From NCBI RefSeq assembly GCF_005543295.1, contig NZ_SRSG01000010.1:192362-256361 (forward strand): a stretch of 64,000 nucleotides of DNA. Reading direction: 5' to 3'. Under the pieces are notes generated by a model. The model was not told the origin of the DNA. It ran no database searches and saw only the letters and a program-made list of their open reading frames with translations. Every line of letters begins with the position of its first letter. Positions within the stretch are counted from its first letter, which is position 1. Source of the stretch: Halalkalirubrum salinum. Lineage in GTDB: Archaea; Halobacteriota; Halobacteria; Halobacteriales; Haloferacaceae. A program made the translations under genes and the position numbers. This document shows positions 1 to 64,000 of the stretch, in pieces.

Positions 1-667
1 ACGTCCGTCGAAGGACCGTCGGACGGATTCCGTAGTTCTTTGCGAGCCGATATGCGAGTGCGCGGTACTTCCAACCCCAGTCGCGCTCAGGAGGAGACGC
101 ACCCGGCTCGGGCGTGGCCGCCATCGCAGGCTCGTAGGCGACCGGCTCGTCCATGCCTGCGAGGCGGTGGGAAAGATCTCGGGTTCCGCCAGTTGCGAGA
201 TACTCATCGTAGCCATCCGCAGCAAGGAGCGTATCCGCGTCGAAGACCACGTTGCCACGCTCGAGGTAAACGACTTCTCTGCCGGCAATCGACCGCCGCT
301 CAGGCCCACTCGTCGAGGTATCTGCTTCGGCTGCGACGGGCCCAGTGACGACTTTCGCCTCCGCGAGCCCGGCTTCGATGCCTGCAAGCCAGTGAGGTGT
401 GGCCCGCAGATCGTACCCTAAAAGCGCGATCACGTCGCCGGAGGCGACCTCAATACCGGCATTTCGGGCAACGTTGACCGTTCGATCGGAAATCTCGACG
501 AGCACATCGACATCGTCTCGATCGCGGATCATCCCGGTCGTCCCGTCCGCAGAGGGGCCGTTGACGACGATCGTCTCGGCGGCAGGCGCGACAGCCGTCA
601 ACGCGTCCAGACAGCCGGCGAGTTGGTCGCGGCCGTTGAGCGTCGGGACGACCACCGACAGATCCAT
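1..667 (-). CDS. family 2 glycosyltransferase, partial (3' end outside window)
   Basis: From the ATG at 667 the frame stays open to the window edge, giving 222 residues. It opens with VVVPTLNG (residues 5-12), then ETIVVNG and ARNAGI (67-72), the pattern of GT-A fold family 2 enzymes that bind a nucleotide sugar. Where a DxD metal motif is expected the protein reads ALLGYDLR (81-88), so only one acidic residue is visible. No membrane segment is seen in the visible part. The sugar and acceptor cannot be told. It runs in the same direction as the regulator upstream of it (761-1042) but is separated by about 90 bases. The family call is firm, the activity is not. Confidence 0.75.
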   Translation of the reverse strand, partial: MDLSVVVPTLNGRDQLAGCLDALTAVAPAAETIVVNGPSADGTTGMIRDRDDVDVLVEISDRTVNVARNAGIEVASGDVIALLGYDLRATPHWLAGIEAGLAEAKVVTGPVAAEADTSTSGPERRSIAGREVVYLERGNVVFDADTLLAADGYDEYLATGGTRDLSHRLAGMDEPVAYEPAMAATPEPGASPPERDWGWKYRALAYRLAKNYGIRPTVLRRT

Positions 668-760
668 AGTTGGTACTCGACGAGCGACTACATAAAAGGC
701 CGGATGGCAGACGGCGGGTCAGTCAACGCCGTCAACCAGCGGCTGAAAAATGAATTCCTC

Positions 761-1042
761 TCAGGTGTTGAGGTAGTACACCTGTTTGCGGGCGTCTTTG
801 AAGCTGTACCGCGAGCCGATGAGCCCGGATTCATCGAGGCGGTTCAACGCGTACCGGACAGTGCGATCCGGTAACAACGATTCCTCGGCGAGTTGGCCCT
901 GTGAGAGTGGCGCATCGGTTTCGAGTACTTTTGCGACGAGCTTGGCGCTCGGTGGGAGTTCGCGGAGCCGATCGCGAAACTCCGACTCTGAGAGGTGTTC
1001 CTGGCGGTTCGCCTCGACTGGACTAGTGCTCATACTATCCAT
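761..1042 (-). CDS. small winged-helix (MarR/ArsR-like) transcriptional regulator
   Basis: A 93-residue single-domain protein. Residues about 30-90 form a winged helix: PPSAKLVAKVLE, then QGQLAEESLLPDRTVRYAL as the recognition helix-turn-helix and a basic wing ending in YYLNT. This is a widespread haloarchaeal small HTH type. ATG codons at 1042 and 1033 are both possible. A TATATG-type box (1071-1078) lies about 30 bases upstream of 1042, fitting a leaderless start. It is divergent from the methyltransferase at 1229, with an AT-rich gap between them, so it may control both. The effector is unknown. Confidence 0.75.
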   Translation of the reverse strand: MDSMSTSPVEANRQEHLSESEFRDRLRELPPSAKLVAKVLETDAPLSQGQLAEESLLPDRTVRYALNRLDESGLIGSRYSFKDARKQVYYLNT

Positions 1043-1228
1043 GAGTCAGAGCTACATGGTAAAGGTTAGCTACATATAGGCCCAACAGATCAATATAATA
1101 TAATGTGCTAATATCACACTAAATTTGTATGGTAGTTTGTGATGATAATTCGATTATAAATCACACAGCGATGAGAAGTGGGAGTCATCAGTACGGTTTT
1201 ACTCCTTCGGCGTGCAGAACGTGATACC
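1043..1228. promoter_or_regulatory. AT-rich divergent promoter region
   Basis: This gap between the HTH regulator and the methyltransferase is much richer in A+T than its surroundings. It holds TATA-like boxes facing both ways (1071-1078 for the minus gene, TATAAA at 1155-1160 for the plus gene). The sequence TCACAC occurs twice, with an inverted TTGTGA at about 1136-1141, so a regulator site is plausible. Binding is inferred, not shown. Confidence 0.4.
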
Positions 1229-1936
1229 GTGAAAGGAAAGGAGTGGTATCAGGCCGACGAGGTAGCCGAGGAGTACGATAACAAGCGATTCTCGGAGGGC
1301 GGCCGGCTGATCGACCGTCGTGAGAAGGCCGCGGTTCTGTCGGCGCTCGGACCCGTCGAAGGCAAACAGATCCTCGAAGTCGCCTGTGGAACGGGTCGAT
1401 TCACCGTCATGCTCGCCGATCGCGGCGCGGACATTGTTGGACTAGACATCTCACCGGCGATGATGGCAAAAGGACGACAAAAAGCCAAGGATGCGGACGT
1501 CGCCGATCACGTCGAGTTCATGCGCGGGGACGCCGCCCGGTTGCCGTTTCCGGACGATCACTTCGACGCAGTGTTTGCAATGCGGTTTTTCCACCTGGCA
1601 GATACCCCAGTCACCTTCCTCCGAGAGCTGCGCCGCGTCTCGAAGTCACAGGTGTTTTTCGACACCTTTCGGCGGCCGAGCACCAGAGTGTTATACAACT
1701 GGCTGTTGCCGATGGGTTCACGCCTCTACTCGAACCGAGACGTCGAGAGTCTCTTGGCCGACGCAGAGTTACGGCTCGAAAACGCAAGCTACGACTTCGT
1801 GTTGCCGTACGGGTTTTATCGGAGCCTCCCGGGATCGATCGCGCGGCCGTTTCGCTCGATTGACACCGCAATCGGGGCGACAGAAATTGGCGATGCGATC
1901 GCCTCAGTCTCGTATTGGGACACTCGCGTCGAGTGA
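1229..1936 (+). CDS. class I SAM-dependent methyltransferase
   Basis: The protein has motif I as LEVACGTGRF and an acidic strand end VGLDIS, then DAVFAMRFFH, the standard Rossmann-like SAM-binding order of the Methyltransf_11/25 type. GTG at 1229 (VKGKEWYQADEVAEEYD) is preferred because the conserved region begins there; the frame is open to a GTG at 1178, which would add 17 poorly conserved residues. The C-terminal third is rich in aromatic and Arg residues and has no clear membrane segment. The substrate is unknown. It is divergent from the small HTH gene. Confidence 0.7.
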   Translation: MKGKEWYQADEVAEEYDNKRFSEGGRLIDRREKAAVLSALGPVEGKQILEVACGTGRFTVMLADRGADIVGLDISPAMMAKGRQKAKDADVADHVEFMRGDAARLPFPDDHFDAVFAMRFFHLADTPVTFLRELRRVSKSQVFFDTFRRPSTRVLYNWLLPMGSRLYSNRDVESLLADAELRLENASYDFVLPYGFYRSLPGSIARPFRSIDTAIGATEIGDAIASVSYWDTRVE

Positions 1937-1957
1937 GCAGGGCGCTTCGTTGTAGCG

Positions 1958-2362
1958 CTATATTTCTTCGTCGACGATTTCGCCGACCGCAAAGTTCGAT
2001 TTGACCTCGGTGACCTCGATTTTGACCCGTTCACCGACCTCCGCATCGGGCACGATAATCACGTAGCCGCGTTCGACGCGGGCGATCCCGTCGCCCTGTT
2101 TGCCGAGGTCTTCGATTTCGACGTATCGGAACTCGCCGGGCTCGACCGGCGGCTGTGGGCCGTCAGTCGGGACGTGCTCCTCATTTTGGGGAGCCGTATC
2201 CGAGTCTGGCGTCGCCTGCGAGATGAGCGCCACGCGGTACGTTTTGCCGGCTTCGATCGAGCCGGTTTCGATCTCACGGCGGGGAACCTCAACCGTGTAC
2301 GTGTCGCCGTCGTCAGTCACTTCCGCGCTAAACAGACAGAGGAGTCGATCCGAGATTTCCAT
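1958..2362 (-). CDS. TRAM domain protein
   Basis: A 134-residue protein whose C-terminal part (about 75-134) is a TRAM domain: FRYVEIEDLGKQGDGIARV, GYVIIVPDAEVGERVKIEV and FAVGEIV form the expected OB-like beta barrel used for RNA binding. The N-terminal part (SAEVTDDGDTYTVEVPRREIE) looks like a second small beta domain. ATG 2362 is chosen because the frame upstream (to 2518) is Arg/Ser-rich and overlaps the next gene. Stand-alone TRAM proteins in methanogens act as RNA chaperones; a similar role here is inference. Confidence 0.8.
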   Translation of the reverse strand: MEISDRLLCLFSAEVTDDGDTYTVEVPRREIETGSIEAGKTYRVALISQATPDSDTAPQNEEHVPTDGPQPPVEPGEFRYVEIEDLGKQGDGIARVERGYVIIVPDAEVGERVKIEVTEVKSNFAVGEIVDEEI

Positions 2363-2417
2363 AGGACGTACCCAAACATATGCGGCGATACTCATAGAAT
2401 TACCGCCCGAGCGTGGT

Positions 2418-3134
2418 TCAGTCGGAATCGATCGGGCTGCCATCGGGTCGCTTTGGCCCCTCCGAGTCGTAGATGACAACCGGCTCGTCGCCAACACGAG
2501 TGTACGAGTCGCGGACACCGATCGCCTCGGTCAACTCCCGAATTACCCGCGTTTTCAGCGCCGCAGCAAGCGCTTCGGCGTCCGATCGCGAGATGTCGCG
2601 GCCAAGTCCCTCACACTCGTGGGCGCGAACGTGCCCGACCTCGTCGACCGCCTCGCCCATCGGCTGGCTGGTGCCGCCGAGAGCGACGCTGAACGGGTAT
2701 GTCTGACAGATCAGCGGTCGGTCCTCGTGTATCGAGCACGCGCCTACGCCGTTAGTCTCGGTGTAGAAGGTGCAGTCGCCACAGCCGTCGGTCGATAGCG
2801 CCCACTCGAACGTCTCGCCCGTCTGCGTGCCGTCTGTCTCCGAGAGTCCATACGGCATCGGCCTCGCAACGTCGCGCCAGTCGTAGCCAGTCACGTCCTG
2901 AATATCTCTGATTTCGTCAGGGAACACCGTTGCAGTGTGAGGCTCCCGGTCGCCGTCATGGCAGCTGTCCGCAGAGTCGTCTTCGGCCGTCGAGTCGTTC
3001 TCGGTTGGTTCGTCGTAGCCTTTACAACACGCCCCACAGCGGGTGCACTCGAAGCCGATCGACTCGATCGCATCTGCGAGGTCCGACACCGACAGGTCAC
3101 AGGCGCGATCGAGTTCGGCTTCGAGCGATTCCAT
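2418..3134 (-). CDS. YkgJ-family cysteine cluster protein
   Basis: A 238-residue protein with the family's cysteine layout: CTRCGACCKGY near residue 30, then CGDCTFY, and GACSIHEDRPLICQTYPF. These are the likely metal (zinc or Fe-S) ligands of YkgJ/UPF0153 proteins. An acidic, low-complexity insert (about 40-65) is haloarchaeal in style. ATG 3134 (MESLEAEL) is used because the upstream extension overlaps the metallo-hydrolase gene and is Arg/Cys-rich. It lies 55 bases downstream of that gene on the same strand. Its biochemical role is unknown. Confidence 0.8.
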   Translation of the reverse strand: MESLEAELDRACDLSVSDLADAIESIGFECTRCGACCKGYDEPTENDSTAEDDSADSCHDGDREPHTATVFPDEIRDIQDVTGYDWRDVARPMPYGLSETDGTQTGETFEWALSTDGCGDCTFYTETNGVGACSIHEDRPLICQTYPFSVALGGTSQPMGEAVDEVGHVRAHECEGLGRDISRSDAEALAAALKTRVIRELTEAIGVRDSYTRVGDEPVVIYDSEGPKRPDGSPIDSD

Positions 3135-3189
3135 ACAGTCGTTCGCGGACGAAGCGACAAAACCCCGTCGGCAGGTGGACAACCGGCCG

Positions 3190-3969
3190 TCACAGCATTG
3201 TGGCGATCGAGCCGTCCCACGCAAGTTGTCCCTCCGCAGCCAGCTTCTCGAGGTGAGCGATCGTGCTCAGGCGAGCAAGATCGCGGACCCCAGCGAGATC
3301 TGTGTCGTAGGCCGCCTCGACGATCGCATCGGGATCGCGCGCGCCGTCAGCGACTGCCTCGTAGATTCGGCGTTCGCGGTCGAGGCGATGCCGGATCAGC
3401 CGCTCGATCGTCCCAGCCGGGTCGGTAATTGGCTCGCCGTGTCCAGGGTACAACACGTCCGGATCGCGGTCGGCAAGCAGTCTGAGCGACCGGAGATACA
3501 CGGCCATATCTGCGCCCTGTCCGCCAACGAAGACACTTCCTGGTTCGATTGCCAGATCGCCGCAGAAAATCGCGGTCTGTTCTTCCTCGAGTTCGTAGGC
3601 CACGTGATCGGGTGCGTGTCCGGGTGTGGTGATCGCCGTGAGCGGGCCGATCCGATCGCCGTCTCGAAATGTCGACCCGGGATAGAGGTCGATCGCCGCC
3701 GCAAGCGCGTTCTCGGCGCCGTGGAGCGCCCAGATGGCCGCATCGGTCTGCATCCCGTACGCCACGACGCCGCCAAGATGATCTGGGTGGGTGTGCGTCA
3801 ACACAATGTGTGCTGGGGGAGTGTCGGCGATCGCCGTATCAAGCGCAGGGGTTCGACCGGCAGGATCGACGAGAACCGGTTCGTCGCCGTGGACCAGGTA
3901 CGTGTTCGTCTTGCCAGTTGGGACTGTGCCGTCAACAGGGACCGGAAACCGATCGACTCGATCGCTCAT
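3190..3969 (-). CDS. metallo-beta-lactamase fold hydrolase
   Basis: A 259-residue single-domain MBL-fold protein. The binuclear metal motif is THTHPDHLGG (H59, H61, D63, H64), followed by TPGHAPDH, FCGDLAIEPG and YPGHGEPI, which supply the remaining His and Asp ligands. A C-terminal helical segment with winged-helix look (ARLSTIAHLEKLAAEGQL) resembles the tail of LACTB2-like hydrolases and some glyoxalase II relatives. Its ATG overlaps the stop of the upstream radical-SAM gene by one base (TGATG), so the two are translationally coupled. The substrate is unknown. Confidence 0.85.
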   Translation of the reverse strand: MSDRVDRFPVPVDGTVPTGKTNTYLVHGDEPVLVDPAGRTPALDTAIADTPPAHIVLTHTHPDHLGGVVAYGMQTDAAIWALHGAENALAAAIDLYPGSTFRDGDRIGPLTAITTPGHAPDHVAYELEEEQTAIFCGDLAIEPGSVFVGGQGADMAVYLRSLRLLADRDPDVLYPGHGEPITDPAGTIERLIRHRLDRERRIYEAVADGARDPDAIVEAAYDTDLAGVRDLARLSTIAHLEKLAAEGQLAWDGSIATML

Positions 3970-5714
3970 CAGTCAGCGTCTCCGACGTCAACCGGGCGAT
4001 CGTCCCCGCCGGCGAACGCCGAAAGGTCGACCGTCCCGTCGAGTGCGTCGCTGAGATCCGCCGTTGAGGCGTAGGGCCGCCCAACAATGAGGTCGCCGGC
4101 GCGCTGGCGACCGATCTCCGGCAGCGCGGTGAGTTCGGCCATCGACGCGGTGTTGAAATCGAACGGATACGGGACTGCGGTGACCGATCGGTAGCCGTGA
4201 TCGACGATCGCAACGTCGATCACTGATCCAAGCGGCCGCTCGCCCGGAAGACCGACGAGAAGCGGATACGTCCCAAGTTGGCGGCCAAATGTCCGGCCAT
4301 CCTGGTGATACTCCAGATGCACGTCCGGAAGGACGGTTCCGACCGGCGCGAGCCGTTCGAGCATGGGCTGGTCGATTTCCTCTCGAATCTCGCGTTTGTA
4401 CGATTTGAATCGCTGTTTGTGGTCTTCGGCGATCGCCGCGCCCGTCTCAGACATCTCGGTCCCTGAAAACGCCATGACCTGCCGGATGTTGATCCGTCTG
4501 ACCATCAACCCGACGTCGTACACCCGCTGGAGGAAGCGCTTGTTGTGTTCGAACGTCTCCAGGGACTCACCTTTCAGCCCGTGGAGGAGATTAATGCCAG
4601 GAAGGAGCTTCGGCAGGCGGTTCGCGGCGTCAGGGCCGTGGGTTGGCGCGTCCGCCGGGTCCTCGCCGGGTCGCCAGCCGGCTTCCTCGTTGACGACTTT
4701 GATCGCCTCGAAACACTCGTCAGCCGTAACGTTGAGGTTGTTCTCTTCCTGGACGATCGGATCGGCCGATTCAAGTCCGAACGCCGCCGTGTCGCCGGGG
4801 GTGTTGTGCTCGGCGATAATCCGGATGCACTCGCGGCTCTCCTCGGGCCAGCGGGCGATCGTGATCGGGTTCATGTTGTCGAGGTGTAACGTCCCAATGT
4901 CTGGAACCGCCTCGCGGATCCCCCCGTAGAGCTCTCTGAGTGCGTCTGGGTTCGGCGCCTCGCCGTCGCCGCCGAACGCGAGGATGTCGGCCTGTCGGCC
5001 CAGCCGGAAGTGGTTCGCGCCGCGATCGGCGAGTGCGGCGACCTCCGAGACGACTGAGTCGGCCGTCCGGAAGGCAGGATTTCCGTACAGCGGCTCTGTA
5101 CAGAACGAACAGCGGTACGCACAGCCCCGAGAGGTCTCCATCTCGCAGATGAGATGGTCGGGGTGGTTCGGGTGCTGTTCGACGACGAACGCGCCCGCAG
5201 TCGCCCAGCGATCGAGTTCGACGTTATCGCGCATCCGGTTGTTGAACCCCTCGAGCCCACTTTCGATGAGATCGAAGGCGGCGGCCTCAACGTCACCCTT
5301 TGCGACGAAATCGTAGTCGAGATCCTTGCGCTCGGTTTCGATGCCGCCGGCGTTCTCTTCACCGACGCCGAACCGAACCGGTCCGCCCATGAGCGCAACG
5401 CCGTCGGCCGTCCACGCCAGCTCTTTGACTTCGTCGGGTTCGGCTGGTGTGCCGCCGACGTACTTGCCGGGGACCGTCATGCCCCCGACGTAGATGAACA
5501 GGTCTGCGTCAGCGACGTCACCGCGTTTGTGTCGGTCCTCGCGGAGTTCGTCGATCGTGTGATACGTGATCTGCGACTCGGGAACACCGGCGTCGACGAG
5601 CGCTCCCGCGGTGACCCGTGGGTACGTCGAAATGTACGGCGGCACACCGAAATGCGCCGGCTCGTCTACGTACCCGTCGACGATCGTGACCGTGAGATCT
5701 GACGGGTCTATCAT
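3969..5714 (-). CDS. radical SAM protein with C-terminal helix-hairpin-helix
   Basis: A 581-residue protein. The first ~190 residues form a nucleotide- or cobalamin-binding-like alpha/beta domain (VTIVDGYVDEPAHFG). The radical SAM cluster motif follows as C198-AYR-C202-SF-C205 (CxxxCxxC). The core runs to about 450. A C-terminal HhH motif (TASMAELTALPEIGRQRAGDLI) suggests contact with nucleic acid. This layout recurs in haloarchaea, but I know of no assigned reaction. It is the first gene of a co-directional set with the MBL hydrolase, YkgJ and TRAM genes, so RNA or nucleotide modification is a reasonable guess only. Confidence 0.85.
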   Translation of the reverse strand: MIDPSDLTVTIVDGYVDEPAHFGVPPYISTYPRVTAGALVDAGVPESQITYHTIDELREDRHKRGDVADADLFIYVGGMTVPGKYVGGTPAEPDEVKELAWTADGVALMGGPVRFGVGEENAGGIETERKDLDYDFVAKGDVEAAAFDLIESGLEGFNNRMRDNVELDRWATAGAFVVEQHPNHPDHLICEMETSRGCAYRCSFCTEPLYGNPAFRTADSVVSEVAALADRGANHFRLGRQADILAFGGDGEAPNPDALRELYGGIREAVPDIGTLHLDNMNPITIARWPEESRECIRIIAEHNTPGDTAAFGLESADPIVQEENNLNVTADECFEAIKVVNEEAGWRPGEDPADAPTHGPDAANRLPKLLPGINLLHGLKGESLETFEHNKRFLQRVYDVGLMVRRINIRQVMAFSGTEMSETGAAIAEDHKQRFKSYKREIREEIDQPMLERLAPVGTVLPDVHLEYHQDGRTFGRQLGTYPLLVGLPGERPLGSVIDVAIVDHGYRSVTAVPYPFDFNTASMAELTALPEIGRQRAGDLIVGRPYASTADLSDALDGTVDLSAFAGGDDRPVDVGDAD

Positions 5715-5819
5715 GGGCGTTGATTGCGCGGGAAGACGGTAAAGTCGTGCGGATCAGCCGGCGTGTCTGTGACGGCGAGCGCCACTCGATTTAAGATGCT
5801 CCCGACCCAACAGTTTCGT

Positions 5820-5978
5820 ATGCCTTCGACAAAGGAAATCAGGTGTCTCAGCGACGACTGCGAGTTAGACATGTTCGAGAATCATTATACCTACGACGTC
5901 CCTGAGGAGCACAGCGTTGCAGACCTTTCATGTCCGTACTGTGGCCGAAACGACAGCCTCGAACTCATCGAATTATGA
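5820..5978 (+). CDS. small CPxCG zinc-finger protein
   Basis: A 52-residue protein starting MPSTKEIRCL. It has two Cys pairs, CLSDDC near the N-terminus and CPYCGR near the C-terminus, a typical zinc-ribbon micro-protein. The frame stays open upstream to 5724, but ATG 5820 begins the conserved part. Its TGA overlaps the ATG of the Hsp20 gene (ATGA at 5975-5978), so the two are probably translated as a pair. Its function is unknown. Confidence 0.75.
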   Translation: MPSTKEIRCLSDDCELDMFENHYTYDVPEEHSVADLSCPYCGRNDSLELIEL

Positions 5979-6448
5979 ACGGGTTCGCAGAATACGGCCG
6001 ATCGGCTGTCAACGCGGTACTCTCGCGAGTCGGTCGCAGCCTCGGACAGGTACAAGAGCGGCGACCGCTCTCGTACGATCTGCTCGAAACTGACGAGGAG
6101 TACCTTGTCGTGTTTGACGCGCCAGGGGTCGAACCCGAAGATGTCCAGGTCAAGTTCGCCGACACAACGCTTGAGGTCCGACTCGATCGCTTCCGGAACT
6201 TCTACGATGGCTTTGAGATGCGGTTCCCCGGCCGTGGTCTCCGCCTGTCTGGCTCAGTTACCCTCCCGGATGACGCGAGCGTGACCGGCGTAGACACGAA
6301 CGCCGCAGCGACGCTCACCCGATCGGGCACACTGCAGGTCACGATTCCGAAATCCACGAAGACACAGAGTCTTAAAGTCGAAGCCGAACCGGAGCCAGCA
6401 GACGAAACCGAGTCTGAGCCAGCAGAATCCAGCAGCGACGACACGTAG
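5975..6448 (+). CDS. Hsp20/alpha-crystallin family small heat-shock protein
   Basis: A 157-residue protein. The alpha-crystallin domain spans about 35-130: YLVVFDAPGVEPEDVQVKF, a dimerisation strand FEMRFPGRGLRLSGSVTLP, and LTRSGTLQVTIPKS near the end. The usual GVL turn appears as SGTLQVTIP. The tail is a highly acidic Glu/Ser stretch typical of halophile adaptation, without a clear I-x-I motif. ATG 5975 overlaps the stop of the zinc-finger gene. The role is an ATP-independent holdase chaperone. Confidence 0.8.
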   Translation: MNGFAEYGRSAVNAVLSRVGRSLGQVQERRPLSYDLLETDEEYLVVFDAPGVEPEDVQVKFADTTLEVRLDRFRNFYDGFEMRFPGRGLRLSGSVTLPDDASVTGVDTNAAATLTRSGTLQVTIPKSTKTQSLKVEAEPEPADETESEPAESSSDDT

Positions 6449-6472
6449 CCGCCCGCGTGCGGTGTTTTAGTT

Positions 6473-7081
6473 TCACACGGGAAAGTCAGCGTCAGGGTCG
6501 ACGACCCGATCAACGTTCGGTGGGAGTGACCAGTCAGTCACAAGTTCAAGCAACTGAACGAGCATTTGGCCGGTCGCTCCCCAAACAGTGTAGCCGTCGA
6601 CGCGAAAAAAGTGGATCCGTATATCGCCGTAGGACGGATGATCTCGGCGTTCGGATTCGTAGTTGTCTAAGTCGATAAGCTCACCAACAGAGAGCAACAC
6701 GACCTCGGCGACCTCCGCTTCGTTTGGAACAAACGGTTGCTCTGGGACCGTTGCAACGAATGGTCGAACCGCGTACCCAGTGGACGTCTCGATCTCGTCG
6801 AGTTGGCCAACAAATGAGACTGTTTTGGGAGCCAGCCGAACCTCTTCGTAGGCCTCTCTGAGCGCGGTGTCGCGGAGATCAGTGTCGATCGGTTCCCGCC
6901 CGCCACCTGGAAAGCTCATCTGTCCGGGGTGTTCGCCGAGATGTTCGGCGCGCTTCGTGAACAGTACGTGTGGCTCGCCGCTACGATCGACAATCGGTGC
7001 GAGCACAGCCGCCTGTCTGCGCGGATTGTCAATCGTCCGCGGACAGTGCTCACGCAGCGGTCCAAAGTCCAGTGTGTACAC
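6473..7081 (-). CDS. Nudix hydrolase, CoA pyrophosphatase type
   Basis: A 202-residue enzyme with a full Nudix box, GGGREPIDTDLRDTALREA followed by YEEV. Ahead of it is the UPF0035 signature LFTKRAEHLGEHPGQMSFPGG, which marks CoA-diphosphate hydrolases (NUDT7/NUDT8/YeaB type). The start is a GTG at 7081. A TATA-like TTTTTAT (7107-7113 on the minus strand) sits 26-32 bases upstream, fitting a leaderless message. It likely cleaves CoA or acyl-CoA to phosphopantetheine forms and 3',5'-ADP. Confidence 0.85.
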   Translation of the reverse strand: MYTLDFGPLREHCPRTIDNPRRQAAVLAPIVDRSGEPHVLFTKRAEHLGEHPGQMSFPGGGREPIDTDLRDTALREAYEEVRLAPKTVSFVGQLDEIETSTGYAVRPFVATVPEQPFVPNEAEVAEVVLLSVGELIDLDNYESERRDHPSYGDIRIHFFRVDGYTVWGATGQMLVQLLELVTDWSLPPNVDRVVDPDADFPV

Positions 7082-7147
7082 GTCCTTGCTCGCAGCTACG
7101 GCGTTCTTGGATAAAAATCCGATCGGATACAGTCGGTCTGCGAAACG

Positions 7148-8251
7148 TTACTGGACAGCGGGGGATGCATCCGCGAGATCGGCGGCGGCAGCGGTACGAA
7201 CGTCGTCGGGGTCGATCGGCGCATCGGCCCACGCGGGGAGACGATCGTCGCTTATTGGCGGCGCGATGGCGTCGGCGTACTGCTCGACCTGTTCGAGTTC
7301 CCCAGTCCGATCGTACTCGAAGCCGTTGAACGCAGCATCGATCGCGTATTGGTCGACGAACTCTCCAGCAACCGCACGGTAGCGACCCGCAAGTGTCTCG
7401 AAATCAGGGTCGATACCGTGCTCTGTGAGCGTCTGAAAGAGGGTCTGACCAACAGATCGGCTCATATCAGACAGGCCAGTCGGCCCCTCGACCGAGCGGT
7501 GTTCGTGTTCGTAGCTCCCCAGATCAACCTGTGCGGTTCGATCGAACCCAGCGTGCGGGAAGACCTCGCCGAGCGTTCCCACCTCGAGTCCCCACGATCG
7601 GGGAAGCCGGACGTGTTCGAGCAGCTCCGACGTCGCGGCAAACTCCCCAGCAAGTGCGTACCGGAACGCGCCGAAGTACTGGAGGATCTCGGCGTCGTGA
7701 GTGTCCGAAAGCGCCCGAATGATCGGCGCGTAGAACAGCCGAAACAGCCGACCGTAGAGGCGGTTGTTCTCGATTCGGGCGTAGTAGCCCTTCGAGAATG
7801 TGTACCCGTGGGCCAACGGGAACACGAGCCGTGGGACATAGGTCGCGTTGTACGTCTTTGTGTCGGCGTCGTGGACAGCGACAAATTGTGAGTCAAGTGC
7901 AAGCCCGAGTGCGAGCCACAGATCGCGGCCTTTGCCCCGCTCGCCGTCGAGTCCGTTGTTGGCGAGCAGCGCCGAGACCGCTGGTCCGCTACACCAGAGC
8001 AGTTCAACGTCGAGGTCGAACCCCGCGAGCCAGGAACGAAAGGATCCAACCGAGTCAGCGTTGGTTCTGAGGGGGACGATGACGCGTTCGGGTGAGACGC
8101 GTTCAAGTTCTGTGAACATACGGATCGCTGCTGGGGACTCAAACTCGCGTTGGGTCATCGGCACGACGACGGCAGTTCGATCGACGGGCGCGGGCTGGCA
8201 GGCCGTCGAAAACGAGTGGAGCGTAGAAATTCGCTCTTGGACATACTCCAT
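7148..8251 (-). CDS. GpgS-like glycosyltransferase (glucosyl-3-phosphoglycerate synthase family)
   Basis: A 367-residue GT-A enzyme. VVVPMTQREFESPAAIRMF is followed by a long gap to FVAVHDADTKTY, where DAD is the metal-binding DxD. FPHAGFDRTAQVDLGSYEHEH near the middle matches the C-terminal region of glucosyl/mannosyl-3-phosphoglycerate synthases, with its conserved His residues. Such enzymes make precursors of glucosylglycerate-type compatible solutes or polysaccharide primers. No phosphatase partner is adjacent. The family is well supported, the donor and acceptor are not. Confidence 0.7.
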   Translation of the reverse strand: MEYVQERISTLHSFSTACQPAPVDRTAVVVPMTQREFESPAAIRMFTELERVSPERVIVPLRTNADSVGSFRSWLAGFDLDVELLWCSGPAVSALLANNGLDGERGKGRDLWLALGLALDSQFVAVHDADTKTYNATYVPRLVFPLAHGYTFSKGYYARIENNRLYGRLFRLFYAPIIRALSDTHDAEILQYFGAFRYALAGEFAATSELLEHVRLPRSWGLEVGTLGEVFPHAGFDRTAQVDLGSYEHEHRSVEGPTGLSDMSRSVGQTLFQTLTEHGIDPDFETLAGRYRAVAGEFVDQYAIDAAFNGFEYDRTGELEQVEQYADAIAPPISDDRLPAWADAPIDPDDVRTAAAADLADASPAVQ

Positions 8252-8334
8252 TTACCACGTTTAGGGGAGATTCACCCAAATATGTCTCGGTGGCGATCAA
8301 TGCGGTGAGTGTAGTGATTCGGTAAACGACCCGA

Positions 8335-9519
8335 TCAGGCGCTCGACTCCCCAGGGAGGTAGCCGGCACGATCGACAGCGAACAGGCCGAGGCCTATGAG
8401 AATGAGCACGGCTGCCGCAGCACCGAACACCGCATCATAGGTGTAGCCCGCCTCGATTACGTACCCAGTTGCCGACGAACCCGCAGCCTGAACGAGCATC
8501 GCGATCGAGCTGAACATGGCGTACGCGCTGCCCCGCGTAACGTCTGGCAGCGTATCGAGCAGGTAGGTATCGACCGCCGGAAACGCCGTGTGGATCACGA
8601 AGCCAATGAGTGTGGTCATAATGACGATCGCCGGTACTGAACCGACGATGGTGAGCACAAGCAGACACGTCGAAAAGGCGAGCACAATTCCAATGAGGTA
8701 CGGCACGTGCGGGAGCCGATCGGCCAGATCGCCGCCAAAAAAGAACGCCGGAACGCCCGCAACAAATACGAGCGTCAATAGAGTCGAAGCCATACCCGAA
8801 GAGAGCCCCTTCGCCTCCATATACAGCTCGTAGAAGTTGAACAATCCCTGCCAGACGAACGCGATCGCGCCGATCAACACGACCGCTGTGGCAATAATTC
8901 GCCACTCGGTCTTCGCCGCACCGAGGAGATCGCGATCGGCCGTACCCGCAGTCGGGAGATCAGTTCGACGGGCAGCGAGCCAGGTGTAGGCCGTGACGAT
9001 CGCACTCGCGGCGGCGATTGCCCAAAGCGAGAGCCGCCAGTCGACGAGCAGCGTCACCGCGACGAACGGCGCAGCGATGACCGCGGCAACCTGGCTTGCA
9101 GTCCCGTGGATACCCATCACGCGACCGACGCGTTTAGGATACAGTTCGCTGAGCAGCGGATTCGCGGAGACAAAATAGACCCCCGAGGCCAGACCCATAA
9201 GGAAGGCACCGACCATGAGTTGGACGACCGTCACAGAGGTTGCAGCGATCGCCGAGGCGATCGTGAGGATGACACCCGATGCCAACACCACGTAGTGTCG
9301 AGGAACTCTCGTAAGAATCCAGCCCGTCGGGAGTCGAAGGGACGCGCTACCAACCCACGCGAGCGTCACGATGAGCCCCGCAGTTCCCTCGCCGATCGCA
9401 AACTGGTCGATGAAGACACTCAAAAGCGGCGCGAAGACGATTCTGGCGAGGTTGACGAGAAAGACCAACCCACAGAGCGAACCAAAGAGCCGTGTACGTC
9501 CCACAGCGAGCGTATCCAT
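8335..9519 (-). CDS. MFS transporter
   Basis: A 394-residue protein with about 12 hydrophobic helices. A short cytoplasmic-loop motif is seen between the second and third helices (LRLPTGWILTRVPRHYV), with a helix-rich repeat in the second half. LYPKRVGRVMGIHGTASQ is a typical NNP/OFA-style central motif. The substrate is unknown. It runs toward the GpgS-like gene on the same strand with about 80 bases between, so it may not be in the same operon. Confidence 0.8.
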   Translation of the reverse strand: MDTLAVGRTRLFGSLCGLVFLVNLARIVFAPLLSVFIDQFAIGEGTAGLIVTLAWVGSASLRLPTGWILTRVPRHYVVLASGVILTIASAIAATSVTVVQLMVGAFLMGLASGVYFVSANPLLSELYPKRVGRVMGIHGTASQVAAVIAAPFVAVTLLVDWRLSLWAIAAASAIVTAYTWLAARRTDLPTAGTADRDLLGAAKTEWRIIATAVVLIGAIAFVWQGLFNFYELYMEAKGLSSGMASTLLTLVFVAGVPAFFFGGDLADRLPHVPYLIGIVLAFSTCLLVLTIVGSVPAIVIMTTLIGFVIHTAFPAVDTYLLDTLPDVTRGSAYAMFSSIAMLVQAAGSSATGYVIEAGYTYDAVFGAAAAVLILIGLGLFAVDRAGYLPGESSA

Positions 9520-9631
9520 TGGGACGGTTCAAACGTTCCGAAATGTGCTCGACAGCCGCGAGAATCAGGCGTCAGACGAATGGCTGCCGGAGTACAGGGT
9601 CTTTTTGAGAGTCCGAACCGAACCGCCGGGT

Positions 9632-9802
9632 ATGGACTCAACTCGGAAGGGACTCAGGAAGGGCGATCTCTACAAGGACAACTACGAGCGGCTGAAATGC
9701 AGCACGTGTGAGAAGACACTGAAAAAAAAGAACGATCCTGATGAGGTCTTTTCAGTCCGAACGTGCCCGGAGTGCGGGATGGAGTGGAAAGAACTCAGGT
9801 GA
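9632..9802 (+). CDS. HVO_0758-type zinc-finger micro-protein
   Basis: A 56-residue protein starting MDSTRKGLRKGDL. Two zinc-binding Cys pairs are visible: KCSTCE and RTCPECGMEW. The pattern of a short basic N-terminus, DNYERLKC, and a C-terminal EWKEL matches the haloarchaeal family named after HVO_0758. The frame is open upstream to 9371, but that part overlaps the divergent MFS gene's promoter and start. A Lys-rich run (TLKKKNDP) is unusual for this proteome. Its molecular role is unknown. Confidence 0.85.
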   Translation: MDSTRKGLRKGDLYKDNYERLKCSTCEKTLKKKNDPDEVFSVRTCPECGMEWKELR

Positions 9803-9979
9803 CATGCCACGAGCGAGAAACAAACGCAACTGGTACTGATTGTTAGGAGAGGTCGGTCCCGCACTGGTACGGACGATCACGGGCCTGTTGGACGGGAAGA
9901 ATCGCCTGTTTGACCATGATTTATGTTTAAAATAGTGAACATACGGTATTTCGAGGAGTTCGGACAAACTTCTTAACGG

Positions 9980-11185
9980 ATGGCCTTGAGTATGAACTGT
10001 ATGGGCACCGCTGTCAGCGCTGGGGAGCGTTACGCCGAGTTAGCGGACTTCGTCCAGTCTGAACCCGCACTTGTCTTCGCCGGAGTCGTGTTCGCACTGG
10101 GGCTCATTGCAGCGGCGTACCTCGTCGCTCGGTGGCGGCGGCCAAAGGGGAAACGCTTCGCGAAGCTGATCGGCGAACGCGACGAGATCACGATTCTCAT
10201 GCATCCGAACCCCGATCCCGATGCCATGTCGGCTGCGATGGGGGTCGCCGCACTCGCCGAACAGTTCGATACTGAGAGCACGATCCAGTACGCCGGGCAG
10301 ATCCGCCATCAAGAAAACAGGGCGTTCCAGACGGTGTTGGACCTCGAGTTCGATCCGATCGACCACGTGACCGATCTCGACGCCGAAGATGTTGTACTAG
10401 TCGATCACAACGAACCACGGGGGTTCACCGGCGCAGACGGCGTGTTGCCGATCGCAGTGGTCGACCATCATCCAGGCGATGGCACTGGCGAGTTCTTCAC
10501 CGACGTTCGGACGGACTACGGCGCTTCTGCGAGTATCATCGCGGAGTATTTCAGAGATATTGGCGCGACGCCCGTTCCGGCCGATCGACACGCGAGTGAG
10601 ACCAGATCGAAGTACACCCTCCCCTCGGCAGTGGCGACCGGGCTACTCTGTGGGATCCTTACTGACACGAACCGACTGACGATCGGTGCGACCGCCGCAG
10701 ACTTCGACGCGGCTGCGTACCTCTATCCGGGGGTCGACGACGACAGGCTCGATCGAATCACGAACCCCGCGGTTGATGCGGAAGTGCTCGAGGTGAAAGC
10801 TCGGGCGATCGCCGGCCGGAAGATTCGAGGCTCATTTGCGGTGTGTGACGTCGGCTCGATCAACAACGCAGACGCGATTCCACAGGCGGCTGACGAACTT
10901 ATTCGGCTCGAAGGCGTGACTGCGGTAGTCATCTGCGGGGAACGCAACGGTACGCTTCATATCTCCGGGCGCTCGCGAGACGATCGAGTGCATATGGGTC
11001 GAGCGCTCGAGAACGCGGTTGAACATGTGCCGAACGCCGGCGCTGGCGGCCATGCCCGCATGGGTGGCGGGACGATACAACTACAGCCTGGATTACCCGA
11101 TGGCGGGGAGACCTCCCCAGAGTCACAGTTTTCTAGAGACTCGTTCACTGACCGACTGTTCAAAAGTCTCGCTGGCGACGTCTGA
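9980..11185 (+). CDS. membrane-anchored DHH/DHHA1 phosphoesterase
   Basis: A 401-residue protein. One hydrophobic helix (about 30-50) is followed by a basic stretch RWRRPKGKR. The DHH domain has HPNPDPDAMSAAMG, VVLVDHNEP and AVVDHHPGDG (the DHH motif). The C-terminal DHHA1 domain ends GGHARMGGGTIQL. This order is that of RecJ-like exonucleases, nanoRNases and cyclic-dinucleotide phosphodiesterases. The membrane anchor favours nanoRNase or signalling-type turnover over DNA repair (inference). ATG 9980 is followed by in-frame ATGs at 9992 and 10001; TTTAAA at about 9926-9931 is a likely TATA box. Confidence 0.8.
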   Translation: MALSMNCMGTAVSAGERYAELADFVQSEPALVFAGVVFALGLIAAAYLVARWRRPKGKRFAKLIGERDEITILMHPNPDPDAMSAAMGVAALAEQFDTESTIQYAGQIRHQENRAFQTVLDLEFDPIDHVTDLDAEDVVLVDHNEPRGFTGADGVLPIAVVDHHPGDGTGEFFTDVRTDYGASASIIAEYFRDIGATPVPADRHASETRSKYTLPSAVATGLLCGILTDTNRLTIGATAADFDAAAYLYPGVDDDRLDRITNPAVDAEVLEVKARAIAGRKIRGSFAVCDVGSINNADAIPQAADELIRLEGVTAVVICGERNGTLHISGRSRDDRVHMGRALENAVEHVPNAGAGGHARMGGGTIQLQPGLPDGGETSPESQFSRDSFTDRLFKSLAGDV

Positions 11186-11223
11186 TCCGTATCCTTTTGC
11201 GCGCTCCGAACCGACCGAACGCT

Positions 11224-12327
11224 ATGGGAACCGCGGACGGCACCTGGCGGTACCGCGATCGCTTCGGCGGATCGTACGGCCGAACATTCTTCCGGCGGTA
11301 CCCGCCTGGGGTGTGTTCGAGCATTGGGCTCGGGACGTATCTCGGCGCGGCGACTGACGAGCGCGACGAAGCGTACGTGGAGGCGATCGTCGAGGGACTC
11401 GAACACGGGGTCAACGTCGTCGACACGGCGATCAACTACCGAAATCAACGGAGTGAGCGGGCAGTCGGCGAGGCGATCGAGCGGGCCGATATCGACCGCG
11501 AGTCGATCGTGGTTTCGACGAAGGGAGGATTTCTGCCATTCGACCGCGAGCGGCCAGCAGACCCAAGCCAGTACATCCGCGAGACGTTCATCGACAGCGG
11601 GCGAGTCGATCCAGCTGGACTGGTTCGAGGCAGCCATTGCATCGAGCCAGCGTTCATTGACGACCAACTGGACGCGTCGCTCGCGAACCTCGGCGTAGAG
11701 ACGATCGACTGCTACTACGTGCACAACCCCGAGACACAGCTGCTCGAACGCGATCCAGCGGCGGTGTATGACACGCTCGAATCGACGTTCGAACGGCTCG
11801 AACGGCGGCGGGCAACCGGCGATATCCGTCAGTACGGCCTTGCGACGTGGCACGCGTTTCGAACCCCCTCATCTGACGATCGGCATCTCTCACTAGCGCG
11901 GCTGCTCGATCTTGCGGCCTCGGCAGCCGATCGGGTCGGCACAGTCGAACACGGGCTGACGACAATCCAGCTCCCGTTCAACGTTCATATGGCGGACGCG
12001 TTTACCCAGAAGTGCCAGACGGTGACTGCGGCGGACGGAACCACACGATCGGTGAGCGCGCTCGAATTCGCCCACGAGCACGGACTGTTCGTGTTTACAA
12101 GTGCGAGTATTGGACAGGGTGAGTTGTCGGAGGGGCTACCAGCAGACATTGCGGAAACAGTAGCCGGCGACACCGCAACCCAGCGGGCGATCAACTTCGC
12201 TCGAAGCGCACCGGGAGTTACCTGTTCGCTCATCGGGACCGGCTCGCGGCTGCATCTCGCAGAGAACGCCGCAGCCGGGACGTTCGATCCGTTGGGTGCG
12301 AGCGCGTTCGACGCAGTGTTCGAGTAG
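11224..12327 (+). CDS. aldo/keto reductase
   Basis: A TIM-barrel NADPH-dependent oxidoreductase. The catalytic tetrad is visible: Asp and Tyr in [14 protein letters not shown], Lys in VVSTKGGF, and His in [15 protein letters not shown] near the start is the family's opening strand. ATG 11224 (MGTADGTW) is used; nine upstream codons are possible but not conserved-looking. It lies just upstream of methylglyoxal synthase on the same strand, so reduction of methylglyoxal or its products is a plausible role. The true substrate is unknown. Confidence 0.85.
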
Positions 12328-12404
12328 GGCTGACAGCGTGGCGGCGGTTTCGGGCTGTCACGGGGGGAACGTTGATACGTTGGGACATGAGATATCGAGG
12401 CGAA

Positions 12405-12779
12405 ATGAGCTATCGGATCGCATTGATCGCTCACGATCGAAAAAAGGATGACCTGATCGAGTTCGCACAAGCCCACGAAGAAACTCTACTGGAGGCAGAC
12501 CTCCTCGCGACCGGCACGACCGGCAAGCGGCTAATGGAGGCAACAGACCTCTCGATCGATCGCAAAGAGTCCGGCCCACTGGGAGGCGATCTCCAGATCG
12601 GCGCGGAAGTTGCCGACGGAATCTGTGACGCCATTATTTTCCTTCGGGATCCGCTTCGTGCACAGCCCCACGAGCCAGATATCTCCGCACTGTTGCGGAT
12701 CTGTGATGTTCACGATGTGCCGTTGGCGACGAATGTTGCGTCAGCAAATCACGTGTTGGACGGGCTGTACCCCGACTGA
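12405..12779 (+). CDS. mgsA: methylglyoxal synthase
   Basis: A 124-residue enzyme that converts dihydroxyacetone phosphate to methylglyoxal and phosphate. Matches to the family are [14 protein letters not shown] at the N-terminus, [10 protein letters not shown] (phosphate loop), [11 protein letters not shown] (D62 is the equivalent of the catalytic Asp), [15 protein letters not shown] and [11 protein letters not shown]. Length equals the short archaeal/bacterial form. ATG 12405 (MSYRIAL) is chosen over the open frame to 12372. The neighbouring aldo/keto reductase suggests a methylglyoxal bypass module. Confidence 0.92.
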
Positions 12780-12820
12780 CCACCTGAATTATCAGTGCTG
12801 AATCCTACAGCACAGCAGTT

Positions 12821-13384
12821 ATGATGTTTGATCGGGTCGAGACACGTATGGAGTTGGTTTCGTATGCTGTTGCGATCGGACTCTCGATCGTGCTCGTCGC
12901 CTCGCTTGCAGCGCCGGTCGGCGCGATGGTCGGTGCCGGTCACGACGCGGAGATAGACGGACTCAACAGCGCCGAGACCGGACAGGAAGTATCACTACCT
13001 CAACAACAATCACCTGTCGGTGCGTGCTTTCCCGGCGATGGCTACGAGCTGACGATCGGTTCAGAGGGCCCGCAGATCGACGCAATCGTCCACTATTCGC
13101 TGTTGACAAACCTCGGTGCACCCGGATCGGTAGGGATCGAGATGGCCGGTACTACTGGTAGCCAGTATATTATCACACTTCGGACCGGCGTGTTGTTCGA
13201 GGGCGTCGGGGATGCGCAGTCGTTCGTTACCGACCCCGTCTCGCAGTTTTCGGTCGCCTTCGAGTTCGACTTCTCGCTGCCAATGTTTGCAGGGGTCACA
13301 GGCGGTGATTTTGACTACAATAGCGACGAGGCACCGATCGATCGACCGATCGGCGATGCAGTCTGTGAGTCCAGTACTGCCTGA
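12821..13384 (+). CDS. secreted haloarchaeal protein of unknown function
   Basis: A 187-residue protein with a signal peptide: MELVSYAVAIGL and a hydrophobic run to SLAAPVGA (about residues 10-36). The mature part starts with a Gln/Ser linker, then CFPGDGYELTIGSEGPQID and RTGVLFEGVGDAQSF, a beta-rich fold. There are only two Cys in the mature part (near 68 and 183). GAATTATC at about 12785-12792 could be the TATA box. I do not recognise a characterised relative. Confidence 0.6.
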   Translation: MMFDRVETRMELVSYAVAIGLSIVLVASLAAPVGAMVGAGHDAEIDGLNSAETGQEVSLPQQQSPVGACFPGDGYELTIGSEGPQIDAIVHYSLLTNLGAPGSVGIEMAGTTGSQYIITLRTGVLFEGVGDAQSFVTDPVSQFSVAFEFDFSLPMFAGVTGGDFDYNSDEAPIDRPIGDAVCESSTA

Positions 13385-13406
13385 GATTCACAAAGAGGCG
13401 TTTGTA

Positions 13407-13832
13407 TTACCGTTCGACAGTGAGCGTAGCCGTTAGCACTGCCCCATTCGAGAGCGCAGCGACCAGATCGCGATCGAGGTCTGCAGCGGCTTTGTCCGTT
13501 CCAACGGCAACCGTCCGATCGTCGACATAGTCGCTCGTACGCACGACTGCGCTGCGATCGCCCTCGAACGTGAGTGCCGGATCACCACGGCCGACGATCG
13601 TCTCCATGTGACCGTCGGCTTCGAGCGTAATCTGTATCCTCGCGTCCGCGTGCGCACACGCCTGTTTGAATTCGTCAGCGAACCCAGCGGGCGTTCGATC
13701 GGCCTCGATGGCGAGAATACAGTCACCCGCAGGGGTGAGCCAGCCGTCGCTCGTGAGTTCGAGTGTGCTTTTGTGTTCGGCTGAGACATGTTCGTGGCCC
13801 CGTGCACGAATTGTCTCTGAGAGATCGCTCAT
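13407..13832 (-). CDS. DUF371 protein
   Basis: A 141-residue protein with the DUF371 pattern: IRARGHEHVSAEHKSTLELT, WLTPAGDCILAIEADRTPAGF, and near the end VGTDKAAADLDRDLVAAL. The family is archaeal and uncharacterised. No membrane segment is visible. It lies about 75 bases upstream of, and co-directional with, nothing obvious; the next minus gene upstream (13909-14064) is a small zinc-finger. Confidence 0.8.
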   Translation of the reverse strand: MSDLSETIRARGHEHVSAEHKSTLELTSDGWLTPAGDCILAIEADRTPAGFADEFKQACAHADARIQITLEADGHMETIVGRGDPALTFEGDRSAVVRTSDYVDDRTVAVGTDKAAADLDRDLVAALSNGAVLTATLTVER

Positions 13833-13908
13833 GTGGAGCCGTCGACCCTCGCCGCTGAAAGCGCTAGCGGATTACCGGGGCCAAGATCACGGGCCGAAGC
13901 CGGTAACG

Positions 13909-14064
13909 TTACTCTCGCGAGACCGTGATCGTCACCGCACCGCACGCACATTCGTACACCCGACGCGTCCCGAGTGGGGTTGTCATAGCCAAGCGAAACG
14001 CCGGCTCGTCGAGCGAGCGATCGCAGCCTGGTGCGTCGCAGACAAGTTCGATCTCCTCGAGCAT
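13909..14064 (-). CDS. small zinc-finger protein
   Basis: A 51-residue protein starting MLEEIELVC. Likely metal ligands are C9 and C14 (CDAPGC) and C39/C41 (CAC). Short frames like this are frequent in haloarchaea. The frame is open far upstream, but the upstream part is low-complexity and contains the promoter-like region. It lies 76 bases upstream of DUF371 on the same strand and may be co-transcribed with it. Confidence 0.6.
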   Translation of the reverse strand: MLEEIELVCDAPGCDRSLDEPAFRLAMTTPLGTRRVYECACGAVTITVSRE

Positions 14065-14408
14065 ATACACACAGATGGTTGCCGAACATATCAACCCGCG
14101 CCAACCGCTCGGTGAAAGTGAAAGTGAAAGTAAACCACACTCACCGGGAGACACAGGTCGTGTTTTATATGCCAGCGACAAAAACATGGTACCAGCTAAC
14201 ATGCCGAATTCGGGAGGTATGGTACCTGTAGACACCCGATTTCTCACCGACATATTTATGTATGGCAGGTGAGTATGTGCAGGTACCAGAGCGCCTCCGG
14301 CGCTGGTGGCATCGCACGCAGAATGATCGGGAATTATTATCCACGGAAGATTGCGTATCGACAAGCCACTGCCACGCGCGGAGCGGTGATGGTATCGAGG
14401 TTCAAATC
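14065..14408. promoter_or_regulatory. 344-bp non-coding region with repeats, TATA boxes and a hairpin
   Basis: No convincing gene is present. It holds a GTGAAA tandem repeat (three full units and a variant, 14112-14134), two ATGGTACC copies, TATA-like TTTTATAT (about 14162) and ATATTTATG (about 14252). A GC hairpin spans 14285-14307 (ACCA..GCGCC / GGCGC TGGT, loop TCC). If transcription starts after the second TATA, the coiled-coil gene has a leader of about 130 bases containing the hairpin, long for a haloarchaeon. Confidence 0.5.
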
Positions 14409-15320
14409 ATGAGTATTGCTGAGGAATTCAACATCGAAGAGCTCGACGAGTCAGACAACGTAGACCTAACAGACGAACAGCTAGAAGATGGTTCGAAGGG
14501 GCAGCTTATCAAGCGTGCCGGCCAGCTTCGAGACCGACGAAACGAACTCAACCAGATGGCCTCTGAACGGGCCTCTAAACGAGACGACCTGAACGCAAAA
14601 ACACGCGAAAAGGTAGATAAGGCCCAAGAACACCGCGAACAGCGCGATTCGCTCAACGAGCAGGTCCAAGAGCACAAAGAAAAACGCAACGAGCTGAACG
14701 CGGAGGCCAACAAGCTGTTCGACAAGGTCGAGTCGATGAAAGAGGATCTCGAACTCGACGATGGAAAGTCGATCGAAGAGCTCAAAGAGGAGATCCAAGC
14801 GCTCGAATTTCGACAGCAGACCGAGGTTCTCTCCGCAGAGGACGAACGAGAGCTGATCGAGAAGATCGAGGACAAACGCGAGGAACTCGCAGGGAAAAAA
14901 GAGAAGGTCGAAGACGGCGGCGAACTCGAAGCACTCGTCGAGGAGGCAGAAGAGGTCCGATCGGAGGCCTCAAAACACCACCAGAAGGTGACTGAACTGG
15001 CTGACAAGGCCCAAGAGCACCACAACCAGATGATCGAGGCCTACCGCGAGGCCGACGACGTCCGCGACCGTGCCGACGAGATGCACGAGCTGTTCGTGCA
15101 GGCACAGGAAGCGGCCGACCGCCACCACGAGGACTTCGTCCGCGTCCAAAAGCGGCTCCGCGAACTCGACAAGAAAGAGGAAAAAGAGCGCAAGGACGAG
15201 CGTGCCGAAAAGCGCGAAGAAGAAAAGGCCGAGGCCGAGGAGATCTACCAGAAATTCAAGGAAGGCGAGACCCTCGATACCGAGGACCTGATGAAGCTCC
15301 AGAAGACCGGCCTTCTATAA
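14409..15320 (+). CDS. long coiled-coil protein (COG1340-like)
   Basis: A 303-residue, highly charged protein. Heptad-like Glu/Lys/Arg/Leu repeats run from about residue 30 to 280 (for example QLRDRRNELNQMASERASKR). There is no membrane segment or catalytic motif. The C-terminus ends in a short compact segment, LDTEDLMKLQKTGLL, typical of the archaeal COG1340 coiled-coil family. ATG 14409 (MSIAEEFN) follows a long leader; the upstream frame (to 14262) is Arg/His-rich and unlikely to be translated. A structural or scaffold role is inferred. Confidence 0.8.
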   Translation: MSIAEEFNIEELDESDNVDLTDEQLEDGSKGQLIKRAGQLRDRRNELNQMASERASKRDDLNAKTREKVDKAQEHREQRDSLNEQVQEHKEKRNELNAEANKLFDKVESMKEDLELDDGKSIEELKEEIQALEFRQQTEVLSAEDERELIEKIEDKREELAGKKEKVEDGGELEALVEEAEEVRSEASKHHQKVTELADKAQEHHNQMIEAYREADDVRDRADEMHELFVQAQEAADRHHEDFVRVQKRLRELDKKEEKERKDERAEKREEEKAEAEEIYQKFKEGETLDTEDLMKLQKTGLL

Positions 15321-15380
15321 CCACACCGCTCCGGTGTTTTTTTCGAATTTGTTTAGCAGAATCGACCCGTACCTGCGGGT

Positions 15381-15800
15381 GTGATCCAGTTTAGCCGATC
15401 GGCGTACGACGAGATCGTCTACCAGGCGTACAACGGTGGCGACGAGGAGATCTGCGGCGTGTTAGCCGGCGAGTACGACGCAGGCCACAGCCGCGTGACG
15501 GACACGTACGCGGCTGAGAACGTCGCCGAAACACCCCAGACGAGATACGTAATGGACCCAGAGGAGCAGTTCGAGATCATCGAAACAATCGAGGACGCGG
15601 GGTTAGAAATCGTCGGCTTCTATCACTCTCATCCGGCCGGTCCGACGAATCCAAGCAAAACGGACGCCGATCGGGCGACGTGGCCGGAGTATTCGTACGT
15701 CATCTGTGCGCTCGATGGCTACCCGTTCGTCGGGTCGTGGCGTTGGCGGGCCGATGAGGAAGCCTTCGAACAGGAGACGATTGCGGTCGAACAGCACTAG
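15381..15800 (+). CDS. JAMM/MPN+ metalloprotease, desampylase-like
   Basis: A 139-residue single MPN+ domain. The zinc motif is perfect: H82-S-H84-P, then S92-x-x-D95, with the upstream Glu in EEICGVLAG. Length and sequence match the haloarchaeal JAMM1 proteins that remove ubiquitin-like SAMPs from isopeptide or linear linkages. GTG at 15381 (read as Met) is the start. The rhodanese-like gene 65 bases downstream fits sulfur-carrier/SAMP chemistry. Desampylase activity is inferred from the family. Confidence 0.85.
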   Translation: MIQFSRSAYDEIVYQAYNGGDEEICGVLAGEYDAGHSRVTDTYAAENVAETPQTRYVMDPEEQFEIIETIEDAGLEIVGFYHSHPAGPTNPSKTDADRATWPEYSYVICALDGYPFVGSWRWRADEEAFEQETIAVEQH

Positions 15801-15865
15801 CTGCAACCAACACACATAGCATTTATCAAGTGTCTGGAAGCCATTCTGTGGAAACAGCGACGATA

Positions 15866-16183
15866 ATGAAGGAAGTTACACCAGCGGAGGTCAAAGAACG
15901 AATCGAGTCCAGAGACATCCAGGTTGTCGACATTCGATCGCCCGCAGAATTCAAGCGGGGGCACATTCCAGGAGCGATCAACATTCCGATGATGGAGCTT
16001 CCCGTGCGCGTTTCAGAAGTCGACTGGGGCGATGAGATCGTCTGTGCGTGTCCGATCGGACAGTCCTCGATTCAAGCCGCCCGCCTGCTCGCGAGCTTCG
16101 AAGGCGTACCAGACGATGCGAGCGTTGCAAGTATGGAAGGCGGATACGAGGCCTGGGACTACGAACTCGAACACGAGTGCTAA
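15866..16183 (+). CDS. rhodanese-like sulfurtransferase
   Basis: A 105-residue single rhodanese domain. VVDIRSPAEFKRGHIPGAINIP (20-41) is the CH2A-type signature, and the active loop is C62-P-I-G-Q-S-S, with a second Cys two residues before. EGGYEAW near the end is the usual closing motif. ATG 15866 is preferred; the frame is open to a GTG at 15830. It sits directly after the JAMM protease gene. Possible roles are persulfide transfer for tRNA thiolation, molybdopterin or SAMP thiocarboxylation. Confidence 0.82.
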   Translation: MKEVTPAEVKERIESRDIQVVDIRSPAEFKRGHIPGAINIPMMELPVRVSEVDWGDEIVCACPIGQSSIQAARLLASFEGVPDDASVASMEGGYEAWDYELEHEC

Positions 16184-16390
16184 ACCGTCTCGTTTTGATT
16201 TTTCTGCAGCGTAGGTTCAAACAGATTGTTGATACACACCGCTGACCACACAGTATTTCCTAACTTGAGGTTGGGAAACCAAGCGTCCATCCGGTGGATA
16301 TTTTTTACTTGCCGTTCGAGTAGCAACAGTAAACTCACAGGCGGCCACGTACGGGATGGCTTTTTATTTCGTGGGGTGCTTCGAGCGATT

Positions 16391-17488
16391 GTGACCACGC
16401 TCGTTCTCTGTGTCGATCGGACAAATGACATCGCCGGCAAGACGAGCGTGCAGTTTCCCGTTGCCGGCTGGGAGGCAGTTCGTTCGCTCATCACGGAGAT
16501 CGGACTCGCAGACCCCGAGAGTTCTGCGGTTAATTGCCTGCTTGAGGCGCTTCGCGTGACAAGAGAGCTTCGTGACGAAAACGAGTCAACCGTCGTCGCC
16601 GTGGTATCCAGCGGCGGTGACTCGCTCGTGAGAACCGATCGATCGCTCGCTGACCAACTCGATACCCTCATCGATCGCTACAGCCCGGACTCGGCAATCA
16701 TCGTCACCGACAGCGCACAGGACGAGCGGGTAGTGCCAGTGATCGAAAGCCGGCTGCCGGTCGACGGAGTCGATCGGGTCGTCGTTCGACAGGCACGAGA
16801 CATCGAATCAACGTACTACCTCCTCAAGCAGTTCCTGGCGGATGAGGAACTCAGAGCGACCGTCCTCGTTCCGCTCGGAGCTGGGCTCTTGTTACTGCCG
16901 GTCCTTTTGATCCGATTTACGCTTGCGGTAGCACTTGCAATGCTCGCGGCGTTGCTCGGCGCGGGGCTGCTGTACAAGGGGTTGGGAATCGATGTACTCG
17001 TCGAAACCATTCCGGAGCGGACGCGTGAAGCGCTTTATTCCGGACAAGTATCGGTCGTGACGTACGTCGTCGCCGGAGGGCTTGCGCTTGTTGGCATATT
17101 TATTGGCGCGCTTGCAGTGTCTGAGCCAGTCGCGGAGAACGCGGTGTTGCTCCCCGCGATGGAGTTCATCCACAGCAGCGTGCCGTGGCTTGCAACCGCA
17201 GGCGTCACCGCCAGCGCTGGTCGGCTCCTTGACGAACTTATCACCGGCGGAGAAAACCGGACACAGTACCTCAATCTACCAGTCGGTATCATTGCGGTCG
17301 GTGTCGTTATCCGCGGATTTTCGGGCTACTTTCTCAACCAGGGAGTCACCATGGCAGGGATCGTCCTGAACGCTGGCCAGCGACTCGCCGCATTCGTCGT
17401 GTTGGGATTGCTGATCAGTCTGGTGGGAATTCGTGTAGTAATGTCGATCGGGGACGCAGTTGAACTCACTGCAGAAGAGAGTCGGTGA
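16391..17488 (+). CDS. DUF373 membrane protein
   Basis: A 365-residue protein starting at GTG 16391 with LVLCVDRTNDIAGK, the signature of archaeal DUF373 proteins. The first ~155 residues are a soluble alpha/beta domain (VVAVVSSGGDSLV, IIVTDSAQDE). The rest has about six membrane helices. The 55-codon extension upstream of the GTG is not conserved-looking. The family is conserved in archaea and has no assigned function that I know of. It is followed at once by a convergent small membrane-protein gene. Confidence 0.8.
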   Translation: MTTLVLCVDRTNDIAGKTSVQFPVAGWEAVRSLITEIGLADPESSAVNCLLEALRVTRELRDENESTVVAVVSSGGDSLVRTDRSLADQLDTLIDRYSPDSAIIVTDSAQDERVVPVIESRLPVDGVDRVVVRQARDIESTYYLLKQFLADEELRATVLVPLGAGLLLLPVLLIRFTLAVALAMLAALLGAGLLYKGLGIDVLVETIPERTREALYSGQVSVVTYVVAGGLALVGIFIGALAVSEPVAENAVLLPAMEFIHSSVPWLATAGVTASAGRLLDELITGGENRTQYLNLPVGIIAVGVVIRGFSGYFLNQGVTMAGIVLNAGQRLAAFVVLGLLISLVGIRVVMSIGDAVELTAEESR

Positions 17489-17534
17489 TTGCCGGGTCAC
17501 TCACCGATGTGTACTCCGGATGGTCGATAGCCGA

Positions 17535-17726
17535 TTAGTTCGTCGCGCGATGTTCGCCGTATTTGATTCCCAGTCCAACCATGAGTGCACCGAAAATTGC
17601 CATTGATGGTGCGACCATCATGAGAACTGTGTCGGTGGTCATAACACCAGACCCGGCGAGGCCGCCGACACCGATCGCAATGATGACCGCGTACAGTACG
17701 AGCGTCGTAACACCGTTGAACTCCAT
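17535..17726 (-). CDS. two-helix small membrane protein
   Basis: A 63-residue protein starting MEFNGVTTLVLY. It contains two hydrophobic helices (about 7-28 and 33-54) separated by a short Thr/Asp turn. It ends in a soluble KYGEHRATN tail. Proteins of this size and layout recur in haloarchaea. ATG 17726 is used because the upstream extension lacks hydrophobic or conserved character. Function unknown. Confidence 0.6.
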   Translation of the reverse strand: MEFNGVTTLVLYAVIIAIGVGGLAGSGVMTTDTVLMMVAPSMAIFGALMVGLGIKYGEHRATN

Positions 17727-17804
17727 ACGATCGATAGGAGTTCCTGAAAAGTAATCCCGTCGATCGAGAGTGCCCGACGCCAATCACGTAGGTGATAGCG
17801 ACGG

Positions 17805-18566
17805 TCAGTCGTTTTTCGGCCGAATGAGGTTCGCGAGTGCAACCAAGAGGCCGAGCCCCCATCCCAGCGGGACCGAAATCGCGAGCCACATCAACACGTA
17901 CCCGAGGCCGGGTAGCCCGAAGTCTTCACCAAATGTCTCGAGATTGCCCGCTGCGTGGAAGTACTCGTTGATCCCACCGACACGAAGCGGGTTCGCGAGG
18001 ATCCACGCCGCGAGATCATAGCTCGCCGGCAGGATGATGCTTCCGAGCGGTTGATAGGAGATCGCTGCAACGATCGGCGGGAGAAACAGTGCCGTCATCG
18101 CAGCAGGGTACGCCAACAACACCGTCGTGGCTCGCCCGCCAACCCGGCTGAAAAGCACCGCCAATCCCGCCGCAACGGTTGCGACAGCACTGGCCGCCAA
18201 CACTGCCATGAATCCATCGAACGGGAGCCGGATGCGGGCAAGAACAGTAAGCCCACCCCAGACGACTACTGAAACCAAAACGACCCCGATGATCCCAAGC
18301 CGTGTGGCTGCGGAGTCGAACTTACCGGCGTAAAATCTTGTCGCAAAGCCGATCAACAACATCGGATAGCCGATAACGACAAGTGGGAGCCCGATCGCAG
18401 CCCACGCGTAATACCCAATCTTTTGCGGCAGCGTTTCTGGCATCCACTTTCCAAGCACTCGACTCGGGTTCAACTGGCGCGGAAACAGGATCTCCATCCA
18501 CGTCTCGTGAAGGCGAATGATGTCGATCCGGATCGCGCCAAGTAACCCCGGTGACCCACGTGACAT
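17805..18566 (-). CDS. multi-pass membrane protein of unknown function
   Basis: A 253-residue protein with about six membrane helices. The soluble N-terminus has RLHETWMEILFPRQLNPSRVLGKWMP, a stretch that looks conserved. The final helices end in LVALANLIRPKND. ATG 18566 (MSRGSPGLLG) is chosen; the frame continues upstream to 18893 but is Arg/Ser-rich and overlaps the next gene. No transporter or enzyme motif is visible. Confidence 0.6.
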   Translation of the reverse strand: MSRGSPGLLGAIRIDIIRLHETWMEILFPRQLNPSRVLGKWMPETLPQKIGYYAWAAIGLPLVVIGYPMLLIGFATRFYAGKFDSAATRLGIIGVVLVSVVVWGGLTVLARIRLPFDGFMAVLAASAVATVAAGLAVLFSRVGGRATTVLLAYPAAMTALFLPPIVAAISYQPLGSIILPASYDLAAWILANPLRVGGINEYFHAAGNLETFGEDFGLPGLGYVLMWLAISVPLGWGLGLLVALANLIRPKND

Positions 18567-18675
18567 TGTTGAGTACTGTCGGCTGGGGGGATGTGAACTT
18601 TGTGACTTTTCGGCTCGAATACGTAAATGCCAGACTATCTGACCGTCCGAACGCTCGAATGCGTGGATCCGGAGG

Positions 18676-19515
18676 TTACTGATTCCACGGTCCAAAAGAC
18701 GGATCGACCCGGCGATCGGTGCGGTCGATCGCGTTGATTTGAGCGATTTCCTCGTCGGTGAGTTCAACATCGACCGATCGCCAGTTATCGAGGATGTGTT
18801 CCTCGCCGGTGGCTTTTGGAATTGCCGTGACGCCCTTCTCGCGAAGCCACGCGAGGCTGACCTGCGCGGCAGAGACGTCGTGTGCCTCAGCAATCGAAGT
18901 CAGTTCAGAGACGTTGAACACCTCACCGCGGGCCAGCGGCGAGTACGCGACGACCTCAATATCGTGTGCGGCGCTCGCCTCACGGACAGCGTCCTGCGGC
19001 AACAGTGGGTGGCATTCGACCTGATTTGCGAAGATCGGCGCGTCGCTCAGTTCGACAGCGGTCTCGATGTCCTCGGGCTCGAAGTTGCTGATCCCGATCC
19101 GATCGATTGTGCCATCGTCGTACAACTCGTTGAACGCGCGCAGGGTCGGTTCGGGCTCGTATTCGCGGGCTGGCCAGTGGACGTACAGTAGATCAACTGA
19201 GTCGACACCAAGGCGATCGAGACTCGCCTCGGCTGTTTCGAGCACATCCTCGTAGGCGAGGTTGTCGATCCACACCTTCGTCGCGAGGAACACGTCCTCT
19301 CGATCGACATCTGCGCGGGCAATGCCCTCGCCGACGGCTTCTTCATTGCCGTACGCTTGGGCGGTGTCGATGTGGCGATACCCCGCGTTCAGCGCGGTTT
19401 TGACGCTCTCGACACACGCCTCGGGGTCGTCATTTTGCCACGTGCCGAGCCCGAGCATCGGCATCTCATTGGCTCGCGGGCAGTCCGTCGTGGTAGGCAA
19501 CTGTGTTGAATCCAT
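18676..19515 (-). CDS. aldo/keto reductase (2,5-diketo-D-gluconate reductase type)
   Basis: A 279-residue AKR. GLGTWQNDD opens the barrel. The tetrad is Asp and Tyr in HIDTAQAYGNE, Lys in FLATKVW, His in LLYVHWPA. GISNFEPEDIE and AIPKATGEEHILDNW are the cofactor-binding parts typical of the DkgA/AKR5 group. ATG 19515 (MDSTQLPTT) is preferred to 19578. It is divergent from the OsmC gene. NADPH-dependent carbonyl reduction is likely, substrate unknown. Confidence 0.88.
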   Translation of the reverse strand: MDSTQLPTTTDCPRANEMPMLGLGTWQNDDPEACVESVKTALNAGYRHIDTAQAYGNEEAVGEGIARADVDREDVFLATKVWIDNLAYEDVLETAEASLDRLGVDSVDLLYVHWPAREYEPEPTLRAFNELYDDGTIDRIGISNFEPEDIETAVELSDAPIFANQVECHPLLPQDAVREASAAHDIEVVAYSPLARGEVFNVSELTSIAEAHDVSAAQVSLAWLREKGVTAIPKATGEEHILDNWRSVDVELTDEEIAQINAIDRTDRRVDPSFGPWNQ

Positions 19516-19715
19516 ACGCGGTGATACATGGCGACGACTCAAAAGGAAATGGAAACCGGACGGTTCGACGCGCGTCACCGCGAGTCAGTCTTCAGTCAGT
19601 CGATTGTCGCCCTAAAATCAACCCTCAGGGCCGACGAGAACAAAGTTCCAACGTCAGGACTACTGCAATGAGAAAACGCACAAGCTTGATAACCGCTATG
19701 GATAGATACATAAAT

Positions 19716-20168
19716 ATGAGTGAATCAGACAATCGACACCAGTTCTCGGTTTCGGCGATCGGCAACACCGAGACAAAAGCGACCGTCTCGGTACGCGATT
19801 TTGAGTTCGTGATCGACGAGCCAGCCACCCTCGGGGGGACAAACGAGGGACCGAACCCTGTCGAGTATCTACTCGGCGCGTGGGCGGGCTGTATGAACGT
19901 CGTCGCCCAGAAGGTCTGTAAGGAACACGGCGTCAAACTTGACGGGCTCAACATCGAAGTCGAGGGAGATCTCGACCCCCGAAAGTTCCTCGGCATGGCC
20001 GAAGAGCCTCGCGCGGGCTTTCAGGAAATCCGCGTCGAACTTGCCGCCGAGACAGACGTTGACGAAGAGATGCTTGAGACCATTGTCGAAGAAGTCGAAG
20101 CCCGCTGCCCGGTTGGCGACAATATCATCGACCCGACGCCAACCGACGTGACGATCACGGCCGTCTGA
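19716..20168 (+). CDS. OsmC-family peroxiredoxin-like protein
   Basis: A 150-residue OsmC/Ohr-fold protein. The two redox Cys are C59 (WAGCMNVVAQ) and C131 (EARCPVGDNI), separated as in OsmC/YhfA proteins. GPNPVEYLLGAWAGC is the family signature. ATG 19716 (MSESDNRH) is favoured; MDRYIN at 19698 is an alternative. It probably reduces organic hydroperoxides or handles thiol stress. A strong hairpin lies about 100 bases downstream. Confidence 0.85.
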   Translation: MSESDNRHQFSVSAIGNTETKATVSVRDFEFVIDEPATLGGTNEGPNPVEYLLGAWAGCMNVVAQKVCKEHGVKLDGLNIEVEGDLDPRKFLGMAEEPRAGFQEIRVELAAETDVDEEMLETIVEEVEARCPVGDNIIDPTPTDVTITAV

Positions 20169-20468
20169 GTCGATCGACCGCCCGACGATCCTCGTTTATG
20201 ATGTTGATATCACTGCCGTCACTGAGCAGCTTCTGGAGTTGCTGTGGCAGGCTTATTATGTGAAGTACCTCGGGGTCAAGCCCCGAGGCACTCTGCCTGC
20301 TTTCTCTGTAGAGCTATGTCCTCGAGACAAATACGGTGAAGCCATTATCAGACATCTACGCGTTGTTTCACACAGTGGACAGCGGTTTCAGCGGCTGACG
20401 AAAGTCGTACTGTGGCCCGATCGTAGCGACGTGTCCTCGGCTGAGGACCAAAAGAGGAGCGGACCAGA
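20169..20468. other. 300-bp non-coding region, TnpB-end-like hairpin inside
   Basis: No supported gene. The only open frame (77 codons from 20239) reads through the hairpin and has no recognisable family. The region holds the perfect stem-loop at 20268-20288. The remainder looks like decayed sequence. Confidence 0.4.
20268..20288 (+). repeat. solitary hairpin resembling a TnpB right end/omegaRNA
   Basis: CCTCGGGG (20268-20275), loop TCAAG, CCCCGAGG (20281-20288): a perfect 8-bp stem preceded by GAAGTA. From memory, hairpins of this kind lie at the 3' side of haloarchaeal IS200/IS605-type tnpB genes. No tnpB is adjacent. It could instead serve as a terminator for the OsmC gene, but no T-run follows. 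Confidence 0.5.
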
Positions 20469-21716
20469 CTAGTTCCAGCTCGATCGATTCGCGATCCGCT
20501 CTTTGGCGTACTGAGCCAGGAACGGAATGTCTGAAAGATGCAACAGCTTCCGCAGCGCGGGGAGGTTGCCGCCGTTTATTTCTGAGAGTGAGTCGAAACC
20601 AAGCTGATCAAGATCGGCCATAAGCGTATCATAGCGCTCGTTCGGTGCGAGATACAGTAGTTGGGTCATCGTCAACCGCGATCGCATCTTCGGGGCCACG
20701 TTTTCGTGCCACAGCGTATCGTAGGTTTCCATCGCTGCCGCAGAGACATCTGGCTTTCTGGGTGTGAGGCATTTGTCGACAGTGATGGCGGCCGCGCGCC
20801 CAGAGCGCATGCCCTTATGGATGCCCTCTCCCCACAGCGGATCGATCGTCGGAACGGTGTCGCCGACCGCCATAAAGCGGTCGGTGCTGAGCTTCGCGGG
20901 CATCTGGATGTGCGCTGAGCCGCGGTGTTGGTTGCCTTCGATCTTCTCGGCAGTGTCAAATCGCGGATCGCTCTCGAGCCAGTACTCGAGATAATCATCG
21001 ACAGTCATCCCCGCCTTTGCATACTCTTGATGGCGGTTGTTCTGGATGTAACAGAGCCCGACCTTGGCGGTGTCCTCGCCGGTGTGAAAGATCCACGAGT
21101 ACCCCCCGGGCGCAAGTTCGTGGTCAAGCCGCAGCATCATCGCGTCGTGGAGGTCCGCATAGCGAGGATGGTCAATCTCGATTCCTTCCATCTCGTACTC
21201 GATGCCGATCGCCTGATTTTCCCGTTTCAGATCGCAGACATCGAGCGCTTTTGCCAAGGGAGCGGCCGGGCCGGTCGCGTCGATCACGATGTCGGCATAG
21301 ACCTCCTCGTCGCCGTTGTACCGGACACCACAGATCTCCTCGCCGTCCATGATCGGCCGGGAGACCCGCGAATCGAACCAGTATGTTGCGCCTTTCTTGC
21401 GGCTATCTTCGACGAGGAACCGTTTGAAATCCGCAAACTCTAAGACCGCACCGGCCTGCGGCTGCACGAAGTGGTTGTTTGGTGATTCGAGCACGACGCT
21501 GTCGGTGAACTGCATCACCACGTCATTAGGAATCCCAAACGACGCCATCATGGAGGGAAACGTCCCTGCGGTGGACTTGTTGCTCTGTCTCGGGAATTCG
21601 TCTTCGGACTCGGTTTCGAGTACGACGACGTCATAGCCCCGGGCTGCGATGTCCCGCGCGCACTGTGCTCCCGCGGGGCCCGCCCCGGCAACTATCACGT
21701 CGAAACGGTCGGACAT
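20469..21716 (-). CDS. FAD-dependent oxidoreductase, geranylgeranyl reductase/FixC-like family
   Basis: A 415-residue flavoprotein. The FAD-binding dinucleotide fold is GAGPAGAQCARDI near the N-terminus. ATGPAAPLAKAL and MAVGDTVPTIDPLWGEGIHKGMRSG form the second and third FAD contacts found in COG0644 enzymes. Those enzymes include lipid double-bond reductases and electron-transfer dehydrogenases. No N-terminal signal or membrane anchor. It follows the korBA genes on the same strand at 107 bases distance; a ferredoxin- or quinone-linked role is possible but unproven. Confidence 0.75.
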   Translation of the reverse strand: MSDRFDVIVAGAGPAGAQCARDIAARGYDVVVLETESEDEFPRQSNKSTAGTFPSMMASFGIPNDVVMQFTDSVVLESPNNHFVQPQAGAVLEFADFKRFLVEDSRKKGATYWFDSRVSRPIMDGEEICGVRYNGDEEVYADIVIDATGPAAPLAKALDVCDLKRENQAIGIEYEMEGIEIDHPRYADLHDAMMLRLDHELAPGGYSWIFHTGEDTAKVGLCYIQNNRHQEYAKAGMTVDDYLEYWLESDPRFDTAEKIEGNQHRGSAHIQMPAKLSTDRFMAVGDTVPTIDPLWGEGIHKGMRSGRAAAITVDKCLTPRKPDVSAAAMETYDTLWHENVAPKMRSRLTMTQLLYLAPNERYDTLMADLDQLGFDSLSEINGGNLPALRKLLHLSDIPFLAQYAKERIANRSSWN

Positions 21717-21823
21717 ATACTCAAAAGTATAGCCTCGTGATAATGAGTGTTTCCGAAATCAACTGACACGGCCAGATTCCGACGGAAAAGACAGGTCAGA
21801 TACCGATGACGAGAAGCGCTTGC

Positions 21824-22687
21824 TCAGTAGAACTCTCGAACCAAATCCATCGCGTCTTCGGGCGCGCCCTCGCCGATCTCGGTCATGTCTTCGGTGACGC
21901 CGTGGGCCTCGCCGTACGGCACCGCGTTCTCGTCGCGGTACATCACGCCCTGATACTCCTTTTCGGAGTCAAGGATGACCGATTTGGCGGCCTCGTAGTC
22001 GGTTGGATCGTGGCCGTCGTCTTTGAGGTCGACAAGCGAGTCACGGAAGTAGTCATAGGTGTCGACGTCGTTGAACGTCACGCAGGGGCTAAACACGTTG
22101 ACGAAGCCGAAGCCGTCGTGTTCGATCGCCTCCTGGACGATCTCGGCGTGTCTGAGCGCGTCCGAGGAGAACGACTGTGCGATGAAACTCGCACCTGAGG
22201 CGAGTGCCAGCGCGAGGGGATTCACCGGCGACTGTTTCGGTCCCTCCGGGGAGGTCGAGGTCTCGAAGTCCGATCGAGATGTTGGTGAGGCCTGTCCCTT
22301 CGTGAGGCCGTAGATCCGGTTGTCCATGACGACGTACGTCATGTCGATATTGCGCCGAACTGCGTGGATGAAGTGGCCCGCGCCGATCGAGTAGCCATCA
22401 CCGTCTCCGCCAGCGACCATCACCTCGAGATCGGGGTTTGCGAGCTTCACGCCCGTCCCGACCGGCAGCGCGCGGCCGTGGACGCCGTGGAGCGCGTAGC
22501 TGTGCATGTACGTCCCGATCTTCCCCGAACAGCCGATCCCGGCGACAATGAAGGTGTTGTCTGGATCGTTACCCGTGTTCGCGAGGGCTTTCATCATTCC
22601 GTTCATCGTCCCGAAGTCACCGCATCCGGGACACCACGTCGGCTGTTTGTCCGATTTAAAATCGGTGAATCTAACGTTCGAGCTCAT
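21824..22687 (-). CDS. korB: 2-oxoacid:ferredoxin oxidoreductase, beta subunit
   Basis: A 287-residue TPP-binding subunit. WCPGCGDFG and GIGCSGKI supply Fe-S cluster cysteines. The TPP/Mg motif is GGDGDGYSIGAGHF with VMDNRIYGLTKGQ further on. It starts with ATG 22687, overlapping the alpha stop (ATGA), so the two are coupled. Haloarchaea use such two-subunit enzymes instead of dehydrogenase complexes to oxidise pyruvate or 2-oxoglutarate with ferredoxin as acceptor. The Kor-type assignment rests on overall resemblance. Confidence 0.85.
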   Translation of the reverse strand: MSSNVRFTDFKSDKQPTWCPGCGDFGTMNGMMKALANTGNDPDNTFIVAGIGCSGKIGTYMHSYALHGVHGRALPVGTGVKLANPDLEVMVAGGDGDGYSIGAGHFIHAVRRNIDMTYVVMDNRIYGLTKGQASPTSRSDFETSTSPEGPKQSPVNPLALALASGASFIAQSFSSDALRHAEIVQEAIEHDGFGFVNVFSPCVTFNDVDTYDYFRDSLVDLKDDGHDPTDYEAAKSVILDSEKEYQGVMYRDENAVPYGEAHGVTEDMTEIGEGAPEDAMDLVREFY

Positions 22688-24453
22688 TGGCTGACCTCCG
22701 CGGGTGCTGTGTCCGCGAGTGTGTCGGTAATTCTCTCTGCGAGTTCGTCGGCCTTGAACCGCACGCCGTTGTACTTGTTGATCCGATCGACGCGACAGAG
22801 TGCGTCGTGTTCGAGCACGTCGGCAAACTGGCCGGTGTTGTTACATTCGACGACGATCACATTCTCGGCGGCGTTGATCTCCGCGGAGAGATCCGGCCGC
22901 GGGAAGATGTACGGCACCGAGATGACGTGCACGTCGATATCGTCGGCTTCGAGCAGTTCGAGCGCCTCAATGAGCGCGCCCTCGTTCGACCCCCATGAGA
23001 TGACAAGGTTATCCGCGCCAGGGGTTCCGTATTCGCGGTAGTCGAAGGACTCGCGTTCGATCGCGCTTTCGACCTTCCGGTTGCGCTTGTCGACCTGTTC
23101 GACGCGCATCTGAGTGTCCTCTGTCCGTCGACCGAGCTCGTCGTGCTCGAGGCCGGTCGACATGTGTGCGCCCTTGGCGGTCCCGGGTTTCGCACGCGGA
23201 CTGACCCCGTCATGTGTGATCGCGTGGGTTCGGAAGTGACCGGACTCGTCGAGCCACTCGTCGATTTCGTCTTCGTCGACGAGTTTGCCGCGATCGATCT
23301 CGACGGCGTCCATGTCGAACGCCTCGGGTTCGAACGTCTGTTCAGTAACCGCAAGCGCGAGGTCGGCGGTGAGGTACACCGGGATGTTGTACTTCTCGGC
23401 GAGATTGAACGCCTCGACGGTCTTCCAGAAGCACTCGTCGATCGTCGTCGGCGCGAGGACGAACCGGGGAACCTCGCCGTGGCCGCCGTAGAGCATCTGG
23501 TTGAGATCGCCCTGTTCCTGTTTGGTTGGCATTCCGGTCGAAGGCCCCGATCGCATCACGTCGACGATGACGAGCGGCGTCTCACTGGTGGCAACGAGTC
23601 CAAATGTCTCGGTCATGAGATCGATGCCCGGCCCGGAGGTGGCGGTCATCGATCGTGCGCCTGCGCGGGCGGCCCCGAGGGCCATGTTGATCGCGGAGAG
23701 TTCGTCTTCGGCCTGCACGACGTGGCCGCCGTAGTGCTCAATCCGGCCGACGAGGTACTCCATGACGTTGGTAGCGGGCGTGATCGGATACCCGGCGTAG
23801 AACCGGCAGCCTGCGGCGAGCGCGCCCATGCCGATCGCCTCGTCGCCGTTGAGCAGCACATAGTCGCTGTCGGTTGTCTCCAGGCTATAGTCGAACTCGT
23901 GATCGTACTCGTCGGTGACGTAGTCACGGCCGAGGCGGGCGGCCTGTTTGTTATTGTCGACGAGCTTCTGGCCCTTGTTGCCGAAACGTTTCTGCAAAGC
24001 CGAATCGAGGTTCTCGATCGGGAAGTCGGTGACTGCACACGCCGCGCCGAGTGCGACGACGTTGCGCATGATTGCGCCGCCAGCGTCCTCGGCGAGCGAT
24101 TTCAACGGGACGTCCAGCCCGACCATCCCGTCTGGAATTTCGACGTTCTGCATCGTCGTCCGATCGCCGTCGTAGACGATCACCGATCCTTCGTGTAGTT
24201 CTGAGAGGTTCTCCTCGATCGTGCGCGGGGTCAGCGCGATCAACACGTCGAGTCGGTCCACGACGCTCTGGACCTGCTCGACCGACGTGCGGATTTTGTA
24301 CGCCGTATATCCACCGCGGATACGTGACGCGAAATCCTTCGACGTAAACACGTGTCTCCCAGCCCGAGAGAGCGCCTGAGCGAAGATCTTCCCAGTGGAA
24401 TCGATTCCATCGCCGGCTTCGCCACCGATGGCCCAATTGAAGTCCGCAGGCAT
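22684..24453 (-). CDS. korA: 2-oxoacid:ferredoxin oxidoreductase, alpha (gamma-alpha fused) subunit
   Basis: A 589-residue protein. The N-terminal gamma domain (about 1-190) begins GGEAGDGIDSTGKIFAQAL. The alpha pyrimidine-binding domain follows, with FYAGYPITPATNVMEYL, DELSAINMALGAARAG and SGPGIDLMTE. The C-terminal transketolase-like domain has NLVISWGSNEGALIEAL and VPYIFPRPDL. The gamma-alpha fusion is the usual KorA architecture. First gene of a korAB operon; TTTTGATTTG about 30 bases upstream of 24453 may be its TATA box. Confidence 0.87.
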   Translation of the reverse strand: MPADFNWAIGGEAGDGIDSTGKIFAQALSRAGRHVFTSKDFASRIRGGYTAYKIRTSVEQVQSVVDRLDVLIALTPRTIEENLSELHEGSVIVYDGDRTTMQNVEIPDGMVGLDVPLKSLAEDAGGAIMRNVVALGAACAVTDFPIENLDSALQKRFGNKGQKLVDNNKQAARLGRDYVTDEYDHEFDYSLETTDSDYVLLNGDEAIGMGALAAGCRFYAGYPITPATNVMEYLVGRIEHYGGHVVQAEDELSAINMALGAARAGARSMTATSGPGIDLMTETFGLVATSETPLVIVDVMRSGPSTGMPTKQEQGDLNQMLYGGHGEVPRFVLAPTTIDECFWKTVEAFNLAEKYNIPVYLTADLALAVTEQTFEPEAFDMDAVEIDRGKLVDEDEIDEWLDESGHFRTHAITHDGVSPRAKPGTAKGAHMSTGLEHDELGRRTEDTQMRVEQVDKRNRKVESAIERESFDYREYGTPGADNLVISWGSNEGALIEALELLEADDIDVHVISVPYIFPRPDLSAEINAAENVIVVECNNTGQFADVLEHDALCRVDRINKYNGVRFKADELAERITDTLADTAPAEVSQ

Positions 24454-24871
24454 ATGCTATCGTCCGACCCTTCCAGTGGACAAATCAAAAGCCTTCTGAA
24501 AGGGGGCCCTCTCAGATTCTGGAATGATCCAAAAAATCCCCGTAAGAAGGACAACAAATGGGTTGTTTTTATCGGTTAACCAGGGACCGAATCATCGTTT
24601 CCTTCGTAAATAGAGCCACAGGTTTCTTTTCGGAAGACACGAGACGATCGTGTGCTGAGCATTTGGTGTACAATTGATATTGGTACTGATTCACAGACAG
24701 ACGGTTTGATGTATTCCATGCAACCACCGACCTGATGAGACGTCGAGCAGTGGGAGGCGAGATATTCGATGGTGGATGCGGTCTCACCGAACATCTCTAT
24801 TAATACCGTCACATAGATGTAAGCAGGAAGCCCACGATTTCAGTCGTAGCAAAAATAGCCGCTGTGGGGGC
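24454..24871. other. AT-rich non-coding stretch between korA and the dehydrogenase
   Basis: 418 bases without a supportable gene. Two overlapping minus frames (24569-24787, 24576-24812) have no family resemblance. The base composition is clearly lower in GC than the flanks. A degenerate TnpB-end hairpin lies at its right edge. It looks like the relic of an insertion. Confidence 0.4.
24820..24852 (+). repeat. degenerate TnpB-end-like hairpin
   Basis: The sequence around 24826-24850 reads AGGAAGCCCACGATTTCAG then TCGTAGC. ACGA (24834-24837) pairs with TCGT (24844-24847). It differs at a few positions from the perfect stem I recall from haloarchaeal tnpB right ends (CCCACGAC..GTCGTGGG). It lies 20 bases from the stop of the truncated dehydrogenase. 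Confidence 0.45.
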
Positions 24872-25762
24872 CTAATCGTCCGTTGTCTGCGGGGGTACGG
24901 GTATCGTACGGTTGCTGGTTGAATATGATTCGATGAGATCGTTCTCTGCGATCGTTCCAGTGAGCTGTGGCACGGCAACCATCTGATCTTTTTCAGCCCA
25001 CGATTGAAGCCCTTTGGTGTCTTTCGGAAGGCAGTGGCCGCCGTATGGCCATCCCCCCTGCATGCCCATGTTCGGTCCGAACCAAGGTGAAATATGGCGA
25101 ATTCCCATCAGCACATTGTTTGGATCGATTTCATACGGTTCTGTCTGATGACTTTGAGATGCAAGTCGCCACATCTCATTAGCGAATGATATTTTTGTGG
25201 CCCCAAGCACACTACTTCCAAATTTGATGAATTCTGCCTCAGTCGGCGCAACCTCGACGTAGGCAGAGACCTTCGCTCCGAAGGCACGTTTGACCGTGTC
25301 TTTTGCTTTCTGTGTATTCGCACCGACGACGAGGGATTCTAGCTGTTTGAGATCTTCGTAAGCACTGTCTTCAAACAGAAACTCCGGTACCATCGCGTAG
25401 TGGGTCAAGCCGAACTTATCGGCGAGCGTTTCGGTCGTCGTCGGAGGTACCGTACTTCGAATAGCAACCACTTGAGGATCCTGTTTCATCAGCGTCTCAA
25501 GTGCGCGCTCGACAATGTCTGTCTTCATTTGACCAGAATCTGCATCGTACGGCGTTGGGACCGAAATAATTGATAGCTCGGCGTCGATCGATTCAGTTGG
25601 ATGGGCGGTTCGATATCCGGACTCAGATAGCTCCCTGAGAACGCGGTCGTCGATATCTTTGAATACGACACGATGACCCCAGTCAGCAAGTGCACGTCCT
25701 GTTGCACTCCCAACAGTACCTGAACCGATGATTTCAATTGTAAGATCCGATTGCTCGCTCAT
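24872..25762 (-). CDS. UDP-glucose/GDP-mannose dehydrogenase family protein, C-terminally short
   Basis: A 296-residue protein. NAD-binding domain: IIGSGTVGSATGRALADWG, then ISVPTPYD. Central domain: VPEFLFEDSAYEDL, KFGSSVLGATKISFANEM, and the catalytic Cys in GGHCLPKDTKGL. Normal family members are about 420-440 residues; the C-terminal UDP-binding domain is missing, the protein ending about 50 residues after the Cys. Codons are A/T-richer than in neighbours and both flanks are AT-rich. It may be a shortened relic or a divergent two-domain enzyme. Confidence 0.7.
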   Translation of the reverse strand: MSEQSDLTIEIIGSGTVGSATGRALADWGHRVVFKDIDDRVLRELSESGYRTAHPTESIDAELSIISVPTPYDADSGQMKTDIVERALETLMKQDPQVVAIRSTVPPTTTETLADKFGLTHYAMVPEFLFEDSAYEDLKQLESLVVGANTQKAKDTVKRAFGAKVSAYVEVAPTEAEFIKFGSSVLGATKISFANEMWRLASQSHQTEPYEIDPNNVLMGIRHISPWFGPNMGMQGGWPYGGHCLPKDTKGLQSWAEKDQMVAVPQLTGTIAENDLIESYSTSNRTIPVPPQTTDD

Positions 25763-26378
25763 ACGAGATCACTCTGGAAAATGTTGATATGTGCAACTTG
25801 CTGAATATGGATATTGCGCGGCTGTGCCGGTTGTTTTGCGACGTAGCTTAGACCGATAGTCATGGTACAGCCGATATCAGGGTACACAGATGATAGTAAA
25901 AATTAACATATTCTTGATTGTCAAAAAAATCTGAAAGTAAGGTATACCTAGTCTAACACTGTTTACTGGCGGTTGATGGAGTTTGACGTGATCAATGCCA
26001 CGTCGGATACCACGGTAAATATCACATCAAAACGCCGAGCGGTAACACAGACCTACTGTACACAGTACGCGAAACTCACGTGGTTGAGTTAAAACAGACC
26101 AACCGGATAAGTATATATTAAAGAGAAATTCGTACCGAAAGCCCACATTTCGAGGTGGCGATGGAGTTGAAAGGAGAACGGTTCGGAAACAGTATGAAAA
26201 CACTTAACAATACTATCGTCACGTTTGCACGGCTTTGCAACAGGTATCCGCATATTCGGTTCGAGACCGTTTGAGCCGATCTGTCCTGAACAGCAGTAGA
26301 AGATAATTGCAAACGCTACGATAATCATCAACGACAAGCAAACAAACAATCTTTCACCCGCCAACGCCACCTTCGAGT
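25763..26378. other. 616-bp AT-rich intergenic region
   Basis: No supportable gene on either strand; a 99-codon minus frame (26089-26388) has no family look. It contains several TATA-like boxes, a short perfect palindrome ACTGT-AC-ACAGT at about 26053-26064, and GGTATACC. It carries the promoter of the dehydrogenase on the left and of the flavin reductase on the right, plus probable insertion debris. Confidence 0.4.
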
Positions 26379-27017
26379 ATGGACGCAACAGTCACGGTCC
26401 GATCGACGTCCGAGGTCGGCGCAGACACGATCGCGATCGAGTTTGATTCGCCGGACGGCTTCGAGGCCGAACCGGGTCAGTTCGTGAGGCTCACCGGAAC
26501 CGTCGACGGCGAATCGTACGCGCGGTTTTACACGCTCTCTTCGCCCGACATGACCGAGAGCTTCGAGGTGACAATTGGTATCGACGAGGCAGAGGGTGGC
26601 CCGTTTTCCGCGCATCTTGCCTCGCTGTCGGCGGGCGACAGCTTGGAGATGGCGGGACCATTCGGAAGCGACTACTACGAGGGCGAATCCCGTGTGGTCG
26701 TGCTCGCAGGCGGACCCGGTATCGGTCCGGCTGTCGGGATCGGCGAGCGGGCGCTCACAGAAGGCAAACAGGTTGCGATCGTCTATGCAGACCGCGAACC
26801 CGCCCACGAGGCCAGACTGGCCGAACTTGAAGCCACCGGCGCGACCGTCTACGTGGTCTCAAGTGCGATCGAGGACGCCGTCGCGGCGACACTCTCCGGA
26901 GAGCCCGGCGAGCAAGTGTTCGTCTACGGCTTCGGATCGTTCGTCGACGAGGCAGAGGCGGCGATCGACGCCGCTGGCGGCGATCCCACAGAAGCGAAGG
27001 TCGAAAATTTCGGGTAG
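26379..27017 (+). CDS. FAD-dependent ferredoxin/flavodoxin-NADP reductase-like protein
   Basis: A 212-residue FNR-family protein. The FAD-binding barrel ends with RFYTLSSPD (the RxYS/T motif). The NAD(P) domain has VVLAGGPGIGPAVGIGERA and YADREPAHEARL, and ends in VYGFGSFVDEAEAA and a terminal aromatic-Gly pair. The usual EKNFG-type ending is replaced by KVENFG. No Fe-S domain is attached, so it probably passes electrons to a separate ferredoxin or flavin partner. Confidence 0.75.
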   Translation: MDATVTVRSTSEVGADTIAIEFDSPDGFEAEPGQFVRLTGTVDGESYARFYTLSSPDMTESFEVTIGIDEAEGGPFSAHLASLSAGDSLEMAGPFGSDYYEGESRVVVLAGGPGIGPAVGIGERALTEGKQVAIVYADREPAHEARLAELEATGATVYVVSSAIEDAVAATLSGEPGEQVFVYGFGSFVDEAEAAIDAAGGDPTEAKVENFG

Positions 27018-27091
27018 CTCGATCGTCCTGACGTTCCACGCCGAGTGGCCCACCCGGAATCCTTAATGATTAGTCCGGCAAAAATTGCGGC

Positions 27092-28792
27092 ATGTACGAC
27101 CCCGACGAGCTCGATCGGATCCGTGAGGCGAAAGCCGAGTGGGACGAGACAACTCTCGGACCGACGCTAGAACGGTTTGGGGAGCGAAAAGAACGGTTTG
27201 CGACGGTCTCGAACCTCGAGGTCGATCGGCTCTATACCCCCGCAGATGTCGCCGAGTTGGACTACCTCGAGGATCTCGGTTTTCCGGGCGAGGAACCGTA
27301 CTCCCGTGGGGTCTACCCGACGATGCACCGCGGGCGGACGTGGACAATGCGGCAGTTCGCTGGCTTCGGGACCGCCGAGGAGACGAACGATCGGTTTCAC
27401 TACCTGATCGAAAATGGTCAGACCGGCCTTTCGACGGCGTTCGACATGCCGTCGCTTATGGGAAAAGACTCCGACGACCCCCTCTCGGACGGTGAGGTCG
27501 GCAAAGAGGGAGTCGCGGTTGACACCCTGCGTGACATGGAGATTCTCTTTGAGGGAATCGACATCGGCGAAGTGTCGACTTCTTTTACCATCAACCCGAG
27601 CGCACCGGTCATCTATGCGATGTACGTTGCACTCGCCGATAAGAAGGGCGTCCCTCGTGAGGAGATCCGCGGCACCCTCCAGAACGACATGCTCAAAGAG
27701 TTTATTGCCCAAAAGGAGTGGGTGATCCCACCGGAGCCGTCGCTGTCGCTTGTCACCGACGTGATCGAGTTTGCCGCCGCCGAAACTCCAAATTTCAAGC
27801 CGATCTCGGTGTCGGGATACCACATCCGAGAGGCTGGCTCGACGGCGATCCAGGAGCTCGCGTTTACGCTCGCGGACGGCTTCGCATATGTCGAAGATGC
27901 GATCGACCGTGGGCTCGATGTCGACGAGTTTGCGCCACAGCTATCGTTCTTTTTCAATTCACACAACTCGATTTTCGAGGAGGTCGCGAAGTTCCGCGCG
28001 GCGCGACGGATCTACGCGCAAGTCATAGACGGGTGGTACGACGCCGACGATCCGCGATCGAAACAGCTGAAGTTCCACACCCAGACCGCCGGTCAGTCGC
28101 TGACCGCCCAACAGCCGCTGAACAACATTGTCCGGGTGACGATCCAGGCGCTGGCAGGCGTACTGGGCGGTACCCAGTCGCTGCACACGAACTCCTTCGA
28201 CGAGGCGCTCGCGTTACCCTCCGAGGAGGCCGTTCGAGTCTCACTTCGGACCCAACAGATCATCGCCGAGGAGTCCGGCGCAGCCGATTCGATCGATCCG
28301 CTGGGCGGGAGCTTCATGATCGAGTCGCTCACTGACGAGACCGAACAGAAGGCGATGGCCTACATCGAGGAGATCAAATCGATGGGCGACGGCTCAATCC
28401 GCGACGGCGTGCTCGCCGGGATCGAGGAAGGCTACTTCCACCGGGAGATCCAAGACGCCGCCTACGAGTATCAATCGCGGGTCGAAGCCGGCAAAGAGAC
28501 TGTCGTGGGAGTGAACAAATACACGATCGATGAGGATACGAGTCCGGATCTCCTCCACGTCGACGAGACGACCCAGGACAGACAGCTCGATCGACTCGAA
28601 TCGGTGAAAGCCGATCGCGACGACGCGGCCGTCGATCGCACACTGGGAGAACTCGAGGCGGCGATTGATGCCGGCGAAAACGTCATGCCGGCGATGGTCG
28701 AGGCGGTAAAAGCGTATGCAACAATGGGCGAGATTATGGATATCTTCGAGGCCAAACACGGTAGCTATCAGGAAATGGTTCGGCTCACGTAG
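27092..28792 (+). CDS. mcmA: methylmalonyl-CoA mutase, large (catalytic) subunit
   Basis: A 566-residue TIM-barrel subunit without the C-terminal cobalamin domain, as in the split archaeal enzymes. Family motifs include GVYPTMHRGRTWTMRQFAGFG, TGLSTAFDMPSLMGKDSDD, SVSGYHIREAG, EEVAKFRAARR and KFHTQTAGQSLTAQQPLNN. It interconverts methylmalonyl-CoA and succinyl-CoA using adenosylcobalamin. The small B12-binding subunit is not in this window. A cobalamin ABC transporter is present at 55.6-59.2 kb. The gene opens the acyl-CoA block of the window. Confidence 0.9.
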   Translation: MYDPDELDRIREAKAEWDETTLGPTLERFGERKERFATVSNLEVDRLYTPADVAELDYLEDLGFPGEEPYSRGVYPTMHRGRTWTMRQFAGFGTAEETNDRFHYLIENGQTGLSTAFDMPSLMGKDSDDPLSDGEVGKEGVAVDTLRDMEILFEGIDIGEVSTSFTINPSAPVIYAMYVALADKKGVPREEIRGTLQNDMLKEFIAQKEWVIPPEPSLSLVTDVIEFAAAETPNFKPISVSGYHIREAGSTAIQELAFTLADGFAYVEDAIDRGLDVDEFAPQLSFFFNSHNSIFEEVAKFRAARRIYAQVIDGWYDADDPRSKQLKFHTQTAGQSLTAQQPLNNIVRVTIQALAGVLGGTQSLHTNSFDEALALPSEEAVRVSLRTQQIIAEESGAADSIDPLGGSFMIESLTDETEQKAMAYIEEIKSMGDGSIRDGVLAGIEEGYFHREIQDAAYEYQSRVEAGKETVVGVNKYTIDEDTSPDLLHVDETTQDRQLDRLESVKADRDDAAVDRTLGELEAAIDAGENVMPAMVEAVKAYATMGEIMDIFEAKHGSYQEMVRLT

Positions 28793-28864
28793 CCATCGAA
28801 TCGATCGTGATTTCGATCGAGAATCCGGGCAAAGTATACCTGACTGGACGTTCCGTATGGTGGT

Positions 28865-30817
28865 ATGGATGCGCCCACGGGCGATCGGTCCTCGTCCGAC
28901 GAACCACCGTTCGATGATCCAATCGAGCCGCCGACAGCGTTCGTCGAAACCGCCAACGTGTCAGATCGATCGATCTACGAGCGGTTCGACCGCTCGTGGC
29001 CTGCGTGTTGGGGCGAGGCAGCGGCGCTGCTCGAGTGGGAGGCCCCCTACGAGACGGTGTTGGACGACACGGATGCGCCGCTGTATCGCTGGTTTTCGGA
29101 CGGCGAGCTGAACGCCTCGTACAACTGTCTCGATCGACACCTTGAGGAGCGCAAAAACCAGGTCGCGATCACGTGGATCGGCAAGCGTGACGAGCGCCAG
29201 AGCTATACCTACCTCGATCTCCACCGGGAGGTCAATGCGGCAGCAGCAGCCCTCCGAGAGCTCGGCGTCGAGGCCGACGACGTCGTCACGCTGTACCTCC
29301 CGATGATCCCACAGCTACCGATTATGATGCTCGCGTGCGCGCGGATCGGCGCGCCCCACAACGTCGTCTTCGCGGGGTTGTCCGCGGAGGCGCTCGCCCA
29401 GCGGATGGGGGCTGCAGAGTCCGAAGTACTCGTGACGTGTGACGGCTACTACCGCCGCGAGGACGCGTTCAATCAAAAGAGCAAGGCCGATAACGCCCGG
29501 ATTCGACTCGACTACGACCTCTCGGCAATGGTCGTCGTCGATCGACTCGGTCCAGAACTTGCCGTGCATCTCGGGAACAACGAATACGACTATGACGAAC
29601 TCGTGACGGCACACCGAGGCGAGACCGTCGAGCCGGTCGCCCGAAACGCGACAGACCTGCTATTTGTGATGTACACGTCCGGGACGACCGGCGAGCCAAA
29701 GGGCGTCGAACACGCGACGGGCGGGTACCTTGCACACGTCGCATGGACGACGCAAGCAGTGTTAGACGTAAAGCCCCAAGACACCTACTGGTGTGCAGCC
29801 GACATCGGCTGGATTACCGGCCACTCCTATGGGGTGTACGGCCCGCTCGCGCTCGGGACCACCTCGATCGTCTACGAGGGGACTCCCGATTATCCGGACA
29901 GAAACCGAATCTGGGAGCTCATCGAGCGAAACGCGGTAAACGTGTTCTACACCGCACCGACAGCGATCCGATCGTTTATGAAGTGGGGCGCGGAGTTTCC
30001 CGAGCGCCACGATCGCTCGTCGCTGCGGTTGCTCGGAACCGTCGGTGAGGCGATCACCCCACGGGCATGGCGGTGGTACCGCGAGCACGTCGGCGACGGA
30101 GAGACCCCGATCGTCGACACGTGGTGGCAGACCGAAACCGGTGCGATACTACTCGCGACGCTGCCGGGACTCTCGAAGATGAAGCCGGGCGCGGCGGGCC
30201 CGCCACTACCAGGCATCGACATCGCGGTCGTCGACGAGACCGGTGAGCCGATCGCGCCGGGTGAAACAGGATATCTCACGGTAACGAAGCCGTGGCCCGG
30301 GATGTTGCGCGGCCTGCGCGGCGGCACGGATCGATACATCCGCGAGTACTGGCGCGAGACCGACAACGGATGGGCGTATCAGACGGGTGACGGCGCGACG
30401 ATCGACGAGGACGGCTACGTGACGATTCTCGGGCGAGTTGACGACGTGATCAACGTCGACGCCCACCGACTGACAACGACCGAACTGGAGGCGGCGATCG
30501 TCGAGGTACCGGGGGTAACAGAAGCGGCCGTGGTCGGCGACGGGGCAGGACTGATCGCGTTTGTGACGGTTCGTCACGACACCGGCGAGGACGAAAAGTT
30601 GCGTGAGGCGATCCGCGCACGGTTGCGTGAGGCGATCGGAGCGGTCGCAGTCCCCGATCGAATTGTGTTCACGCCCGAACTCCCGAAGACGCGGTCCGGA
30701 AAAATCATGCGTCGCCTCCTCGAAGATATCGCGTGTGGCAACGAGTTCGGCGACATCAGTGCGCTCAGGAATCCCGAGGTCGTCGGAGAGATCAGTTCGA
30801 CGATCGGAAATACGTAA
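28865..30817 (+). CDS. acetyl-CoA synthetase-like AMP-forming ligase, divergent paralogue
   Basis: A 650-residue ANL-superfamily enzyme of the Acs type. Adenylation motifs are YTSGTTGEPKG and DTWWQTETG; the C-terminal catalytic Lys is in PKTRSGKIMRRLL. It departs from canonical Acs (and from the second copy at 33989) at two sites: GEP near the AMP pocket is GEA, and the VSGHRLGT hinge/CoA segment is VDAHRLTT. The hinge Gly lines the CoA site in bacterial Acs. With mcmA just upstream, a propionyl-CoA or other short acyl-CoA ligase is a reasonable guess. Confidence 0.8.
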   Translation: MDAPTGDRSSSDEPPFDDPIEPPTAFVETANVSDRSIYERFDRSWPACWGEAAALLEWEAPYETVLDDTDAPLYRWFSDGELNASYNCLDRHLEERKNQVAITWIGKRDERQSYTYLDLHREVNAAAAALRELGVEADDVVTLYLPMIPQLPIMMLACARIGAPHNVVFAGLSAEALAQRMGAAESEVLVTCDGYYRREDAFNQKSKADNARIRLDYDLSAMVVVDRLGPELAVHLGNNEYDYDELVTAHRGETVEPVARNATDLLFVMYTSGTTGEPKGVEHATGGYLAHVAWTTQAVLDVKPQDTYWCAADIGWITGHSYGVYGPLALGTTSIVYEGTPDYPDRNRIWELIERNAVNVFYTAPTAIRSFMKWGAEFPERHDRSSLRLLGTVGEAITPRAWRWYREHVGDGETPIVDTWWQTETGAILLATLPGLSKMKPGAAGPPLPGIDIAVVDETGEPIAPGETGYLTVTKPWPGMLRGLRGGTDRYIREYWRETDNGWAYQTGDGATIDEDGYVTILGRVDDVINVDAHRLTTTELEAAIVEVPGVTEAAVVGDGAGLIAFVTVRHDTGEDEKLREAIRARLREAIGAVAVPDRIVFTPELPKTRSGKIMRRLLEDIACGNEFGDISALRNPEVVGEISSTIGNT

Positions 30818-30859
30818 TGGCGTTGGTCCGTCGATCGGGCGAGTGTCAGGAGGACAGCT

Positions 30860-32059
30860 GTGAGTAGCCGACGCGAGCCGACCCCGCCCAGCGAGCGAAT
30901 CGTCAGCATCGACGTGCTTCGTGGGTTCGCCCTGCTTGGTATCCTCTTGATCAACGTGTGGGTTTTCGCGATGCCAGAGGTGACGCTGTCGAATCCCACA
31001 GTTTACGGCGATTTTAGCGGAGCCAACTACGCCGCGTGGTTCGCCAGTCACGTCCTCGCCGAGGGGAAGATGATCTCAATCTTCACACTGCTTTTCGGCG
31101 CGGGCGTGTTGCTTTTCACCGAGAACAAACCTGGAAACGCCATCGGGCTGTTCCAGCGGCGCAACGCGTGGTTGCTCGTGATCGGACTGGCGCACGCGTA
31201 CCTGCTTTGGTACGGCGATATACTCGTTACCTACGCGCTGTGTGGGTTCGCCGTGGTGTACATCCGCGAGTGGCCCGCCCGGACCCAGATCAGCGTTGGA
31301 ATCGCACTGCTTGCGATCATTTCTGTCTCTGAGCTGGCGGTGGCGATCTCAGTCGGGGAGGACGCGATCCGCGCCCAGTGGGAGCCGACCACGGCGGCGC
31401 TGCAATCGGAGATCGAGACCTACCGATCGGGCTGGCTCGCGCAGATGGACCACCGCGTCCCGACCTCGTTCCGCCGGCAGACAAGCGGCTTCATCGGCTA
31501 CTCGGCCTGGCGAGTCGGTGGGCTCATGGCGATCGGCATGGGGCTGTACAAATCCGGCGTGTTAACGAACGAGCGATCGGCCCGAGAGTACCGCAGGCTG
31601 GCACTGGCGAGCGGGACTTTCGGGTTCGCGATGGTTCTCGCCGGCGTGTGGTACATCACAGCCGCCGACTGGAGCGCCGGGGCAGCGCTGTATTTCCGGC
31701 AGTTCAACCACTGGGGGAGCCTGTTTGTCGCAGTCTGTTACGTTTCGGGCATCATGTTGTTTTGCCGCCGATGGGGCGAGGGGATCGTCGCAGGCGCACT
31801 CGCGGCGGTCGGCCGAACCGCACTGTCGAGCTACCTGCTGCAGACTGTGTTGGCCACGTTGATTTTCTACGGTCATGGGCTCGGCCTGTTCGGCTCGGTG
31901 AGCCGCGTCGAGATGCTCGGTGTCGTGGGTGTGATCTGGGCGGTGCAGCTCCCGCTATCGGTGCTGTGGCTTCGGTACTTCCGATTCGGGCCGATCGAGT
32001 GGCTCTGGCGGACCGCAACCTACGGCGAACGACAACCGCTTCGGAAAGAGAGATCGTAG
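30860..32059 (+). CDS. DUF418 membrane protein (YeiB-like)
   Basis: A 399-residue multi-pass protein. It opens with RIVSIDVLRGFALLGILLINV, the heparan-acetyltransferase-like/DUF418 signature, and continues through FHLLFGAG-type (SIFTLLFGAGVLLF) and GRTALSSYLLQTV near the end. About ten helices. The start is GTG 30860. It lies 42 bases after the ligase gene on the same strand. The family is thought to include acyl transfer or transport proteins; no substrate is known. Confidence 0.82.
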   Translation: MSSRREPTPPSERIVSIDVLRGFALLGILLINVWVFAMPEVTLSNPTVYGDFSGANYAAWFASHVLAEGKMISIFTLLFGAGVLLFTENKPGNAIGLFQRRNAWLLVIGLAHAYLLWYGDILVTYALCGFAVVYIREWPARTQISVGIALLAIISVSELAVAISVGEDAIRAQWEPTTAALQSEIETYRSGWLAQMDHRVPTSFRRQTSGFIGYSAWRVGGLMAIGMGLYKSGVLTNERSAREYRRLALASGTFGFAMVLAGVWYITAADWSAGAALYFRQFNHWGSLFVAVCYVSGIMLFCRRWGEGIVAGALAAVGRTALSSYLLQTVLATLIFYGHGLGLFGSVSRVEMLGVVGVIWAVQLPLSVLWLRYFRFGPIEWLWRTATYGERQPLRKERS

Positions 32060-32181
32060 TGTGTTTCGTATTTGTAGAATATCCGAATCAATTAGTCGGA
32101 TAAATTCAGCGGATATACTGCAACTAGACGGATAATATGTGGTGAGTATGAAAGAACGCTGCTCACGCCGAGTCGTCAACA

Positions 32182-32215
32182 TTTATTATTTCGTAATTTC
32201 GTAGTAAAACGAAAT
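32182..32215 (+). promoter_or_regulatory. promoter/operator of the integrase-Bat regulator
   Basis: TTTATTATT (32182-32190) sits 24-32 bases before ATG 32214, a leaderless arrangement. ATTTCG occurs twice as a direct repeat (32188-32193, 32196-32201) and once inverted as CGAAAT (32210-32215), spanning from the TATA box to the start codon. This is a plausible autoregulatory site. Confidence 0.45.
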
Positions 32216-33920
32216 GAGCGGATCGGACCTTGGCGTGAGCGAGCCAGCGTACGAAGCACTCGTCGAGCACGCGCCGACTCACCAGGCGGCGATCGCCGTC
32301 CGGCTAGGGGGCGAAGCCGGCCTCCGGAGCGCGGAGATCCCACGCGTTCGGCCGAGGGGTCTCGATCGGAGCGGGCGGGTAACGGTGCTTTCGGTGCCTG
32401 GCGAGACGGGGATCGACAGAACCGTACCGCTTTCGAGCTCGCTTGTCGCGGCGCTCGATCGGTACGCCGACACCGCTGGGGTTGACAAGGAGACACCGTA
32501 CGTGCCGGTGTCGGTCCGTCGGGTGCAGATGCTGGTCACAGAAGCGGCAACAGCGGCTGAAGCAGCCGTGGGGATCGATCCAGACGGGATCACACCCTCG
32601 GCGCTCAGACAGCGCTTCGCGCGGACGCTGCTTCGCGAGCGTGGCGTCGATCCGCGGATTGTCCGTGCGATCGGCGGCTGGGCGTCGCTCGGATCGCTCG
32701 ATCCCTACGTCGAGGAACCGCCGCAGTCGGAGATCATCAGGGCGTTTACAAATCCTGCACAGCACTCCGATAAACAAGCAACTGCGGGCTGGCTTGTGGC
32801 TGCCGTTGAGGCGATCATCGAAAGTACTGATCGGAAAACGCTGTACCGTCGCGTCGTCGAAGCGTTCGTATCTGTTGATCGGTGGGAATACGCATGGATT
32901 GGGCGTCGCGACCACAATGCTCAGGAGACGGCAGTGCTTGAGATCGCACCAAAGCCCGAACAGACGAACGGTCTACAGACGGTGGATCAATCGTTCGAGA
33001 TGTCCCACGAAGAGGTGCCTGATGCGGGAACAGACCCGTTCGTCTCCGCAGACCAGACGACAGCGGCGGTCGCGTGCGCAGACGGCGAATCGACGTACAG
33101 CATCCTCTGCGTCCGTGCGAGCGACGGTCATCCAATTGAACCGGCAGACAAACAGGCGCTTTCGATCATCGGCCGTGGTGTAGGACAGACAATCACGGCG
33201 TATCGCTGGCGAGATCTGTTACACTCGGATACGGCCCTCGCCCTCGATCTCGCCGTAGAAGACAGGGGAGCGTTTCTCACCGCGGTAAGCGCAGAACTCG
33301 GCTGTCAACTGCGGCTCAACTCGACAATCGCTGTGTCGAATACGGCCCTACTGTGCTACGTAACAGTCGTGGGTGCGACCGCCAAGGCCGTCGCAACAGT
33401 CGCCGATCGATTCGAAGCGATTGATGATCTCCGTGTCGTCAATACAGTCGAAAACGGCGCGACTGTCGGGTTCGTCGCTCGCGGCGATTCAATTGTCCAC
33501 GGGATCACGATGCAGGGAGCGCAGGTCCGAACAGCGAACGCTGCGGAGGGACGGCTTGACGTCGTCGCAGCGGTACCCACGGGAACAGACGTTCGTGCGA
33601 TTCTTGACGGTCTTCGTGTGGACTATCCCAAAACCAGACTTGTTCGACGGCGGACAATCGATCGCCCGCCGACGCCCGCGGAAAATCCTCGTAATGAACT
33701 GCTTGAGGGATTGAGCGATCGCCAGCGCGCGACGATTGAGGCGGCCTACCGCGGCGGCTACTTCGATTGGCCTCGCGGCAGCACGGCCGAGGAGATGGCT
33801 GACGCCATGGACATCTCATCGCCGACGTTCCACAATCACCTGCGGAAAGCCCAACGGGCGCTGTTGGATGCAGTGTTCGAGACGGTCAGTGGCGAACAGA
33901 TGGCGAACAGACAGCTCTAA
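32214..33920 (+). CDS. Bat-type HTH regulator with N-terminal tyrosine-recombinase fold
   Basis: A 568-residue protein. Residues 1-175 look like a tyrosine recombinase catalytic domain: GLRSAEI (first Arg), TVPLSSSL, TPSALRQRFARTLL (HxxR-like with His replaced by Ser), GGWASLGS and DPYVE (Tyr position). About 185-335 is a GAF-like sensor, about 350-500 the Bat domain, and 505-557 the HTH_10 (LSDRQRATIEAAYRGGYFDWP). The recombinase part is probably a DNA-binding relic. It lies between the two acs-type genes and likely regulates them. Confidence 0.78.
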   Translation: MSGSDLGVSEPAYEALVEHAPTHQAAIAVRLGGEAGLRSAEIPRVRPRGLDRSGRVTVLSVPGETGIDRTVPLSSSLVAALDRYADTAGVDKETPYVPVSVRRVQMLVTEAATAAEAAVGIDPDGITPSALRQRFARTLLRERGVDPRIVRAIGGWASLGSLDPYVEEPPQSEIIRAFTNPAQHSDKQATAGWLVAAVEAIIESTDRKTLYRRVVEAFVSVDRWEYAWIGRRDHNAQETAVLEIAPKPEQTNGLQTVDQSFEMSHEEVPDAGTDPFVSADQTTAAVACADGESTYSILCVRASDGHPIEPADKQALSIIGRGVGQTITAYRWRDLLHSDTALALDLAVEDRGAFLTAVSAELGCQLRLNSTIAVSNTALLCYVTVVGATAKAVATVADRFEAIDDLRVVNTVENGATVGFVARGDSIVHGITMQGAQVRTANAAEGRLDVVAAVPTGTDVRAILDGLRVDYPKTRLVRRRTIDRPPTPAENPRNELLEGLSDRQRATIEAAYRGGYFDWPRGSTAEEMADAMDISSPTFHNHLRKAQRALLDAVFETVSGEQMANRQL

Positions 33921-33988
33921 TAAAAATGATTATTTTGTATAATTAGCACCCCCGTTTATTAGGGCATACTAATTGTATTACGATAGCC

Positions 33989-35968
33989 ATGACAGATGAT
34001 GACGGAGAACTCGAAGCACGGCTGGCCGAAGGTGAGTCCTTCGAACCACCCGCGTCGTTCGTCGAACAGGCGAACGCGGCTGATCCAGCCATATACGAAG
34101 AGTTCGAAGAGAACTGGCCGGAGTGTTGGGAGCAAGCAGCCGACCTCATCGATTGGTACGAAGACTACGACGAGGTATTAGACGAGAGCAACGCCCCGTT
34201 TTACGAGTGGTTCGTCAACGGAAAGACAAACGCCTCGTACAACTGCCTCGATCGCCACCTCGAAGACCGTGGGGACGAAATCGCCCTCCAGTGGGTCGGT
34301 GAGCCAGTTGATGAGGCAGACCGAGCGTTCACCTACGAGGAACTCCACAAAGAGGTAAACGAGTTCGCAGCTGGGCTTCGCGATCTCGGCGTCGAAGCGG
34401 ACGACGTCGTTACCATGTACATGCCGATGGTCCCCGAATTGGCGATCGCGCTGTTAGCGTGTGCACGCATCGGCGCGCCTCACAGTGTCGTCTTCGCAGG
34501 CTTTTCTGCAGACGCGCTCGCGACGCGAATGAACGCTGCAGAGTCGGAGTATCTCCTGACATGTGACGGCTACTACCGACGAGGTGACCCGCTCGATCAC
34601 TTCTCGAAGGCGAACAATGGACTGTCTGGGGTTGACCACGACGTCTCGACGATCGTCGTCGATCGGCTGGGCGACGACGGCTTCGGCCACGATCTGAGCG
34701 ACGACCAGACCGCCTACGCCGATCTCATTGCCGAAAACGAGGGCGCGACGGTCGAACCGGTCGAACGCGACGCTGAGGACATGCTGTTTTTGATGTATAC
34801 CTCAGGAACGACGGGCAAACCGAAGGGAGTCAAACACACAACGGGCGGCTATCTCTCGTGGGCCGCCTGGACCGCACAGAACGTTCTCGACATCAAGCCC
34901 GAAGATACCTACTTCTGTTCGGCCGATATTGGCTGGATTACCGGGCACTCGTACATCGTCTACGGCCCGCTCGCGCTCGGGACGACGACGATGATGTACG
35001 AGGGGACCCCGGATTACCCGGACAAAGATCGCCTCTGGGAAATCATCGAAGAGTACGAGGCAACGCAACTGTACACTGCGCCAACGGCGATCCGGGCGTT
35101 CATGAAGTGGGGTAGATCCTATCCGGATAAACACGACCTCTCCTCGCTACGCTTGCTCGGGACGGTCGGCGAGCCGATTAACCCCCGCGCCTGGAAGTGG
35201 TACTACACCCACATCGGCGACGAGGAGTGTCCGATCGTCGACACGTGGTGGCAGACCGAGACCGGCGGGATGATCGTGACGACGCTTCCAGGGCTTAAAA
35301 CGATGAAACCAGGGTCGGCCGGACCGCCACTGCCGGGTGTCGACGTACGTGTGGTCAATGTCGCCGGCGAGGAGGTCGATCCCGGGCAGGCAGGGTACCT
35401 CACCGTTCACAAGCCGTGGCCAGGCATGTTGCGGACGCTGTACAACAACGATGAGCGGTTCATCAAGGAGTACTGGCAGGAGTACTCAGATCCAGAGGCC
35501 GACGAGTGGGTGTACTTCCCTGAAGACGGGGCAAAAATCGACGATAACGGCTACATCACTGTCCTCGGACGGGTCGACGACGTAATCAACGTTTCCGGGC
35601 ACCGGCTGGGGACGATGGAGATCGAATCAGCGATCGTCGGCGTCGAGGGCGTCGCCGAAGCCGCGGTTGTCGGGGGCAGCCACGACATCAAAGGCGAGGC
35701 CGTCTACGCCTACGTCATCACCGAAGAGGGATACGAAGAGAACGAAGAACTCCGCCAGCGGATCATCGACGGCGTGAATGAGGCGATCGGGCCGATCGCA
35801 AAGCCCGAATCGGTCGTGTTCACCCCGGAGCTGCCGAAGACGCGATCGGGCAAGATCATGCGGCGGCTGCTCGAAAACATCGCCAACGGCGAGGAACTCG
35901 GGAACACGAGCACGCTGCGAAACCCTGACGTCGTCGAAGACATCCAAGCGAGGGCACAAAACAGCTAA
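33989..35968 (+). CDS. acs: acetyl-CoA synthetase (AMP-forming)
   Basis: A 659-residue canonical Acs. All family motifs are intact: YTSGTTGKPKGVKHTTGG, GTVGEPINPRAW, DTWWQTETGG, GRVDDVINVSGHRLGT and PKTRSGKIMRR (adenylation Lys, a common acetylation target). Acetate plus ATP and CoA give acetyl-CoA, AMP and PPi. TTTATTAG 27-34 bases before ATG 33989 is a good TATA box. Downstream are a DUF4212 protein and a sodium-solute symporter, consistent with acetate-type uptake. Confidence 0.93.
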   Translation: MTDDDGELEARLAEGESFEPPASFVEQANAADPAIYEEFEENWPECWEQAADLIDWYEDYDEVLDESNAPFYEWFVNGKTNASYNCLDRHLEDRGDEIALQWVGEPVDEADRAFTYEELHKEVNEFAAGLRDLGVEADDVVTMYMPMVPELAIALLACARIGAPHSVVFAGFSADALATRMNAAESEYLLTCDGYYRRGDPLDHFSKANNGLSGVDHDVSTIVVDRLGDDGFGHDLSDDQTAYADLIAENEGATVEPVERDAEDMLFLMYTSGTTGKPKGVKHTTGGYLSWAAWTAQNVLDIKPEDTYFCSADIGWITGHSYIVYGPLALGTTTMMYEGTPDYPDKDRLWEIIEEYEATQLYTAPTAIRAFMKWGRSYPDKHDLSSLRLLGTVGEPINPRAWKWYYTHIGDEECPIVDTWWQTETGGMIVTTLPGLKTMKPGSAGPPLPGVDVRVVNVAGEEVDPGQAGYLTVHKPWPGMLRTLYNNDERFIKEYWQEYSDPEADEWVYFPEDGAKIDDNGYITVLGRVDDVINVSGHRLGTMEIESAIVGVEGVAEAAVVGGSHDIKGEAVYAYVITEEGYEENEELRQRIIDGVNEAIGPIAKPESVVFTPELPKTRSGKIMRRLLENIANGEELGNTSTLRNPDVVEDIQARAQNS

Positions 35969-36076
35969 TATAGGCATTATTGAGCAGGAACTGATCGGCT
36001 GGTGACAGCCGGTCGATCGATCTCGTGTAGACACCTGAACACAAACCACAATGAGAAAATACGCTCCCAAACAGCA

Positions 36077-36481
36077 ATGACAGACACTGACAGCCACGAT
36101 GCCGCGACCGATTGTTCCGTCGAGACTGACGGCGGTGTGACCGCGGGTGCAGCACAGGCGCATCGACAGACAGACTACCTCAGCTCGGAGGTAAACCTGC
36201 TCAAGCCGAGTACGCCCTACATGCGCGAACACCTCCGCATCGTCTGGACCGGCTTCATTATCTGGGCGCTCGTTGTGTTCGGGCCGGTCACACTCACACG
36301 GCTGGCACCGGAGATGATGACCGTCGAGATGCCAATACTTGGATTTCCACTGCACTATTTCCTCGTCGCGATCGGCGCGCCCGGCGGTGCGTTGATCCTG
36401 TCGGCGTGGTACGCCTGGCGGCGAGACGCACTGGATGAGAAGTACGGAATCGAACACGACATCGTGGAGGGCGAGCCATGA
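36077..36481 (+). CDS. DUF4212 small subunit of sodium/solute symporter
   Basis: A 134-residue protein. A soluble acidic N-terminus is followed by YLSSEVNLLKPSTPYMREHLRIVW and two membrane helices (about 60-82 and 95-117). This is the small partner of VC_2705-type SSS transporters. ATG 36077 (MTDTDSHD) is used; the earlier frame is not conserved-looking. Its TGA overlaps the symporter ATG (ATGA), the usual coupling of this pair. Confidence 0.85.
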   Translation: MTDTDSHDAATDCSVETDGGVTAGAAQAHRQTDYLSSEVNLLKPSTPYMREHLRIVWTGFIIWALVVFGPVTLTRLAPEMMTVEMPILGFPLHYFLVAIGAPGGALILSAWYAWRRDALDEKYGIEHDIVEGEP

Positions 36482-38322
36482 GCAAAGCACTCACCATCGT
36501 TCTGCAGTCGGAGTTGCTCCCGGAGGGACTCAACGTCTCGTTCAAGACGCTGCCGGCGATCCTTGTGATCGGGATGCTCTTGGTGTTTATTGCGATCGGC
36601 TTCATTTTCCGGGTTGCTGATGCCGAGAACATGTGGGTTGCCGGGCGGTCGATCGGCAACCTCGAAAACGGGATGGCGATCGGTGCAAACTGGATGTCTG
36701 CGGCGTCATACCTCGGGATGGCAGCGTCGATCGCGCTGTCTGGCTTTTACGGGCTGGTGTTTGTCGTCGGCTGGACGACGGGCTATTTCATTTTGCTCAT
36801 CTTCCTGGCCGCACAGCTTCGCCGATTCGGCAAGTACACCGCACCAGATTTCGTCGGTGATCGGTTTAACTCAGACACGGCGCGGGCGATCGGCGCGGTC
36901 ACGACGTTCCTGATCGGGTTCGTCTACGCGATCGGACAGGCCCGCGGGATGGGCCTCGTTGGCCTGTACATTTTCGGCGATCTGGGTATTCTCGGTCTGA
37001 GCGGCTACCAGGCGATGGTCATCATCATGATGGCCATTACCGTCGGCTACCTGACGTTGTCGGGAATGTTGGGTGCGACGAAGAACATGGCCGTCCAGTA
37101 CGTCATCTTGATTATCGCGTTCGTCGCCGGACTGTACGCGGTTGGGTTCGTAAACGGCTACTCGACGGTGCTGCCACAGATCGAATACGGCGCACTCATT
37201 GGCGAGCTCAGTAGCGAATTCTCCGAGCCGTTCGTCGGCGAAGGCTACTACCTGTGGATCGCAACCGCCTTTTCGCTCATCGTCGGAACCTGCGGGCTTC
37301 CGCACGTCCTCGTGCGCTTTTACACGGTCGAAAACGAGCGGACTGCGCGGTGGTCGACCGTCTGGGGACTGTTTTTCATCTGCATCCTCTATTTGAGCGC
37401 GCCGGCGTTCGCGGCGTTCGGGACCGACCTGTACGGCAGTGAGCTCGGTGCAGTGTACGGTGATCCCGGGATGACCGCCGAGGCGGCCGACGTGATTGTC
37501 GTGCTTGCCACACAGCTTTCAGGGCTCCCGGAGTGGTTCGTCGGATTGGTCGCGGCTGGCGGTATTGCAGCGGCGATCGCAACCACCGCTGGGCTGTTCA
37601 TCGCCGGCTCCTCGGCGATCTCACACGACATCTACACGAACATCATCAATCCCGAAGCGACCCAGCGCCAGCAGGTCTTCGTCGGGCGGCTGAGCATCGT
37701 TGCGCTCGGAGTCATCACGACGCTCGCGGCACTGGATCCGGCGGCCCCGATCGCCGCGCTTGTCTCCTACGCGTTTTCGTTGGCCGGCGCGGTGTTGTTC
37801 CCGATGTTCTTCCTCGGAATGTGGTGGGAGAACACAAACAGACAGGGCGCGCTTGCAGGCATGACGACAGGGCTCACCATCTGGTTTATTCCAATGATAA
37901 ACGAAGTCGTCCCAACGTATATCAGCGGCCTCGATGCACCGCTGAACGCGACGCTCGAACAGTGGGTGCCTGCGATCGGCTCTGCGCTCGTCGCTGTCCC
38001 AATCGTGTTCGCAGTGACGATCGTCGTGTCGCTGCTCACCGATGAGCCGCCGATAGAGACAAAACGAATCGTCCGACAGTGTCACAGTCCAGAGCCGATG
38101 CGTCAACAGCAGACTGCCGAAGACGTTGTCGCAGCTGACGGTGGGGAAGACGTCGCGACCGATGGCGGCCAGGACGTCGCGACCGATGGCAGCCAGGACG
38201 TCGCGACCGATGGCGGCCAGGACGTCGCAACCGATGGCAGCCAGGACATCGCGACCGATGGCGGCCAGGACGTTGCGACTCATCGCGACGAAGACGTTGC
38301 GACGGACGGAGGTGAGTGCTAA
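36478..38322 (+). CDS. sodium:solute symporter (VC_2705/ActP-like) with repeat tail
   Basis: A 614-residue SSS-family transporter. About 13 membrane helices fill residues 20-525; MWVAGRSIGNLENGMAIGANWMSAASYLGM is the N-terminal sodium-binding region. The C-terminal ~75 residues are soluble and acidic, built from an eight-residue repeat (DGGQDVAT/DGSQDVAT) encoded by 24-bp units. Normal relatives are about 530-560 residues, so the tail is extra. The likely substrate is a short organic acid such as acetate given the acs gene upstream. Its stop overlaps the next start (TAATG). Confidence 0.85.
   Translation: MSKALTIVLQSELLPEGLNVSFKTLPAILVIGMLLVFIAIGFIFRVADAENMWVAGRSIGNLENGMAIGANWMSAASYLGMAASIALSGFYGLVFVVGWTTGYFILLIFLAAQLRRFGKYTAPDFVGDRFNSDTARAIGAVTTFLIGFVYAIGQARGMGLVGLYIFGDLGILGLSGYQAMVIIMMAITVGYLTLSGMLGATKNMAVQYVILIIAFVAGLYAVGFVNGYSTVLPQIEYGALIGELSSEFSEPFVGEGYYLWIATAFSLIVGTCGLPHVLVRFYTVENERTARWSTVWGLFFICILYLSAPAFAAFGTDLYGSELGAVYGDPGMTAEAADVIVVLATQLSGLPEWFVGLVAAGGIAAAIATTAGLFIAGSSAISHDIYTNIINPEATQRQQVFVGRLSIVALGVITTLAALDPAAPIAALVSYAFSLAGAVLFPMFFLGMWWENTNRQGALAGMTTGLTIWFIPMINEVVPTYISGLDAPLNATLEQWVPAIGSALVAVPIVFAVTIVVSLLTDEPPIETKRIVRQCHSPEPMRQQQTAEDVVAADGGEDVATDGGQDVATDGSQDVATDGGQDVATDGSQDIATDGGQDVATHRDEDVATDGGEC
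38137..38304 (+). repeat. 24-bp tandem repeat inside the symporter gene
   Basis: Seven consecutive 24-bp units start at 38137, 38161, 38185, 38209, 38233, 38257 and 38281. The five central ones differ at only a few bases. Units alternate GGC/AGC at one codon, giving DGGQDVAT and DGSQDVAT in turn, which suggests duplication of a 48-bp double unit. The first and last units are more diverged. Confidence 0.9.
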
Positions 38323-38780
38323 TGTACGATCGGATTCTCGTGCCGACCGACGGCAGCGACGTGGCAGAGACCGCACTGAATCACGCGCTTGATCTCGCCG
38401 ACAGGTACGACGCAGAAATTCACACACTGTACGTGGTCGACATCGATTCAGTTAACCTCAGCTTAGGGACCGAGCAGGTCGATCGGCTCAAGCAGGGCCA
38501 CTACGAGGAAATGGACGAGGTTCGCGACCGTGCGGATGCCGCGACGGGGACGATCGCCAACCGCGCTACCGCACACGGAATCGACGTCGTAGAACATGTC
38601 TCGGCGGGCCGACCACACAAGCTCATTGCCGAGTACGCCGAAAACCACGACATCGACCTCATCGTGATGGGCAGCCACGGCCGCGCAGGCGTCCGGCGGG
38701 CACTGCTCGGGAGTGTGACCGAGCGGACGCTGCGATCGACGCACGTCCCGGTGTTGGTGGTCGATCACCACCCCGAGTAG
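38322..38780 (+). CDS. universal stress protein (UspA family)
   Basis: A 152-residue UspA domain. DRILVPTDGSDVAETAL opens the fold, and the ATP-binding motif GSHGRAGVRRALLGSVTERTL closes it, followed by VPVLVV. ATG 38322 overlaps the symporter stop by one base (TAATG), so it is translationally coupled to the transporter; haloarchaeal transporters are often paired with Usp domains. A regulatory, nucleotide-sensing role on transport is plausible. Confidence 0.88.
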   Translation: MYDRILVPTDGSDVAETALNHALDLADRYDAEIHTLYVVDIDSVNLSLGTEQVDRLKQGHYEEMDEVRDRADAATGTIANRATAHGIDVVEHVSAGRPHKLIAEYAENHDIDLIVMGSHGRAGVRRALLGSVTERTLRSTHVPVLVVDHHPE

Positions 38781-38861
38781 CGGCCCAACGCACCGTTGAG
38801 ACGTGCAGAGACGAATCGACGCTTTGAGAAGCGATCGAACGAAGGAACAAATAGCGTACTA

Positions 38862-39086
38862 ATGACAGTCCGTGACCAACTCAAGACACACCTGCGGGAA
38901 AACCGTCGCGGGATGCTCTTCGATTTGACTTTCGCGATCGTGTGGGTCACCGCGGTGACGATCCTCGTCGACTACGTGTTCGTCGGCGCGCCGACCTGGG
39001 CATACTACCTGTTTTTGGCAGCCGGCGTCCCGGGATACTTCGGGTTTGTGTGGTCGTGGGATGCGGCGAGGAACCAACAGCAGTGA
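38862..39086 (+). CDS. small two-helix membrane protein
   Basis: A 74-residue protein starting MTVRDQLKTHLRENRRG. Two helices (about 19-40 and 46-66) are separated by GAPTWA; the end is WSWDAARNQQQ. ATG 38862 is preferred over the frame open to 38796. It follows the Usp gene by 80 bases. No known family motif. Confidence 0.6.
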   Translation: MTVRDQLKTHLRENRRGMLFDLTFAIVWVTAVTILVDYVFVGAPTWAYYLFLAAGVPGYFGFVWSWDAARNQQQ

Positions 39087-39161
39087 GTCGGCGACGCTAA
39101 TCGGATGCGCTACAGAGTATCGCCCGATGAACTCCGAGCGATCTTTACTCAGCGAGAGAAT

Positions 39162-39179
39162 CCCGCCGTTCACGGCGGG
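39162..39179 (+). repeat. solitary TnpB-end-like hairpin
   Basis: CCCGCCG (39162-39168), loop TTCA, CGGCGGG (39173-39179), within GAGAATCCCGCC...GAGGATGTCAC. From memory, the context GAAT-stem-GAGGATG is a common right-end form of haloarchaeal tnpB elements. No tnpB lies nearby. It is between two convergent genes, so it could double as a terminator. Confidence 0.5.
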
Positions 39180-39187
39180 CGAGGATG

Positions 39188-39448
39188 TCACTCTGTGTCG
39201 GTATCGAGCCACTCGTGGAGACATCGTTCATCACAGATGTATCGAGCGGTCTCGCGATCGCTGTCAGCCGAGACTTGCAATCGGACGACAATGTGTCGTT
39301 CTGAGAGCGGGAGATCAGCTGCGCAGTTTGCACACGGCTCAATCGACTCGCCGCGTTGATCCCACAGTCGGTGGTGGTTGATCCGTCGAATCTGTGCGGA
39401 CGTGTCGAATCCCGGCGGCGTTTCGCCCGTGTAATCCGAAAGGGACAT
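39188..39448 (-). CDS. small zinc-binding protein
   Basis: An 86-residue protein starting MSLSDYTGETPPGF. Likely zinc ligands are PCANC and YICDERC near the C-terminus (two Cys pairs). DERCLHEWLD is a treble-clef-like ending seen in several haloarchaeal small proteins. ATG 39448 has an AT-rich TATA-like stretch about 30 bases upstream (39474-39482). A perfect 12-bp palindrome TACCAATTGGTA lies farther upstream at 39515-39526. Confidence 0.65.
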   Translation of the reverse strand: MSLSDYTGETPPGFDTSAQIRRINHHRLWDQRGESIEPCANCAADLPLSERHIVVRLQVSADSDRETARYICDERCLHEWLDTDTE

Positions 39449-39576
39449 ACTGGCTATTCGCAGCGACAGTCCGTAAGTATTTTCAAAAGTTTGATACATA
39501 CACAGACGGTATCGTACCAATTGGTAACCGTGTAAATGTATGCCACAGCGATCGAACGCCAGTGAGTATCGCTCGA

Positions 39577-40029
39577 TTACGCCGTCAAATCGTCGGATTC
39601 GGTTTGTTTGACCAAGAAAACGGGAATTTCGGTCTGTTTGATCACGGTTTCGGCCACGCTGCCTAACAGGAGTCGATCGAGCCCCGATCGGCCGTTGGTT
39701 CCCATCACGATGACGTCGGCGTCCTCCTCGTCAGCGTATCCGACGATCGTATCCGCCGGAATTCCCTCGCGGATGACGGTTTTCGTGTCGATGTCCGCCG
39801 CTGCGGCCTTTTCGGCGACCATTGAGGTCGCCCGCTCGCCCTCAGCAGTTAGTGCCTCACGGATCTGTTCGGAGCCGAGTTCGGGCGCCATTCGGCCGAG
39901 GCGCTCGTGATCGACGACATAGAGAATGTCGAGGTCAGCGTCGTGTCGCTCCGCAAGGTCCAGTGCGTGTTCAAGCGCTGCGATCGCGGCGTCGCTGCCG
40001 TCCGTTGGAAGGAGAATTCGATCGTACAC
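39577..40029 (-). CDS. universal stress protein (UspA family)
   Basis: A 150-residue UspA domain starting MYDRILLPTDGSD. The ATP loop is GTNGRSGLDRLLLGSVAETVI, then IPVFLV. It is a paralogue of the Usp at 38322 but acts as its own unit. There is no adjacent transporter on its strand. Confidence 0.88.
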   Translation of the reverse strand: MYDRILLPTDGSDAAIAALEHALDLAERHDADLDILYVVDHERLGRMAPELGSEQIREALTAEGERATSMVAEKAAAADIDTKTVIREGIPADTIVGYADEEDADVIVMGTNGRSGLDRLLLGSVAETVIKQTEIPVFLVKQTESDDLTA

Positions 40030-40164
40030 GAACAGAGATTACACAGCAGGGAAATTGAATCCGACGGTCTGTTCTCATGAGTTGGCATCGGTTAGATGAC
40101 GAGCGGTGTGGTGGCAGAGACGGCCGATCCCAATACATTTGTTCACATACGACAATAATACGGT

Positions 40165-40605
40165 ATGGGTGTCGCGTACGCCGCTGTTGAGGCGGCCAAC
40201 CTCCTCGCAGTCGTGGTGTTAGTGGGGGCAACAATATCGATGGTGCTCGTCGTGCTTCCGGTGGTTCGTCGGGGAATCGTTTCGACGGCAGTCGTGCGGT
40301 CGATCGGCCGGCGCTTTGCCGGTGTGACTGCCGTGTCGGGAACTGGAGTGCTCCTCACGGAAGCGTATCTCACGTCGACACAGCATACACTATCATCGCT
40401 TGTGACAACCATGTCTGGCCGACTCGTGCTGGCATCGATGCTCCTTTGGGTCGTCTTGGTTGCCTGTGTGACGGTCGGGACGGGCCGGTTCGCGAAAGCC
40501 GTGGCGACCGGAGAGACAGAAGCCGCTGCCGCACGAAGTCGGCGCTGGTACGAGATCTCAGCGATCGTGGGCGCGGCAAGCATCGCGTTGACTGGGTTGT
40601 TTTGA
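40165..40605 (+). CDS. CopD-like four-helix membrane protein
   Basis: A 146-residue protein with four membrane helices (about 8-32, 48-65, 82-105, 128-145). The overall pattern, including GRRFAGVTAVSGTGVLLTEAY, is like the CopD/DUF2269 haem- or copper-linked membrane proteins. Key His residues typical of CopD are not evident, so the metal role is doubtful. It is convergent with the thioredoxin gene. Confidence 0.5.
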   Translation: MGVAYAAVEAANLLAVVVLVGATISMVLVVLPVVRRGIVSTAVVRSIGRRFAGVTAVSGTGVLLTEAYLTSTQHTLSSLVTTMSGRLVLASMLLWVVLVACVTVGTGRFAKAVATGETEAAAARSRRWYEISAIVGAASIALTGLF

Positions 40606-40636
40606 ACCGGGCCTATCGGTCGTCGCAGTCGACGTT

Positions 40637-41062
40637 TCAGGTGTACTTCCCAAGAAGCTGTTCAAACTGTGATTTCGGCTGTGCGCCGACGATCCGCTCT
40701 TCGGGTGAGCCATCGGCGAACAACACGAGGTTCGGAACGCCTTGTACGCCGTACTGAGCTGCGAGACCCTGATGTTGGTCGATGTCAACCTTTGCGATCG
40801 CAGCGTCGGTTTCAGCAGCCAGTTCTTCGAGCGTCGGCTCGAGCATCTTGCACGGCCCACACCACTCCGCAAAGAAATCAACGAGTACGACATCGTGGGT
40901 ATTCGTGACTTCAGCGAGGTGATCGGGGCCGTTGATGTGAATCGGCGTATCGGGGGAATCAGCGCTTTGACTCTCGTCTTCGCCGGATTCGTCGGCGAGT
41001 TGCGCCGCTAGCTGTTCGCGTTTTTGTTCGCGGATCGCGTCGAGGTCGTCTGAACGACTCAT
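40637..41062 (-). CDS. thioredoxin family protein
   Basis: A 141-residue protein. A charged N-terminal extension (about 1-35) precedes a thioredoxin domain with the classical active site FFAEWCGPCKMLEP and the cis-Pro region GVPNLVLF. ATG 41062 (MSRSDDLDAIRE) is chosen; the frame upstream overlaps the VOC gene. The extension resembles haloarchaeal thioredoxins with an N-terminal helix. It follows the VOC gene on the same strand. Confidence 0.88.
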   Translation of the reverse strand: MSRSDDLDAIREQKREQLAAQLADESGEDESQSADSPDTPIHINGPDHLAEVTNTHDVVLVDFFAEWCGPCKMLEPTLEELAAETDAAIAKVDIDQHQGLAAQYGVQGVPNLVLFADGSPEERIVGAQPKSQFEQLLGKYT

Positions 41063-41159
41063 AGAGGGTGATACGGTGTGAAGAGAGATAAGTATTGTCC
41101 AAGTTGTGCACAACTGCTGGAAAACCGCCGGGGCGGAAAACCCGCGATCGGCGGGCAGC

Positions 41160-41795
41160 CTACAGTCCGCCAGCACCGGAGGCGGTTTCAGGGAGTGTAG
41201 CCGCTTCAATCGGGAGCCCGAGTTCTTCAAGCGCAGCTTTCAGGTGTTCGCCTTTTGCGTACTCAGAGCCGTCCGCGACGCGCTTTTGATGTGCAAGCGC
41301 AAGTACCTCGCCGCGGCGATCGTCGGGAATCTCGTATTTGTCCGTCGAGAGTTCGATCACGAAGCCGTTGTGGTCGGTCGTGTACAGCGAGTAGAAGATC
41401 CCGCGGTTGAATTCGTTGAACCGATAGCCGTTATGGCGCAGGCCCTGTTTGACTTCTTCGAGTCGCTCGGGATCGAAGCTAAAGGAGATGTGGTGGACAC
41501 CACCCAACGGCGTGCGCTGGGGCGATCGATTCGACTGTCTGCCGTCCTCGACGAAGAACGTGATAATCCGGCCGTCACCAGCGTCGAAAAACAAGTGCGT
41601 CACGTTTGGTGCGTCGAGATTCGGCTGTTTGAGCACGAGCGACAGCCCGAGGATGTCACGGTAGAACTCGATCGTGTCCTCGGCGTTGCTGCCGACGAGC
41701 GTCACGTGGTCAACACCGGTGACGCCGACAGCGCTCTCTGGGTTTTCGGCGGTGATTGGGGCGTCTAACTGATCGGCTGGAGTTTGATTGCTCAT
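41160..41795 (-). CDS. VOC (glyoxalase/dioxygenase superfamily) protein
   Basis: A 211-residue protein with two beta-alpha-beta-beta-beta modules. GVDHVTLVGSNAEDTIEFYRDILG is the first, GVHHISFSFD the second; the usual metal ligands (His in VDHV, His in VHHI, Glu in FVIELSTD) are in place. A TATA-like ATATATA at about 41818-41824 sits 23-29 bases upstream of ATG 41795. Possible roles are a ring-cleaving dioxygenase or glyoxalase-type enzyme. It is the first of a pair with the thioredoxin gene. Confidence 0.8.
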   Translation of the reverse strand: MSNQTPADQLDAPITAENPESAVGVTGVDHVTLVGSNAEDTIEFYRDILGLSLVLKQPNLDAPNVTHLFFDAGDGRIITFFVEDGRQSNRSPQRTPLGGVHHISFSFDPERLEEVKQGLRHNGYRFNEFNRGIFYSLYTTDHNGFVIELSTDKYEIPDDRRGEVLALAHQKRVADGSEYAKGEHLKAALEELGLPIEAATLPETASGAGGL

Positions 41796-41910
41796 ACGCT
41801 GTATACGTGTTCAACGCGTATATATTCGGCAGCGACGATCGCGTGACCACGTGACATCGGTGTCCGGTGATGGGTGTGCACACCGAGCGCGGGCGATCCG
41901 CTGAGAGAGA

Positions 41911-43224
41911 TCAGCGGTCTGGGGTCTGGCGATCGTACGCTCCCTCTTTGCGCAGCCGTCCGGCCCGTTTGAGCACCGCCGGAGTCCGGCACACCCCGGG
42001 CTCGCCGGCGGCCTGCGGCACGACGCAGTTGTTACAGTTCTCACAGACGACAGCGGTATCTCCGTCGGCGTCTGCGGCGAGCAGACGGGCGGGTAGCTCC
42101 GGTTCGGCGTAGAACGGCCGTCCAAGCCCAACCATGTCGCAATCAGTCCCCAGGAGTCGATCGATCGTCCCACGCGTCCGGATCCCGCCCTCTGCGAGGA
42201 CAGGCATATCGACCTGGCGGCGCACCCGACAACACAGTCCAGCGTTCCACGCAGGTTCGAAGTCGTAGACGAACGACTCCACACGATTTGCGGCAGCGAC
42301 AAGTGCGGCTCGCAGCCGTCCGCCAAAGGCGTCGGCGTACCCCGCCTCGAAGCGATTGTCGCGCCACGCTCGGCCCGGATACTCGCCTTTGATGATACTC
42401 ATGTCCCAGAAGACCGAGCCCGTGACCGGGACAACCGCGTCGTAGCCGATCGCGTCGAGCCGTCCACAGATACCGATCGCCGCGTCAACGTCAAGGCGGC
42501 GACGGATGATGGGCGGGGCAGCTTCCTCGGCAGGGACCTTTGTCATGATCGGGACAGATCCGGCCTGCGATCGGATCTCGTCGTAAACGAGTTCAAGGAA
42601 CCGAACACCGTCGGCAAACTCGTCGTCGCGGCGGTTGTAAAACGGCGAGAGGAACTGGTGGATGATCCCCATGTTCGCGCCAGCGAGGTGGACGATGTCG
42701 TAGCCGGCGTCGACCGCGTAGCCGGCTGCACGGCCGAAATCCGCCGCCAGCGCGTAGACCTCGGCGGTCGTCATGACGTGTGGATCGTAGCTGAGAAGTC
42801 CCGTCTTTGCGATCGCCCGCAGTAGTGCCGGCGGCTCCGAAACTGCGAGCTGAGAGAGTGCAGGGTGACGCTCGCGAAAGCCGGCGTGCCAGGTTTCCAT
42901 GCTTCGCAGCCCGCCGTGTTCAAGCTGGATTGCGATCGACGCGCCGTGGTCGTGGATCCGATCGGTGAGCGTCTGCAGGTCCGAAACGAAGTCCAGATCA
43001 TCAACGTAGGTCATTCCCGGCGCGGCACAGCCGCCAGGTGAGCGGACGATCGTCGCACCCTGACAGACGAGTCCCGCGCCGGCGGCCGCCGCTGGTTCGA
43101 GGTCGGCAACGAGTGTCTCGATCGCATCGGGCCCGTTGCCCGCACACTCTAAAAGTGGGGCGCGATACAGGCGGTTGCGAACCGCGTGGCCGCCGATGTC
43201 GATCGGCTGGTGCAGCGTCGCCAT
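41911..43224 (-). CDS. OYE-type NADH:flavin oxidoreductase with Fe-S motif
   Basis: A 437-residue TIM-barrel flavoenzyme. LHQPIDIGGHAVRNRLYRAPL starts the barrel; IQLEHGGLRS, the substrate-binding loop, and VLAEGGIRTRGTIDRLL follow. The C-terminus carries CENCNNCVVPQAAGEPGVC, a four-Cys [4Fe-4S] ligand set as in 2,4-dienoyl-CoA reductase-like enzymes, but the NAD-binding domain of that family is absent. ATG 43224 (MATLHQP) is used. The electron donor and substrate are unknown. Confidence 0.82.
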   Translation of the reverse strand: MATLHQPIDIGGHAVRNRLYRAPLLECAGNGPDAIETLVADLEPAAAAGAGLVCQGATIVRSPGGCAAPGMTYVDDLDFVSDLQTLTDRIHDHGASIAIQLEHGGLRSMETWHAGFRERHPALSQLAVSEPPALLRAIAKTGLLSYDPHVMTTAEVYALAADFGRAAGYAVDAGYDIVHLAGANMGIIHQFLSPFYNRRDDEFADGVRFLELVYDEIRSQAGSVPIMTKVPAEEAAPPIIRRRLDVDAAIGICGRLDAIGYDAVVPVTGSVFWDMSIIKGEYPGRAWRDNRFEAGYADAFGGRLRAALVAAANRVESFVYDFEPAWNAGLCCRVRRQVDMPVLAEGGIRTRGTIDRLLGTDCDMVGLGRPFYAEPELPARLLAADADGDTAVVCENCNNCVVPQAAGEPGVCRTPAVLKRAGRLRKEGAYDRQTPDR

Positions 43225-43266
43225 CAAGCGAATGTACGGCACCCGCACGCTTATGTATTGGTAGAA

Positions 43267-43509
43267 TCAGCGGCGCAGCTCAAGACACGCAGGCCGTTCG
43301 CTGCCCGGTTCGGTCCCCAGTTGCTCGTGGCTGTGGTGAAAGAATCGAAGCTTCGCCCCCGTCTCCTCGGCGATCGGGTCGAAACACACCCGCTGGTAGC
43401 GAGCATTGTCGAGGAGATTGACCATCACGCCAGATTCGTGCTGTGAGACTGACTCGTAGGGGCACGCACAGACTGGACACCGATCGGGACGCTTGTCGGG
43501 CACCTCCAT
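43267..43509 (-). CDS. small haloarchaeal zinc-ribbon protein
   Basis: An 80-residue protein. DRCPVCACPYESVSQHESGVMVNLL at residues 10-34 has the only obvious Cys pair, and RVCFDP, then FFHHSHEQLG, supply more possible ligands. No known domain is recognised. It is just upstream of, and co-directional with, the OYE-type gene. Confidence 0.6.
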   Translation of the reverse strand: MEVPDKRPDRCPVCACPYESVSQHESGVMVNLLDNARYQRVCFDPIAEETGAKLRFFHHSHEQLGTEPGSERPACLELRR

Positions 43510-43625
43510 ACGTACACAGAGGATTTAGCCGGACAAAAGCGTACAGTTGGCGAGCAGACAGTCAAAAGAGAGAGTCCCTGACGGGGCTGCTCGTTCGATT
43601 CGTCGTCGAATCAAGCGTGTGTCGA

Positions 43626-44351
43626 TCAGACCGCAGGCTGTTCAGTCGGGGTGTGACCGTCCTGCATCGTGGTCTCAGGGCGGACATCCGCCCACGTGTG
43701 GCCGATGACGTAGTACGCAGCGACAACCGCATAAAACGACACGAATGCCGCAGCGATGAAGCCGGCAACCGGGATTGCACCAACGAGTCCACTAACGATA
43801 CCGCCAGCAATGATGAGCGCCGCCGCGGTAAGCCAGCCCATCGCGTACGTTCGATCGACGAGCGCCGGCCACAGGGTCCGGATCGCGAAGCCGTCACGGA
43901 TTCGACCGGTGTCGGCGTAGTGTGCGATCGCGGCCGGCGAGATGTACATCCCGGCCAGCGCGATGACGACCCCGAAGAGCCCGACGAGGACGACAACGCC
44001 AAACCCAACAACGCCCGAAAGCGTCGCCAGTCGTGGGGGAAGCGATGAGGCCGACAGGACAGACACCGCCGCGATCGCGGCCGCGATTGTCAGGATGAGC
44101 GCGGGCAATACGAGGTACACAAAGACGATGACCGACGCCTTTGCGCCGTCGACAGTGGTGTCGACCCACGCCTCAAACGCTGGTGGTTCGTCGTTACCGC
44201 TCGACGTACGACGGATAACCTCGAGGATGTATCCGGTTACGGTGAACACCGGGAGCAAAAGCGGTGAAAGAATGAGCAACAGGCCCCCGATGAGTATCGT
44301 TTTGACGGGGTCTGTGGACGATCGAAGGTATTGAACTGACTCGTTGAACAT
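43626..44351 (-). CDS. DUF4013 membrane protein
   Basis: A 241-residue protein with six predicted helices in a tail-to-head arrangement. The N-terminus FNESVQYLRSSTDPVKTILIGGLLLI and the conserved GYILEVIRRT are typical of DUF4013. The C-terminal tail is soluble and acidic. The family is common in archaea and has no known role. Confidence 0.8.
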   Translation of the reverse strand: MFNESVQYLRSSTDPVKTILIGGLLLILSPLLLPVFTVTGYILEVIRRTSSGNDEPPAFEAWVDTTVDGAKASVIVFVYLVLPALILTIAAAIAAVSVLSASSLPPRLATLSGVVGFGVVVLVGLFGVVIALAGMYISPAAIAHYADTGRIRDGFAIRTLWPALVDRTYAMGWLTAAALIIAGGIVSGLVGAIPVAGFIAAAFVSFYAVVAAYYVIGHTWADVRPETTMQDGHTPTEQPAV

Positions 44352-44441
44352 GGTGAATCGAAGGTATGAACGCGCTGTGACTACTTAAATAAGTGCCTGG
44401 GACATGTGAGCGGCAAGATGACCGCGATAACAGGTAGTGGA

Positions 44442-45281
44442 TCAAAAGCCGCCTTCCCGATCGAACATCTCCGCCGAGAGCGGTGCAGGATCACCCTCGG
44501 TGACGTTGTACCGCGAAAAATCAGTCACACCGGCGGCCTCGAGGATGTCTTCGACGTACTCGGCGTTGCCAGTGTACTCCGCAGGGTCATTCGAGAGCAT
44601 CGTAAGCACCGCGTCAGAGACGATTTCGGGCGTTCGCCAGTCGTCTTCGGTTCCCAGCCCAAAGTACCGCGTGGCGCGGGTGTCGACCGCCGTCTTCGGC
44701 CAGAAGGTGTTACAGCCGATGTCATGCGCTGCGAGCTCGTCGGCCAACGAGAGCGTAAGAAACGACATCCCGAGCTTCGACCAAGCGTAGGGGGCCAACC
44801 CGGGAGCGCGATCGACCGTTACCGGCGGCGCGTTCGTCAAGATCCAGCCCTCGTCCGAATCGGTCAGATGTGGGATAAATGCCCGCGAAACGAGGTACGT
44901 CCCACGGACGTTGACGTCTGTGAGCAGATCGAAGCGCTTCGGCGGAAGGTCCGCGACGTTCGCAAGCTGGATCGCACTCGCGTTGTTGATGACGATGTCG
45001 ACGCCGCCGAATCGGTCGATCGTCCGCTCGGCGGCCGCTTCTACCGCCTCGGGATCGCGGACGTCCAGTTGAACCGCGAGCGACTCAACGCCGCGTGCGT
45101 CGCATGCAGCAGCCGTCTTGTGAATTGTTCCCTCGAGATCGCTATCAGTGTCATCGACCGTCTTGCCGGTGGAGACCACGTTACAACCGGCATCCGCGAG
45201 CGCAAGGGCGATCGATTTACCAATACCGCGGGTCGTCCCGGTGATAAATGCGGTTCGGCCTGTGAGATCCGGAATGTCCAT
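44442..45281 (-). CDS. short-chain dehydrogenase, HSDL2-like, catalytic Ser replaced
   Basis: A 279-residue SDR. NAD(P) motif ITGTTRGIGKSIALALA; active-site YAWSK with Tyr and Lys in place; NNASAIQL as usual. PKTAVDTRATRYFG and the APPV stretch match HSDL2-like SDRs, which normally have SPP: the catalytic Ser is Ala here (ILTNAPPV). Activity may be lost or changed. ATG 45281 (MDIPDLTG) is used. It is divergent from the terpene synthase-like gene across 117 bases, so the two may be co-regulated. Confidence 0.85.
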   Translation of the reverse strand: MDIPDLTGRTAFITGTTRGIGKSIALALADAGCNVVSTGKTVDDTDSDLEGTIHKTAAACDARGVESLAVQLDVRDPEAVEAAAERTIDRFGGVDIVINNASAIQLANVADLPPKRFDLLTDVNVRGTYLVSRAFIPHLTDSDEGWILTNAPPVTVDRAPGLAPYAWSKLGMSFLTLSLADELAAHDIGCNTFWPKTAVDTRATRYFGLGTEDDWRTPEIVSDAVLTMLSNDPAEYTGNAEYVEDILEAAGVTDFSRYNVTEGDPAPLSAEMFDREGGF

Positions 45282-45351
45282 GGATCCACCACGATCGGTA
45301 GTGGGAAAACTGTACGGGTGTGGATTGTTTATTAGAGCAGCTCGATCGGAG

Positions 45352-45399
45352 TCCACCTCGGTGGATAGCAGATATAAGTAGGCTCTCGTGAAAGCGAGA
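45352..45399 (+). promoter_or_regulatory. palindromic operator, TATA box and start-site inverted repeat
   Basis: TCCACC-TC-GGTGGA is a perfect 6+6 palindrome (45352-45365). ATATAA (45372-45377) is a TATA box 22-27 bases before ATG 45399, as for a leaderless gene. Between TATA and start is a second inverted repeat, TCTCG..CGAGA (45384-45399). The arrangement suggests tight regulation of the terpene synthase-like gene. Confidence 0.6.
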
Positions 45400-46364
45400 T
45401 GTATACGATGTGTTCGCGGTTCAACACCGATCCCGAAGCAATACAGCAATCGATCGACTCAGTCACGTTGCCAGCCTGGTTCGATCCGGTGTTTAATCGA
45501 TACGAACGGACAATTGGTGACCGCGATCGGCTGCTCTGGAAGTGGCTATATCACATTATCCCGACGTTTCAGCTCTCATCAGTGCCAGAGACGTACACCG
45601 ACGCTGCACGGAACGCGAATTTCGGGATGTCGGTATACATGACGATTCTTGACGATATCGCCGAACGACATTGCGATCGGCCACTGTTCGAGGCCGGCAG
45701 ACAGATCCCGTTTTCGAAGGTGACCCCACGAGCACCGGCTGATGACGACGGTGCAGTTCTCTCGTTACTCGAGAAGGTATGGGAGCAAACCGAGTCGTTC
45801 CTCGCGAAGGGGCCCCGGGCGGACGAGTTCCGTGAGATCCTGGAGTTCGACCTCCGACAGTCGCTCAACACGATGGAGTACAATCGGCTCGTAAACACCG
45901 ACCCACGGATCGTGAGTTGTCGATCGATCGATCGCCGCGACGTGTATAATATGCTATTGTTCATTTATACTGACATTGATCTTGCGTTCTCGCCGCGGTT
46001 CGACCGCAACGAGCACGCCGCATTTCGTGACTTCGTGTGGGACACACAACGGCTCGCACGAATCAGCAACTGGGTGACCACGTGGGAACGGGAGGTCCAC
46101 GAAGGCGATTACACATCAAAAGTGGTCTTACGTGCGGTCGAACGGGGTATCGTAACAATGGACGGGTTGGACAACAACCCAGATGATGCCATTGCGCGCA
46201 TCCAGGCATCGGATATCGAATCCGAACTGTTAGCCGAGTGGGATCGGCGCTACACCGAGCTTCAATCGAATGAGATCGGGCTGGCAAGTATTGATGCCGC
46301 GGCGTTCTTAGACGGGATACAATACATTCGCATGGTCGATGAGGCACTTCGAGGAAAAAAATAA
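45399..46364 (+). CDS. class I terpene synthase-like protein
   Basis: A 321-residue, all-helical, soluble protein. D85-D86-I-A-E89 is a DDxxE motif. N224-x3-T228-x3-E232 (in SNWVTTWERE) is an NSE-type motif. The spacing, 139 residues, equals that of bacterial sesquiterpene cyclases. LNTMEYNRLVN lies between. The two motifs bind three Mg ions and the diphosphate of a prenyl substrate. No prenyltransferase FARM/SARM pair is present, so a cyclase is favoured. ATG 45399 is favoured by the TATA spacing; ATG 45408 is second. Confidence 0.65.
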   Translation: MYTMCSRFNTDPEAIQQSIDSVTLPAWFDPVFNRYERTIGDRDRLLWKWLYHIIPTFQLSSVPETYTDAARNANFGMSVYMTILDDIAERHCDRPLFEAGRQIPFSKVTPRAPADDDGAVLSLLEKVWEQTESFLAKGPRADEFREILEFDLRQSLNTMEYNRLVNTDPRIVSCRSIDRRDVYNMLLFIYTDIDLAFSPRFDRNEHAAFRDFVWDTQRLARISNWVTTWEREVHEGDYTSKVVLRAVERGIVTMDGLDNNPDDAIARIQASDIESELLAEWDRRYTELQSNEIGLASIDAAAFLDGIQYIRMVDEALRGKK

Positions 46365-46522
46365 CCGCTTGCAGTGTGTCGCGAGCGGTTGCACGCACCG
46401 GTCGCCAGTTCGTCGTCGTGTACCTTCTACGAGTCCAGAGGTTATGAACTGACGATCGAATACAAAGATCACTATGCGACCACGTCATTAATATACACAT
46501 CCCGTATAACGTTGTTACATAA

Positions 46523-47554
46523 ATGTCGGGGGAAGATCGATGCGTGTACCAGGAGGTGTTCGAGTCGATCCAGAACCCCGTATTGATCATCGACCCGAAC
46601 TTTGTCATCGAGGATGCAAATCCTGCTGCGGCCGAGTTTCTCGATTATCCGTCGAAAACGGCGTTACAAGGAACTGCGGTTTCATCGATGCTATACGATC
46701 CAGATGTTATTGAAGAAGTTGCCGAAGCAATCGCTGCGGGCAAGCCCTGGGAAGGCCGAACCGAACTCCTAACACACGGTGGGGAGGTAATTGCTGGACG
46801 CGGATCGGCCGTCCCGATTACTATCGATGGGGAGTTTACTTGTATCGCCGGGCTATTTGTTGATCTGACGAGACAGGAACAGTACAGCCGCTCGCTCAAC
46901 ATTTTGAACCGGGTGCTGCGGCACAATATCCGAAATGAGATAAACATCATCCAAGGGACACTTGGAATGATCGACGAAGACTGTCTCGCCGAGGGAGATG
47001 TCGAACGACTCAACTCTGTGGAAAAACGGCTGGCCACGATCGTCGATCGAGCCAATACTGCGCGGCGTCTTGAAGAGTTATTAGACTTTGATGACGACCA
47101 GATCGAAGCAACCGTTCGGATCGATGAACTGCTCTGTGAGGCGATCGCGACAGTCGCATCCGAGTACCCAGAGGCGAAGTTCGTGTTCCCAGACTCGTTC
47201 GGGGCACGCTATGCGACCGCGAACCGGACAGCGGTGCGGGCATTCGAGGCCGTGTTAGAAAACGCCGTCGAACACAACGATACCGCGGAACCCACTGTCT
47301 GGATCGACGTCAGCGAAAACGACGATTCGGTTACAGTGGAGATTGAAGACAACGGTCCAGGGATTGATCCCGAACGGGAGGATATCGTGTTCGGTCGCGA
47401 GGAAACAGACCAACTCAACCACGGAGACGGAATTAGCCTGTTTTTTGTCGATCAACTGTTCCGGATATACGGCGGCAGTGTAGGGGTCCAAGCGGGCGAG
47501 GAGGGCGGAGCACGATTTTGTTTGACGTTTCCACGGACAGGAGACACTGAGTAG
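46523..47554 (+). CDS. PAS-domain sensor histidine kinase
   Basis: A 343-residue kinase without membrane segments. The PAS domain covers about 12-118 (SIQNPVLIIDPNFVIEDANPA). H134 is the phospho-accepting His in VLRHNIRNEIN. The ATPase domain has the N box ENAVEHND, G1 DNGPGID, and a C-terminal GGARFCLTFP. No response regulator is adjacent. It has its own promoter-like ATTAATATA about 30 bases upstream. A cytoplasmic signal is sensed, ligand unknown. Confidence 0.88.
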   Translation: MSGEDRCVYQEVFESIQNPVLIIDPNFVIEDANPAAAEFLDYPSKTALQGTAVSSMLYDPDVIEEVAEAIAAGKPWEGRTELLTHGGEVIAGRGSAVPITIDGEFTCIAGLFVDLTRQEQYSRSLNILNRVLRHNIRNEINIIQGTLGMIDEDCLAEGDVERLNSVEKRLATIVDRANTARRLEELLDFDDDQIEATVRIDELLCEAIATVASEYPEAKFVFPDSFGARYATANRTAVRAFEAVLENAVEHNDTAEPTVWIDVSENDDSVTVEIEDNGPGIDPEREDIVFGREETDQLNHGDGISLFFVDQLFRIYGGSVGVQAGEEGGARFCLTFPRTGDTE

Positions 47555-47556
47555 GG

Positions 47557-47847
47557 CTACTCCGATCGGTTTGACTCCCACAGCCGGATCCACGCCGCCA
47601 ATGGCGCACGATTGCCGTCGATCGTCACCCGAACAGTGCCGTCAAACCGCCAGCGCGCACGCGGCGGGTCTTCGCCAAAGCGGGCTGGAACGTCGATCGA
47701 CAGTTCCTCGGCAGTCAACTGGATCGCTTCAGATCGATCGACACCCTCGTCTAAGAGCCGATCCATGATCGACAGCCATGATTCATCTGAATCGTCCGAA
47801 GAGTGCTCAAGCGTGTCGGCTGCTGCTGGGTCCGTTCGTCCGCTCAT
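47557..47847 (-). CDS. small acidic haloarchaeal protein, paralogue of 48289-48516
   Basis: A 96-residue protein starting MSGRTDPAAAD. IDVPARFGEDPPRARWRFDG (about 53-72) matches a similar stretch in the gene at 48289-48516. The N-terminal third is Ser/Asp-rich. No domain is recognised. Three co-directional genes, of which the outer two are paralogous, suggest a small operon of shared function. Confidence 0.65.
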   Translation of the reverse strand: MSGRTDPAAADTLEHSSDDSDESWLSIMDRLLDEGVDRSEAIQLTAEELSIDVPARFGEDPPRARWRFDGTVRVTIDGNRAPLAAWIRLWESNRSE

Positions 47848-47935
47848 ACGTACCTGTTGGAGCGCAGCTACCTTACTCCACCGGCAATTCCCATCCAGTG
47901 CTATCGCATCGTGTTGCCGACCAGTCTTCATCCGC

Positions 47936-48286
47936 CTACCCGAGGCGTCGGAGCGTCGCTTTGAAGATCCCGATCGGCAGGACGGTCACGTTTTCATCGC
48001 GGATAACCGATCGAAGAGCGCTGTCGGCGGGGAGTCCGTTCAGCCGGACAATTGGGGCCCGCCGAACCTGGAGTTCGATCGGCGGTAACACCGCGGCGGG
48101 GTCACGACCAGGAGGAACAGCCTGCACAAAAAGCGGTCGGAGACGATCGAGTGCGGTTCGGAGTCGAGAAAGCGAGCGAAACGATGGGGCGTTGAGTATA
48201 ATTCGATTGTCCTCAGACCAGATCGAAAACGACGTGCCGTCGGTTTCGAGTTCGAGCGAGACGTCGATCGAGAGGGTTGGTGACAC
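47936..48286 (-). CDS. small haloarchaeal protein between two paralogues
   Basis: A 116-residue protein starting MSPTLSIDVSLELETDG. A beta-rich N-terminus is followed by RLRTALDRLRPLFVQAVPPGRDP and a C-terminal IRDENVTVLPIGIFKATLRRLG. No domain or ligand motif is seen. It lies two bases from the following small gene (48289-48516) and shares its strand, so it is part of the three-gene set. Confidence 0.65.
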   Translation of the reverse strand: MSPTLSIDVSLELETDGTSFSIWSEDNRIILNAPSFRSLSRLRTALDRLRPLFVQAVPPGRDPAAVLPPIELQVRRAPIVRLNGLPADSALRSVIRDENVTVLPIGIFKATLRRLG

Positions 48287-48288
48287 AG

Positions 48289-48516
48289 CTAGTCGTCGCG
48301 TTCTTTCGTTCCAATGGTCAGCGTTCCATCGATGCGCCAGTGTGCGTATTCAGGATCCGCTCCGACCTTGCTCGGTACGTCAATCTCCATATCTTCGAAC
48401 TCATAGGTCATTTCTGCACCGCGACCGGTGAGCCGATCGTACAACGCGATCGCGAGCTCGGGCCACGTCTGTGCCTCCGCCTCGTCGTACCGACCGGTGG
48501 ACCCTTTCTGTGTCAT
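48289..48516 (-). CDS. small acidic haloarchaeal protein, paralogue of 47557-47847
   Basis: A 75-residue protein starting MTQKGSTGRYDEAEAQTWPE. IDVPSKVGADPEYAHWRIDG near the C-terminus is the same motif (DVP-x3-G-x-DP-x3-A-x-WR-x-DG) as in the gene at 47557. ATG 48516 is used; a TTG at 48522 is less likely. The front part looks like a separate small helical domain. First gene of the three-gene set. Confidence 0.65.
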   Translation of the reverse strand: MTQKGSTGRYDEAEAQTWPELAIALYDRLTGRGAEMTYEFEDMEIDVPSKVGADPEYAHWRIDGTLTIGTKERDD

Positions 48517-48608
48517 ACCCAATTGTTCGATCGCCAGCCGCTTAATCTTCCGGTTCGCTGCCCTGTCGCCTGAGCATCACTGGTGAGTTCAAAGATGCAA
48601 GGCAGGAT

Positions 48609-48632
48609 TCCACGGGTCACCTGACCCGTGGT
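48609..48632 (+). repeat. left-end hairpin of the tnpB element
   Basis: CACGGGTCA (48611-48619) pairs perfectly with TGACCCGTG (48622-48630) across a two-base loop, and flanking ATTCCAC/GTGGAAT add pairing. It resembles the right-end hairpin in the GGGTCA-TGACCC/GGGTC-GACCC core, as expected for ends recognised by TnpA. Confidence 0.6.
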
Positions 48633-48660
48633 GGAATGCCGACAAAGACCAAAATAAAAA

Positions 48661-48668
48661 TTTTAAAT
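48661..48668 (+). promoter_or_regulatory. TATA box of tnpB
   Basis: TTTTAAAT at 48661-48668 lies 26-33 bases before the GTG start (48694), the spacing for a leaderless message. The surrounding 40 bases are strongly AT-rich. Confidence 0.5.
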
Positions 48669-48693
48669 AACCAAACTACTTATTGAAAGTAGA

Positions 48694-49908
48694 GTGGACG
48701 ACTACCTGAGACGTACAGCCATCACCCGCATCACCGTGAGCGACGAGCAAGACGCTGAATTGCTCGAAGCCACGATTAGCGACTGGCAACATGGAGCCAC
48801 TCTCGCCTCCCAAATTGGATGGAGAGAAAACGAGGACTCCAAATATGATCTCCAACAACTCGCGTACTCGGATGTGCGCGAGGAAACTCGTCTCGGGAGT
48901 CAACACGCAATACTCGCCACTCACCAAGCCGCAAGCGCACTCAAAGGCGTCAACGAACTCAAAGACAAAGGCGGAAAAGTCTCGTGTCCCGAGTTCACCA
49001 GTCCAACCATCAAATACGATGCAAACACACTGACGCTCTTTGAGGACAACACTCTCTCACTCACCACCGTTGAGAGTCGGGTTCGGTGTGAACTTGTTCT
49101 CCCAGACGACGAGGACGGCTACCAGTACCAATTCTTGAACGACGACGAGTGGAGCGTTACCGAAAGCACGCTCACCGCTCGTGACGGTAACTACTTCTTG
49201 AACCTCGGGTTCCGTAAACCGAACCCGTTCGATGATCAAGAATCTCCTGCCGAGGACAGAACAGTTCTCGGAGTAGACCTCGGAATCGATAACCTCGCCG
49301 TCACCAGCACTGCACAGTTTAAATCGGGAAAGAAACTGGTTCACGACCACGACCAATTCGAGCAAGTTCGTGGCGGTCTCCAACAAACGGGGACTCAATC
49401 GGCTCACCGAACACTTGTTGCACGAGGCGACCGAGAAGAACAGTATTCACAAGACAAACTACACCGTGTCTCAAACGCGATTGTTGAGGAAGCCGTCGAA
49501 CATGAGTGTAGTCACATCGTGTTCGAGGACTTGGAGTATATTCGTGAACGGATGCCGAACGCGAGGAAGTTCCACCAATGGGCGCACCGCAAACTCGTTC
49601 AGTTCGTGACGTACAAAGCCGAATCACTCGGTGTTCGTATCGAGTTTGTGGACGCGGCGTATACGAGTCAGCGATGTTCTGAGTGTGGACACACGAGTCG
49701 TGGGAACCGACTTGTGCAAGCACGCTTCGAGTGTGAGAAGTGCGGTAAAGTGCTTCACGCAGATTACAATGCGGCGAAGAATATCGGGTGGCGGTTTGTC
49801 CGTCGTGGGCTAAAGGACTCACGGCGGACGGGCAACAGTCAACTTGCCCTCAAGTCAGGAACAGTGACGCCAAACCGGGGATTCGTCCCGTACTCCGTAG
49901 TGAGTTAG
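48694..49908 (+). CDS. tnpB: RNA-guided endonuclease TnpB (IS200/IS605)
   Basis: A 404-residue TnpB. The RuvC acidic triad is complete: D195 (VLGVDLGIDN), E278 (IVFEDLEYI) and D357 (ADYNAAKN). The zinc finger is C328-x2-C331 and C347-x2-C350. The N-terminal WED/REC part (LLEATISDWQHG) is the usual haloarchaeal form. GTG 48694 starts the protein, 29 bases after a TATA box. There is no tnpA. It appears intact and probably active with an omegaRNA derived from its 3' end. Confidence 0.92.
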   Translation: MDDYLRRTAITRITVSDEQDAELLEATISDWQHGATLASQIGWRENEDSKYDLQQLAYSDVREETRLGSQHAILATHQAASALKGVNELKDKGGKVSCPEFTSPTIKYDANTLTLFEDNTLSLTTVESRVRCELVLPDDEDGYQYQFLNDDEWSVTESTLTARDGNYFLNLGFRKPNPFDDQESPAEDRTVLGVDLGIDNLAVTSTAQFKSGKKLVHDHDQFEQVRGGLQQTGTQSAHRTLVARGDREEQYSQDKLHRVSNAIVEEAVEHECSHIVFEDLEYIRERMPNARKFHQWAHRKLVQFVTYKAESLGVRIEFVDAAYTSQRCSECGHTSRGNRLVQARFECEKCGKVLHADYNAAKNIGWRFVRRGLKDSRRTGNSQLALKSGTVTPNRGFVPYSVVS

Positions 49909-49928
49909 AGGCTGAGAACACTGACAAG

Positions 49929-49950
49929 CCCCGGGTCACCCGACCCGGGG
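49929..49950 (+). repeat. right-end hairpin of the tnpB element (omegaRNA scaffold region)
   Basis: CCCCGGGTC (49929-49937), loop ACCC, GACCCGGGG (49942-49950): a perfect 9-bp stem 20 bases after the tnpB stop. In this family the 3' end of the gene and the right end form the guide RNA, with the guide being the DNA just beyond the element. The putative guide is the sequence following about 49951. Confidence 0.65.
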
Positions 49951-49998
49951 TCGTTGACCGATCTCAACTATTAACCCACCGGCCGATAGAGCGTCAGT

Positions 49999-50496
49999 AT
50001 GACCGAGATACATCCCGACCAACGCGTTGCCGTACTGGCAGACTCACAGAATCTCTATCACACCGCGCAGAGTTTGTATTCGCGGAACATCGACTACTCT
50101 TCGCTGTTGGAAAAGGCAGTCGCAGATCGATCGCTCGTGCGGGCGATCGCGTACGTTATTCGTGCAGATTCACCTGAAGAGGAGAAGTTCTTCGAGGCGC
50201 TCGTCGACATCGGCTTCGAGACAAAAATCAAGGCGATCAAGACATTCGGCGACGGCTCGAAGAAGGCCGACTGGGACGTCGGAATGAGTCTCGACGCGGT
50301 GACCCTCGCGAGCCACGTGGATACGGTTGTCCTGTGTACCGGTGACGGTGACTTCTCGCGGCTGTGTTCACATCTCAGACACGAAGGAGTCCGCGTCGAG
50401 GTGATGAGCTTTGGCTCCTCAACTGCCGAGGAACTGATCGACGCCACTGATGCCTTTATTGACCTCGCCGAGCGCGAAGATACCTTCTTGCTTTGA
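49999..50496 (+). CDS. NYN-domain protein (LabA/PIN-like nuclease fold)
   Basis: A 165-residue single NYN domain. Acidic metal-site residues are in VAVLADSQNLYH, KKADWDVGMSLDA and VLCTGDGDFSRLC, the three clusters of the PIN-like fold. RVEVMSFGSSTAEELIDATDAF closes it. The family includes RNases. It starts 90 bases beyond the tnpB stop, next to the element's right end, and may have been disturbed by it only upstream. Confidence 0.85.
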   Translation: MTEIHPDQRVAVLADSQNLYHTAQSLYSRNIDYSSLLEKAVADRSLVRAIAYVIRADSPEEEKFFEALVDIGFETKIKAIKTFGDGSKKADWDVGMSLDAVTLASHVDTVVLCTGDGDFSRLCSHLRHEGVRVEVMSFGSSTAEELIDATDAFIDLAEREDTFLL

Positions 50497-50498
50497 GG

Positions 50499-50699
50499 AT
50501 GTCTGACAGCACCACCTCGGAGACAGAGCCGTTTCCGGTCGAAATACTGGCTGTGCCGTTCATTGTTGGAATGGCCGTCGGAATCGCTTTCGGCCGCGTC
50601 GCGTTTCAGAGCACGCTCGTCGGTTTCGCGATCGGGGTTGCCCTGTTCGGGCTGCTCGCGATCGTCCGTGTTCGGCTACTGCCGGTTCGATCGCAGTAG
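50499..50699 (+). CDS. small two-helix membrane protein
   Basis: A 66-residue protein starting MSDSTTSETEPFPVEILAV. Two helices (about 16-36 and 37-60) carry a GIAFGRVAF turn. ATG 50499 begins two bases after the NYN stop. No known family. It may be translated with the NYN gene. Confidence 0.6.
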   Translation: MSDSTTSETEPFPVEILAVPFIVGMAVGIAFGRVAFQSTLVGFAIGVALFGLLAIVRVRLLPVRSQ

Positions 50700-50766
50700 G
50701 GGTCGAACGGCGATCGTCGCGGACTCGTGACGCAACCGATTTGTACGGCTACGCGGTATCGCGTGC

Positions 50767-51246
50767 ATGAGCAACCTCGCCGATGAGACCGCCCTTGATC
50801 CGCTCCGAACGATCGCGGACTACCAGTTCGGCTCGGGCGCGGGCCCGGCGCTGTTTCCGGCCGACGAACCGATCGAGATCCGTCGATCGAGCGGCGGCCG
50901 CCCGCGACAGGTGCTCGTTTCCGGTACCCGCGTGGTCTCCTATGGGACCGACGGCCGATTCAGACTGGGCTACGAGGGCGGCAAACGACTCCAGGCAGCG
51001 CTGGACCCGCCGGCCTACCGGGTTGTCGTCGGCGACGAATCTGCTCCCTTCGTCCGAGACGGAAAGAACGTCTTTGCGAAGTTCGTCACCGAGGTCGATC
51101 CGGTAATCCGCCCCGGCGACGAGGTGCTGGTCGAACATCACACCGGCTCGCTGTTGGGCGTTGGCCGCGCGGAGCTATCGGCGGACGGGATCGAAGATTT
51201 CGAGTCGGGGATGGCCGTCAAGGTGCGGGACGGAACGCCCGAGTAA
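50767..51246 (+). CDS. PUA-domain protein
   Basis: A 159-residue protein. The C-terminal PUA domain (about 75-152) has PAYRVVVGDESAPFVRDGKNVFAKFVTEVDPVIRPGDEVLVE and GVGRAELSADGIEDFESGMAVKVRDG, as in archaeosine transglycosylase-associated and TIGR00451 proteins. The N-terminal half (FGSGAGPALFPADEPIEIRRS) is typical of the TGT-C1-like partner domain. An RNA-binding or RNA-modification role is likely. Confidence 0.85.
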   Translation: MSNLADETALDPLRTIADYQFGSGAGPALFPADEPIEIRRSSGGRPRQVLVSGTRVVSYGTDGRFRLGYEGGKRLQAALDPPAYRVVVGDESAPFVRDGKNVFAKFVTEVDPVIRPGDEVLVEHHTGSLLGVGRAELSADGIEDFESGMAVKVRDGTPE

Positions 51247-51422
51247 GTGGCTAGGAGGGCGCCTCTATCGAAAAAACTGGATTTATTCATAAGGATCAAC
51301 AGACAGTCGTTGGATCTGATTCATGGGAGTGTCGTAGCCAACCAGAGATTTCGGTACCGCTTGAAATCCCATGTTATGATGTGTTCGTTCGATCTAGTTG
51401 CCCGAACAGCGAGGAAACTAAA

Positions 51423-51443
51423 TATGTGTAGAATCTACACATA
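51423..51443 (+). promoter_or_regulatory. 21-bp perfect palindrome operator of the toxin-antitoxin pair
   Basis: TATGTGTAGA (51423-51432), central A, TCTACACATA (51434-51443), five bases before ATG 51449. A TATA-like ACTAAATAT at about 51416-51424 overlaps its left arm. The position between TATA and start matches an autoregulatory operator bound by the RHH antitoxin. Confidence 0.7.
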
Positions 51444-51448
51444 AACGG

Positions 51449-51847
51449 ATGGCTGAAGAGAAAACCCGCATCGATTTCAACGCTCCGCGGTCCCTCGTCG
51501 AGCGCGCCGATAGTATCGTTGAAATCCTCAATATCTCTCGCACTCGCCTCTTAATCGATGCTCTAGAAGACGAACTCGAAGAACTCGCAAACGACAAAGA
51601 ATTCCGTCGACGACTGAGCGAGGCCTACTACGATGGCCGGATCGAGTATGACACCGTCGAAGCAATCCTCGGTCGTGAAGAGGCGATGCGGTTGAAACTC
51701 CTCCGGGAATCAATTACCCGGACACCTCCCATACCCAAACTCGAGAGCGACCTCCCGAGTGATGAGACGTTCTATGACGGCGAAATTGTCGAATGGACAG
51801 AGTCGAGTTCGGCTGAATCATCGGATGACAAATCACGTGGATACTGA
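51449..51847 (+). CDS. ribbon-helix-helix antitoxin-like protein
   Basis: A 132-residue protein. The N-terminal RHH part is TRIDFNAPRSLVERADSIVEILNISRTRLLIDAL (6-39). The rest is Glu-rich and likely unstructured, suited to wrapping a toxin. It stops at TGA 51845-51847 overlapping the toxin ATG (TGATG). Upstream is the perfect palindrome operator. Confidence 0.75.
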   Translation: MAEEKTRIDFNAPRSLVERADSIVEILNISRTRLLIDALEDELEELANDKEFRRRLSEAYYDGRIEYDTVEAILGREEAMRLKLLRESITRTPPIPKLESDLPSDETFYDGEIVEWTESSSAESSDDKSRGY

Positions 51848-52407
51848 TGGCAGAACAGCCCGTCGCTGTCGTCGACACGAATGTACTATTAAATCTCGCG
51901 ACACCAGTCGTTGACGGGCGGACACGGGCACCTTCTGGTGCAGATCCACTCAAAACACTCCTCACCGCCTACGATGTTCATACACCCGCAAGTGTCCTTG
52001 GCGAGGTCACCGAAGCGACAGGGGACAATGACCTCCTCGCTGCAGCTGCCGATCTCGTGCTCCAAGCAGCCAATCATGTGACGACACACGACGTTGACGA
52101 TCGGACCAACGGACCACTCGATTATGGGCTCGATCGCGGAGAATCCGATTGTATCTGGCTGGCTAACGAATTGGAGACAGACCTGTTCATCACCGATGAG
52201 TTCAATACGACCAACTACTTGTTCGTCGCCCTCGGGCTCAATGATCGGAATATTCTCTTTACGACACCGCACATCCTCTGCACACTCGGAAGCCACGAGA
52301 TACTCCCCGCAGAATACGTCGATGCGGCACTCACCTACTACGTCGAAACAAAAAACTGGGATGCACAATATGTGACCCAATTGCGGCAACTGTATCTCCG
52401 CGATTGA
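51847..52407 (+). CDS. PIN-domain toxin
   Basis: A 186-residue PIN protein. The acidic residues are D10 (AVVDTNVLLNLA), E53 (VLGEVTEA), D101 in RGESDCIWLA and D117 in LFITDEFN. The length is above the usual 130-150 because of a C-terminal extension after about residue 130. It is coupled to the antitoxin by one-base overlap. Probable ribonuclease toxin of a VapBC-like module with an RHH antitoxin. Confidence 0.75.
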   Translation: MAEQPVAVVDTNVLLNLATPVVDGRTRAPSGADPLKTLLTAYDVHTPASVLGEVTEATGDNDLLAAAADLVLQAANHVTTHDVDDRTNGPLDYGLDRGESDCIWLANELETDLFITDEFNTTNYLFVALGLNDRNILFTTPHILCTLGSHEILPAEYVDAALTYYVETKNWDAQYVTQLRQLYLRD

Positions 52408-52410
52408 TTT

Positions 52411-52433
52411 CCTCTCCGCGCTGAAGCGCGAGG
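52411..52433 (+). repeat. solitary TnpB-end-like hairpin
   Basis: CGCGC (52417-52421), loop TGAA, GCGCG (52426-52430), extended by CCT (52411-52413)/AGG (52431-52433) across a bulge, in the context CTCCGCGCTGAAGCGCGAGG. I recall similar sequences at the ends of haloarchaeal tnpB elements. It lies four bases past the PIN toxin stop, so it may also act as its 3' end. Confidence 0.55.
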
Positions 52434-52476
52434 ATTCCTCTGTGGGGGAAGCGACAGTCCCGTGGACACTGCTCGA

Positions 52477-52950
52477 TCACCGAACCGAAACGATCTCGAC
52501 GTCAAGGACGAGCGTTCGCCCTGCGAGTTCGTGGTTGAAATCCACCTCGACGACGTCGTCGCGGATCGCCGTCACGTCTCCGTGCATCCCGTTTTCGGCG
52601 TGGACGTGCAGCCCGATTTCCGGCGGTTCCCCGACCATCCCCTCGAAGGTTTCGCGATCGTACTCACGGATTTTCTCGGGGTCGAACTCGCCGTAGGCCT
52701 CCTCGGGTTCGATTTCGATCGTTGCTTCCTCGCCGGCAGCGAGCCCAATGATTGCCTCCTCGAGTCCCTCGATCACCGCCCCCTCGCCGACGACGAACGA
52801 CAGCGGAGTGTAATCGTCTGGATCGCGTCCCTGTGCCTCTGCGAGCCCTGAATCGGCCGCGACCTCCCACTGGGAGGTCCCGAAGACGGTGCCGTCGGGG
52901 AAGCGGCCGGTATACTCGACGACCACGTGGTCGCCCGGTTCGATGCTCAT
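52477..52950 (-). CDS. FKBP-type peptidyl-prolyl isomerase (SlyD-like)
   Basis: A 157-residue protein. The FKBP part is VVVEYTGRFPDGTVFGTS, with an IF insert in the middle (PEEAYGEFDPEKIREYDRE) and ADNGMH-like HAENGMHGDVTAI at the end. It has the short SlyD/archaeal FKBP layout. Folding helper for Xaa-Pro bonds. It is convergent with the PIN toxin across the hairpin. Confidence 0.85.
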   Translation of the reverse strand: MSIEPGDHVVVEYTGRFPDGTVFGTSQWEVAADSGLAEAQGRDPDDYTPLSFVVGEGAVIEGLEEAIIGLAAGEEATIEIEPEEAYGEFDPEKIREYDRETFEGMVGEPPEIGLHVHAENGMHGDVTAIRDDVVEVDFNHELAGRTLVLDVEIVSVR

Positions 52951-53059
52951 AGAGGCCGTTCTGTGCGACCAGGGTAAGGTTCGTCGATCGTGGCGACTTG
53001 CGGAGAGTTACACACTCTGGCAGGGAGACGGGGATCAGTCCAGTTCCACGCCGCTTTTG

Positions 53060-53340
53060 CTAATCGTCACCCGGTTTGTAGGCCCCGGGGCGTTTTTCAA
53101 TAGTATAAATCCATACCGTTTGGTCAGTCTGAGTTGCCTTACAACCGAGCCGAAACGCACCGATTCGGAGTTTTGAGTGGGGCACACCAGTAAGCGGCTC
53201 CAGGTAGTCGATCGGATCGCGCCACTGGTCGGTAACGATCTCATCGAGCTTTGAGACAATACGCTCCTGTTCGTGCGACTGGAGCTTCTCGTACGCCCGT
53301 TTTGCAGGCTCAGTGAACTTTTAATCCCACTCGTCGTCAC
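53060..53340 (-). pseudogene. broken RelE/ParE-family toxin gene
   Basis: From GTG 53340 the frame reads VTTSGIKSSL and then loses the family. A shift of one base restores KFTEPAKRAYEKLQ, then RIVSKLDEIVTDQWRDPIDY and LEPLTGVPHSKLRIGAFRLG to TAG 53060-53062, a clear RelE/ParE match. In that frame a TAA (53321-53323) also cuts the N-terminus. So there is at least one frameshift plus one nonsense change. The GTG overlaps the antitoxin stop (GTGA), as in intact pairs. Confidence 0.75.
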
Positions 53341-53709
53341 TCGCTGGCATTCGTATCTTGATTCAGACCTGCTCGAATCTCGTCGCTGCTGTAGGTTCGC
53401 CCCTCGCCGGTCGCCAGTTGGTGTTCGCTAGCGGCGATGTCCTTCCACCCCTTACCAGTAGTTGGCAATATGATCCAGATTTATATACGAATCCGACTGA
53501 ATAGCGACTGGAACGGCATTATACGCGTTCCGAATTGAATAAAGACAATCAAATTGCCAACAACTGTTACGCGAGAACGAGGGATGCTTGATAGCATCCC
53601 GGAGCGCCTATCGAATAAACTCGCTTCGGGACGGGAAGTTTTCGGCCCGCCACGTCGCATCAAGATCGTCGAGAAACGCCTGTGGAATCTTGAGCGTGAT
53701 CGTCGTCAT
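53337..53709 (-). pseudogene. broken RHH antitoxin gene, split by an inserted repeat
   Basis: The start ATG 53709 gives MTTITLKIPQAFLDDLDATW and ENFPSRSEFIR, a ribbon-helix-helix, then a TAG stop (codon 34, 53608-53610), then ALRDAIKHPSFSRNS. The reading then meets the 101-bp repeat (53461-53561). Past it the frame resumes GKGWKDIAASEHQLATGEGR and TYSSDEIRAGL to TGA 53337-53339, overlapping the toxin start. So it is one antitoxin gene, damaged twice. Confidence 0.7.
53461..53561. repeat. 101-bp MITE-like element
   Basis: The ends GTTGGCAATATGAT (53461) and, on the other strand, GTTGGCAATTTGAT (53561) form 14-bp terminal inverted repeats with one mismatch. Inside is a smaller inverted repeat, GGAACG..CGTTCC (about 53510-53531). 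It has no coding capacity, is AT-rich, and interrupts the antitoxin pseudogene. No clear target-site duplication is seen. No full second copy occurs in this window. Confidence 0.55.
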
Positions 53710-53801
53710 GTTGGGGTCGTCGTTGGCCCCCGCGTCAGCATCGGATATACCTGCGTATTACGTGCGTATTATGGTAAGCGTTGTCGATGGGTGAGGATGA
53801 A

Positions 53802-54821
53802 TCAGAGAATACCCGCGACCCCGATCGCTTCCAGAAGTGGCACACCGGCAACAATCGAGCCGAGGAGGTACCCGCCGATCGCCCCGCCGTTCAGAAGCGG
53901 CAACCCGGCGTGTGCTCGGCCTTTCAGGACCATCCACATGAGCACGAGCAATCCGAGAAGGGTGCCGATCGCCGCAGCTAGTGCCGGCGTGTTGAGCTCG
54001 ATAAGCGGGAGGTTGTAGTTCGGTGCCGAAGAAAAGAACGCGGCACTGGCAACGAGGACCGCAGGGATCACCGCATCGCCGAGGCCGATAAACAGGGCGT
54101 CACGATCGCCGATCGGGTTCGGGTTCGCGTTCGCGTTCGCGTCCGCGTCGGCTTCCTGAACTGCCGTGTCATTGCTTTCCGTGTTGTCAGCGGCTGTTGT
54201 AGCCTCGTTTCCGTCCTGATCGTTCTCACTAATGGGCGATCGATCCTCGTCGAACATTGAGTACGACAGCGAGAGGGGAACGACGAGGATGACTGGGATT
54301 CGAAGGTCCATGACACCGTCGGCGAGATCGAGCATGTGTTCGGTGCCGTAGACACTGATCGCGTCGTACACCGCAAGGACCGACAGGAGGATCAACGCCG
54401 GGAGGAGCCCGAATGAGATCCCGAACAGTCCCGCCGCGCCTGCGCCCATCAACACGCCAGCGGTGTCGATGACGTACCACTCTGGGTAGACAAACAGCGC
54501 GATCGCGACGATCGCTCCCAGCCCAATACTGACCAGGGGCGAAAACAGCGCTGAAAAGACGTAGAATGCGAGCATCCCGCTGACAAAAATGATGAGCCCA
54601 CGGATGATCCAATCGAGGTCGTATTTGAACGCCGCGAGCATGAGCACAGTCGCGATGAGAATCGCCCCAATGTAGACGACGCTGTTTGTCGGATCGTCGG
54701 GGTTCTCGACGGCCTGGTATCCCTGCTCGAAGAACGTCTGGACGAGCGCGAGCGACCCAGCCTGCACGAGGACGAAAAGCAACACCGCAAAGGCGACGCC
54801 GCGGTACGCACGGGAGGTCAT
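53802..54821 (-). CDS. presenilin-type (A22) intramembrane aspartyl protease
   Basis: A 339-residue membrane protein, about nine helices. Catalytic Asp are in Y152-D153 (AVYDAISVYGT) and GLGD249 (FIGLGDAVIP). The PAL-like motif appears as GLPLLNGG. A hydrophilic, acidic loop (187-243) separates the two catalytic halves, ending in the Asn/Ala run NANANPNP. It matches archaeal presenilin homologues (PSH). Possible substrates are membrane protein remnants. It lies about 100 bases from gar1 on the same strand. Confidence 0.85.
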   Translation of the reverse strand: MTSRAYRGVAFAVLLFVLVQAGSLALVQTFFEQGYQAVENPDDPTNSVVYIGAILIATVLMLAAFKYDLDWIIRGLIIFVSGMLAFYVFSALFSPLVSIGLGAIVAIALFVYPEWYVIDTAGVLMGAGAAGLFGISFGLLPALILLSVLAVYDAISVYGTEHMLDLADGVMDLRIPVILVVPLSLSYSMFDEDRSPISENDQDGNEATTAADNTESNDTAVQEADADANANANPNPIGDRDALFIGLGDAVIPAVLVASAAFFSSAPNYNLPLIELNTPALAAAIGTLLGLLVLMWMVLKGRAHAGLPLLNGGAIGGYLLGSIVAGVPLLEAIGVAGIL

Positions 54822-54927
54822 TGGTCGGTATTATGGGAGGGGCCGTTTGCCGGTTGTGGTTTGCTGCGGAACGATCGGCCGGTCAGTCACCGCGGCTGGC
54901 GCGTCTCACTGGCGATCGGCTGGGCGA

Positions 54928-55173
54928 TCAGCGCGCGTAGAGCTTCTGGCCGACAATCTCCGCGAGCGTCCGCGAGCCGGTGAGCGTGATCCCAATGTAG
55001 GGCCGATCGACCGGTCCAAACACGTCGACGACCCGGCCGACCGTCGTCATGGATTCGTCGATAACCATCGTCCCGATGTCGGGATAGGCGGCGTCTTCAC
55101 AGCGGACGATCGCTAGTCCGCCGGCGGTTCGAGAAACCGTCCCGACGCGCGTGAGGCTCACGTGATCACCCAC
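54928..55173 (-). CDS. gar1: H/ACA RNP protein Gar1
   Basis: An 81-residue Gar1 beta barrel. GTVSRTAGGLAIVRCEDAAY and IGTMVIDESMTTVGRVVDVFGPVDRPYIGI are the family core that contacts Cbf5. It is the archaeal minimal form, lacking the Gly/Arg-rich tails of eukaryotes. It is part of the box H/ACA RNA-guided pseudouridylation complex. It follows srp19 on the same strand at 19 bases, a common archaeal gene order. Confidence 0.9.
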   Translation of the reverse strand: MGDHVSLTRVGTVSRTAGGLAIVRCEDAAYPDIGTMVIDESMTTVGRVVDVFGPVDRPYIGITLTGSRTLAEIVGQKLYAR

Positions 55174-55192
55174 AAGAGAATGCCTCGGGTCA

Positions 55193-55471
55193 TCAGTCTC
55201 TGAGGATCCCTAGATAGGCGGCAACCGCATGCACAAGGTCGTTTTTGGAGGAGTCGTCCGATCGATTCACGAGCACTCGCCCGCGAGCCTCGTACTCTCT
55301 TGAGTACGTCGCGTCGCGTTCGATTGTGGCATCGTAGCCGATCTGCTGGACAGCCTTCGCCAGTTCGTCGACGGTCGGCTCCTCGACTGCGAGGTCTTCG
55401 GGAACCCGTCGGCCGTCCGAGCGGCTCAACTCGGCGTCGAAGTACGCAGGGTAGATGACGTTTTCGACCAT
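55193..55471 (-). CDS. srp19: signal recognition particle protein SRP19
   Basis: A 92-residue SRP19. [28 protein letters not shown] is the N-terminal RNA-binding region, and [26 protein letters not shown] the C-terminal. It binds 7S RNA and helps assemble SRP54. It pairs with gar1 downstream. Confidence 0.92.
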
Positions 55472-55558
55472 GCAAGAGGTGGCGCGGCCGATCGTAATAC
55501 CGTTTCGGAGCGCGGCGGCGATTACGGTGGCCGCGGTATTCGACGAGTCTGCGACGGC

Positions 55559-56710
55559 TTATCGATCCCGGCGCGCGAGCAGGGCGCTCAACGCGATCGC
55601 GAGTGCTGCGGCGGCGATTCCGAATCCGGGAACGCCGTCGTCGGCGGTGGAGTCACTCTCTTCGGCATCGTCTTCCCCATCATCTGTGGCCGTATCTTCA
55701 TCGTCGGTAGAGAGCCGATCGCGCGCTTCCTCGCGACTCACAAAGTCGCCCTCGTCGTAGGCGTCAGGATGGAGCTGCATCGTGATGTTTTGCGTCGCGT
55801 ATACCACGCTGCGTGGTGCAGGCTGGTTGAGATAGTTCACGTCAACGCTGGCCGTGGCATTCTCTTGTCCAGCTGTCGTCGAGGCGTAGGGCTCTTCATC
55901 GACGATGTATCCGGTGTTTTCAGTTATCAGAAGGACTTCAGGATCGAGTTCGAGGATGCGCTCGTCGTTCATCTGCTGGTAGCCGTTGAACTCTTCAGCG
56001 CCGAGGTTCTCCGCGCCAGAGGTGACGACAATTTCGTGGATGAACGTCTCCCCACCGACGACGTATCCGCCGCCGAGTGGGTACATGAGTCCAGGACGAT
56101 CGACGTCTGCAGTTGCATTCTCGACCGACTCGACGTTCGCGTCCATCCAGGCGATTGCCTCAGCGGCTCCCTCGCAGTTGCCCGTTAGCTGCCCGGTGAC
56201 TTCTGTTGCCGTCGCGACGTCTTCAAAGTCAGTATCCTCTGGGAAGTGATAGACCGTGATTCCGGTGTCGCGCAGCGCGGCGATCGTCTCCTCGTCGGTC
56301 GAGTTCGGCGCGAGTACGAGATCCGGCTCTGTCGCGACGACTCGTTCAACGCTCACACCGATGTCCGTCGAGGAGACGTTCGCCACGTCATCGTTCGGCA
56401 TCCCCTCCAGGTAGTGGGCGAACTGGGAGGTGCCAACAACCTGCTCTCTGCCGCCGATCTCCCACATGATCTGGGCGGCGCTCGGGTTCGTCGTCGTCAC
56501 CCGTTCGGGGCGCTCTTCAATTGTCACTGTTTCGCCGGTTGCGTCTGTCACCTCGATCGGAAACTCACAGGATGCGTCGACCTGTGGATTGGCGTCTGAA
56601 CGATCCGATACGCTCGCAGGCCCGATCGCTGCGGCGGGCGCGGCGGCGAGCATCGAAATCACAAGCAACGCCGCGAGGGCAATCGAACCGATCAGCTGTC
56701 TGTCTCGCAT
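55559..56710 (-). CDS. btuF: cobalamin-type ABC transporter substrate-binding protein with PGF-CTERM
   Basis: A 383-residue exported protein. The N-terminal signal peptide covers about 1-28 (hydrophobic, AAPAAA). The type III periplasmic fold has VTTTNPSAAQIMWEIGG, EPDLVLAPNS, and DPEVLLITENTGYI. The C-terminal Asp/Ser/Thr-rich stalk leads to GVPGFGIAAAAL and a basic end, the PGF-CTERM sorting signal cleaved by archaeosortase A. It is divergent from btuC. B12 or a related corrinoid is likely; haem or iron cannot be excluded. Confidence 0.85.
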   Translation of the reverse strand: MRDRQLIGSIALAALLVISMLAAAPAAAIGPASVSDRSDANPQVDASCEFPIEVTDATGETVTIEERPERVTTTNPSAAQIMWEIGGREQVVGTSQFAHYLEGMPNDDVANVSSTDIGVSVERVVATEPDLVLAPNSTDEETIAALRDTGITVYHFPEDTDFEDVATATEVTGQLTGNCEGAAEAIAWMDANVESVENATADVDRPGLMYPLGGGYVVGGETFIHEIVVTSGAENLGAEEFNGYQQMNDERILELDPEVLLITENTGYIVDEEPYASTTAGQENATASVDVNYLNQPAPRSVVYATQNITMQLHPDAYDEGDFVSREEARDRLSTDDEDTATDDGEDDAEESDSTADDGVPGFGIAAAALAIALSALLARRDR

Positions 56711-56732
56711 TATCCAGATCCAGACGCTAACC

Positions 56733-56746
56733 CAATAAGTATTTAT
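56733..56746. promoter_or_regulatory. overlapping divergent TATA boxes of btuF and btuC
   Basis: GTATTTAT (56739-56746) lies 25-32 bases before ATG 56771 of btuC. On the other strand AATACTTAT (about 56734-56742) lies 25-32 bases before the btuF ATG 56710. The boxes share several bases, so the two promoters probably exclude or co-regulate each other. Confidence 0.55.
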
Positions 56747-56770
56747 CTAATGCAAGTGCGTTTGCAAACA

Positions 56771-57877
56771 ATGGGCGTTCGACAGCGAGCAGCAACGTAC
56801 TCCGCAGCGTTAGCAGTGCTACTCGCGGTCGTTATGACAGTCAGCGCGGGAATGGGGCCGGTATACATCGAGCCGATCGCGGTGACGAAGGTCATCCTGA
56901 ACGCGGTTGCAGTCCCGGTGGGAATGACTCTCTCGTCGACGCCGATCAGCGCCGGTCCGCTGCAGGCACCGGCGATCGAACTCGTCTGGCACGCGCCGTT
57001 TTCGTTCGGGACCGAACGCGTTCACGAGCAGATCGTCCTTGGCGTCCGATTACCGCGGATTATCCTCGGGGCGACAGTCGGGTTCGCGCTCGCGACCGCG
57101 GGGACGGTCATGCAGGGGTTTTTCAAGAACCCGATGGCCGATCCGTCGATTATCGGCGTTTCTTCGGGAGCGGCCGTCGGCGCGGTCGCGTTCATCGTCG
57201 TTCCGTCTGCGATTCCCTTCGGTATTGGGTTACGCGGCGCCGCGTTTGTGGGTGCGGTCGTCACCGCGTTTCTCGTGTACCTGATCGCCACCCAGAGCGG
57301 GCGAACGCCGGTCGCGACACTCTTGCTCGCAGGGATCGCCGTGCAGGCGTTTCTCAGCGCAGTGATCTCGTTTTTGCAGTTGTACAGCGGCGAGAGTCTC
57401 CGACAGGTCGTCCACTGGCTGATGGGCCACCTCGGCAACGCCCGCTGGGGAGACGTGGGTGTGACCGTCGTGTTAGTGCCCGCGTTGTTCGTGATCATCC
57501 TCGCGTACGGGCGCGATCTGAACGTGTTGTTGCTGGGCGAAGCGGACGCGAAGAGTCTCGGGGTGGAGGTCGAACGGACGAAGAAGATCCTGCTCGTGTT
57601 GTCGAGTGTTATCACTGCCGCCGGGGTGGCTGTCTCGGGCGTGATCGGCTTCGTCGGCCTGATTGTTCCCCATATGGTCCGGCTGATTGTCGGCCCTGAC
57701 CACCGGGTGTTGTTGCCCACCGCGGCGCTCGCCGGTGCGTCGTTTCTTGTGCTCACCGACACGATCGCCCGGACTGCCCTCGGTGGGTCTGACATCCCCG
57801 TCGGCGTCGTGACCGCGGCGCTCGGGGCCCCGTTTTTTTTGTACCTGCTTCGATCCCGGGAGGTGCATTCGCTGTGA
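56771..57877 (+). CDS. btuC: cobalamin-type ABC transporter permease
   Basis: A 368-residue FecCD/BtuC permease with about ten helices. RLPRIILGATVGFALATAGTVMQG and GVSSGAAVGAVAF are the family's signature regions; VSGVIGFVGLIVPHMVRLIVGPDHR is the ATPase-contact loop. ATG 56771 (MGVRQRAA) is preferred to ATG 56750, which lies only four bases after the TATA box and could not be on a message starting there. Its stop overlaps the GTG of btuD. Confidence 0.85.
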   Translation: MGVRQRAATYSAALAVLLAVVMTVSAGMGPVYIEPIAVTKVILNAVAVPVGMTLSSTPISAGPLQAPAIELVWHAPFSFGTERVHEQIVLGVRLPRIILGATVGFALATAGTVMQGFFKNPMADPSIIGVSSGAAVGAVAFIVVPSAIPFGIGLRGAAFVGAVVTAFLVYLIATQSGRTPVATLLLAGIAVQAFLSAVISFLQLYSGESLRQVVHWLMGHLGNARWGDVGVTVVLVPALFVIILAYGRDLNVLLLGEADAKSLGVEVERTKKILLVLSSVITAAGVAVSGVIGFVGLIVPHMVRLIVGPDHRVLLPTAALAGASFLVLTDTIARTALGGSDIPVGVVTAALGAPFFLYLLRSREVHSL

Positions 57878-59199
57878 GTAACGTGCACGCTGTAGGGTCC
57901 ACGAGTGAGGACACAGCCACAACCGAGGACACAGCCACAACCGAGGACACAGCCACAACCGAGGACACAACGGAGCCGATCGTGTCGGTCGAGAATCTCA
58001 GGGTTTCACTCGGCGGAACAGACGTGCTTCATGACGTCTCGATCGACGTACCCGAGGGGCGGTTGGTCGGACTGATCGGCCCGAACGGCGCAGGCAAGAC
58101 GACGCTGCTTCGGGCGATCAACGGAACCGTGTCGATCGATTCGGGGCGTGTAACCGTCGCGGGCGTTGACGCGGCGACCTGTTCGTCGCGTCGACTCGCA
58201 CGGCTTGTCGCAACCGTCCCACAGACGACGACGCTGTCGTTCGGGTTTTCAGTCCGTGAGACGATCGAAATGGGCAGACACCCACACATTTCGCGGTTCG
58301 GCGCGATGGACGACACCGACGTGGCGGCCGTCGAATCGGCGATGGCGGCGACGGCGGTCGAAGCACTGGCCGATCGGTCGATCACCGACGTCAGCGGCGG
58401 CGAGCGCCAGCGGGTGTTGCTCGCACGGGCGGTAGCTCAGGAGACGCCGGTGTTGGTCCTCGACGAGCCGACCGCGAACCTCGATATCAATCACGCCGCA
58501 CGCACGCTGGAGTTGGTCCGAGACGCCGTAACGAGCGAAGCGCTCTCGGGTCGGGCGGCGATCGCTGCAATCCACGACCTCGATTTGGCCGCGCGCTACT
58601 GCGACGAGTTGGTGTTGCTTGCTGATGGCGAAATCAAAGCATACGGCTCTCCGGAGGCCGTGCTGTCGGCGGAATCGATCGGCTCGGCGTTCGCCACGGA
58701 GGTGGCGATCGGAACCGATCCAGTCACCGCAACCGAGCGGGTCGTGCCGCGGGCGACAGTCCCAGCAGGTGCCGCAGATACCGATTGTTACGTCCACGTC
58801 CTCGGTTCTGGGATGCTTGCCCGCGAGACGATCGCTCGGCTCGCTGAGACGGGGTGTTCAGGGAGCGTTGGACCGATTCCGACAGGCGATATCGCCGCCG
58901 AGACAGCGCGGCTCAACGGGTTCTCGATCGTCGACGCACCCGCGTTCAGGTCGCTTTCGATGACTGTGAAAGATCGGGTTCGAGCGCGCTGTCAGGAGTC
59001 CGATGCGGTGGTGGTAACTGAGGCGATCGACTCCTGGCAACGACGCCTGCTCGCTGGGCTCGACTGTGAGACGATCGCGGTAAGCGGTGGACCAACACAA
59101 TCCACCGAGGGTTCTCCTGCGGGCAATGCAGACAGCGTCGATCACCGGTGTTCGGTCGAAGAGTTGGTCGGCGAACTGTTCGATCGCGACGAGACATGA
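57874..59199 (+). CDS. btuD: cobalamin-type ABC transporter ATPase with C-terminal extension
   Basis: A 441-residue ATPase starting with GTG 57874 (GTGA overlap with btuC). Residues about 12-34 are a repeated EDTATT stretch. ATPase motifs: Walker A GPNGAGKTT, signature VSGGERQRVLLA, Walker B VLVLDEPTANLD, H-loop IHDLDL. After about 265 the protein continues some 175 residues with an alpha/beta pattern (VHVLGSGMLARETIARLAETG), not part of the ATPase. Similar extensions occur in haloarchaeal BtuD; the role is unknown. Confidence 0.85.
   Translation: MSNVHAVGSTSEDTATTEDTATTEDTATTEDTTEPIVSVENLRVSLGGTDVLHDVSIDVPEGRLVGLIGPNGAGKTTLLRAINGTVSIDSGRVTVAGVDAATCSSRRLARLVATVPQTTTLSFGFSVRETIEMGRHPHISRFGAMDDTDVAAVESAMAATAVEALADRSITDVSGGERQRVLLARAVAQETPVLVLDEPTANLDINHAARTLELVRDAVTSEALSGRAAIAAIHDLDLAARYCDELVLLADGEIKAYGSPEAVLSAESIGSAFATEVAIGTDPVTATERVVPRATVPAGAADTDCYVHVLGSGMLARETIARLAETGCSGSVGPIPTGDIAAETARLNGFSIVDAPAFRSLSMTVKDRVRARCQESDAVVVTEAIDSWQRRLLAGLDCETIAVSGGPTQSTEGSPAGNADSVDHRCSVEELVGELFDRDET
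57907..57969 (+). repeat. 18-bp tandem repeat in btuD
   Basis: Three copies of GAGGACACAGCCACAACC (57907, 57925, 57943) and a partial fourth give the N-terminal EDTATT repeat. The copies are identical, so recent expansion is likely. Confidence 0.9.
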
Positions 59200-59221
59200 G
59201 AGACGGCGCGATTCGCTAGCG

Positions 59222-59503
59222 TCAGACTCGCCAGCGATCGTGGAGTCGATCGCCGACGATCGTGCCGATCAACACGGAGATGACGACGAACGAGCCAACA
59301 GAGATGAGCACAAACGTGAGCCACTGAGAGATGGGGTCGGTTGGGGGCCACAGGAATCGCCTCGACGCAGCGACCGCATCACGGAAGACAACGAGTTGGA
59401 GGAGGGCGACGACCGCGCTCACCACCGCGCGGGTTTTGAGCCGCTCGATCGACGGACCGGGATTTGGCTGCGGAAACCGATCGTCGTCAGGGAGCTCGTC
59501 CAT
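59222..59503 (-). CDS. small two-helix membrane protein
   Basis: A 93-residue protein starting MDELPDDDRFPQPNPG. Two hydrophobic helices (about 26-42 and 55-80) follow an acidic front. The end is GDRLHDRWRV. ATG 59503 is used; the upstream frame overlaps trm5's promoter. It is convergent with btuD. Function unknown. Confidence 0.6.
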   Translation of the reverse strand: MDELPDDDRFPQPNPGPSIERLKTRAVVSAVVALLQLVVFRDAVAASRRFLWPPTDPISQWLTFVLISVGSFVVISVLIGTIVGDRLHDRWRV

Positions 59504-59600
59504 GCGAGCGGTAGCAGGTGCGATCGAAAAGGGTCGTCGGTCACAGTGCGATTCAGAATAAAACGGTTCGCTTACCCGCGTACACTGCGATCGGTTTCGT

Positions 59601-60623
59601 ATGAACGACGAGGCGGCTGTTCCGTGCGTTCGCGTCCCACGAACCGACGGCGAAAAGACGCGACAGGCGCTCGCAACCGCAGACCTGCTCGACACGGAGC
59701 ACGAGATCACCGTCGACGGTGAGACGCTCTACATCCCGGTCGTCGACCCTGAATCAGTTTCCGACGACTATGACATCGTCCACCGTTCAGCCGAGCAGCG
59801 CAGCTCTCCGAAGTCACCGGCTGAGCTGCTCGGGTACGAGCCCTCGATCGAACGCCTCGGGGATCTGGTGATCCTCGACGAGGACGACCCCGATCGAGCC
59901 AGAGAGATCGCCGACGCGGTCGTCGACTCACACGTTCCCGCGCGGGCGGTGTTGAACCGAGCCTCGCCGATTCAAGGCGAGCTTCGGGTCCGCGAGTGGG
60001 ACGTGTGCTACGTCGACCCGGATGTCCTGGGCGATCGATCGCCAACAGAAACGATTCATCGCGAATACGGCCACGAGTTCGAACTCGACGTCGCGTCGGT
60101 GTACTTCTCACCACGGTTGGCAACCGAGCGCCACCGCGTGATCGAGCAGATCGAACCGGGTGAACAGGTGTTCGACATGTTCGCTGGTGTTGGTCCGTTT
60201 GCGATCCCGGCCGCGAGTCAGGGCGCGACGGTGATCGCGGTCGATCTCAACGAGACCGCGGTCGAGTACCTGCGCCGAAACGCCGACAGAAACGACGTGG
60301 CCGATCGCATCCAGGCGATCCACGGCGACGTCCGCGAGGTCGCCGCCGAGTACGAGAACTGGGCCGACCGGATTGTAATGAACCTCCCACATAGCGCCGA
60401 GGAGTTCGTTGAGACGGCGATCGGACTGGCCGGCGAAACGTGCGTGATCCACTATTACGACATCCAGCCGGACGACGATCCGTTCGACGCGGGGATTGAG
60501 GCGATCCGATCGGCTGCTGGGGATGAGTACGAGATTTCGGTGCTTGAGGAGCGGGCCGTGCGATCGTACGCGCCACACGAAGAGAATATTTGTCTGGATG
60601 TGCGACTCGATCGGCGGACGTGA
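59601..60623 (+). CDS. trm5: tRNA (guanine37-N1)-methyltransferase Trm5
   Basis: A 340-residue archaeal Trm5. D1 and D2 domains carry ILDEDDPDRAREIADAVV and ASPIQGELRVREWDVCY; the SAM domain has VFDMFAGVGPFAIPAAS, VIAVDLNETAVEYLRRN and VMNLPHSAEEFVE, the Trm5 NLPH motif. It makes m1G37 and, in archaea, the first step of wyosine. It ends about 90 bases before a tRNA-Thr gene. Confidence 0.92.
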   Translation: MNDEAAVPCVRVPRTDGEKTRQALATADLLDTEHEITVDGETLYIPVVDPESVSDDYDIVHRSAEQRSSPKSPAELLGYEPSIERLGDLVILDEDDPDRAREIADAVVDSHVPARAVLNRASPIQGELRVREWDVCYVDPDVLGDRSPTETIHREYGHEFELDVASVYFSPRLATERHRVIEQIEPGEQVFDMFAGVGPFAIPAASQGATVIAVDLNETAVEYLRRNADRNDVADRIQAIHGDVREVAAEYENWADRIVMNLPHSAEEFVETAIGLAGETCVIHYYDIQPDDDPFDAGIEAIRSAAGDEYEISVLEERAVRSYAPHEENICLDVRLDRRT

Positions 60624-60711
60624 CGGTGGAGATCGATCGCAGCGTATGTTTCGCAACTCTTATTTAATCGATTGGGGTACTATGGAGTAGACACCGATCG
60701 ATCGGTGGCGT

Positions 60712-60784
60712 GCCGGAGTAGCTCAGCTGGCAGAGCGAATCCTTCGTAAGGATTAGGCCGAGGGTTCAAATCCCTCCTCCGGCT
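60712..60784 (+). tRNA. tRNA-Thr (anticodon CGT)
   Basis: Acceptor GCCGGAG (60712-60718) pairs with CTCCGGC (60777-60783), discriminator T 60784. The D arm is GCTC..GAGC; the anticodon arm AATCC-TTCGTAA-GGATT puts CGT at positions 34-36 (reads ACG). The variable loop has five bases and the T arm is GAGGG-TTCAAAT-CCCTC. There is no intron and no encoded CCA. A T-rich CTTTTG follows as a terminator. Confidence 0.95.
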
Positions 60785-60969
60785 CTTTTGTCGAACAAAG
60801 TGAGGCGAAGAGCTAGCAGTTTGATCTGGATCGGAGAACATAACAAAGCAAAGTGACTCAGTTCAAATCACCGCCGAGTTTTATCATCGAACGCACGCCG
60901 CTCATCGATCCCGACCATGGACGCGATAAAAATACCCGGCCAAAGTGAACACAGGAGAGATGTAGAGCA

Positions 60970-62427
60970 ATGTCAACAGATACCAAGACAGCACGTGCGG
61001 AGTGGGGTACCCGATTTGGGTTCCTCATGGCAATGATCGGCGCTATGGTCGGCGCTGGAAATGTCTGGCGGTTCCCCTTCGTAATGGGACAAAATGGCGG
61101 CGGTGCGTTCATCGTCGCGTTTGTGACACTGCTTTTTTTCATAGCCGTACCAGGACTGATAGCCGAGACGGCGTTCGGTCGGTACACAAAAAAGGGAGTC
61201 ATCGGATCGTTCAGGGAGGTGCTTGGCCCCGGTGGCGCGGTCGGTCTCGGCGTAGTGGTGGTGATGGTTAACATTGCGTTGATGTCGTATTACTCGCCGC
61301 TGATTGGATGGACGATGTACTACGCTGGGCACTCGCTGTTGTTTAGCTTCACGTCAGCGGGCTTCGAGGCCGAAGCGTTCATGAACGCCTTCTTTGCGAA
61401 CTCCGCGCTCATGATCGGCTTACACACCGTCGTGATGGCGACAGTCGCTGCAGTCCTGTTATTGGGTATCAAACGCGGGGTTGAGCGTATCGTCGTCGTT
61501 GCCGTGCCCGCGATGGTCATCTCGCTTTTTATTATGGTGATCCGTGGGATTACCTTGCCAGGAGCAACCGAAGGGTTAGCCTTCGCGTTCAGCATCGACT
61601 GGGTGTACCTCACATACAGCAGTACGTGGATCGAAGCACTCGGCCAAGCACTGTTTTCCACCGGTCTCGGGTGGGGGATCGCGCTCACAGTTGGAAGCTA
61701 CCTGCGTGAGTACGACGACGTCCCGCTTGGCGGCGGTGTGTTCACTGCGATCGGCGAATCCAGCATCGGGATCCTCGCTGCGTTGGCGATTTTTCCGATC
61801 ATCTTCGCCGTTGGTGTCGAACCCGACGCCGGAGCGGGTCTCGCGTTTGTTTCGCTCGTGCAGGTCTTCCCCGAGATACCGCTGGGTGGTGTAATCGGGA
61901 TCATGTTCTTCGGGGGGTTTTTCCTCGCAACGTTCACCTCCGGGCTTGTGATCACCGAGGTAACTGTGACGACAATCAGTGAGGAGACCCGGCTCAGTCG
62001 CCGCGGGACCGTCCTTACCGTCTGTACCGGGATCTGGGCGCTGGGACTGCCGAGCGCGTACTCGGTCGACTTCCTCGACTTCGTGGACGTAACATTCGCG
62101 AACTGGGGACTCCCGCTGGCGACGCTTTGTATCCTGTTTGCGATCGGCTGGGTCATGGGTCCAGAACGACTTCGGCATCTGGCAGTGAACCGCAACGCAG
62201 GGATCCACATTGGATCGTGGTGGGATCCGGTCGTCAAATACCTGACCCCGACGCTTCTCGTGTTCATCATGGGGTATTTCGCCTACGATCAGTTTGGCTC
62301 GGACGTCATGATCGCCGGGATGGTCGTGCTTGTGGCGTTCCCGGTGGCCGGATATGCGATTATGTCCGTGGCCGACGGAGGAAGACAGACGTCGACAGCG
62401 GTTGACGCCCCAGGAGGTGACGACTGA
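60970..62427 (+). CDS. sodium-dependent transporter of the NSS (SNF) family
   Basis: A 485-residue protein with about 11-12 helices. TRFGFLMAMIGAMVGAGNVW and GGGAFIVAFV are the N-terminal substrate/sodium-site regions of LeuT-fold transporters. The C-terminal end is soluble and acidic. It probably imports an amino acid with sodium. It overlaps the next small gene by one base (TGATG), and the proline racemase gene follows. Confidence 0.88.
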   Translation: MSTDTKTARAEWGTRFGFLMAMIGAMVGAGNVWRFPFVMGQNGGGAFIVAFVTLLFFIAVPGLIAETAFGRYTKKGVIGSFREVLGPGGAVGLGVVVVMVNIALMSYYSPLIGWTMYYAGHSLLFSFTSAGFEAEAFMNAFFANSALMIGLHTVVMATVAAVLLLGIKRGVERIVVVAVPAMVISLFIMVIRGITLPGATEGLAFAFSIDWVYLTYSSTWIEALGQALFSTGLGWGIALTVGSYLREYDDVPLGGGVFTAIGESSIGILAALAIFPIIFAVGVEPDAGAGLAFVSLVQVFPEIPLGGVIGIMFFGGFFLATFTSGLVITEVTVTTISEETRLSRRGTVLTVCTGIWALGLPSAYSVDFLDFVDVTFANWGLPLATLCILFAIGWVMGPERLRHLAVNRNAGIHIGSWWDPVVKYLTPTLLVFIMGYFAYDQFGSDVMIAGMVVLVAFPVAGYAIMSVADGGRQTSTAVDAPGGDD

Positions 62428-62747
62428 TGACGACGTTGTCGCTCGAAGCGCTGACGATGCTCGGCTTCACGCTGGTTGCATTCTACGGGGTCGCCGGATG
62501 GGCGCTCATTCGCACCCTTCGACAGGAGGGCCAAAAAGTAGAACTGATAGAAGGCCAGGGCCGTGTTGACACGTACTCACCGAAAGGGCTGGCAGCGCTG
62601 GGCAAATGGATAGACGCTCACCCTGATGATCCATACGCTGAAGAGGCCCGTGAACAGTACAACGAGTGCGTCGAGGCGCTCCAGACGATCGATCAGCCGT
62701 TCTACGACTGGTCGGACACCGAAATAAAATCGCTCGATCGGAAATAG
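62427..62747 (+). CDS. small membrane-anchored partner of the NSS transporter
   Basis: A 106-residue protein. One hydrophobic helix near the N-terminus (about 8-28) is followed by RTLRQEGQKVELIEGQGRVD and a charged C-terminal half with HPDDPYAEEAREQYNECVEAL. ATG 62427 overlaps the symporter stop. Such small proteins accompany several NSS transporters (for example MetS-like); the function here is inferred from position. Confidence 0.65.
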   Translation: MTTLSLEALTMLGFTLVAFYGVAGWALIRTLRQEGQKVELIEGQGRVDTYSPKGLAALGKWIDAHPDDPYAEEAREQYNECVEALQTIDQPFYDWSDTEIKSLDRK

Positions 62748-62750
62748 AGC

Positions 62751-63743
62751 ATGCAAACTGAGATTCTTGTCGAGACGATAGACACCCATACTGCGGGTGA
62801 GCCGACCCGAATCGTCGTCGGCGGTATCGATCAGACGTCGCTGCGGGGCGAGTGCGTCGCCGACAAACGCGACCGGTTCAAAACGCACCACGAGGACCTC
62901 CGGGAGTTGTTGATGTGTGAACCCCGCGGACACGACGGCATGTTCGGCGCGGTGGTTGTTCAGCCGACCATACCGGCGGCAGACGTCGGGATGTTCTTTA
63001 TGGATGCTGGCGGGTACCTGGACATGTGTGGTCACGGCACGATCGGTGCGATCACGGCACTCATCGAAACCGGCCAACTGCACGCGGCCGGTCAGATTGT
63101 TGTCGAGACACCCGCTGGGCTGGTCCGGACGCGGCCAACGGTTTCCGGCAGTCGAGTCAAGCGAGTCGCCGTTGAGAACGTCGACTCGTTCGTCCTCGAG
63201 AAAAAAACAGTCTCAGTCTCCGAGATTTGCGACGTTCCAGTAGATATCGTCGTCGCCGGCAACGTCTTCGCACTGGTCAATGCCGCTTCAATCGGGGTAG
63301 CGCTTGACCGTGAGGCCACCACTGAACTCATCGACCTCGGAGTCGCGATCCGCGAGGCGATCAACAATGCTGGAGTAATAGTTAACCCATTAACACAAGA
63401 TCCCCGGGAGGTATCAATTGTCGAATTGTACGAGACGGACGATGGTGTCGATCGAAACGCAGTCATCTTTGGAGATGGACAACTCGATCGCTCTCCCTGT
63501 GGGACGGGAACCTGCGCGAAAATGACGTTATTGTATGAACATGGAGCGCTTGATGTCGACGAACCCTACCACTATGAGAGTCTGCTTGGCACTAGGTTCG
63601 TTGGCCGACTCCGTGACGTAACGGAGCGAAACGGCGTCGTCGTGACTGTGCCGGAAGTGAGCGGAACCGCCTTCATCACGGGGAAGCACACGTTCTTCCG
63701 GAACGAAGATGATACACTTGGCGGCTTTTCATTATCGGCGTGA
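62751..63743 (+). CDS. proline racemase family enzyme
   Basis: A 330-residue enzyme. C93 (YLDMCGHGTIG) and C250 (DRSPCGTGTCAK) are the catalytic Cys pair of proline racemases and hydroxyproline 2-epimerases; dehydratases have Thr at the second position. DTHTAGEPTRIVVGG opens the fold. It follows the NSS genes by three bases, so proline, hydroxyproline or a related amino acid is likely taken up and racemised or epimerised. The exact substrate is not readable. Confidence 0.85.
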   Translation: MQTEILVETIDTHTAGEPTRIVVGGIDQTSLRGECVADKRDRFKTHHEDLRELLMCEPRGHDGMFGAVVVQPTIPAADVGMFFMDAGGYLDMCGHGTIGAITALIETGQLHAAGQIVVETPAGLVRTRPTVSGSRVKRVAVENVDSFVLEKKTVSVSEICDVPVDIVVAGNVFALVNAASIGVALDREATTELIDLGVAIREAINNAGVIVNPLTQDPREVSIVELYETDDGVDRNAVIFGDGQLDRSPCGTGTCAKMTLLYEHGALDVDEPYHYESLLGTRFVGRLRDVTERNGVVVTVPEVSGTAFITGKHTFFRNEDDTLGGFSLSA

Positions 63744-63871
63744 TCGAGACGACGAAACATTCTCAACGCTGCCTTCGACGGCCCGTATGGCCGTAGAGAG
63801 ACGGGTATATGTGAAAACCCGACCATAGGAGTACAGAATATTTAAAATGTTGCTCAATAGTATCATGTGAT

Positions 63872-64000
63872 ATGAGAGCAACGACCACACAAACGGTCGA
63901 AAGCGCTCGGCTGACGCTCAAAATCTGGCATCCGAACTGCTGGACGCTCAAGGTGACCGATGAGACCGATGCGAGCCTTCTTGCACACACTGTGTACAAC
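63872..64000 (+). CDS. Bat-type HTH_10 regulator, N-terminal part (cut by window edge)
   Basis: From ATG 63872 the frame is open to the edge, 43 codons. RLTLKIWHPNCWTLKVTDET and SLLAHTVY look like the start of a haloarchaeal HTH_10 family with a conserved W-H-P-x-C-W-x-L pattern. TTTAAA (63841-63846) lies 26-31 bases upstream of the ATG, fitting a leaderless message. It likely controls the racemase operon just upstream. Confidence 0.55.
   Translation, partial: MRATTTQTVESARLTLKIWHPNCWTLKVTDETDASLLAHTVYN

Follow-up and report, generated by a model that had tools for sequence, protein, structure and literature searches.

The window analysed here is a stretch of 64,000 nt from Halalkalirubrum salinum (assembly GCF_005543295.1, contig NZ_SRSG01000010.1, positions 192,362–256,361 of the forward strand). 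Near its middle lies an open reading frame coding for a multidomain regulator, which we named REG and to which all residue numbers in the text refer. REG is part of a cassette with the gene order acs-REG-acs-DUF4212-SSF-(Usp), and the genes, domains and DNA elements discussed below are listed in Table 1. The first-pass annotation of this DNA had placed the regulator between two acs-type genes. This holds insofar as both neighbours are of the acetate–CoA ligase type (TIGR02188, above cut-off), with the correction that an additional gene, coding for a DUF418/YeiB-like membrane protein, is inserted on the upstream side; among the features listed for the 85 other REG loci described below, none matches YeiB. 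The two acs genes flanking REG are the sole pair of Acs genes in the H. salinum genome with more than 60% mutual identity.

Table 1. Genes, domains and DNA elements of the REG locus (positions within the window).
Feature	Position	Strand	Basis or remark
Upstream acs-type gene	28865..30817	+	TIGR02188; counterparts in relatives without upstream element
DUF418/YeiB-like membrane gene between upstream acs and REG	30860..32059		Pfam
Putative autoregulatory operator TTTCG-N16-CGAAA	32189..32214		Ends on the A of the REG start codon
REG (integrase-like + GAF-like + BAT + HTH_10), 568 aa	32214..33920	+	
Integrase-like domain of REG, aa 14-167	32253..32714	+	Pfam, XerA alignment, predicted fold
GAF-like region of REG, aa ~200-337, putative sensor	32811..33224	+	Fold, GAF_2 in relatives, inference
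BAT domain of REG, aa 339-490	33228..33683	+	Pfam
HTH_10 domain of REG, aa 500-551	33711..33866	+	Pfam
Putative upstream activating element TTTTGTATAATTAG	33933..33946	+	8 bp before TATA-like box
TATA-like box TTTATTAG of downstream acs promoter	33955..33962	+	
Downstream acs (acetate–CoA ligase), likely main target	33989..35968	+	
DUF4212, small subunit of sodium:solute symporter	36002..36481	+	
SSF symporter, VC_2705 family large subunit (ActP-like)	36478..38322	+	
Universal stress protein-like gene	38316..38780	+	ORF; position homologous to Usp genes in relatives

The unusual architecture of REG was confirmed: an integrase-like domain, a GAF-like region, a BAT domain and an HTH_10 domain are encoded in one ORF. 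Pfam recognized Phage_integrase (PF00589) with an E-value of 2.4e-10 (40.9 bits against a cut-off of 27.1), BAT with 1.5e-33 and HTH_10 with 4.1e-19, and the combination of BAT with a C-terminal HTH_10 makes REG a Bat-type (HTH_10) regulator, as the first-pass annotation had recognized. The GAF-like region has no Pfam match in the H. salinum protein; in four of the five relatives scanned, GAF_2 was found there as a weak match below the curated cut-off, and one of the five (L126) has PAS domains in this region. The AlphaFold2 model of full-length REG reached a pLDDT of 83, with the HTH part weaker.

The architecture as such is already in print. Family fam30-04 of the archaeal tyrosine recombinases (Badel et al., 2021; PMC8371274) combines Phage_integrase, BAT and HTH_10 in the same protein, some members having GAF_2 as well; the available text describes the family by its domains only and is silent on function, loss of the active site, gene neighbourhood and DNA elements. 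The regulators Bat, NarO and DmsR share with REG the BAT and/or HTH_10 C-terminus, and each is an activator of one metabolic gene set, i.e. the bop, denitrification and DMSO respiration genes respectively (PMC11218638, PMC3184054). In the portions of these papers at hand they are described with or without PAS/GAF domains, but none with an integrase-derived domain.

The N-terminal part of REG had been supposed to follow a recombinase layout, and this is now supported by three lines of evidence. Besides the Pfam match, the archaeal XerA (PDB 4a8e) matches the N-domain by sequence (E 3.5e-9), and the fold predicted by AlphaFold2 from 31 related N-domains is that of a tyrosine recombinase (pLDDT 93, pTM 0.86). 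The nearest solved structure is XerA again (5hxy, Z 18.7, rmsd 3.5 over 167 residues); other tyrosine recombinases come next in the ranking, and then two repressors, SroF (Z 14.3) and YopR/MrpR (Z 12.7–13.3). The structure alignments held 32 (A2) and 31 (A3) sequences, the window sequence included, from the 49 available plus the window; five REG loci were left out of them. Because sequence, profile and fold all agree, a chance match or a mis-annotated integrase was rejected.

Alignment with XerA showed that REG keeps R38, R132, W156 (at the H/W position) and Tyr165. The HxxR motif reads S129-A-L-R132, so that the Arg is kept while the His is replaced by Ser, as had been noticed from the sequence of the window; the catalytic Lys of the beta2-3 loop, which the annotation did not mention, is lost as well. 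The same residues were then scored in 116 distinct fused homologues (a set of 86 proteins plus further named loci, minus duplicates). R132 is present in all of them, R38 in 104 and W156 in 107, and His129 in only five; Tyr165 is found in 69 and absent from 47, the Haloferax version (L130) having Leu at this position. A Lys anywhere in the beta2-3 loop occurs in five proteins, none of which has His129, and five proteins carry R, HxxR, W and Tyr together. The full R-K-HxxR-H/W-Y set of a catalytic recombinase was found in none of the 116, and the doubt expressed earlier about strand transfer thus appears well founded as far as sequences can tell.

Loss of the catalytic set is not accompanied by decay. 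Mean pairwise identity among REG relatives is 0.47 for the N-domain, compared with 0.31 for the GAF-like region, 0.39 for BAT and 0.73 for the HTH; because the N-domain is better conserved than the GAF-like and BAT parts, the view that it is a decaying relic was rejected. Four arginines (R69, R102, R103 and R132) are invariant in the fused N-domain (116/116 each), and Q105 (113/116) and M106 (115/116) are nearly so. Among these conserved residues of the fused domain, R69 and R132 are common to the fused and the stand-alone proteins described in the next paragraph.

Of the proteins found, those most closely related to the fused domain are stand-alone haloarchaeal integrases of about 200 aa, with no BAT/HTH fusion. 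A phylum scan with an N-domain profile, which picked up fused as well as stand-alone proteins and served solely for finding the latter, provided a set of 20 of the stand-alone places (L215–L234). These proteins share sequence and fold of the N-domain with REG, as does XerA (5hxy, 4a8e), and in all 20 the residues R, His, R, W and Tyr and the loop Lys are complete. Their short length leaves little space for a core-binding domain. A tree built from 86 fused domains and 20 stand-alone ones split the two groups with support 100/99; it has long branches, the window sequence among them, and its finer branching was not used. We infer from these sequences that the fused N-domain was exapted from a stand-alone integrase of this kind, i.e. 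that it was captured, lost catalysis and was kept for another role.

A comparable fate is known from phages. MrpR (YopR), the master repressor of the Bacillus phage SPbeta, has a recombinase fold and has lost the recombinase function (PMC10516654). Loss of active-site residues in a recombinase fold is common to MrpR and REG, with no close sequence kinship being claimed; the available text also shows that MrpR differs in being a bacterial phage repressor with a core-binding domain, in which Lys and Tyr are kept and other residues are lost (PMC10516654). SroF of phi3T, which matched REG in the structure ranking, is also a phage repressor with a recombinase fold, judging from its PDB title. By analogy with MrpR, DNA binding by the recombinase fold of REG is plausible.

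The conservation of the cassette was studied in 85 REG-anchored loci, i.e. 80 genome stretches and 5 plasmids, which were chosen by similarity to REG and are therefore not a random sample (mostly full-length matches, some with a split match). An acs gene is present on both sides of REG and on the same strand in 81 of the 85 loci, and DUF4212 and SSF also follow downstream in 78; the five plasmids show the same cassette order. Three of the four remaining loci end at or near contig edges; the loci of the 85 that end at a contig edge are L076, L079 and L081. The link to acs genes suggested by the first-pass annotation is, therefore, far stronger than one genome could show.

A reverse check started from the best 80 loci of the downstream acs in named genomes, selected without requiring REG, 75 of which had enough upstream sequence. 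REG was immediately upstream in 52 of these 75, a second acs preceding it in 52 of 52. Another 18 were lone acs genes, and the last five (L186, L191, L193, L201 and L211) carry DUF4212-SSF-Usp with no adjacent REG, so the acs-DUF4212-SSF operon can live without REG at that place. The 22 other BAT/HTH_10 places in the H. salinum genome served as a control: all lie more than 8 kb from any Acs gene (E < 1e-100), the nearest at about 8.8 kb on contig C22.

The downstream part of the cassette matches in its order the acs7-HVO_A0155-ssf-uspA28 operon of Haloferax volcanii, which is acetate-induced and gives a transcript of about 4600 nt on acetate; with glucose or casamino acids no transcript was obtained (PMC7746861). 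Going by locus numbers, the REG homologue of H. volcanii is probably HVO_A0157, which would fall between acs8 and acs7. A keyword search of the main text of that study found no mention of a regulator gene. ACS5 and ACS8 of the same organism are reported as uninvolved in acetate activation (PMC7746861); judging from its locus number, ACS8 is likely the counterpart of the upstream acs.

Upstream of the TATA-like box of the downstream acs, a conserved element was recognized. The pattern TAG-N8-NTTA occurs in 111 of 119 distinct downstream-acs promoters, with TTnnnnTAnTTAG strongly preferred before it, and the remaining eight contain variants of the element as judged by eye; the spacing between element and TATA box is fixed at 8 bp across these promoters. 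Scoring covered 80 acs-anchored loci, five of which are short upstream; of these five, two with REG were counted within the 54 loci with REG, and three were left ungrouped. With a leave-one-genus-out matrix, at least 10 bits were reached by 46 of the 54 loci with REG, compared with 2 of the 23 acs loci that lack an immediately preceding REG (Fisher p 2e-10, loci being counted as independent despite their kinship). It should be noted that most of the counted promoters share ancestry (Halorubrum is the label of 30 of the 54 REG loci), so that these tests overstate independence. Of the 15 genus labels, 11 reach 10 bits, and the eight other REG loci score lower; in this labelling, two Halobellus species were split, Halomicroarcula was counted as Haloarcula and a Halobacteriales MAG (L142) as Halorubrum. 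An all-locus matrix, which includes the tested sequences, gave 53/54 with REG vs 3/23 without at 10 bits, and 52/54 vs 2/23 at 15 bits.

The two REG-less loci that still have the element in the leave-one-genus-out scoring are L199 and L201. In the L199 assembly no match to the N-domain was found at E 1e-25, and the element is nevertheless present. In the genome of L201 (Natronomonas gomsonensis), REG is located about 4 kb before the stretch examined, and the downstream-type acs operon at 10001–11965, which has the element and no adjacent REG, thus lies near a REG-containing region; it is possibly a duplicated target. Three of the loci having DUF4212-SSF-Usp with no adjacent REG (L186, L191 and L193) are also without the element, which suggests another regulator there.

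At the upstream acs, the element was found at none of 52 promoters at 15 bits and at one of 52 at 10 bits; at 15 bits it was likewise missing before REG (0/43) and before DUF4212 (0/32). The first-pass annotation had suggested that the protein might regulate both acs genes. Regulation of both through the same element was rejected, because the element is missing at the upstream acs; the reported non-involvement of ACS5 and ACS8 in acetate activation in H. volcanii (PMC7746861), with ACS8 as the likely upstream counterpart, also speaks against this part of the proposal. In the H. salinum genome, the combined pattern of the element has a single exact match, and two others at three mismatches.

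A second element is found at the start of REG itself, where an inverted repeat fills the space from the TATA box of REG to its start codon. The exact repeat is present in 69 of 141 distinct REG upstream regions, and with at most one mismatch in 108 of 141, the corresponding numbers for shuffled sequences being 0 and 2. The core TTCG-N15/16-CGAA is found in 119 of the 141 regions, against a shuffled mean of 0.38. These 141 regions keep nine loci without REG immediately upstream (L154, L160, L181, L191, L193, L201, L204, L205 and L212). Other spacings of TTTCG and CGAAA are far rarer, and a spacing of 21 with one mismatch is seen in 26 of the 141 regions. At the acs promoters, TTTCG-N16-CGAAA was not found with up to one mismatch.

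In the H. salinum genome, the bare repeat has seven exact sites, of which that of REG and one other (L240) were inspected. The form preceded by TA has one copy, located at REG. The inspected L240 site, which is also AT-rich, falls in the 3' end of a gene resembling, from its translation, an IclR-type regulator; it looks like a chance occurrence. Considering the chance-like L240 site and the one exact and two three-mismatch matches of the upstream element, a wide regulon in H. salinum was rejected. At the starts of the stand-alone integrases, the repeat was found in one of 20 cases, and there inside the frame. Autoregulation of the stand-alone integrases through the same repeat was therefore rejected, and because these proteins do not have the repeat at their starts, they provide no connection between it and the integrase-like domain. 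The overall length of the 26-bp TTTCG-N16-CGAAA is not far from that of a recombinase core site.

Acetate ranks among the important carbon sources of haloarchaea. Bat-type archaeal activators are expected to act at an element placed a constant distance ahead of the TATA box, as in the bop promoter, which has an upstream activator sequence with a TATA box. A repressor is expected to act at an inverted repeat between the TATA box and the start codon. The element preceding the TATA box at the downstream acs and the repeat over the start of REG therefore led us to propose activation of the operon and self-limitation of REG. The best reading of the locus is that REG probably activates the downstream acs-transport operon and controls its own gene. 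More specifically, REG would be a dedicated regulator of acetate uptake and activation with a non-catalytic, integrase-derived N-domain, limiting itself via the inverted repeat; we give this proposal a probability of about 0.68. Its BAT-HTH_10 part would function as a Bat-type activator, switching on acs-DUF4212-SSF-Usp from the upstream element, and REG would bind TTTCG-N16-CGAAA at its own start to limit its expression. The signal, for which the first-pass annotation had suggested acetate or the redox state, is likely to be acetate-related, because the homologous H. volcanii operon is acetate-induced. The sign of regulation in both cases, activation and autorepression, is deduced from the positions of the elements. 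In addition, since it is not evident that the two elements share one sequence, their being read by one protein is an assumption, and a factor other than REG could read either of them.

As for the N-domain, its role would most likely be in DNA binding or in holding REG as a dimer on DNA. A tentative extension of the proposal, which we consider rather doubtful in this specific form, is that the N-domain, captured from the integrase of a mobile element, is a second, specific DNA-reading head, placed on the 26-bp repeat and repressing REG, the upstream element being left to HTH_10 for activation of the operon. If this were true, it would be a cellular case, outside phages, of a recombinase exapted as a transcription factor, conserved across many haloarchaeal families. 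It is also possible, if again on the unlikely side, that REG regulates the acs operon with HTH_10 alone reading both elements, and that the integrase-derived domain is a scaffold for dimerization or signal sensing located off the DNA. The HTH being the best conserved part (0.73), the catalytic Lys and His being gone from the fused domain and the repeat being missing at the starts of stand-alone integrases are all in favour of such a scaffold; however, the invariant or nearly invariant residues of the fused domain include arginines and former active-site residues (R69, R102, R103, R132 and W156).

An improbable explanation is that the two elements belong to other factors, such as a global regulator at acs and another repressor at REG, and that REG controls something else. 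Binding of REG to the elements is a prediction, and a few acs loci do have the upstream element and no adjacent REG. However, elements are found at both ends of REG, the upstream element tracks the presence of REG (46/54 vs 2/23), and the H. salinum genome contains one exact upstream element and one TA-preceded repeat. That the N-domain, despite its altered active site, continues to process DNA enzymatically (by nicking, relaxation or recombination), the locus being switched by a DNA change, is very hard to maintain: R38, R132, W156 and Y165 are kept in REG, Tyr is present in 69 of the 116 proteins and five have R, HxxR, W and Tyr together, but the full set occurs in none, Tyr is missing in 47, the Tyr-less Haloferax version has the same cassette and the same elements, and cassette order and strand are constant in nearly all loci.

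In the literature searched, mostly outside subscription journals, we found no published function, active-site loss, regulator-bearing cassette or DNA elements for proteins of this type. Beyond the domain listing of fam30-04 and the H. volcanii operon study, no characterized acetate regulator of the REG type was found, and the papers found name no regulator for a haloarchaeal acetate uptake operon. What is new here is the evidence for exaptation, the conserved cassette with its regulator and the two conserved DNA elements; the architecture had already been published as fam30-04. The cassette and the two short elements give a direct prediction that is testable in Haloferax, a standard laboratory archaeon. 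REG is also a clear case, in a cellular genome, of an integrase domain under selection after losing its catalytic set, and is relevant to the frequency with which recombinases turn into transcription factors, which the MrpR study asks about (PMC10516654).

Two further features of the window may be mentioned. Directly before the upstream acs, at 27092–28792, lies a methylmalonyl-CoA mutase-like gene (from reading of the translation), found also in L050 and L114; this neighbour points, tentatively, to propionate as a substrate of the upstream acs. Finally, a 24-bp tandem repeat (38149–38279, 5.5 copies, 91% match) lies at the 3' end of the symporter gene; it encodes a tail of repeated (G/S)QDVATDG units that extends past the region matching the SSF profile (aa 53–465 of 614).

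Follow-up and report, generated by a model that had tools for sequence, protein, structure and literature searches.

Terpenes other than lipids and carotenoids are, to our knowledge, hardly documented in archaea, and the 64,000-nucleotide stretch of Halalkalirubrum salinum DNA analysed here (the window) raises the question of whether one of its genes encodes a class I terpene synthase. The gene, of which the genome holds a single copy, was found as an open reading frame of 321 residues at the position originally predicted (Table 1), except that translation probably starts at M4 (45408), giving 318 residues, because nearly all homologues begin at the M4 column; the closest relative, at locus L110 and 75% identical, has its first ATG out of frame. 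Both the window gene and the L110 relative are preceded, at about 30 bases, by a TATA-like element. Between this element and the probable start codon stands an inverted repeat, tctcg-tgaaag-cgaga (45384-45399), which is kept just partly in L110. Text searches of open-licence papers found none on an archaeal class I terpene synthase, and no paper on the family of the window gene was found in the open-licence literature. 'Terpene' gene clusters have been reported in Halomicroarcula (PMC8600319), and these may be carotenoid or squalene loci.

Table 1. Positions within the window of the candidate gene, its motifs and its neighbours
Feature	Position	Strand	Remarks
SDR oxidoreductase	44442..45284	-	divergent neighbour; NF006133/PF00106
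TATA-like element gatataagt	45371..45379	+	read from the sequence, 29 bases 5' of the probable start
Divergent class I terpene-synthase-like protein	45399..46364	+	321 aa as ORF; family alignment and profile-profile match
First metal-binding motif, D85-D86-I-A-E89 (DDxxE)	45651..45665	+	co-aligns with DDxxD of canonical terpene synthases
Second metal-binding motif, N224-WVT-T228-WE-R231-E232 (NSE/DTE type)	46068..46094	+	co-aligns with N382/S386/K389/E390 of the canonical enzyme
PAS-domain histidine kinase	46523..47554	+	PAS_9, PAS_4, HATPase_c; downstream on the same strand, 158-base gap

The protein carries DDIAE at residues 85-89 and N-x3-T-x3-E at residues 224-232, as the original prediction had read them, with 139 residues from D85 to N224. 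The same distance separates D243 from N382 in a canonical haloarchaeal terpene synthase at locus L145. The spacing is not a constant of the family, in which it varies from about 136 to 155 and is mostly 140, the commonest value in haloarchaea. The prediction had staked itself on conservation of D85, D86, E89, N224, T228 and E232 among homologues, and this held across 98 family members (88 haloarchaeal and 10 methanogen). D86, D194, N224, E232 and D237 are invariant in the family alignment (98/98), and position 89 is E or D in every member; position 228 is T in 97 and S in one, position 231 is R in 96 and K in two, and position 85 is D in 93, N in four and E in one. The double-aspartate pair of chain-lengthening prenyltransferases is absent, as had been noted, with no second DDxxD and N-x3-T-x3-E in its place.

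Homology to known terpene synthases is distant. Against PF19086 the window protein scored 16.1 bits, below the cut-off of 23.7, while 23 of the 33 members scanned matched this model, weakly but specifically (best 6.9e-8), and four matched the related PF03936, the other matches being to single scattered families. A genome search found the PF19086 cut-off passed in 48 of 382 Halobacteria genomes, mostly at loci of the window gene's family and at a few canonical enzymes. The canonical terpene synthases of genomes G204 and G249 (PF19086 E 1e-49 and 6e-44) were combined with bacterial plasmid terpene synthases as the reference for hhalign, which aligned the family with them at a probability of 88.5 and a score of 53.7 over 247 columns and, unconstrained, placed D85, D86, E89, N224, T228, R231 and E232 against their canonical counterparts. 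Twenty column-shuffled profiles scored 10.8-24.9 and a reversed profile 18.8. Trans-prenyl diphosphate synthases (PF00348) would have in common with the family an Asp-rich first motif and isoprenoid diphosphate substrates, but meaningful profile similarity is lacking (25.3 over 36 columns), and a prenyl synthase identity was rejected.

PF19086 enzymes such as pentalenene synthase and epi-isozizaene synthase have the same DDxx(D/E) and N-x3-(S/T)-x2-(K/R)-E motifs at like spacing, are of similar length, share a GD-containing stretch after the second motif, and match over about 250 profile columns with both motifs in register. They differ in that identity in the profile alignment is only about 12%, that the window protein falls under the Pfam cut-off, that in haloarchaeal members of the family the second motif has W at +1 and +5, and that the family conserves neither the usual diphosphate-sensor Arg nor the C-terminal RY pair. 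Canonical R336 aligns with the variable position 178, where the alignment is uncertain, and R469-Y470 has no aligned counterpart in what is a weak region of the hhalign alignment; at position 314 of the family H is commonest (71/98). Searches of solved structures by sequence and by profile gave no match. AlphaFold, run with an alignment of two sequences (the window protein and its relative L049), returned a poor, all-helical model with a mean pLDDT of 41.7; the Foldseek search with it, which gave no match at E < 0.6 and had terpene synthases among its noise, was set aside.

Relatives are present in 118 of the 391 Halobacteria genomes sampled (~30%); a scan of the genome collection with the single protein had recovered one relative, L049. 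A profile of 33 members extended the family to organisms of the same phylum, one group being distant (E about 1e-24), which we infer to be methanogens from phylum, size and base composition. Identity to the window protein ranges from 25 to 75% in the subset of members measured, each of six plasmid-borne homologues is annotated 'hypothetical protein' in RefSeq, and no relatives were found in the viral contigs searched. The family, which is archaeal and unnamed, keeps both metal-binding signatures of terpene-forming enzymes.

The remark that cyclic terpenoids are hardly known from haloarchaea is justified where this family is concerned, but a few haloarchaea do carry canonical terpene synthases. 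Those on plasmids of Actinarchaeum halophilum and Halocatena marina share the PF19086-type metal motifs with the window family and differ from it in having an SRPBCC-like N-terminal extension, an adjoining prenyl synthase gene, a retained RY pair and strong PF19086 matches (E about 1e-49 in Actinarchaeum); the profile of the window family misses them. On the Actinarchaeum plasmid (NZ_CP071308, 6305-12007; L145), bacterial-type terpene synthases stand beside prenyl synthase genes as two synthase-prenyl synthase pairs, and at L146 (1959-3913) the prenyl synthase gene adjoining the canonical synthase looks broken. As haloarchaeal terpene clusters, these loci make a more convincing case than the window gene does.

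The divergent SDR gene that had been proposed to oxidise the product is indeed present (NCBIfam NF006133, 348.8 bits against a cut-off of 250). Its direct adjacency to the terpene-synthase-like gene is confined to three close relatives (L109-L111) with general synteny, and the 49% identical gene of the Salinigranum plasmid locus has no SDR beside it, so that a role as general product oxidase was rejected and the SDR is probably not part of the terpene-synthase system. Elsewhere in the window we observed a transporter-like membrane protein with a C-terminal series of DVATDGGQ/DVATDGSQ repeats (36478-38322), a TnpB-like protein with an OrfB/Cas12f1-like TNB domain (48694-49908), and an overlapping pair of small ORFs that by eye resembles an antitoxin and a PIN-type toxin (51449-52407).

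The recurrent partner is instead a sensor-regulator gene, which the original prediction had passed over. The PAS-domain kinase of the window occupies the same position in L110, L111, L112 and the Salinigranum plasmid, where it lies 3' of the gene on the same strand. The Halobellus locus has a divergent bacterio-opsin-activator protein and HalOD1, and at the Halobaculum locus a PAS/GAF/BAT/HTH_10 protein and HalOD1 lie downstream; in two Halorussus species an HTH regulator (FilR1-type in the one scanned) starts within a few bases of the gene end and is followed by HalOD1. The Natrinema locus examined had no sensor-regulator neighbour. The Bat (bacterio-opsin activator) regulators and HalOD1 proteins, with PAS, GAF, BAT and HTH_10 domains among them, are partners of the family and not its homologues. 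The clade of L124, L125, L142 and L143 is without a close PAS or Bat gene; there the neighbours are a divergently oriented gene for a metallo-beta-lactamase-fold-like protein and another small gene that is conserved.

Because gene calls at high G+C gave shadow ORFs (such as a suspect 967-residue one at L113), the neighbour statistics were taken from profile searches of all reading frames and from Pfam. Of the 88 haloarchaeal loci, 36 (41%) have a PAS kinase, Bat-type or HalOD1 gene no more than 1 kb away, as do six of the ten methanogen loci, against about 10% of random anchors, which were drawn from 39 control stretches of haloarchaeal genomes carrying the family. After thinning at 60% identity the counts were 14/43 within 1 kb (p 6e-5) and 20/43 within 2 kb (p 9e-8), and at 50% identity 8/29 (p 0.007) and 13/29 (p 3e-5), respectively. 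The regulator profiles had been seeded from the neighbours and then rebuilt on all matches, and an unseeded Pfam count was therefore added. It gave PAS_9 15, HalOD1 9, HATPase_c 8, BAT 7 and HTH_10 7 in 135 neighbour proteins, compared with HTH_10 2 in 135 control genes; the other four were not among the best 25 control families listed, the last of which had one member, so that their true counts are at most about 1. A quick tree, approximate since several branches are long, implies no fewer than 12 changes of arrangement and no fewer than seven of regulator presence.

Taken together, we consider the protein, at a probability of roughly three in four, to be a class I terpene synthase of divergent sequence that is partnered by a sensor-regulator gene. 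The motifs and their conservation, the distant homology to terpene synthases and the regulator association are shown, while the fold, the chemistry, the substrate and the direction of regulation are what we infer. The original interpretation is thus kept in part: motifs, PF19086 matches and the profile match make the protein class I terpene-synthase-like, but 'cyclase' is unproven, as the product could be acyclic. In the proposed mechanism, D85, D86 and E89 together with N224, T228 and E232 would hold a trinuclear Mg2+ cluster for the binding and ionisation of a prenyl diphosphate (GPP, FPP or GGPP); quenching of the allyl cation would then give a terpene hydrocarbon or alcohol, which may or may not be cyclic. 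Lacking a conserved sensor Arg and RY pair, the family must treat the diphosphate differently in its details and would grip it with other residues, plausibly the conserved R42, R210, R221 and R231. The paired PAS-type sensor kinase or Bat-type regulator would most likely control the timing of terpene production. The score below the PF19086 cut-off, the lack of a solved-structure match, the low-confidence fold model and the loss of the sensor Arg and RY pair speak against a terpene synthase, as do the N (four members) or E (one) at the first Asp and the recurrent neighbour families, which include no prenyl synthase; the genome of H. salinum itself encodes two PF00348 prenyl synthases.

The loss of the sensor Arg and RY pair and the neighbour families, with no prenyl synthase among the recurrent ones and only two P450s in 135 proteins, would also suit a class I fold protein that binds prenyl diphosphates and metal and serves the PAS/Bat regulators as their sensor or partner, not as a terpene-forming enzyme, a reading also favoured by the strength of the regulator association. 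We regard it as unlikely, because a pure binder need not keep the metal-cluster residues, T/S228 and R/K231 included, that 98 members have kept. Some terpene synthases prenylate other acceptors, and although the motifs specify that an allylic diphosphate is ionised, they do not settle what becomes of the cation, which leaves room for another class I isoprenoid enzyme, either a prenyltransferase whose acceptor is not a terpene or a lyase with an acyclic prenyl alcohol as its product; the second motif is however of the N-x3-S/T-x3-E lyase type and the profile is unlike that of chain-lengthening prenyl synthases, making this alternative very unlikely. Alternatively, the regulator association might have no functional meaning and follow simply from how numerous PAS kinases and HalOD1 genes are in haloarchaeal genomes. 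A single genome can hold as many as 49 stand-alone HalOD1 copies (PMC5847659), the loci share a common descent, and 47 of the 98, one large clade included, are without such a neighbour. Against this stand the lower frequency at random sites in genomes that carry the family, the excess that persists through both thinnings, the commoner regulator domains among neighbours than among random genes in the families listed, and arrangements that differ between clades, and we hold chance abundance to be similarly improbable as an explanation.

A bolder extension of the preferred terpene synthase reading, which we put forward as an unlikely one, is a widespread archaeal system of terpenoid signalling, in which the synthase would make a small diffusible terpene sensed, in haloarchaea and methanogens alike, by the partner PAS/GAF kinase or Bat-type regulator. 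The family widens the range of sequences known for class I terpene synthases. It occurs in about 30% of sampled Halobacteria as well as in methanogens, keeps its metal motifs intact and recurs beside a regulator, so that the question can be tested directly in culturable organisms, and the retention of the motifs alongside sensor-regulator neighbours suggests a regulated and largely unstudied terpene chemistry in archaea.
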